A stretch of DNA of 24,465 nt from a virus. The translations under genes were made by a program, and so were the position numbers. The stretch covers positions 1-24,465 of IMG/VR virus record IMGVR_UViG_3300047474_000258; one strand, given 5' to 3'. Numbering within the stretch: the stretch's first letter is position 1; each line of letters starts with the position of its first letter. Shown piece after piece: positions 1 to 24,465 of this stretch. The notes below the pieces were generated by a model. That model made no database searches and was not told the origin of the DNA. It worked only from the letters and a program-made list of their open reading frames with translations.

Positions 1-1217
1 GATCCACCTACTGTAATTTTACCGTCAGTGCCTGCTTTAATTTCCCAATTTGTTGCAGCAGTTTCATAGATACTTTTACCTGCGTTAGCGTGTATATCTG
101 CTGTTGCATTAGCAAAAATACTGTTGCCGGCAGTTGTATGAATGTCTCTGCCTGCTTCAAAATTAATATCTCTGTCTGCTTTAAAGTTTAAATCGTTTTC
201 TGTATGTACGCTAATACTATCCTGTGCGTAAATATCAATCTTACCATTACTTGTTAATTCAATCCAAGTTGTGCCTTTTGAATTAGCAATGTAAATTAAA
301 TCTTCTGTGTTGTGCAGAAGTATTTGGTGCCCTGTACGAGTTCTTAAACGCACAAGTTCATTATGCGGTAATGTAGGATCGCCGCCTTTATCACCGGCTT
401 CTACATTTATGTAAACTGGTGGACCTTCGCTTGCTGGCGTTTCACGAATAAGTGTTGCATCGCCGTCATCAAATACTAAACTGCTACCACCTAATCTATT
501 TTGTGGGACAGGAGCCTGTGCAAAATTTTCACCATAATTAACTCTTGGTGCGCCAGGACGTTTATCCTGCGGTCCTGGACTACTAAATCCTGTAACTGCA
601 CTAGGAAGTTCACGCCTAGAACTTGTTGTTGTAGTTCCGCGGATTTCGTCTTCAATTAATCCTTGTGCTGTTAACGCATCTACAGCATCTTGATTTGTAG
701 GTTTGATAAATTGTGTACTGTCTCTGCCTTTACCATCTTCTACTTTTTTGTTATATTCAACAACAGGTAGTTTTTTAGCTTTGTCGCTATCGTTAAATGT
801 TGTTGACACCCACGGATCAGGAGTCATAATATTTGTATGATCTTCAGGTATACAACCAATCCAATAACCGTCTCCACCTTCTGCAAAAATTACAAGTACT
901 TTTGAATTAATATCCGGCGGTACTCCCCACCATCCATAACTACGTTGACTGTTGGCTGCACCTTCGTTTTTGCTAGTTCCTTCAAGAGATGTAACTCCGG
1001 CAAACGGACTAAGATATTTTACTGGCAATAATTGCCCTGGAGCATTTGTAGATTGTCCTGCGTTACTTGAAGTTAAAATTTCAACTTCTAAATTACCCAT
1101 ATATGTACTGTCTAAATGATTTCTAACAATAGCCACAACAGCCTGCGACGGGAACTGTTCTTTAGTTCCTGAATTAGAAGTACGTTCTACTTGACTTTTA
1201 TTAACCTTACCTACCAT
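1..1217 (-). CDS. gp5: Baseplate hub / spike protein, gp5-like (3' end outside window)
   Basis: About 405 residues are visible from the ATG; the reading frame runs off the left edge, so the C terminus is missing. Residues about 25-125 look like the OB-fold domain of gp5/VgrG proteins (VRNHLDSTYMGNLEVEI, then a YGWWGVPPDINSKVLVIF segment). Residues about 330-405 form the repeated DINFEAGRDIHTTAGNSI-type strands expected of the trimeric beta-helix spike. In T4, gp5 is the central baseplate hub that pierces the outer membrane, and carries a lysozyme domain between these two parts. No lysozyme-like segment is recognisable in the 125-330 linker here. The ATG overlaps the stop codon of the upstream 920-residue gene (TAATG), which indicates translational coupling. 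The gene belongs to the leftward gp48-gp53-hub-gp5 block. Family assignment is confident; loss of lysozyme is inferred. Confidence 0.85.
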   Translation of the reverse strand, partial: MVGKVNKSQVERTSNSGTKEQFPSQAVVAIVRNHLDSTYMGNLEVEILTSSNAGQSTNAPGQLLPVKYLSPFAGVTSLEGTSKNEGAANSQRSYGWWGVPPDINSKVLVIFAEGGDGYWIGCIPEDHTNIMTPDPWVSTTFNDSDKAKKLPVVEYNKKVEDGKGRDSTQFIKPTNQDAVDALTAQGLIEDEIRGTTTTSSRRELPSAVTGFSSPGPQDKRPGAPRVNYGENFAQAPVPQNRLGGSSLVFDDGDATLIRETPASEGPPVYINVEAGDKGGDPTLPHNELVRLRTRTGHQILLHNTEDLIYIANSKGTTWIELTSNGKIDIYAQDSISVHTENDLNFKADRDINFEAGRDIHTTAGNSIFANATADIHANAGKSIYETAATNWEIKAGTDGKITVGG

Positions 1218-3979
1218 TATGTTCCTATATCCTGTCTACCTACGCCTGTTCCACCAATGGGCGGAGCTGGTGTATTTGATACTGTTACCGTTGGCGTTTG
1301 TAATGCTGAAGATAATGAATCACTTGCTTGTGCTGCGGCAATCGTCGGTGCTGATAATGCCGACGATAATGCATTTTGTGCATCAGTAATACCAGACTCT
1401 AATGCAGCAACGCCGTTGGCTAATGCTCCACCTACTGGAGTAGCTGATAATGCTGCACTTAATTCATTAATTGCACCTTGTATGTCATCTTGGATACCGC
1501 TAAATGCTGCCGCTGGCGCACTTGCTAACGGAGAAATAATTGCGTCTATACCTTTTTCAATAACTGATTCAATTGCAATATCAAGAGGCACAATTCCTGT
1601 ATCTTCAGGTTGATTGCGTCTTCGAATAGTTTTAAGTTTTTGAGAAAAAGTATTATTACTCCAAGAGTTAGTAACTTCTGTTACTTGATACAATCCACTA
1701 AATGCACCTACTGCTTTAGAACCGCCTGCAGGAAATTTCATAAATCCTGGATCTCTTGTGTCAACAGGAGTTCTAAAGTTTACAATAATATCTACTTCGC
1801 TAGATTGGTAATCCATAGTTCCGTCTGATGTAATGTTAATTCCTCCGGTTCCTCTAGCACCATAATTGCCCATACCACTATCAGCAATATAGTAAGGATC
1901 GCCCCAAATTTCAAACTCAATGGTTACTAAGTCTACTTCACTATTTACAATAGCATCGTTAAATGATCTAGCTATCTGATTCTCTGGATGTGCTTGGACA
2001 CCAGATCCGCTTTCGCCAGTGTTAGTTTTTGGCACAGCCTTTGCTGTTGATAAACCTGCACTTGATGAGTTTTTGCCGTCACCATCGCCAACACCGTGTA
2101 CTGGTGATTCTAGAGCCGCTGTTAATGAATTAGAGCCTTGTGTTTTTTGTGTTTTTCCTAATTGCCCCATATCACCTGATAATGCTTGGAAAAATGCAAC
2201 ATTAATATCAATATCAAAATTAATAATATCGTCGTTTTGTCCTGTGTACATATAATCGTATTGTTTAACTGCTTGTTTTCTTAAGTTTACATACCCTGGA
2301 GGCGCAACTGAAGGCGATGTAATTTTTCCAACGTGTACTTTATAAGGTATAACTTTATATACATATACTTTTGCGCCTTCACCGGTTTGTGCTACGTTGT
2401 CATTTCCGTCAATTAAAAATACATCTGTTTCTATTCTAAACCAAGTTTTCATACCATTTGTATCTGGCTGTTCTGTTACAAATGTTCTTGCATATTCTGA
2501 AAGCAATATTACTTCTTCAATTACACTTTGTATTTTTGTTCCTGAAGCAAAATTAATTCTTCTACCTTCGTCACTTACTTTAATATTACCTCGCTGAAAA
2601 ACGCCTGGTGCTTTTTCTTTATCTTCAGTAAATGCAGGTTTTCCAAAATATTGTTTTCCTTCATCAAGGAAACTTTTTGCAATTTTACTTTTACCTATAC
2701 TATTAATATTTTCTTCTTTTTCAGCGGCTTCTCTAATTGACTCGCCAATTTGACTACGTTTAACAACAATACCTAAGATTTTACTTATTTCAGCATCAAA
2801 ATCTGCAGGCACTTCTCCGCCTTCGATGCCTGATAATTGTTCAAATAGTTCTTGTTTCTTATCGTCACTTGGTGTAGCACCAGCTTCTCCAGCACCACTT
2901 TGTGTAGTTGCGCCGGCAGTACTTTCTGTTTTGCCAACTCCAGATGCGCCTGCACTAGAAATTTCATTAGGAAACATAACAATATATTCGTCTGCAACTT
3001 TTTTGTTTCCTGCTTTTACTTGTTCTTGCTCTCTAGTATTTAAAATAGTTGATAAACTTTCAGGTCCTGTTTGTAGGAAGTCTACAATAGTAGCACCCTT
3101 AATGTCAACTGCAACTTGTGTTTGTTGTATTTCGTCTGATAGTGCTATTTCGTGATATGGAATTGCTGTAACTTCATAATTACTTCCGCCTTCGTTAACA
3201 TCAAATGTTACATTTGATAATTTTAATGGAAACATTCTTTTAGATCTTGAATCTTTAAAAGATCTTCCATTGTCATCATAGCCAATAAAATCTACTTGTA
3301 GTAAAAATACAGCATCTAAATAGTTAGTGTAACCTGCTTGGGCCGCTGCAATATGTAAAGTTTGTAGGAATAACCCCATACTATAGGGTTCCATTACTCT
3401 AAATGTTATATTTGTTGCGTTAGTTTGTTTTGTTCTACTAGTTGGTGAAACTAAACATTTTATTTCAACATCATCAATAAAATATTCACCTGTAATTCCT
3501 GCTGCTTTTTCTAATTGTGTTCTTACTTGTCTATTGCCGCTACCGCCTGACTCTAAAATTATAACGTCAGGGCCGTTTCTTCTATATGTTGTATCAGGAC
3601 TATTAAATGAAGATTTAGAAATTGCTCCAAATGTAAAAATATTATTGTAACTTGCAAATTTAGTTAACGGATTTTTTTGCGGGCCTGAAGGAGCTCCTCC
3701 AAAAATTCCACTAATTAATCCACCGAACGCACCGCCAATAGCATTACCAATTGCTTCTGCTGGATTATTAAGAGCTGCACTTAAATCATTAACTGCACCG
3801 CTTACATCTGCAACAGGACCTGCAAGAGCTGCGCCTAACGGATCTAGTGAAATGTTAGGTGAAGTAACAAGAGGCTTGTTAAGTGAATTTGATAGATCGT
3901 TACCAAACTGTTCAGAATCGGAATTAGAGTCAATCCCCTTTTGTGCAAGTCTAGCTGGTAGATTTTGTGGTTCTGGCAA
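1217..3979 (-). CDS. Large baseplate hub/structural protein (gp27-position candidate)
   Basis: A 920-residue protein starting at TTG, chosen because a perfect AGGAGG (3985-3990 on the complementary strand) sits 5 nt upstream and no in-frame ATG lies close by. The centre (about residues 105-750) is a globular, beta-rich region with segments such as FASYNNIFTFGAIS and YEVTAIPYHEIALSDEI. Both ends are Ala/Gly/Ser-rich, amphipathic and similar to each other (GAVNDLSAALNNP near residue 60 and GAINELSAALSATP near 840). It lies between gp53 and gp5 in the same operon. In T4 the partner of gp5 in the hub is gp27, so a gp27-like role is a reasonable inference, but I do not see a clear sequence match. 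The stop codon overlaps the gp5 start. It is almost certainly a virion baseplate protein; the exact role is open. Confidence 0.75.
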   Translation of the reverse strand: MPEPQNLPARLAQKGIDSNSDSEQFGNDLSNSLNKPLVTSPNISLDPLGAALAGPVADVSGAVNDLSAALNNPAEAIGNAIGGAFGGLISGIFGGAPSGPQKNPLTKFASYNNIFTFGAISKSSFNSPDTTYRRNGPDVIILESGGSGNRQVRTQLEKAAGITGEYFIDDVEIKCLVSPTSRTKQTNATNITFRVMEPYSMGLFLQTLHIAAAQAGYTNYLDAVFLLQVDFIGYDDNGRSFKDSRSKRMFPLKLSNVTFDVNEGGSNYEVTAIPYHEIALSDEIQQTQVAVDIKGATIVDFLQTGPESLSTILNTREQEQVKAGNKKVADEYIVMFPNEISSAGASGVGKTESTAGATTQSGAGEAGATPSDDKKQELFEQLSGIEGGEVPADFDAEISKILGIVVKRSQIGESIREAAEKEENINSIGKSKIAKSFLDEGKQYFGKPAFTEDKEKAPGVFQRGNIKVSDEGRRINFASGTKIQSVIEEVILLSEYARTFVTEQPDTNGMKTWFRIETDVFLIDGNDNVAQTGEGAKVYVYKVIPYKVHVGKITSPSVAPPGYVNLRKQAVKQYDYMYTGQNDDIINFDIDINVAFFQALSGDMGQLGKTQKTQGSNSLTAALESPVHGVGDGDGKNSSSAGLSTAKAVPKTNTGESGSGVQAHPENQIARSFNDAIVNSEVDLVTIEFEIWGDPYYIADSGMGNYGARGTGGINITSDGTMDYQSSEVDIIVNFRTPVDTRDPGFMKFPAGGSKAVGAFSGLYQVTEVTNSWSNNTFSQKLKTIRRRNQPEDTGIVPLDIAIESVIEKGIDAIISPLASAPAAAFSGIQDDIQGAINELSAALSATPVGGALANGVAALESGITDAQNALSSALSAPTIAAAQASDSLSSALQTPTVTVSNTPAPPIGGTGVGRQDIGT

Positions 3980-3980
3980 A

Positions 3981-4283
3981 CTAACCTCCTAGCTTTGCTG
4001 TAATATTTCTTTCTTTAGGCAAATAAATTTGTGTGCCTGCTGTAAAATCGTAAACTGGGTCTTTAAGAATATTCATATTCCGTTGTGCAAATACCCACCA
4101 ATACCGACGATCGCCATATAAGTCATATGCTAATAGGTCTGGTCTATATGTGTATTGCGGTTCAATAGTATAAACAATATCGTCATTCTCAGAAGGAACA
4201 GGACGTATATTTAAAATACCTAAAAATTGTCCGTTAACTTCTTTAGTGTCTTTGTAAGGACTTTTGTCATCATAATAAGCCAT
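3981..4283 (-). CDS. gp53: Baseplate wedge subunit gp53
   Basis: 100 residues with the hallmark block of the T4 gp53 family at residues about 47-92: YRPDLLAYDLYGDRRYWWVF, followed by an RNMNILKDPVYDFTAGTQIYLP-type segment. gp53 is a wedge component that joins neighbouring wedges in the baseplate. T4 gp53 is about 196 residues, so this is a short form that keeps mainly the conserved core; the ending GTQIYLP resembles a LysM-like tail. The ATG overlaps the stop codon of gp48 (TAATG), and only one base separates its stop from the TTG of the 920-residue gene, so these genes are translated as a coupled set. Confidence 0.9.
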   Translation of the reverse strand: MAYYDDKSPYKDTKEVNGQFLGILNIRPVPSENDDIVYTIEPQYTYRPDLLAYDLYGDRRYWWVFAQRNMNILKDPVYDFTAGTQIYLPKERNITAKLGG

Positions 4284-5053
4284 TATAAATATCCATCCCC
4301 GCCAAGAATATATCCGCCGCTAACAAATTTATCTAAACTAAACTTATTAACTTTGTCTCTGCTGTACTGTGGCATTAGTGCTACAGATATTTCACTTCTA
4401 GTTGGTGCATAAGATCCATTAAATCCAACACCTGCAGGAATATAATCAACTTCTGATGGTAATGTTACGTTAAAGTTTTGTATTACTACCGGAACATTAT
4501 TAAAAACATAATCTCCATATCCATTTAATTTAACAACAGGGGGTGGTGATCCTTTGTTAGCACTATCTCCGTATGCCATCTTAGTAACACTCTTTAAAAA
4601 GTGTACCGCTGCAATCCAATACTCTGCTTCTTTTGAATTTTCAACTGTAAATTCACCTGTAATAGTAAACTGATCCACTTGTGAACTAGTGTAAATGTGA
4701 AACGGATAATTACTATGTGTAGGCTGTAGTGCATTATAATTTGCACTATGTGTAATAAATACTTGCGGAGTATACGGAAACACCATAGCACTTTGAGTTT
4801 CTTTCAAAGGTGCTAAAATAGTACTACTAGAAAATGCACCCCCAGGAGGAAGCGATATTCTAACACGCCAATCAGCATTTGTACCAGTGTCCCACGAACC
4901 AGCAGTGAATGATCCATCATTATTTGGGTTAGCGCCGGGTAATAAATTAAATGTTCTTAAAACACGCCCAAAGTTTGTATCTGACACTTCATCAATGATT
5001 GCGTCTTTTGCCCTGTTAGCTATATTGTTGCCAAGGTTTTTTAAAAAACTCAT
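4283..5053 (-). CDS. gp48: Baseplate tail-tube cap protein, gp48-like
   Basis: 256 residues. The segments WRVRISLPPG (about residue 62), THSNYPFHIYTSSQVDQFTI (about 112-131) and EAEYWIAAVHFLKSVTKM (about 142-159) are typical of the tube-like baseplate proteins gp48/gp54 of T4-like marine phages. Members of this family cap the baseplate and nucleate tail-tube polymerisation. It is shorter than T4 gp48 (364 residues). The start has an AGGAGAG ribosome site 4 nt upstream and a late-type CTAAATA octamer about 20 nt upstream. It is the first gene of the leftward baseplate block and overlaps gp53 by one base. gp54 is the main alternative label. Confidence 0.72.
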   Translation of the reverse strand: MSFLKNLGNNIANRAKDAIIDEVSDTNFGRVLRTFNLLPGANPNNDGSFTAGSWDTGTNADWRVRISLPPGGAFSSSTILAPLKETQSAMVFPYTPQVFITHSANYNALQPTHSNYPFHIYTSSQVDQFTITGEFTVENSKEAEYWIAAVHFLKSVTKMAYGDSANKGSPPPVVKLNGYGDYVFNNVPVVIQNFNVTLPSEVDYIPAGVGFNGSYAPTRSEISVALMPQYSRDKVNKFSLDKFVSGGYILGGDGYL

Positions 5054-5072
5054 ATTGCTCTCCTATATACAT

Positions 5073-5079
5073 TATTTAG
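5073..5079 (-). promoter_or_regulatory. Candidate late promoter for gp48-gp53-hub-gp5
   Basis: CTAAATA on the minus strand, about 20 nt from the gp48 start and just before its ribosome site. It deviates from the NATAAATA late consensus by one base but recurs upstream of the porin gene (21511-21518). It abuts the divergent sigma-70 promoter of gp55. Confidence 0.45.
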
Positions 5080-5108
5080 TTGACTTTATTAACAGAGTAT
5101 ATTATAAT
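5080..5108 (+). promoter_or_regulatory. Sigma-70 type promoter of gp55
   Basis: TTGACT (5080-5085), a 17-nt spacer, then TATAAT (5103-5108). This is a near-perfect host housekeeping promoter, located 24 nt before the gp55 start. It implies early transcription of the late sigma factor by host polymerase. Confidence 0.85.
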
Positions 5109-5131
5109 AAGTAAATTAACCAGGAGATCCA

Positions 5132-5956
5132 ATGAGAAAAGTGAACTACCTCAACAATAAAGACTTATTGTTGGAGATACATAAATCTAAATCAACATTT
5201 TCGAGCTTTGTTGACGAAAGTTACAATCAATTCGATATTATTCTACCAAGTGTAGACAAAATTAACATTAGAACTATTGCAGAGGCAAAACGCAACAAAG
5301 TAAAACGTCTTTCAAGCAATGCTTATGCTGAAAGAAAAGCCGCAGGCGAAAAAGTTAAACAAGCAGATTGCGAAGTAGACTATAAATCAATTACTAAAGA
5401 AGAATTAATTTTCCGTGTAATGACGTATGACCATATTCCGGAAGAGCCTGGACGTAAAAAGAACCCTAAAACAATTGCAGACACTAAAGTAAAGCTAAAT
5501 TTTCCACCCTTTGTACACTATAAGTTTGATGAACACGGAGAATTGCAGTTAGTAGGTAAGAGTCACTGGGAAGGTGGTATGGAAAACGGTAATTTTGCAC
5601 TAAGAGCAGGAAAGGCTACAGAAAAACTTGCCCGTATGTGGATGAAACTATGCGAACGTTACGCTACAAGAGGTAATGTACGTGGGTATACATACAATGA
5701 CGAAATGCGCGGTCAAGCAATCTTACAGTTAGCACAAATTGGTCTACAGTTTGATGAATCAAAGTCAAACAATCCGTTTGCTTACTATACTGCCGCTGTA
5801 ACTAATAGCTTTGTACGCATTATCAACATAGAAAAACGTAATCAAAACATTAGAGACGATATTTTAGAGATGAATGACCTTACTCCTAGTTATACTAGAC
5901 AGTCACAGGGCGAATGGGAAGCTGCTTTAAAAAGAGAACAATCCAAAAACGGTTGA
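5132..5956 (+). CDS. gp55: Late-transcription sigma factor gp55
   Basis: 274 residues. The C-terminal part (about 185-245) carries the gp55 signature: GYTYNDEMRGQAILQLAQ, FDESKSNNPFAYYTAAVTN and FVRIINIEKRNQNIRDD, which corresponds to sigma region 2. In T4, gp55 replaces sigma-70 on host RNA polymerase and recognises TATAAATA at late promoters. T4 gp55 has 185 residues, so roughly 90 extra N-terminal residues, Lys/Asn-rich, are present here. A strong AGGAG site lies 7 nt before the ATG. It has its own sigma-70 promoter and is followed immediately by the gp47 promoter, which overlaps its stop codon. The many NATAAATA-like octamers before structural genes in this window are its expected targets. 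Confidence 0.93.
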   Translation: MRKVNYLNNKDLLLEIHKSKSTFSSFVDESYNQFDIILPSVDKINIRTIAEAKRNKVKRLSSNAYAERKAAGEKVKQADCEVDYKSITKEELIFRVMTYDHIPEEPGRKKNPKTIADTKVKLNFPPFVHYKFDEHGELQLVGKSHWEGGMENGNFALRAGKATEKLARMWMKLCERYATRGNVRGYTYNDEMRGQAILQLAQIGLQFDESKSNNPFAYYTAAVTNSFVRIINIEKRNQNIRDDILEMNDLTPSYTRQSQGEWEAALKREQSKNG

Positions 5957-5981
5957 CTTTACTTCACAAAGACGTTATTAT
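5953..5981 (+). promoter_or_regulatory. Sigma-70 type promoter of gp47-gp46
   Basis: TTGACT (5953-5958), a 17-nt spacer, then TATTAT (5976-5981). The -35 box overlaps the gp55 stop codon. It is placed 26 nt before the gp47 start, indicating early expression of the recombination nuclease. Confidence 0.8.
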
Positions 5982-6007
5982 ATTAATGATATGAATGGAG
6001 AACCCTA

Positions 6008-7018
6008 TTGTTTAAGAAAGCAGCTGTCTTTACCGACATCCACTTTGGATTAAAAGGTAATAGTAAAGTACATAACCAAGACTGTGAAGATTTTATAGAT
6101 TGGTACATAGAACAAGCGCAAGCTGCCGGTTGTGAAACTGGTATTTTTTGCGGTGACTGGCATCATAATAGAAATTCGCTCAATCTTACTACTATGGATG
6201 CAACAATTCGTAGTATGGAAAAACTAGGCAAAGCATTTGATCAGTTTTTCTTCTTTGATGGTAACCACGATTTGTATTATAAAGACAAACGTGACGTTAA
6301 CAGTACAGCATTTGCAAAGCACATTCCAGGTATTACGTTTGTAGACGAAATTACTACAATTGAAGACGTAACTATTGTACCTTGGCTTGTAGGTGACGAA
6401 TGGAAGAAGCTACGTAATCTAAAAAGCAAGTATGTGTTTGGACACTTCGAGTTGCCCAGCTTCTATATGAACGCTATGGTGCAAATGCCTGATCACGGAG
6501 AGCTTAGAGCAGAAGACTTCCAGCATCAGTCGTATGTTTTTAGTGGACACTTCCACAAACGCCAGCAACAAGGTGTTGTACATTACTTAGGTAATGCATT
6601 TCCTCATAACTATGCTGATGCGTGGGACGATGATCGTGGTATGATGATACTTGATCGAGAAAATAATAAAGAACCTGAATATCTTAATTGGGATAATTGT
6701 CCTAAGTATCGAACAATTAAACTTAGCAGACTAATAGACGAAGCTGATACGTTTATTAAACCTAATATGTATTTGCGTGTTAACTTAGACTTACCTATTA
6801 GCTATGAAGAAGCAAGTTTTATTAAAGAAACATTCATTAATCAGTACAAGTGTCGTGAAATTAGTTTGATTCCTCAGAAATCACTAGAAGAAATTAGTAC
6901 ACAATTAGATATCCAACAATTTGAAAGTGTCGATCAAATTGTTGCTGGTGAAATTGCCGCAATCGACTCAGACAACTTCAACAAGAAGACGCTAATGGAC
7001 ATTTATAACGAACTATGA
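6008..7018 (+). CDS. gp47: Recombination endonuclease subunit gp47 (Mre11/SbcD-like)
   Basis: 336 residues, a calcineurin-like metallophosphoesterase. Visible motifs in order: DIH (10-12), GDWHH (49-53), GNHD (85-88), GHFE (145-148) and GHFHKR (180-185), together supplying the two-metal site. With gp46 it forms the T4 Mre11-Rad50-type complex that resects ends for recombination-dependent replication and degrades host DNA. The start is TTG: GGAG at 5997-6000 sits 7 nt upstream, the conserved beta-strand AAVFTDIHFG begins at once, and the nearby ATG triplets (5991, 5995) are out of frame. The length is close to T4 gp47 (339). Its stop overlaps the gp46 start (ATGA), so both subunits are made in step. 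Confidence 0.95.
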   Translation: MFKKAAVFTDIHFGLKGNSKVHNQDCEDFIDWYIEQAQAAGCETGIFCGDWHHNRNSLNLTTMDATIRSMEKLGKAFDQFFFFDGNHDLYYKDKRDVNSTAFAKHIPGITFVDEITTIEDVTIVPWLVGDEWKKLRNLKSKYVFGHFELPSFYMNAMVQMPDHGELRAEDFQHQSYVFSGHFHKRQQQGVVHYLGNAFPHNYADAWDDDRGMMILDRENNKEPEYLNWDNCPKYRTIKLSRLIDEADTFIKPNMYLRVNLDLPISYEEASFIKETFINQYKCREISLIPQKSLEEISTQLDIQQFESVDQIVAGEIAAIDSDNFNKKTLMDIYNEL

Positions 7019-8787
7019 TACAAATTAAAGATCTAACCGTAAAAAACTTTATGAGTGTGGGCAATCAGACTCAAGCTGTTGACTTTAACAGAGAAAATCT
7101 TACACTTGTACTGGGTGAAAACTTAGATCAAGGCGGAGATGACAGTGGTTCACGTAATGGTACAGGTAAAACTACTATCATTAATGCACTTAGCTACGCA
7201 TTATACGGAAAAGCCCTTACAAACATTAGAGCTAACAACTTAATTAATAAAACAAACTCAAAAGGTATGCTTGTTACGCTACACTTTGAAAAGAACAATG
7301 TTGATTATCGTGTTGAACGCGGCCGTGGGCCTAATCTATTAAAGTTTTTTGTAGATAATCAAGAACAAGAAATGACAGACGAGTCACAAGGTGACAGTCG
7401 TAAGACACAAGAGTTTATTAACAACTTATTAGATATGTCGCACGATATGTTTAAGCATATTGTTGCATTAAACACATATACTGAGCCCTTTTTAAGTATG
7501 CGGCAGAATGATCAACGTGCTATTATTGAACAATTGCTAGGTATTACTATTCTAAGTGAAAAAGCCGACACATTAAAGGATCAAGTTAAGCAAACTAAAG
7601 ATTCTATTACAGAAGAAACTCTTAAAATTGAAGCAATACAAACTGCAAACAGTAAAATTGAGAGTACTATTACTAGTTTGCAAGGTACACAACGTGCTTG
7701 GCTTGCTAAGAAGGTACAAGACACTGATAAGCTAGATAAAGCAATTGATGAACTAGAACATTTAGATATTGAGGCAGAACTTTCTTCACACGAGAAGTTA
7801 CAAAAGTGGAATGAGCATAATAATGCTATTTTAGCCTTTAAAAAGGAGTTAAGTACACTTGAACCTGCGTTAGTTCGTGCAGATAAGTCTGTTAAAAAGT
7901 TAAACAAAGATATTTTAGAGTTAGAAGACGCTACGTGTTACACTTGTGGTCAAGAACTCCACGCAGATAAAAAATTAGAGATATCTGAGCGCAAAAATAA
8001 AGAACTTGAAGATGCATTAGCATATCAAACCGAAATTACTGACAAAGTACAAGCTGTTATGGAAAGTCTTGACGGTATTGGTGACATTAATGGTAAACCT
8101 ACTGTGTTTTATGAAACTGCAAAAGAAGCATACGAACATAGACAGAATGTTGATAGTTTAAAGCAAGCACTTGCTAACAAACAGAACGAAGTTGACCCGT
8201 ATCAGTCACAAATTGACGAATTAAACAATAGTGCAATACAAGAAATTAGTTGGACCGCTGTTAACGAGCTTACTGACTACAAAGAACATCAAGATTTCTT
8301 GTTAAAACTGTTAACTAACAAAGATAGCTTCATTCGTAAGAAGATTATTGATCAAAACTTAGCATACTTAAACAATAGACTTACATATTACTTAGATAAA
8401 CTAGGATTACCACATCAAGTTGTGTTCCAAAACGATCTTGCTGTTGAAATTACACAACTAGGACAAGATCTTGACTTCGATAACTTGTCACGTGGTGAAC
8501 GTAACAGACTTATACTTGGTATGAGCTTTGCATTCCGTGATGTTTGGGAAAGTTTATATCAAAAAATTAACTTATTGTTCATTGATGAGCTTATTGACAG
8601 TGGTATGGACACAGCAGGTGTTGAAAATTCACTAGGTGTTCTTAAGAAGATGGGCAGAGAAGGCGACAAGAATGTATTCCTTATTTCACACAAAGACGAA
8701 CTAGTAGGGCGTGTTAATTACGTTATGAAAGTTGTTAAAGAAAACGGATTTACAAGTTATGAAAATGATATTGATATAGTAGAATGA
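7015..8787 (+). CDS. gp46: Recombination endonuclease subunit gp46 (Rad50/SbcC-like ATPase)
   Basis: 590 residues. The Walker A region is SRNGTGKTT, with Lys52. Long coiled coils flank a zinc-hook CYTC (Cys308, Cys311). The ABC signature LSRGERNRL begins near residue 491, and Walker B is LLFIDELID with Asp524-Glu525. This is the SMC-like ATPase that dimerises through the hook and gates gp47 nuclease access to DNA ends. The length matches T4 gp46 (560) closely. It overlaps gp47 at its start and the next small gene at its end (ATGA at 8784), consistent with one transcript from the sigma-70 promoter at 5953. Confidence 0.95.
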   Translation: MIQIKDLTVKNFMSVGNQTQAVDFNRENLTLVLGENLDQGGDDSGSRNGTGKTTIINALSYALYGKALTNIRANNLINKTNSKGMLVTLHFEKNNVDYRVERGRGPNLLKFFVDNQEQEMTDESQGDSRKTQEFINNLLDMSHDMFKHIVALNTYTEPFLSMRQNDQRAIIEQLLGITILSEKADTLKDQVKQTKDSITEETLKIEAIQTANSKIESTITSLQGTQRAWLAKKVQDTDKLDKAIDELEHLDIEAELSSHEKLQKWNEHNNAILAFKKELSTLEPALVRADKSVKKLNKDILELEDATCYTCGQELHADKKLEISERKNKELEDALAYQTEITDKVQAVMESLDGIGDINGKPTVFYETAKEAYEHRQNVDSLKQALANKQNEVDPYQSQIDELNNSAIQEISWTAVNELTDYKEHQDFLLKLLTNKDSFIRKKIIDQNLAYLNNRLTYYLDKLGLPHQVVFQNDLAVEITQLGQDLDFDNLSRGERNRLILGMSFAFRDVWESLYQKINLLFIDELIDSGMDTAGVENSLGVLKKMGREGDKNVFLISHKDELVGRVNYVMKVVKENGFTSYENDIDIVE

Positions 8788-8996
8788 TTGAAGACGATAC
8801 ACACGACAAATTAACAAAGGCTTACCTAGAATATTTTAAGGCAAACGAAGCATTTGTGTCTCGTAAGTCTCATAGAACACATTTATCTAGTCGTAGATGG
8901 TTGAGAGAGATACGAGCATTAGCAAAAATTAGAATGGAAGAGATACACGAAACGTATCAAACCAAAAAAGAGGCAGAGAAAAAAGGCAAGCAATAA
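8784..8996 (+). CDS. Small conserved-type protein of unknown function after gp46
   Basis: 70 residues, strongly basic and predicted helical, with no cysteines, signal peptide or membrane segment. The middle (HLSSRRWLREIRALAKIRME) is an Arg/Lys-rich amphipathic helix that could bind nucleic acid. The ATG overlaps the gp46 stop by 4 nt, so it is very likely real and translationally coupled. The context suggests a DNA-metabolism accessory, but that is inference; I do not recognise a named family. Confidence 0.7.
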   Translation: MIEDDTHDKLTKAYLEYFKANEAFVSRKSHRTHLSSRRWLREIRALAKIRMEEIHETYQTKKEAEKKGKQ

Positions 8997-9004
8997 GTAT
9001 CACT

Positions 9005-9454
9005 ATGCAGTGGACTTATGAAGGCAAAGAGATAGACACAATACCAGATGAATACGAAGGCTTTGTCTATCTTATTACCAATACCACTACAGGCCAAAAA
9101 TACATAGGCAAAAAACTAGCAAAATTTAAAACTACTAAGCCACCACTCAAAGGCAAAAAGAATAAAAGACGCGGCACTAAAGAAAGCGATTGGAAAACTT
9201 ACTGGGGTTCCAGTGATAGACTAAACGCAGATGTTGCACAACTAGGCGAAGACAAGTTTACAAGAGAAATATTATACCTATGTAAAGGTAGGGGCGAAAT
9301 GTCCTACATAGAGGCAAGAGAACAGTTTGACAGGCGTGTACTTGAAACAGATGATTACTACAATGGTATCATTAATGTTAGAGTAGGCGGGTCAGACAAA
9401 CTCAAACAGGCATTGCTAGAACAAAACATCAAGGCAAAACAATCCAACACATAA
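9005..9454 (+). CDS. GIY-YIG nuclease-domain protein
   Basis: 149 residues. The GIY-YIG core is clear: GFVYLI (19-24) and KYIGKK (32-37), followed by a Lys/Arg-rich stretch and a DWKTYWGSSDRLNADV segment. Phage proteins of this size are common freestanding nucleases. Some act as homing endonucleases, but no separate DNA-binding domain (as in I-TevI) is present. It starts 8 nt after the small gene and has only a weak ribosome site. Immediately downstream lies the 550-nt gene-free, hairpin-rich region, which raises the possibility of a mobile unit. Nuclease activity is likely; the target is unknown. Confidence 0.8.
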   Translation: MQWTYEGKEIDTIPDEYEGFVYLITNTTTGQKYIGKKLAKFKTTKPPLKGKKNKRRGTKESDWKTYWGSSDRLNADVAQLGEDKFTREILYLCKGRGEMSYIEAREQFDRRVLETDDYYNGIINVRVGGSDKLKQALLEQNIKAKQSNT

Positions 9455-9862
9455 GGTTGGCGGGCCAGATTGAAAATACCGCTGTGAAAAAAGCTCTCGT
9501 ATAGAAGCACACGTACACGTTAATCGACACACCAGAGTGTGGAAGCCATCAGACAAATTGGGCTACTGATCGACGGAAATTGAATGTTGGCGATTGAAAA
9601 ACTGTATACTACACATAAAAACTCTTTAGCAATAGGAACGAAGCGAGAGGTAATGTTATATAAACTGCACATTAACCTAGTTAATGTACGTTTTATGTTA
9701 CATATGTCGACGTAGGTTGGGAAAGGTCAGAGCCCATTGTGTAACAGTATAATAAACACCTACTTCCAATGTCTCGGCTGTGGCGAACTCACGTGAAGCT
9801 CAAGATTGGATGGAACCGTAAACAGGTTCCGTCTGACTGAAACAATCTACGTGAAGCAATTA

Positions 9863-9892
9863 CATTATTGCTATCGCAATAATGCTTTAATT
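9863..9892 (+). terminator. Possible weak intrinsic terminator
   Basis: A 9-bp perfect stem CATTATTGC-TATC-GCAATAATG followed by CTTTAATT. The T tract is poor and the stem is AT-rich, so termination is uncertain. It may instead be part of the surrounding structured RNA. Confidence 0.3.
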
Positions 9893-9981
9893 CATATCTA
9901 TTACTTCTATCAAACAAAATTCATTTAAACGAAGTGTTTAGTTTGAGCGATAGCGAAAAACTTGTATTAACGAAGTTAATA

Positions 9982-9998
9982 CATAAATATTATAAATA
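9982..9998 (+). promoter_or_regulatory. Tandem late promoters before the internal-protein gene
   Basis: CATAAATA (9982-9989) and TATAAATA (9991-9998); the second is an exact T4 late consensus. They lie 39 and 30 nt before the ATG at 10029 and imply gp55-dependent late expression. The first overlaps the 3' arm of the hairpin at 9963-9983. Confidence 0.75.
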
Positions 9999-10028
9999 CT
10001 ATAATACAGTTAAGGATTATTCGTTAAG

Positions 10029-10937
10029 ATGAAAGTATGGCAAATTACAGAAGCTCCTGATAGTGGATTTACCGCAGGTAAAAAGACACCTGGTGGAGTA
10101 ATGGTTCCAGATAACTTTGATATGAAAAAAGCACCACTTAAGGTATCTAAGAGTGGCGAACTTCAACTTAGATTAAAAGATGGCACCGTACTTAAAAACA
10201 AAAGTCCAGCTCAATTAGTAGAAGCATTAGAAAAATTAGACACTCCTAACAAACCAAAAGTAGGTAAATGGAGAGAAAAAGCTGGTCGTTATTTAAAAGG
10301 TTTTACTCGTGTAGGACTGATACAACTAGCGTTAGTAGGTCAAGGACTTTTAATACTTAAAAGATATACTGAAGATGTGGGAGCATTTAAAGAACTATGG
10401 GCAGCTACGTATCCTGTAGGACATCCATTAGCACTTGGTAGTACATATTATCAAGTATCTGCTGATGCAACACTGAAGCCTTTACAATATTCTGCTTTTG
10501 CCGCGGCTGGCGCCGTTATGGCAGTTGAACTAGCAAGACTTATTAAACTTGGTAAGATTACTAGAATAATAAGATTCATAAACGCTGCAACTGCACCTTT
10601 AGTAGCTGTACCAATTTGGGGATGGGTTATAAAAGCTATAATATTTGCACTTACTGAAGGCGCTATTTGGGCAGCAGGATGGACAATTCAAAGATATGGT
10701 CCAGATCTATTCCATTACCTTTTAAGTAATACAGCTGAAGATGTATTTGATGATTTAAAAGGACTTGTTAAAAATCCACCGCCAGCAGCAGATTCAGATA
10801 AAACTAAGATCAAAAACGCTATTAAGAAAGAACTTGATGCACAACAAAATGGATCAGTTCCAAAGCCTCCGTCTACATCACTAGCACCAAAGAATGATGA
10901 TGGCATAGATTATGATAGTATCACACTACCTGATTAA
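10029..10937 (+). CDS. Candidate internal head (packaged) protein with membrane segments
   Basis: 302 residues, no recognised family. The N terminus MKVWQITEAP contains I-T-E followed by A, which fits the T4 prohead protease rule (L/I-x-E before A/G/S). It also resembles the short capsid-targeting sequences of T4 internal proteins, which begin MKTYQ and are cleaved after IAE. Residues 11-90 are polar. Hydrophobic segments lie at about 95-110, 154-172 and 188-219. The last 60 residues are Pro/Lys/Asp-rich and probably disordered. Exact-consensus late promoters precede it. I infer a protein packaged in the head, trimmed by gp21 and perhaps injected to act at the host membrane. It could also be an ordinary membrane protein. 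Its stop overlaps the convergent gp26-extension stop. Confidence 0.6.
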   Translation: MKVWQITEAPDSGFTAGKKTPGGVMVPDNFDMKKAPLKVSKSGELQLRLKDGTVLKNKSPAQLVEALEKLDTPNKPKVGKWREKAGRYLKGFTRVGLIQLALVGQGLLILKRYTEDVGAFKELWAATYPVGHPLALGSTYYQVSADATLKPLQYSAFAAAGAVMAVELARLIKLGKITRIIRFINAATAPLVAVPIWGWVIKAIIFALTEGAIWAAGWTIQRYGPDLFHYLLSNTAEDVFDDLKGLVKNPPPAADSDKTKIKNAIKKELDAQQNGSVPKPPSTSLAPKNDDGIDYDSITLPD

Positions 10938-11167
10938 ATTAGCGGTAGCCCAGTTTTATTTGTAGTTTCTATATTATCTGTAATAATCTTATGCATTACT
11001 TCTCTATCTTCTAAACTATAACGATAGAATACATCCATAGAATCAACTCCGCCGCGCATCCCCCATACTAAGCGAAATACATCGTCTTTTATTTGTTTTG
11101 TTTGATTTTCTAAAACTTTAACCTGATTGATGATCTCAGACTCCGAGAGTGGTATCAGGCTTTGACG
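10934..11167 (-). CDS. -1 frame extension of the gp26-like gene (77 codons), no own start
   Basis: An open frame of 77 sense codons follows the slippery site, in the -1 frame relative to the gp26-like gene. It encodes a compact protein-like sequence with VFRLVWGMRGGVDSMDVFY and YSLEDREVMHKIITDN segments, and ends LPLI. No ATG, GTG or TTG occurs in its first 36 codons; the first ATG would leave only 41 residues and no spaced ribosome site. It is therefore best read as the C-terminal part of a frameshift product of about 349 residues (272 + 77). Similar small frames downstream of gp26 occur in marine T4-like phages as I recall them, but I cannot verify that here. Rare initiation at CTG/ATC is an alternative. 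Confidence 0.7.
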   Translation of the reverse strand, partial: RQSLIPLSESEIINQVKVLENQTKQIKDDVFRLVWGMRGGVDSMDVFYRYSLEDREVMHKIITDNIETTNKTGLPLI

Positions 11168-11173
11168 AAAAAA
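11122..11173 (-). promoter_or_regulatory. Programmed -1 ribosomal frameshift signal
   Basis: Reading the minus strand: slippery heptamer T TTT TTC (11173-11167) in the correct phase of codons 270-272 (AAT TTT TTC), a 7-nt spacer, then a stem CCTGAT (11159-11154) pairing with ATCAGG (11127-11122). An inner hairpin ACTC-TCG-GAGT lies at 11150-11140. The zero-frame TGA (11157-11155) lies within the stem. Spacer length and layout match classic -1 frameshift sites such as those of phage tail assembly chaperone genes. Confidence 0.75.
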
Positions 11174-11982
11174 TTTGAGTTATCCATCCCCATTGTAACA
11201 ACATTTTCGTGTCCACACGCTGTACAATTAACTTTCTGTGGCTGTAATGTCCATTTAGAGGAAAGACTTTCAAGATGATCTCTAACTTTATCAAAAAATT
11301 CTTTATCGCTGTGTTCAATCCATTCAGCAATTTGACTTTCATTAGTAACTGTGTCGTCTTCAGACGTTACAGAAGCAATACATTTTCTAAATCCTAATGT
11401 AGTTTGTTCTGCAATTTTTTGATATATTGCATTTAATTCTGCACTTTTAGTTTGATCATCAGTTACATCTACTGCTTGATATAGTTGTTTTCTTAAAGAA
11501 TAAGTTTCAATGTTAATTTGAGTTATTTCTCTATAGGTAAGAGGACGTAATTTTACCATTAATGGACCTACAAGTACATCTGTTTCATACTCTAAATTTA
11601 AGAAATACTCTAGTGTACTGTTAAGATTTAAGTCAAACTTGTTTTCTTCGGAGCAACTTGAACATTGGAATGTAGTTTCAAGTGACTCTCCGTATGTAGC
11701 AATTCTAATTGCTACAAGACACGCATCAACATCAATTTGTGGCATAACCCAGGGTTGAGTTATTCCTGGAATGCAACTTTTAATAACAGAAACAGTAGCT
11801 TCACCGTTAAATAGTGCATCAGGTGTCTTGAACATAATTTCGTCCATAGCACTCATACCAAATACTGCTAAGTTACTAGGATCACCGTTGATAACACCGG
11901 GTGGGTAAAAGTTACCTTGACTAGGCAACGATAGATAGATCTTTGGTTGTCTAAAGTACTTCTGTAGTGGATTATTTTCCAT
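11155..11982 (-). CDS. gp26: gp26-like baseplate hub / tail assembly protein
   Basis: 275 residues. The N-terminal segment KIYLSLPSQGNFYP (14-27) and the central RPLTYREITQIN (146-157) are typical of the T4 baseplate hub protein family to which gp26 belongs. Two CxxC pairs (Cys107/110 and Cys253/256) form a likely zinc ribbon. T4 gp26 has 208 residues. It sits back to back with the putative tape measure, a position where other phages carry tail assembly chaperones. The gene ends with a -1 frameshift signal, so two products, 275 and about 349 residues, are predicted. An exact TATAAATA late promoter lies on the minus strand 33 nt upstream, and GAGG precedes the ATG. Family assignment is good; a chaperone role is inferred from context. 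Confidence 0.8.
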   Translation of the reverse strand: MENNPLQKYFRQPKIYLSLPSQGNFYPPGVINGDPSNLAVFGMSAMDEIMFKTPDALFNGEATVSVIKSCIPGITQPWVMPQIDVDACLVAIRIATYGESLETTFQCSSCSEENKFDLNLNSTLEYFLNLEYETDVLVGPLMVKLRPLTYREITQINIETYSLRKQLYQAVDVTDDQTKSAELNAIYQKIAEQTTLGFRKCIASVTSEDDTVTNESQIAEWIEHSDKEFFDKVRDHLESLSSKWTLQPQKVNCTACGHENVVTMGMDNSNFFVKA

Positions 11983-11994
11983 AGGTCCTCTTCC

Positions 11995-12002
11995 GATAAA
12001 TA
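11995..12002 (+). promoter_or_regulatory. Late promoter for the tape measure gene
   Basis: GATAAATA, 46 nt before the GTG start. It matches the NATAAATA late consensus. It points toward, and its predicted start site nearly coincides with that of, the minus-strand promoter at 12015-12022. Confidence 0.6.
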
Positions 12003-12014
12003 GTTATATAGTTT

Positions 12015-12022
12015 TATTTATA
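12015..12022 (-). promoter_or_regulatory. Late promoter for gp26
   Basis: Exact TATAAATA on the minus strand (TATTTATA on plus), 33 nt before the gp26 start codon at 11982. Confidence 0.75.
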
Positions 12023-12048
12023 AGACAAAAAATACTGGAGAAACAATA

Positions 12049-14616
12049 GTGGCTGAACTGTCCGATCAAACCGTAAAGAACTTAGACGCAACACTAAACA
12101 AGATCTTATCTAAGAATAGTACTTCTAGTAGCAGTAGTAGTGGTGGGGGTGCGCAAGAGACAGCTAAAGGATTTGATGCTTTAGGCAAAGCAACTGTTAA
12201 TTCTGTAGCTGATCTTGCAAAGTTTGGCGGAACTTTATTCTCAAGCGGTGCAAAACTATCCGATGCATACGCAGCCTCAACAAGCGTATTAGGAAATTTT
12301 GGTAGTTTACTCGGTGGCAACAGCGCAGCATTGTCAGCGGCCTTAGAAGGCACAGATAAGTTTGGCGCAGCAATACTTAAGGCGGCTGAATCAGGAGTAG
12401 ATACATTTAGAACTCTTGCTTCTAGTGGTGCTAGTTTTAATAATAATATTTTAGAATTGAAAAACAGTGCAGCACAGTCAAGACTAACACTTGATGAGTT
12501 TGCTGGTATTGTGTCTAGCAATACAGCAGGATTTGCAGCATTTGGCGGAACAGTTACCAAAGGTGCAAAAGTGTTTACTGACGCAAGTAAAGATTTATTT
12601 GACACAGGAATGGCTACACCTTTGCTGAATATGGGTATGACGTTTGAAGAAGTTAACGAAGACCTAGCAGAATATATCATAAGAAACAGACGTAGATTTA
12701 CAGCAGAAGAAATTGCTAACGGTAAAGCAAATGCATCATTTGCAGCAATGTCTACTGAGATGGACAAAATTGCAAAACTTACGGGTCAAAATCGTAAGGA
12801 AATGGAAAAAGATATAAACGACCGTATGCGTAAAGGTCAAGTTGAAGCTAAGATACGTATGCTTGAAGCAAGCGGCAACAAAGAAGCTGCTGATAAAATG
12901 AAACTAGCTCTTGCTGAAGCACAAAAAGCTGGCCCAGGTGCGTTAGCAGCAGTTGAAGATTTGTTTACAAAAGGTGCAGTTGTTAGTGAAGAAGGTAGAC
13001 AAGCAGCCGTTGCGTTAGGTCCAGCATTCCATAGTTTAACAGATATGGTTAACACTGCTAAAGGTCCTGGCGGTATTGACGGTATGAATACAAGTATTAG
13101 CAATTTCAATTCAGAAATTTCTAAACGTATCACTGATCCAAACTTTTTACAAATTGCAACACTAGGTGGTATGGGTAACGCTACAGCTGATGCAGCCGCA
13201 GCAATGGTATCTAGTGCAGGTACATATGCTGACAATGTAAACGCTTTAATGGAGAAAGAAAATCTTTCTCGAGAAGCAGCTATTAAACAGTTAAGTGAAA
13301 CTGCTAAGAAAGAACAAGAGAATAGAGATGCAACAACTTCAGTAGTTGTTAACGGAGAAAAAGCATTACGTGATATGGGCGCAATCATTAATGAAAAGCT
13401 CATAGGCGAAAACGGAGCCATTACTGAGTTTAGTACAAAATTAGAAGGCGCTGCAACAACATTAGAAACATTAAACAGACCGCAAATGACTGCAGAGCTT
13501 GATAAATTTTTAGGCGTTGTAAAAAATGCAGGTTCAATAGCAACTGGTAGTGCTGGTGAAATAACTCCTGATAAAAGAATGGAAGATGTAGAAGTTACTA
13601 GCGATCAACAAGCTAAAATGTTAGCTCTAATAGAAGGAATGAAAACAGACGCTAAAATCCAAACCGATGAAGCAAAAATGTTAACAAGCATAATTCAATC
13701 ATCAATGGGTCCGCAAATGATAACAGCGTTAGAAACTTTAGCAAAGAAAGATAACACAGATTTAGATACATTTGTAACTAAAATTCTAACAGAAGGATCA
13801 GACGAGCAAATTAAAGGCATTGCAATGCAAATTAAAAAAGCCATTGATCCGACAATATCTAATAGAGAACTTGACCAATTTGCTAGAATTTTAGATGCAA
13901 ACTTAATACAACCACTTGACGCATTACTAAAAGATGCTACACTTAATGTATCAAAAATGAATGTAGTTGACATTCTTGACAAAGACGGTAAAAAAGTTGA
14001 GTTTGACAAAGGAACATTAGGAAAAACAGGTTCTTTGATACAAGACTTTGGAAAAGAAACTGAAGCATTGTTACACGGAAAAGAAGCAGTATTAACAGTA
14101 GAACAACTAGAAAATATTGCCAAAGGTGCTCCTATGATAGGAATACAAGCTGCTCTTAGTGGATTACAACAAGCAGTAAGTATGGTTGACAACGACAAAA
14201 TAGATCCAATGGCAAGTATGCAAAACTTGTTTAAAGGATTAGAACAAACAATTAGTAGTCCTGACGATGCTCCTATGAAAGGAGTGCAATCAGCAATTGG
14301 TTCATTAGAACCAACAATGAGAGTAATGGCAACTAACCTTAAAAGTTCTATGGGAAATGTGCAAGCTGATAAAAGCCCGCAACAAATGCAGTCATCAATG
14401 TCGGGATTAGCAGCTAGTTTAGAAAAAATGGGTACAGATTTAAGTACATCATTTAAAGAAAGCGGCGGCCAGGATATGATGAAAGATTTCTCAGAACAGT
14501 TAAATAGTACTATGGGAACTATGACAGGTGAACTAATGAAGGGCAATAAGGTTGCATCTAAGCAACTAAAATCAATAGGTGGATTGTCGGGGAACCTATT
14601 TAAAGGATTAGGATAG
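12049..14616 (+). CDS. Putative tail tape measure protein (gp29-position analogue)
   Basis: 855 residues from a GTG start, supported by CTGGAG 8 nt upstream. A Ser/Gly-rich linker (about 24-33) is followed by long Ala-rich helical stretches with no cysteines or signal peptide. Segments such as NSAAQSRLTLDEFAGIVSSN (about 138-157) and GGTVTKGAKVFTDASKDL (about 165-182) resemble tape-measure-type proteins of marine myoviruses. Two Met/Gln-rich helical parts follow, and the C terminus is again Gly-rich. Tape measures set tail length at about 0.15 nm per residue, which would give a tail near 128 nm. T4 gp29 has 590 residues. Its neighbours are gp26 (divergent) and gp20 (3 nt downstream). The call rests on composition, length and context rather than a named domain. 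Confidence 0.65.
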   Translation: MAELSDQTVKNLDATLNKILSKNSTSSSSSSGGGAQETAKGFDALGKATVNSVADLAKFGGTLFSSGAKLSDAYAASTSVLGNFGSLLGGNSAALSAALEGTDKFGAAILKAAESGVDTFRTLASSGASFNNNILELKNSAAQSRLTLDEFAGIVSSNTAGFAAFGGTVTKGAKVFTDASKDLFDTGMATPLLNMGMTFEEVNEDLAEYIIRNRRRFTAEEIANGKANASFAAMSTEMDKIAKLTGQNRKEMEKDINDRMRKGQVEAKIRMLEASGNKEAADKMKLALAEAQKAGPGALAAVEDLFTKGAVVSEEGRQAAVALGPAFHSLTDMVNTAKGPGGIDGMNTSISNFNSEISKRITDPNFLQIATLGGMGNATADAAAAMVSSAGTYADNVNALMEKENLSREAAIKQLSETAKKEQENRDATTSVVVNGEKALRDMGAIINEKLIGENGAITEFSTKLEGAATTLETLNRPQMTAELDKFLGVVKNAGSIATGSAGEITPDKRMEDVEVTSDQQAKMLALIEGMKTDAKIQTDEAKMLTSIIQSSMGPQMITALETLAKKDNTDLDTFVTKILTEGSDEQIKGIAMQIKKAIDPTISNRELDQFARILDANLIQPLDALLKDATLNVSKMNVVDILDKDGKKVEFDKGTLGKTGSLIQDFGKETEALLHGKEAVLTVEQLENIAKGAPMIGIQAALSGLQQAVSMVDNDKIDPMASMQNLFKGLEQTISSPDDAPMKGVQSAIGSLEPTMRVMATNLKSSMGNVQADKSPQQMQSSMSGLAASLEKMGTDLSTSFKESGGQDMMKDFSEQLNSTMGTMTGELMKGNKVASKQLKSIGGLSGNLFKGLG

Positions 14617-14619
14617 TAA

Positions 14620-16374
14620 ATGAGTTGGAAAAAATATTTTACACCAGTTGAAACAGGTGACAACACTTCAGGATCATATGGACCAATGGGCGGTCCACGT
14701 GGCGGTAGCCAACCAGGTCCAGCTAGATCAAACTATTCAAGCTACTTACCAGACGTATATGTAGGTGCGCCAAATCGTGTTGATCGTTATGGTCATTATA
14801 ACACAATGGATATGGACAGTGAAGTAAACGCAGCACTTGATATTCTTGCAGAATTTTGCACACAAAAGAATGAACAAAATAGTACAAACTTTACATTTAA
14901 TTTTAATAAAGCTGCTACAAATTCAGAAGTACAAATTTTAGGTCAATACTTAAAGCAATGGAACAAGCTACAAAATTTTGAAACTAGAATGTTCCGTGTA
15001 ATGCGTAACACTTTTAAATATGGTGATCAATTTTTTATTCGTGACCCGGAAACAAAAAAACTGTTTCATATAGATCCTGCAAACATTTCAAGAATTATTG
15101 TTAACGAAAGCGAAGGCAAGAAGCCCGAACAATATATTGTTAAAAATATTAATTTTAACTTTAAAGATATGGTTGCTACAACTCCACATATGACTAATGG
15201 TAACATTACTAACCCACACGGTGGACAGTATAATCCAACAGGCGGTTCACGAGGAATGACTGGAACAGCCGCATCACCACAAGGATCAAGATTTAGTTTA
15301 GAAGATGGCGAAGTTGCTATTGATGCTCAACACGTTGTGCATTTAAGTTTGTCAGAAGGGTTAGATAATAACTTTCCTTTTGGTAACAGTTTATTAGAAA
15401 CAATTTTTAAAGTTTACAAACAAAAAGAATTACTCGAAGATGCGATTATTATCTATCGTGTACAAAGAGCGCCAGAGCGCAGAGTATTCTACGTTGATGT
15501 GGGTAATATGCCATCACACCTTGCTATGCAATTTGTGGAGCGTGTAAAAACGGAAATTCATCAAAGAAGAATCCCATCGGCGACAGGCGGCGGTCAAAAT
15601 GTTATAGACAGCTCATACAATCCTCTGTCAATCAACGAAGATTACTTTTTCCCACAAACTGCTGAAGGACGTGGTTCAAAAGTTGAAACACTACCAGGCG
15701 GTACTAACTTAGGAGAGATTGATGACCTTAGATATTTTACTAATAAGCTCGTACGCGGTTTACGAATCCCTAGTTCATACTTACCTACCGGCGGTGATGA
15801 TGGAAGTTCGTCATACAATGATGGCAGAGTAGGTACAGCGTATATTCAAGAATTGCGCTTTAATACATATTGTGAACGTCTACAAGGATTAATTGTTGAA
15901 GACTTAAATCAAGAGTTTAAACGTTTCTTATTAGAAACAGGTGTAAACATTGACACAAATATGTTTGACTTAGAATTTGAACCACCACAAAACTTTGCAG
16001 CATATAGACAATCGGAACTAGATAATGCTCGTGTACCAACATATACACAAATGAGTGCTATACCTTATATTTCAAACCGTTTTGCAATGCAACGTTTCTT
16101 AGGTATGAGTGCTGAAGAAATTGCAGAGAATGAGCGTTTATGGAAAGAAGAAAACGACGAAGAACTAGATGCATCATCAGCAGACGCCGCAGCAGAAATG
16201 AGAGGCGTAGGTATTAGTTCTTCAGGTATTGGTGCAGACCTTGGTGGAGCAGAAGATGAACTTGGAGCTGATGTTGATCCAGTAGAAGGTGGCGGAGATA
16301 TTGCACCACCTGAAACAGCAACAGGCGGAGACTTAGGCGGCGGAGCAGCGCCGGCTACAGATCAAACAATTTAA
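14620..16374 (+). CDS. gp20: Portal vertex protein gp20
   Basis: 584 residues. Typical gp20 features include the N-terminal MSWKKYF, YGHYNTMDMDSEVNAALDIL (about 57-76), HVVHLSLSEGLDNNFPFGNS, DAIIIYRVQRAPERRVFYVD, and the core around the RKxLxxGLRIPSSYLP-like segment. The dodecameric portal nucleates prohead assembly, is the DNA gate and docks the tail. T4 gp20 has 524 residues; the extra length is mostly an acidic, Gly/Ala/Asp-rich C-terminal tail after about residue 515. It starts 3 nt after the tape measure stop, with AGGATAG as a modest ribosome site. It leads the head-assembly run. Confidence 0.95.
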   Translation: MSWKKYFTPVETGDNTSGSYGPMGGPRGGSQPGPARSNYSSYLPDVYVGAPNRVDRYGHYNTMDMDSEVNAALDILAEFCTQKNEQNSTNFTFNFNKAATNSEVQILGQYLKQWNKLQNFETRMFRVMRNTFKYGDQFFIRDPETKKLFHIDPANISRIIVNESEGKKPEQYIVKNINFNFKDMVATTPHMTNGNITNPHGGQYNPTGGSRGMTGTAASPQGSRFSLEDGEVAIDAQHVVHLSLSEGLDNNFPFGNSLLETIFKVYKQKELLEDAIIIYRVQRAPERRVFYVDVGNMPSHLAMQFVERVKTEIHQRRIPSATGGGQNVIDSSYNPLSINEDYFFPQTAEGRGSKVETLPGGTNLGEIDDLRYFTNKLVRGLRIPSSYLPTGGDDGSSSYNDGRVGTAYIQELRFNTYCERLQGLIVEDLNQEFKRFLLETGVNIDTNMFDLEFEPPQNFAAYRQSELDNARVPTYTQMSAIPYISNRFAMQRFLGMSAEEIAENERLWKEENDEELDASSADAAAEMRGVGISSSGIGADLGGAEDELGADVDPVEGGGDIAPPETATGGDLGGGAAPATDQTI

Positions 16375-16382
16375 GATAAATA
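16375..16382 (+). promoter_or_regulatory. Late promoter just downstream of gp20
   Basis: GATAAATA overlapping the end of gp20, ending 5 nt before the ATG of the 82-residue gene. The predicted start site would fall on or next to that ATG, so it may produce a leaderless message or mainly serve downstream genes. Confidence 0.5.
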
Positions 16383-16387
16383 ATAAT

Positions 16388-16636
16388 ATGATACTACGAG
16401 AACTATTTTACTACGACAAAGAAACACTTCTTCCAACAGAAGATGATCGCTATGATCCTACGTATGATGATAGCGTAGTAAACCTTGATGACACTAGAAA
16501 AACTAGACTAACACTACGTCAACTAAATCGAGCAAGAAAAGCATCAGAATTACACAACAGAGAAAAAGCAAACGAACTTAACTTTGTTAGACAGATGTAT
16601 GGTATTGCCGCACAAGCCGCAGCCGGCGCAGTATAA
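16388..16636 (+). CDS. Small protein after portal, candidate prohead core component (gp67 position)
   Basis: 82 residues. Charged, with a distinctive DDRYDPTYDDSVVNLDDTRK stretch (19-38), then a basic helix (RLTLRQLNRARKASELHNRE) and a small-residue C terminus. In T4 the short core proteins gp67 and gp68 lie between gp20 and gp21; this gene occupies the same slot and is close in size to gp67 (80). The role as a core/scaffold component is inferred from position only. It has no obvious ribosome site, and a late promoter abuts its start codon. Confidence 0.65.
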   Translation: MILRELFYYDKETLLPTEDDRYDPTYDDSVVNLDDTRKTRLTLRQLNRARKASELHNREKANELNFVRQMYGIAAQAAAGAV

Positions 16637-16669
16637 ACTTTAAAAATATGACAGCTAAGTACTTGTGTA

Positions 16670-17386
16670 ATGGCAAAGATTGACAAAAGTTTATACACAA
16701 AACAACAAATAAAAGCATTATTAGCAGAACGAAAAAGACAAAAAGAAGCTAAAATAACCCCGGCTCCTATAACAAAACCTAACGAACATACCGATAAAAC
16801 CTATGGTTTTGTGCTAGGAAATGGCACATCACGCAAAGGTATTGATGTAGAAAAGTTAAAAGAATTTGGTAAAATCTATGCTTGTAATGCAATGTATAGG
16901 GAGTTTGATCCGGACTATTTAATAGCAGTTGATGTTAAAATGGTGCTAGAAATAGCTCGAAAAGGATATCAATTAACAAACAAAAATGTTTGGACAAATA
17001 CTAACAAAGCATATAAAGACATTCCAGGTTTAAATTATTTTAAGCCGTCGAAAGGTTGGAGTAGCGGGCCAACAGCATTACATTTAGCTACTACACATAG
17101 TCCTCAAAAAATCTTTATATTAGGGTTTGATTATCAGGGAATAGGTACCGGAAACAAACGTGTTAATAACATATATGCGGATACACCTAACTATAAAAAA
17201 TCAACAGATGGTGCAACATATTTTGGTAATTGGCTTAAACAAACCAGTACAGTTTTGCGTGAAAATCCACATATTCAGTTTTATAGGGTAATATTACCTG
17301 ATAACTTTAGCCCTCCTGAACTAAATAAATTTAGTAATTTAAAGACAATACACGTTGAAGAATTTTTAAAAATCTTCAATATTTAG
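16670..17386 (+). CDS. Rossmann-like, glycosyltransferase/DUF115-type protein inserted in head operon
   Basis: 238 residues. After a basic N terminus (1-40) comes a nucleotide-binding-like motif GFVLGNGTSRKGID (46-59), then ACNAMYREFDPDYLIAVD (71-88), SGPTALHLA (132-140) and IFILGFDYQG (148-157). The pattern GNG-S, then CN and DYLIAVD, then SG-TAL and LGFD resembles sialyltransferase-like (GT42) and DUF115/MptE-like proteins that bind a nucleotide-sugar or similar donor. There is no signal peptide or membrane segment. The ribosome site is weak, and the gene interrupts an otherwise head-assembly run, which suggests acquisition. The function might be modification of a virion protein or of host surface sugar; both are speculation. 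Confidence 0.55.
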   Translation: MAKIDKSLYTKQQIKALLAERKRQKEAKITPAPITKPNEHTDKTYGFVLGNGTSRKGIDVEKLKEFGKIYACNAMYREFDPDYLIAVDVKMVLEIARKGYQLTNKNVWTNTNKAYKDIPGLNYFKPSKGWSSGPTALHLATTHSPQKIFILGFDYQGIGTGNKRVNNIYADTPNYKKSTDGATYFGNWLKQTSTVLRENPHIQFYRVILPDNFSPPELNKFSNLKTIHVEEFLKIFNI

Positions 17387-17445
17387 TAGCATCTAAGCAA
17401 AATGGCTCGTTTTGAGCCTATTATCCACGTATATTTTCCCTATAT

Positions 17446-17453
17446 GTTAAATA
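17446..17453 (+). promoter_or_regulatory. Candidate late promoter variant before the core protein gene
   Basis: GTTAAATA, 46 nt upstream of the ATG at 17500, a spacing like that at 11995. It deviates from NATAAATA at one or two positions. A GGCTC-GTTTT-GAGCC hairpin (17404-17418) lies just upstream but lacks a T tract. Confidence 0.35.
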
Positions 17454-17499
17454 CAAGTGACAGCCTTACCATAGGTAAACATTTATTAGGAGAATAAAA

Positions 17500-18492
17500 A
17501 TGGCAGATCTAAACAAATTTGAAGAAATGCTCGAGCGTCTTGTTAACGAAGACAAGGCAGGAGCAGAAGAATTATTCCACGAGATTGTGGTTGAAAAATC
17601 AAGAGATATTTATGAATCACTTCTTGAAGACGAAGAAGTAGATGAAACTACTGATGAAGAAGTAGATGAAGCATCAGACGAAGAAGTCGATGAAGCAACA
17701 GATGAAGAAGTTGACGAGTCAGATGACGAAGACCTAGATGAAAACTTTGATCTAGATGAGTTTGAAGTAGAAGCAGACGACGAAGCAGATCCAATGGCAG
17801 ATATGGGCGGCGATATGGGAGACGATATGGCAGCTGATATGGGCGACGAAATGGGTGACGAAGAAGGCGAAGGCGATGTAGAAGATCGTGTTGAAGACCT
17901 TGAAGATGCTCTAGACGAACTAAAAGCAGAATTCGAAAAAATGATGTCAGGCGATGACGGCGAAGAAGGCGACGATATGGATATGGATGCAGATGATGCA
18001 GAAATGGACGACGAAGCTGACGAAGCGTATGCGTTTGAAGCAACAGACGAAGAAGTTGACGAAGCAGCAGACGAAGAAGTTGATGAAGCAACAGACGAAG
18101 AAGTTGACGAAGCAGCAGACGAAGAAGTTGATGAAGCTGACAAATCAGAAGCAGAAACAATGCGTGAATACGTAGAAAAAGTATCAGCTACAATGGGTGA
18201 CAACGGTGCAAACACTAAGTCAGCAGTAGCAGGTAAAAACGATATGGGCGGCACAGCAGGTAACTTAAACCAAGCTGGTGCAGAAGCTGGCGTTGAAGCT
18301 AATAAAGGTAACTTAAAAGGTTCAGCACTAAGTGATCAAAACCCAAAAGATATGGCGACTGGTAACGTTAATGTTCCAGGCGGCAAGGCGAGCAAGTCAA
18401 TGAAAGCTCAGCCAAAAGGTCACGGCGCAGAGAAAAAACAAAGCGGTGGCGAAACTGGCACTAATGGCACTAAAAGTGTTATTGGCCAATAA
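17500..18492 (+). CDS. Acidic prohead core-type protein with DEEVDE repeats
   Basis: 330 residues. The N terminus NKFEEMLERLVNEDKAGAEE followed by a VEKSRDIYESLLE segment (about 31-43) resembles short prohead core proteins of T4-like phages (gp68-like slot). Residues 44-75 and 183-214 are two arrays of an 8-residue DEEVDEAT/A repeat, separated by a very acidic region rich in Met, Gly and Asp and a short coiled coil (EDRVEDLEDALDELKAEFEK, about 128-147). The C-terminal 110 residues switch to a Gly/Asn/Lys-rich, near-neutral stretch with an MREYVEKVSATMGDNGANTK segment. AGGAG lies 9 nt before the ATG. A role as an internal scaffold is inferred from position between portal and protease and from composition. 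Confidence 0.65.
   Translation: MADLNKFEEMLERLVNEDKAGAEELFHEIVVEKSRDIYESLLEDEEVDETTDEEVDEASDEEVDEATDEEVDESDDEDLDENFDLDEFEVEADDEADPMADMGGDMGDDMAADMGDEMGDEEGEGDVEDRVEDLEDALDELKAEFEKMMSGDDGEEGDDMDMDADDAEMDDEADEAYAFEATDEEVDEAADEEVDEATDEEVDEAADEEVDEADKSEAETMREYVEKVSATMGDNGANTKSAVAGKNDMGGTAGNLNQAGAEAGVEANKGNLKGSALSDQNPKDMATGNVNVPGGKASKSMKAQPKGHGAEKKQSGGETGTNGTKSVIGQ
17629..17724 (+). repeat. 24-nt coding repeat array 1 (DEEVDExx x4)
   Basis: Four tandem units of 24 nt encoding DEEVDETT, DEEVDEAS, DEEVDEAT and DEEVDESD. Third positions vary between units. Confidence 0.85.
18046..18141 (+). repeat. 24-nt coding repeat array 2 (DEEVDExx x4)
   Basis: Four tandem 24-nt units encoding DEEVDEAA, DEEVDEAT, DEEVDEAA and DEEVDEAD. 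Units alternate in pairs, which suggests duplication of a 48-nt block. Confidence 0.85.
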
Positions 18493-18506
18493 TTAGGGTT
18501 TAACGG

Positions 18507-19142
18507 ATGAGTAATCTTTTAAGAGAACATTTGACATTTGACCAAGCAGGCTTGGTTGTTGAGTCTACCGATAACGCTACGGGCGGCAAAGACCTTTACT
18601 TAAAAGGAATTTGTATACAAGGCGGAGTGCGTAATGCAAACCAACGTGTATATCCTGTAAATGAAATTGGTAGGGCTGTCAAAACTCTCAATGATCAAAT
18701 CACTGGCGGATATAGTGTCCTCGGAGAAGTTGATCATCCAGAAGGTCTTAATATTAACTTAGATCGTGTATCGCATATGATCACAAATATGTATATGGAC
18801 GAATCAAATGGTTACGGTAAAATGAAAATTCTACCTACTCCGATGGGGAACTTAGTTAGCACTATGATACAAAGTGGTGTTAAACTAGGTGTTTCATCAC
18901 GTGGAAGTGGTAACGTAAAAGAGGACGGCAGCGGTGAGGTTTCAGATTTTGAAATTATTACCGTTGATGTCGTTGCTCAACCCAGTGCTCCGGGGGCGTA
19001 TCCAACGCCCATCTACGAGCATTTAATGAATACTCGTGGTGGGTATAAGGCATACGAAATGGCACAGGCGACTAAAGAAGACGCAAAGGCACAAAAATAC
19101 TTAAAAGAATCACTGATTAACATAATCAGTAGACTCCAATAA
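18507..19142 (+). CDS. gp21: Prohead core protease gp21
   Basis: 211 residues, almost the same length as T4 gp21 (212). The herpesvirus-protease-like fold is indicated by GEVDHPEG with catalytic His77 (73-80), GVKLGVSSRGSG with nucleophile Ser130 or Ser131 (124-135), and ITVDVVAQPSAPGA (151-164). The protease is packaged in the prohead, cleaves scaffold and core proteins at L/I-x-E sites, trims the capsid protein and then digests itself. It lies in the canonical order gp20-(core)-gp21-gp22-gp23. The upstream ribosome site is weak (GGGTTTAACGG). Confidence 0.95.
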   Translation: MSNLLREHLTFDQAGLVVESTDNATGGKDLYLKGICIQGGVRNANQRVYPVNEIGRAVKTLNDQITGGYSVLGEVDHPEGLNINLDRVSHMITNMYMDESNGYGKMKILPTPMGNLVSTMIQSGVKLGVSSRGSGNVKEDGSGEVSDFEIITVDVVAQPSAPGAYPTPIYEHLMNTRGGYKAYEMAQATKEDAKAQKYLKESLINIISRLQ

Positions 19143-19156
19143 AAGGAGAACATAAT

Positions 19157-20251
19157 ATGTTGGATGCACTAAAAACACTTTTTGAAAATGATGTAGTTTC
19201 TGAAGAAGTGCGTGTCTCTATTGAAGAAGCTTGGAACAGCAAGATCAAAGAAAACAAACAGCAGGTAACTGCTGAGTTGCGCGAAGAGTTCGCTACTAAG
19301 TACGAACACGACAAAGCAACAATGGTTGAAGCAATTGATACAATGTTATCCGAGCGTCTAAAAGAAGAAATTTCAGAGTTTGCAGACGATCGCAAACAAT
19401 TAGCTGAAGCAAAAGCAAAGTATGCAGTAGCAATGCGTGAAAACGCAACACTAATGTCTAAATTTGTAACGCAGCAGTTAGGTAAAGAAGTTTCTGAATT
19501 ACACGAAGACCAAAAGTTAATGGCAAGTAAGTTTGCTAAACTTGAAGAATTTGTTGTAGAGGCACTATCTAAAGAGATTGCAGAATTCTATGAAGACAAG
19601 AAGGACTTAGCTGAAACTAAAGTCAAACTTGTAAGAGAAGCAAAATCAAAATTTGCAGAAGTTCAAAAGAGCTTCGTAACACGAAGTGCTAAACTAGTAT
19701 CTGAAACAGTTAACAAAAATCTTAATAAAGAGATTGATGCACTGAAAGAAGATATTGAAGCAGCTCGTCGTAACGACTTCGGTCGTAGATTGTTCGAAGC
19801 ATTTAGCAACGAATATGCAAACAGTTACTTAAATGAGAAATCAGAAGTAGCAAAACTTATGAAAGTTGTTGATCTTAAACAGAAGCAACTTGAAGAAGCA
19901 AAAGTTGTAGCAACTAAAGCAACAAAACTAGCAGAATCGAAAGAGTCTGAAAAGTCAGCTTTAATTGAAGCAGCTCGTCGCAAAGACACAATTAATGATC
20001 TTATTGCACCTTTAAATAAGGCGCAGAAGGAAATTATGACAGACTTACTGGAATCAGTTCAAACACCTAAATTAAAAACAGCGTTTGACAAATATATACC
20101 GTCAGTAATTGACAGTAAAGGTCCGGCAAAGCAGAAGGCAGTACTATCAGAAGGCAAAGAAGTAACAGGCAACCGTGACGCAAGTGTCACACTCACAACG
20201 CATAATGGCGGAGAAGTAATAGATCTACGCCGTCTAGCAGGTTTAAAATAA
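19157..20251 (+). CDS. gp22: Prohead scaffold protein gp22
   Basis: 364 residues, nearly all charged coiled coil (Glu/Lys/Ala-rich from about 20 to 290). This is the major prohead core scaffold on which gp23 assembles; it is destroyed by gp21 during maturation. Candidate cleavage sites fitting L/I-x-E before a small residue include I22-E-E24 before A and L330-S-E332 before G. The C terminus (EVIDLRRLAGLK) resembles the conserved scaffold tail thought to contact capsid protein. It is longer than T4 gp22 (269). AAAAGGAG precedes the start. Confidence 0.9.
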   Translation: MLDALKTLFENDVVSEEVRVSIEEAWNSKIKENKQQVTAELREEFATKYEHDKATMVEAIDTMLSERLKEEISEFADDRKQLAEAKAKYAVAMRENATLMSKFVTQQLGKEVSELHEDQKLMASKFAKLEEFVVEALSKEIAEFYEDKKDLAETKVKLVREAKSKFAEVQKSFVTRSAKLVSETVNKNLNKEIDALKEDIEAARRNDFGRRLFEAFSNEYANSYLNEKSEVAKLMKVVDLKQKQLEEAKVVATKATKLAESKESEKSALIEAARRKDTINDLIAPLNKAQKEIMTDLLESVQTPKLKTAFDKYIPSVIDSKGPAKQKAVLSEGKEVTGNRDASVTLTTHNGGEVIDLRRLAGLK

Positions 20252-20267
20252 AATAGGAGAAACCAAA

Positions 20268-21443
20268 ATGTCAGAACTATTAGAAAGCCGCTGGCAGGAT
20301 ACTAAAACAGCACTTGTTGAAGGCCTAAACGGAAACAAAAAAGCGGTAATGGAAACAACTCTTGAGAATACTCGTAGGTATTTGTCAGAGAGTGCAACCG
20401 CTGGTGCTACTTCTGCCGGTAACGTAGCTACACTAAATCGTGTGATCCTTCCAGTGATCAGACGTGTAATGCCAACAGTCATTGCAAATGAATTAGTAGG
20501 CGTACAGCCTATGACTGGTCCTGTGGGTCAAATCCACACATTGAGAGTTCGTTATTCGGACACAGCAGGCACAGGCGCAAGCGGTGCAGTAGCTGGAGAA
20601 GAAGCACTTTCACCATTCAAGATTGCTGAAGCATATTCAGGTAATACCACAAGTGGTAAAGCTGATGCAACAGCAGCTATGGAAGGCACAGCTGGAAACA
20701 GAATGTCAATCCAAATCTTGAAACAAACTGTTGAAGCAAAAACCAGAAAGCTATCAGCTCGCTGGACTTTTGAAGCAGCACAAGATGCACAATCACAGCA
20801 CGGTATTGATGTTGAAGCTGAAATTATGGCAGCATTAGCACAAGAAATTACTGCTGAGATTGACCAAGAAGTATTAGCTTCTTTAAGCAACTTAGCTGGA
20901 ACAGCAGCAGAAACATATGACCAATCAGCAGTTTCTGGAACAGCTACTTTCGTAGGTGACGAACACGCAGCACTTGCAGTTCAAATCAACCGCGTAAGTA
21001 ACTTGATTGCACAGCGTACACGTAGAGGCGCAGGTAACTGGGCAGTGGTATCACCATTTGCTTTAACTATCCTACAGTCTGCTACAACTTCAGCGTTCGC
21101 AAGAACAACAGAAGGTACATTCGAAGCACCAACTAACACTAAAATGGTTGGTACATTGAACAATGCAATGAAAGTATATGTAAACACATATGCAGCTGAC
21201 GACTCAGCAGTATTAATTGGATACAAAGGATCAAGCGAATCAGACGCAGCAGCGTTCTATTGCCCATATATCCCATTAATGAGCTCAGGAACAGTACTTG
21301 ACCCAGCTTCATTCGAGCCAGTAGTATCATTTATGACACGCTACGGTTATGTTGAATTAACAAACACTGCATCATCTTTGGGTAATGCAGCTGACTACTT
21401 GGGTAAAGTAGCAATCACTGATACAGCAGTTAGCTTTAGATAA
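20268..21443 (+). CDS. gp23: Major capsid protein gp23
   Basis: 391 residues with clear gp23 motifs: RVILPVIRRVMPTVIANELV (about 64-83), VGVQPMTGPVGQIHTLRVRY (about 83-102), and a C-terminal half with GNWAVVSPFALTIL and a YIPLMSSGTVLDPASFEPVV segment. It forms the hexameric HK97-fold lattice. An N-terminal propeptide is expected to be removed by gp21; L39-S-E41 before S42 fits the cleavage rule, as does L16-V-E18 before G19. At 391 residues it is much shorter than T4 gp23 (521), which suggests a reduced or absent insertion domain. AATAGGAG precedes the ATG, and a strong terminator follows. Confidence 0.96.
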   Translation: MSELLESRWQDTKTALVEGLNGNKKAVMETTLENTRRYLSESATAGATSAGNVATLNRVILPVIRRVMPTVIANELVGVQPMTGPVGQIHTLRVRYSDTAGTGASGAVAGEEALSPFKIAEAYSGNTTSGKADATAAMEGTAGNRMSIQILKQTVEAKTRKLSARWTFEAAQDAQSQHGIDVEAEIMAALAQEITAEIDQEVLASLSNLAGTAAETYDQSAVSGTATFVGDEHAALAVQINRVSNLIAQRTRRGAGNWAVVSPFALTILQSATTSAFARTTEGTFEAPTNTKMVGTLNNAMKVYVNTYAADDSAVLIGYKGSSESDAAAFYCPYIPLMSSGTVLDPASFEPVVSFMTRYGYVELTNTASSLGNAADYLGKVAITDTAVSFR

Positions 21444-21464
21444 GTTTAAAACTGTAACAATACT

Positions 21465-21493
21465 AAAGGGCGGCTCCGGTCGCCCTTTTTTTT
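21465..21493 (+). terminator. Strong intrinsic terminator after gp23
   Basis: Stem AAGGGCGGC / GTCGCCCTT around a TCCG loop, followed by eight T residues. It closes the head-gene transcript. Confidence 0.93.
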
Positions 21494-21510
21494 ACGGCTG
21501 TAGGCGTCCT

Positions 21511-21518
21511 GCTAAATA
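21511..21518 (+). promoter_or_regulatory. Candidate late promoter of the porin gene
   Basis: GCTAAATA, 47 nt before the ATG at 21566, right after the gp23 terminator. It is the same CTAAATA variant as upstream of gp48. No good sigma-70 boxes are seen. Confidence 0.45.
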
Positions 21519-21565
21519 GCGGTAAGAAAAGAACACTACTTTTTTTAATAATAAAGGAAAACAAA

Positions 21566-22582
21566 ATGAAGAAGACTTTAATTATGTCTGTTATTTTCTC
21601 TCTGGTAGCAATTACTGGAGCAGTAGCAGATACAAAAACTCTTGAAGAAAGAGTTGCTGATTTAGAAAAGTCAGCACCAACACTACCAACTGGATTGTTT
21701 GTAAACGGTAATGTGGAAATGTACTATGATCCTGATCTATATGATTCAGATATCGATTCTAGAGCAGAAGTGTTTGTAGGATTACAATCTGAATTAGAAG
21801 GACCACTTAGTTGGGCAGGAGCAAGCGGCAGATTTGACTCACATTACTCTTTAGACACAACTAAAAATAACACTGTTGTTGAAAAGCAAATTGGTGTTGG
21901 TTTAGGAAATACTAGACTTTATGTTGGCGAAACAGATGCACAAAGACTTGGATTTGCTAAAACAGCTAAAATTGGCTTACCACTTATTATTACTGAACCT
22001 AATAGCAGAATTGATCACAATGAAAAAGTTGTAATTACTTTTGGTGGGTGGAATAATAATAACGAATTTGATTTTGATGAACATAGACTAAGCAGAGACT
22101 TACCGATTGGCTTTACTCTAGGTTATGATTCAGCTGCAAGTACAGTTTATTTAGGCGGCACTGTAAGTTTAGCAGGGTTTGCAGAACTATCATATATGCA
22201 AATTGGTGATAAAAACAATATTACTGATAACGAATTAAATCAGCAAGGTGTTTCTTTAGGTTCACAAGTATTACGTAGATATAATATTCCAGTAGGTTTT
22301 GGAGTTGAAGTATGGGACGACAAAAATACAGGATTAGCAAAAGATGATCGTGTTGACTTTGGCGTTATGTACAACTATTCTCAAGAAGTAATGTTTACTG
22401 CACATAGAGTATTAAATGATGATCTTGGAACTGATGGCACATATCTTGGTGTAATACACACAGCAGGACCTGTAGAAACAGGATTCTACTATCATACAGA
22501 TGTTACAAATACAAGTGTATGGACAGGTGCAACAACTGATCGTGATGATAGTATTAAAGCCACGCTAAAGTATAAGTTTTAA
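21566..22582 (+). CDS. Outer-membrane porin-like beta-barrel protein
   Basis: 338 residues. A clear Sec signal peptide (MKK, hydrophobic 5-18, likely cleavage after Ala21 in AVA-DT) is followed by a short coiled coil TLEERVADLEKS (25-36), as found in several trimeric porins. The rest is alternating amphipathic beta strands rich in Gly, Asn and Asp (for example GLFVNGNVEMYYD, FTLGYDSAASTVYLGGTVSL). The protein ends in LKYKF, with the terminal aromatic of the outer-membrane beta-signal. This predicts export to the host outer membrane. Flanked by the gp23 terminator and its own late-type promoter, with AAAGGA before the ATG. Phage-borne porins (for example Lc of PA-2) can replace host receptors. 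The exact porin family is not identified. Confidence 0.8.
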   Translation: MKKTLIMSVIFSLVAITGAVADTKTLEERVADLEKSAPTLPTGLFVNGNVEMYYDPDLYDSDIDSRAEVFVGLQSELEGPLSWAGASGRFDSHYSLDTTKNNTVVEKQIGVGLGNTRLYVGETDAQRLGFAKTAKIGLPLIITEPNSRIDHNEKVVITFGGWNNNNEFDFDEHRLSRDLPIGFTLGYDSAASTVYLGGTVSLAGFAELSYMQIGDKNNITDNELNQQGVSLGSQVLRRYNIPVGFGVEVWDDKNTGLAKDDRVDFGVMYNYSQEVMFTAHRVLNDDLGTDGTYLGVIHTAGPVETGFYYHTDVTNTSVWTGATTDRDDSIKATLKYKF

Positions 22583-22588
22583 TAAATA
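22581..22588 (+). promoter_or_regulatory. Late promoter of the riboswitch-peptide unit
   Basis: AATAAATA overlapping the porin stop codon. With T4-like spacing the transcript would begin near 22594, exactly at the base of the riboswitch P1 stem. Confidence 0.6.
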
Positions 22589-22591
22589 ATT

Positions 22592-22639
22592 GTACGTTCA
22601 TCCTACGGGACGGAAGTAGCATATTGCGAAGGAACGCAC
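22592..22639 (+). ncRNA. Glutamine riboswitch, Downstream-peptide/glnA type
   Basis: The conserved core is present: GTTCATCC, then GGGACGGAAGTAGC, then GCGAAGGAACGCAC. P1 pairs CGTTC (22595-22599) with GAACG (22632-22636), extended by GT/AC. P2 is TCC-TACG-GGA (22601-22610). A short third helix GC/GC closes ATATT (22619-22627). The GACGGAAGTAG and GAAGGAACGC strings are the signature of the glutamine-binding aptamers (glnA and Downstream-peptide motifs), which are known from cyanobacteria and marine phages and usually precede a very short ORF. A 33-codon ORF follows 24 nt later, as expected. Confidence 0.9.
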
Positions 22640-22663
22640 TTTAACTTTAACGAGGAGAAGTGT

Positions 22664-22765
22664 ATGAATAACTATACCCTTTGGTGCTACAAGCAATTAA
22701 TTAAACAGCGCCATATTAGAAAAATAAATGACATTTTATTAAAAAAAATGTACTTTTATGGTTGA
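22664..22765 (+). CDS. 33-residue downstream peptide under glutamine riboswitch
   Basis: ATG with a strong AGGAG (22653-22657), spaced 6 nt. The product is a basic 33-residue peptide beginning MNNYTLWCYKQLIKQ and ending MYFYG, with a probable amphipathic helix in the middle. Its position directly after a glutamine aptamer is the defining layout of the Downstream-peptide motif, whose peptides are mostly uncharacterised. In cyanobacteria a related riboswitch controls a small inhibitor of glutamine synthetase, so a nitrogen-metabolism effector is a possible role (inference). The stop codon lies inside the -35 box of the next promoter. Confidence 0.75.
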   Translation: MNNYTLWCYKQLIKQRHIRKINDILLKKMYFYG

Positions 22766-22789
22766 CATCTTATATATAGATGCTATTAT
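22762..22789 (+). promoter_or_regulatory. Extended -10 sigma-70 promoter of the structured RNA
   Basis: TTGACA (22762-22767), 16-nt spacer, TATTAT (22784-22789) preceded by TGC (extended -10). Consensus -35. Predicted transcription start near 22796. Confidence 0.85.
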
Positions 22790-22795
22790 GTATAT

Positions 22796-23040
22796 ATAAG
22801 TTAGACGACGGTGTAACTTAGATAGTGCAAGGAAGAGGAGTTACAGGCTCTGAACTTGACTAGTAGCTGTAGTGGCATTGCGTGACTGTGGAGACACAGA
22901 GGCGTAGATCCAAACGTAACTGTTTGGTGCAAGGTTTGCGGGAGAAACAGACAGACTGTTGACCGTATTGTTGGTATTCTGAAGTCCAACCTATCACTTT
23001 TATTAAAAGCCCTAGCATTTATTTGTTAGGGCTTTTTTCT
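22796..23040 (+). ncRNA. Candidate phage small RNA, about 240 nt, with own promoter and terminator
   Basis: No coding frame of note. Helices seen: TAAGTTA/TAACTTA (22797-22820) at the 5' end; TTACAG/CTGTAG (22841-22846 with 22867-22872); CTGTG-GAGA-CACAG with a GNRA loop (22886-22899); CCAAAC/GTTTGG (22910-22927); AACAG-ACAGA-CTGTT (about 22946-22960); GTTGG/CCAAC (about 22970-22990); and the terminator hairpin. A consensus sigma-70 promoter sits immediately upstream. I cannot match it to a named RNA family. It could be a trans-acting sRNA, a protein-binding RNA or a long leader. Late read-through from 22581 could also contribute transcripts. Confidence 0.7.
23005..23038 (+). terminator. Intrinsic terminator of the small RNA
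   Basis: Stem AAAAGCCCTA / TAGGGCTTTT (23005-23014 with 23027-23036), a 12-nt AT-rich loop, then TTTTTT. Confidence 0.92.
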
Positions 23041-23045
23041 CTTTT

Positions 23046-23053
23046 GATAAATA
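23046..23053 (+). promoter_or_regulatory. Late promoter of the 134-residue virion-like gene
   Basis: GATAAATA, 8 nt after the terminator T tract, matching the NATAAATA late consensus. Predicted start near 23059, leaving a leader of about 90 nt. Confidence 0.65.
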
Positions 23054-23069
23054 CATATGTCAGATAGTG

Positions 23070-23130
23070 TGCCGCAAGGCGGACTTATGCTGTACCCACA
23101 GCGTAGCCCATAGAACGGGCATAGGACTAC
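23070..23130 (+). other. Structured 5' leader of the 134-residue gene
   Basis: Three consecutive hairpins: GCC-GCAA-GGC (23071-23080, GNRA loop), TATGCTGT-ACCC-ACAGCGTA (23086-23105, 8 bp with one GU), and GCCC-ATAGAAC-GGGC (23106-23120). A GTAG/CTAC pair can enclose the last one. The ribosome site AGGAG (23138-23142) lies outside. It could stabilise the message or act as a regulator; no known riboswitch class was recognised. Confidence 0.5.
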
Positions 23131-23149
23131 TTTTTATAGGAGAAAACAA

Positions 23150-23554
23150 ATGGGAAGACCACTAAATAAAAAATATTTTGGAGAGCCAACAGCAGGCGGC
23201 GATGAAATTAAAGTACGTTATCGTGCTACAGGTCAAGCCGAAGCAAACGGTTGGATTGTAAAGCAATTAGGATCTAAAAAGTTCCGTTGTTACGATGGTA
23301 CTAACACAATGGATTGTTACTTAGTTGACAAAGCACAAGGTACATTAGCAGTAGGCGATATGACAATTACAGTTAAAGACGATGGCGGAACAGCTCGTCA
23401 AGTTACTAAAATTGCAGGTCGTATGGTAACACTTGACACAGGTGCAAAAATTGCTTGGACTTTTGATAACGCAACAGACGATGCTAAAGTTGAAATGGAA
23501 GAAGCTGGTACAGATGATTCATTCACAAGCGCAGATGATTTCGAAGCTGACTAA
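23150..23554 (+). CDS. Probable virion structural protein, unknown function
   Basis: 134 residues starting MGRPLNKKYFG, an opening seen in small structural proteins of marine T4-like phages as I recall them. The body is predicted beta-rich with repeated short strands (KKFRCYDGTNTMDCYLVDK, GDMTITVKDDGGTARQVTKI), and the last 25 residues are acidic (DDAKVEMEEAGTDDSFTSADDFEAD). No signal peptide. AGGAG lies 7 nt before the ATG. It is a single gene between its own late promoter and a terminator hairpin, arguing for high late expression, as for a decoration or structural protein. That role is inferred. Confidence 0.6.
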   Translation: MGRPLNKKYFGEPTAGGDEIKVRYRATGQAEANGWIVKQLGSKKFRCYDGTNTMDCYLVDKAQGTLAVGDMTITVKDDGGTARQVTKIAGRMVTLDTGAKIAWTFDNATDDAKVEMEEAGTDDSFTSADDFEAD

Positions 23555-23563
23555 GAATAGAAT

Positions 23564-23592
23564 AGTAGGGGAGAAATCCCCTACTTACTTTT
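23564..23592 (+). terminator. Terminator-like hairpin after the 134-residue gene
   Basis: A perfect 9-bp stem AGTAGGGGA-GAAA-TCCCCTACT with a GNRA loop, followed by TACTTTT. The interrupted T tract makes it probably only partly efficient, allowing read-through to the next gene. Confidence 0.7.
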
Positions 23593-23603
23593 AAGGAATT
23601 AGA

Positions 23604-24465
23604 ATGTCAAAAGTTGTCAAGGTATATAATAGTAATTACAAAGTCTCTGTACAAAACGGAGGTACTATTACATTGGACACTGGTCCAGAAACCGGTACCA
23701 CTGTAATTACTGGTAACTTAGAAGTACAAGGAACACAAACACAAGTAGATTCTACAGTTACAACTATTGCTGATAACATTATTACACTTAGTAAAGGTAC
23801 AACTGGTAACGGATTGCCTGCATCATTAGGTTATGTTTCAGGTATTGAAATTGATCGAGGTGATTTACAAGATGCTAAATGGCTTTTTGATGAACAGCTT
23901 TCTTGGACTGTAGGCGGTGTAACATCTTTAGGTGCATTTGAATCTAGATTAGCAGACGGTACTAGACTACCATTAAGTACTCCGGGTATTATTGCACAAG
24001 GTAATTTGTATGTTAATACAGGCGCAGGTGTTATTACTGTAACAGGTACAACTGATTACGAAGAGAAAGTATGGAATTATACAAACAGTGTTGTTACACC
24101 AGATGTCAACGGCATTGTTGTTGTAGATGACGATAACATTCCAAATGCTAAAGCTGTTAAAGATTATATTGAGTATGTTTTTGCTAACGAATTTTATAAT
24201 ACAATTGGTGAAGGCGACTCTAACGTAACAGTTTCAGATGAAAGACACGTACTAGGAACTATTGTTTCTATTAATGTTGGTGCTACAACTACAATTAGTA
24301 CTGTAGGACAACACGGATTTACAACAGCAGATACTGTGGAAATTAGCGGAGTAACAGCAGGCGGAGATCCAATTGAAGCGTTAAACGGATCTGGCATTCA
24401 AATTATTGAAATTGTTTCTGCACAAGCATTTAAAGTTAATGTAGACACAACAGGCGGCAACGTTG
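23604..24465 (+). CDS. Tail-fibre-like structural protein (3' end outside window)
   Basis: 287 residues are visible from the ATG (AAGGA upstream at 23593-23597); the frame is open at the right edge. The segment from about residue 30 to 90 (TTVITGNLEVQGTQTQVDST, then IADNIITLSKGTTGNG and SGIEIDRGDLQDAKWLFDE) is a pattern widely found in tail-fibre and other distal virion proteins of marine T4-like phages. After residue 100 the sequence remains beta-rich, Thr/Gly/Val-rich, with no cysteine. A role in host adsorption is likely but inferred. It probably continues for several hundred residues beyond the window. Confidence 0.7.
   Translation, partial: MSKVVKVYNSNYKVSVQNGGTITLDTGPETGTTVITGNLEVQGTQTQVDSTVTTIADNIITLSKGTTGNGLPASLGYVSGIEIDRGDLQDAKWLFDEQLSWTVGGVTSLGAFESRLADGTRLPLSTPGIIAQGNLYVNTGAGVITVTGTTDYEEKVWNYTNSVVTPDVNGIVVVDDDNIPNAKAVKDYIEYVFANEFYNTIGEGDSNVTVSDERHVLGTIVSINVGATTTISTVGQHGFTTADTVEISGVTAGGDPIEALNGSGIQIIEIVSAQAFKVNVDTTGGNV

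Follow-up and report, generated by a model that had tools for sequence, protein, structure and literature searches.

The window, that is, the whole stretch of viral DNA analysed here (24,465 nucleotides), carries a gp26-like gene that very probably encodes two proteins, a short one and a longer one made by a −1 frameshift on the sequence T_TTT_TTC; judging from sequence comparison, the two would form a tail assembly chaperone pair like gpG/gpGT of phage lambda. The initial annotation of this DNA had proposed gp26 and a form of about 349 residues as such a pair, and that proposal is supported by the conservation of the site, by the coding constraint in the −1 frame, and by homology to Pfam family PF12322 and to T4 gp51. 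The features on which the following sections are based are these:

11155..11982, minus strand: gp26-like gene, short form (TAC-N equivalent), 275 aa; PHROG 150 'baseplate hub', E=7e-20; Pfam PF12322 T4_baseplate, 64.8 bits against a cut-off of 24.5; AlphaFold2 mean pLDDT 85
11167..11173, minus strand: slippery heptamer T_TTT_TTC in −1 phase; nearly invariant in relatives, with strongly constrained synonymous codon choice
11155..11157, minus strand: zero-frame stop TGA, 16 nt past the start of the heptamer
10934..11173, minus strand: −1 extension (TAC-C equivalent), 79 codons and a stop; no stops in 17 relatives, pN/pS 0.45, predicted helical domain (pLDDT 83)
11122..11159, minus strand: stem-loop CCTGAT/ATCAGG with an inner hairpin; z −2.6 in the window, not kept in relatives
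12049..14616, plus strand: divergent neighbour, putative tape measure or virion structural protein, 855 aa; a long divergent ORF lies beside gp26 in most relatives

The slippery site and the −1 frame

Read on the minus strand, the gene ends with AAT TTT TTC GTC AAA GCC TGA, in which the first T of the heptamer is the third base of codon 270 and codons 271-272 complete T_TTT_TTC. This reading bears out the initial annotation, which had placed T TTT TTC in phase at codons 270-272. An open −1 frame without a stop spans 10937-11173 and comprises 79 codons from TTT TTT, or 77 after the shift; the 77 open codons described earlier are correct when counted in the latter way, and the long form would have 272+77 = 349 residues. 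The earliest start codon in this frame is an ATG at codon 39 of 79, in agreement with the earlier statement that the first half of the extension has no usable start.

Slippery heptamers are common, with 28 in-phase examples across those ORFs of the window that reach 100 codons, an abundance that would suit a chance open frame, an assembly error or a decayed gene end. A −1 extension of more than 23 codons follows two of these 28, both located here (T_TTT_TTC and the overlapping A_AAT_TTT). An origin by chance, error or decay is refuted by the near-universal conservation of the arrangement across diverse phages and by protein-like evolution in one frame, and its probability is practically nil.

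Only in the −1 frame does the extension evolve as a protein. Beyond the zero-frame stop, the −1 frame of 17 diverse relatives contains no stop at all and the other two frames contain 91 and 146, with a pN/pS of 0.45 in the −1 frame and substitutions at codon positions 1, 2 and 3 of the extension numbering 3166, 1861 and 4599, respectively. In all core marine relatives its length is fixed at 79 codons, with no indel. The gp26 part and the extension were modelled separately in AlphaFold2, which predicts a helical domain for the latter with a pLDDT of 83. PHROG and Pfam searches with the extension gave no convincing match, and a BFVD search with its model returned nothing below E 0.001, the best hit being a 72-aa phage protein at E 0.018. 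Enterobacter phages also gave matches to the extension; these are antisense to gene 27 and were set aside as chance.

Alternatively, the extension might be an independent small gene, with translation beginning through reinitiation or coupling where gp26 ends. Databases do annotate it as a gene of its own, as with the 57-aa 'gp51' of P-SSM2 and gp595 of 121Q, and in some phages an ATG overlaps or lies near the gp26 stop (TAATG in 121Q, ATGA in Atu_ph07 and Phosso). However, the first start in the window and in most marine relatives is at codon 39 and lacks a suitably spaced SD, and the extension of PAC2 has no start of any kind. Constraint extends to the codons ahead of the first conserved ATG (pN/pS 0.53, and 0.41 among close relatives), which argues against a separately started gene, and such a gene would leave the invariant heptamer and the synonymous constraint unexplained. 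A separate gene is therefore considered very unlikely, and translation of the extension by frameshifting from gp26 is the preferred explanation.

Conservation among relatives

The lineage of the window is a marine one, with the RaK2-like, Asteriusvirus and Atu_ph07 jumbo phages as relatives. A tblastn search with the gene retrieved 62 phage records, mostly of jumbo phages, and 34 viral contigs. Sixteen named phages with one gp26-type gene each were examined; an in-phase T_TTT_TT[C/T] followed by a long −1 extension is present in 15 of them, the exception being the very distant PAU, and the site and the long −1 frame recur in every marine contig examined in which the gene end is present. The site is found in the jumbo phages Atu_ph07, Phosso, PAC2, RaK2, 121Q, BF and SCTP-2, in Stenotrophomonas phage CM1, and in P-SSM2, Syn9, S-PM2, HTVC008M, phiM12, PhiW-14 and Cr30; its form is T_TTT_TTT in CM1, Cr30, phiM12 and HTVC008M and T_TTT_TTC in the other named phages that have it.

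A wider scan took the best 80 matches in each of two family alignments, and is to be read as a sample of two groups rather than of the whole family. Among these best matches, TTTTTTC is in phase in 148/148 further distinct viral-contig genes, and the extensions that are complete (140/140) have 62-79 codons. When related gp26 loci are compared, as the initial annotation had recommended, heptamer, phase and downstream frame thus prove to be conserved almost throughout. The arrangement that it had named as contrary evidence, in which the heptamer is missing and the downstream gene is separately started, was sought at more than 180 loci; it occurs in none from the marine, jumbo and cyanophage groups and may occur in PAU.

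In this last phage, Sphingomonas phage PAU, the end of the gp26-like gene has no slippery heptamer and is accompanied by an ORF in the +1 frame, with AAGGAG and ATGATG just past the stop. The downstream ORF is possibly a separate C-terminal gene, or possibly reached by a +1 shift.

Selection on the nucleotides of the site

Codon choice indicates that selection acts on the bases of the slippery site themselves. In counts that ignore shared ancestry, so that binomial p-values overstate the constraint and are only indicative, all jumbo-type (84/84) and all cyanophage-type (74/74) genes encode the Phe-Phe pair as TTT TTC, the share of TTC among upstream Phe codons being 17% and 29%, respectively; the Asn before the pair is AAT in 67/67 (usage 60%), and the Ser preceding that Asn is TCA in 51/68 (usage 17%). 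Because TTT is common, the first Phe codon says little and the informative one is the second, TTC; the identity of the slippery codons alone was rejected as evidence on the same grounds. Part of the constraint on TTC is to be expected, because the −1 frame reads Phe-Phe-Arg (CGN) over the same bases, a case of dual coding.

The site is also a run of T, of 7 or 8 bases in Cr30, phiM12 and HTVC008M, and such runs bring to mind transcriptional slippage, in which the polymerase rather than the ribosome would slip and mRNAs of altered length would result. However, a six-T run is short for efficient polymerase slippage, and what is kept among the best matches of the wide scan, without exception in the 148, is TTTTTTC, exactly an in-phase ribosomal heptamer. 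Slippage during transcription is very unlikely, and ribosomal slippage is the reading followed below.

RNA elements around the site

A downstream stem-loop or pseudoknot is often, although not always, part of a classic −1 signal, and the initial annotation considered all the elements of such a signal to be present. In the window they do exist: a spacer of 7 nt (GTCAAAG) separates the heptamer from a stem with an inner hairpin, and the stem-loop has an MFE of −15 kcal/mol (z −2.6). What did not stand is the role of the stem, which is not conserved. Across 17 relatives, 49% of cells are paired for this stem, a share not exceeding that in shuffles; RNAalifold found no consensus pair in the same 17, with covariation not above that of shuffles, and single relatives fold well or badly with no common shape. 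The stem-loop was rejected as a conserved stimulator on account of this shuffle-level pairing and, being unconserved, it is probably not the stimulator and not a defining part of the signal. Taken together, these loci make up a large collection of probable frameshift sites that can be aligned and that lack a conserved stem-loop, which is useful for tests of minimal signals.

An upstream element characterizes the cyanophages. Among the best matches, all 74 cyanophage-type genes have an SD-like sequence upstream of the heptamer, typically GGAGG about 10 nt away, and the Glu codon within it is GAG in 70/74, against a usage of 31% in the same genes. This element resembles the SD stimulator of the dnaX frameshift. 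In the window's own group, it was found in only 2/74 of the best matches.

Relationship to T4 gp26 and gp51

The N-terminal part of the gp26-like gene is a member of the gp26/gp51 family, with PF12322 scoring above its cut-off. The same Pfam family matches both T4 gp26 (8e-65) and T4 gp51 (2e-53), and the two are therefore paralogues. T4 gp51 is itself extended at the C-terminus, and a search with the cyanophage −1 extension profile hits this region (E 2.5e-5 at Z=1000; hhalign 91%), which indicates that the two are homologous. Window-type extensions link to RaK2-like ones at 98.7%, the step from jumbo phages to cyanophages is weak (hhalign 64.5%), and when the window-type extension was compared directly with the C-terminus of gp51 by profile, the result was not significant. 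It is likely, on the strength of these intermediates, that the extension of the window descends from the same domain as the C-terminus of gp51.

In T4, gp26 and gp51 have been described as hub assembly chaperones (PMC3004832). Among the solved structures searched by sequence, no chain matches whole T4 gp26 or gp51, as one would expect if they are assembly factors. The AlphaFold2 model of the gp26-like protein found no match in a PDB fold search. Compared with BFVD, the gp26 model matches the fold of larger uncharacterized proteins from jumbo phages, among them phiRSL1, RSF1, RP12 and phiEaH2 (E about 2e-5 to 2e-4, TM about 0.5), which, according to this model comparison, could be unrecognized chaperones.

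T4 differs from the phages discussed here in having two divergent genes, 26 and 51, and the end of its gene 26 has no slippery heptamer. The simplest reading is that the short and long members of the pair come from frameshifting in most of these phages and from two genes in T4. The order of events is more tentative: it is quite possible, although we stop somewhat short of favouring it, that the frameshifted arrangement came first in T4-like phages and gave rise, through a duplication and an in-frame fusion, to the separate genes 26 and 51 of T4, with the marine and jumbo lineage carrying a divergent C-terminal domain and a T_TTT_TTC shift without conserved RNA structure, and the cyanophages adding an SD-like stimulator about 10 nt upstream. 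In Campylobacter phage NCTC12673, gp021-gp023 comprise two PF12322 copies in succession, of which the second has its C-terminal extension in frame, and a TAA divides this second copy into gp022 and gp023; the arrangement is perhaps an independent two-gene solution.

These relationships also bear on annotation. The 'baseplate hub gp26' of marine and jumbo phages and the small orphan or 'truncated gp51' next to it are very probably one frameshifted chaperone gene. A single frameshifted gene would likewise explain why cyanophage gp51 has been described as lacking about 200 residues at its N-terminus (Sullivan et al., 2010; PMC3037559).

Proposed mechanism and known systems

According to the mechanism proposed here, most ribosomes would stop at the TGA and release the 275-aa gp26-like protein, and some would slip back one base on T_TTT_TTC and produce the form of about 349 aa, with its 77-residue helical C-terminal extension. 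By homology to T4 gp26 and gp51 and by analogy to lambda gpG and gpGT, the short form would coat the tape measure protein as the tail is assembled, and the role of the extension would be to recruit tail tube subunits; neither form need remain in the virion. We infer the frameshifting itself, its efficiency and the binding partners from comparative evidence.

The conserved translational frameshift of tail genes is said to have been described by Xu, Hendrix and Duda in 2004. As with lambda gpG/gpGT, a short product would be accompanied by a longer −1 product in the window. Unlike in lambda, the gp26-like gene is divergent from the putative tape measure and not upstream of it, and the lambda heptamer, GGGAAAG, differs from T_TTT_TTC.

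In T4-like phages, the abstract of the 2022 study by Vladimirov and co-workers reportedly names T4 genes 26 and 51, as well as frameshifting in other groups. The study itself (Vladimirov, Gautam and Davidson, Virology 2022, 566:9-15) reportedly deals with tail assembly chaperone frameshifting in T4-like phages. In the passages that cite it, the PRFect paper states that some T4-like phages have one short and one fused long gene and no frameshift (PMC10885494), and the paper on phage Adele mentions poly-T frameshift signals in the TAC-N genes of T4-like phages (PMC12846349). A few years earlier, T4 was still listed as an exception to G-T frameshifting (Atkins et al., 2016; PMC5009743). To the extent that these citing passages represent the study, the strategy had already been reported for T4-like phages (PMC10885494, PMC12846349), and the initial annotation's remark that such a role is not known to be established for this group has to be revised; since the frameshift was noted before in T4-like TAC-N genes, the finding is correct and not new in kind. 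The window resembles the T4-like chaperones, as these sources present them, in that the short and long forms share their N-terminal part and the TAC-N gene carries a poly-T signal. It differs in coming from a marine, jumbo-related lineage whose extension, of the WYMRGG type, is distant in sequence from the cyanophage/gp51 type. This lineage may be new to the published set.

Neighbouring genes

A long divergent ORF adjoins gp26 in most relatives and in most of the named jumbo phages, but not in Atu_ph07 or the cyanophages. In Serratia phage BF, the ORF at the same position has hits to three PHROGs of tape measure proteins (E about 2e-6 to 7e-6); the neighbouring protein of the window itself gave no direct family match.

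Two other genes of the window, both on the plus strand, were observed in passing. The one at 21566-22582 encodes a protein of 338 aa with a signal-peptide-like start and a C-terminal Phe, which by eye resembles a bacterial outer-membrane porin and for which no Pfam match was found. The other, at 9005-9454, encodes a GIY-YIG endonuclease of the T4 SegE type (PF19835, E 4.5e-36).
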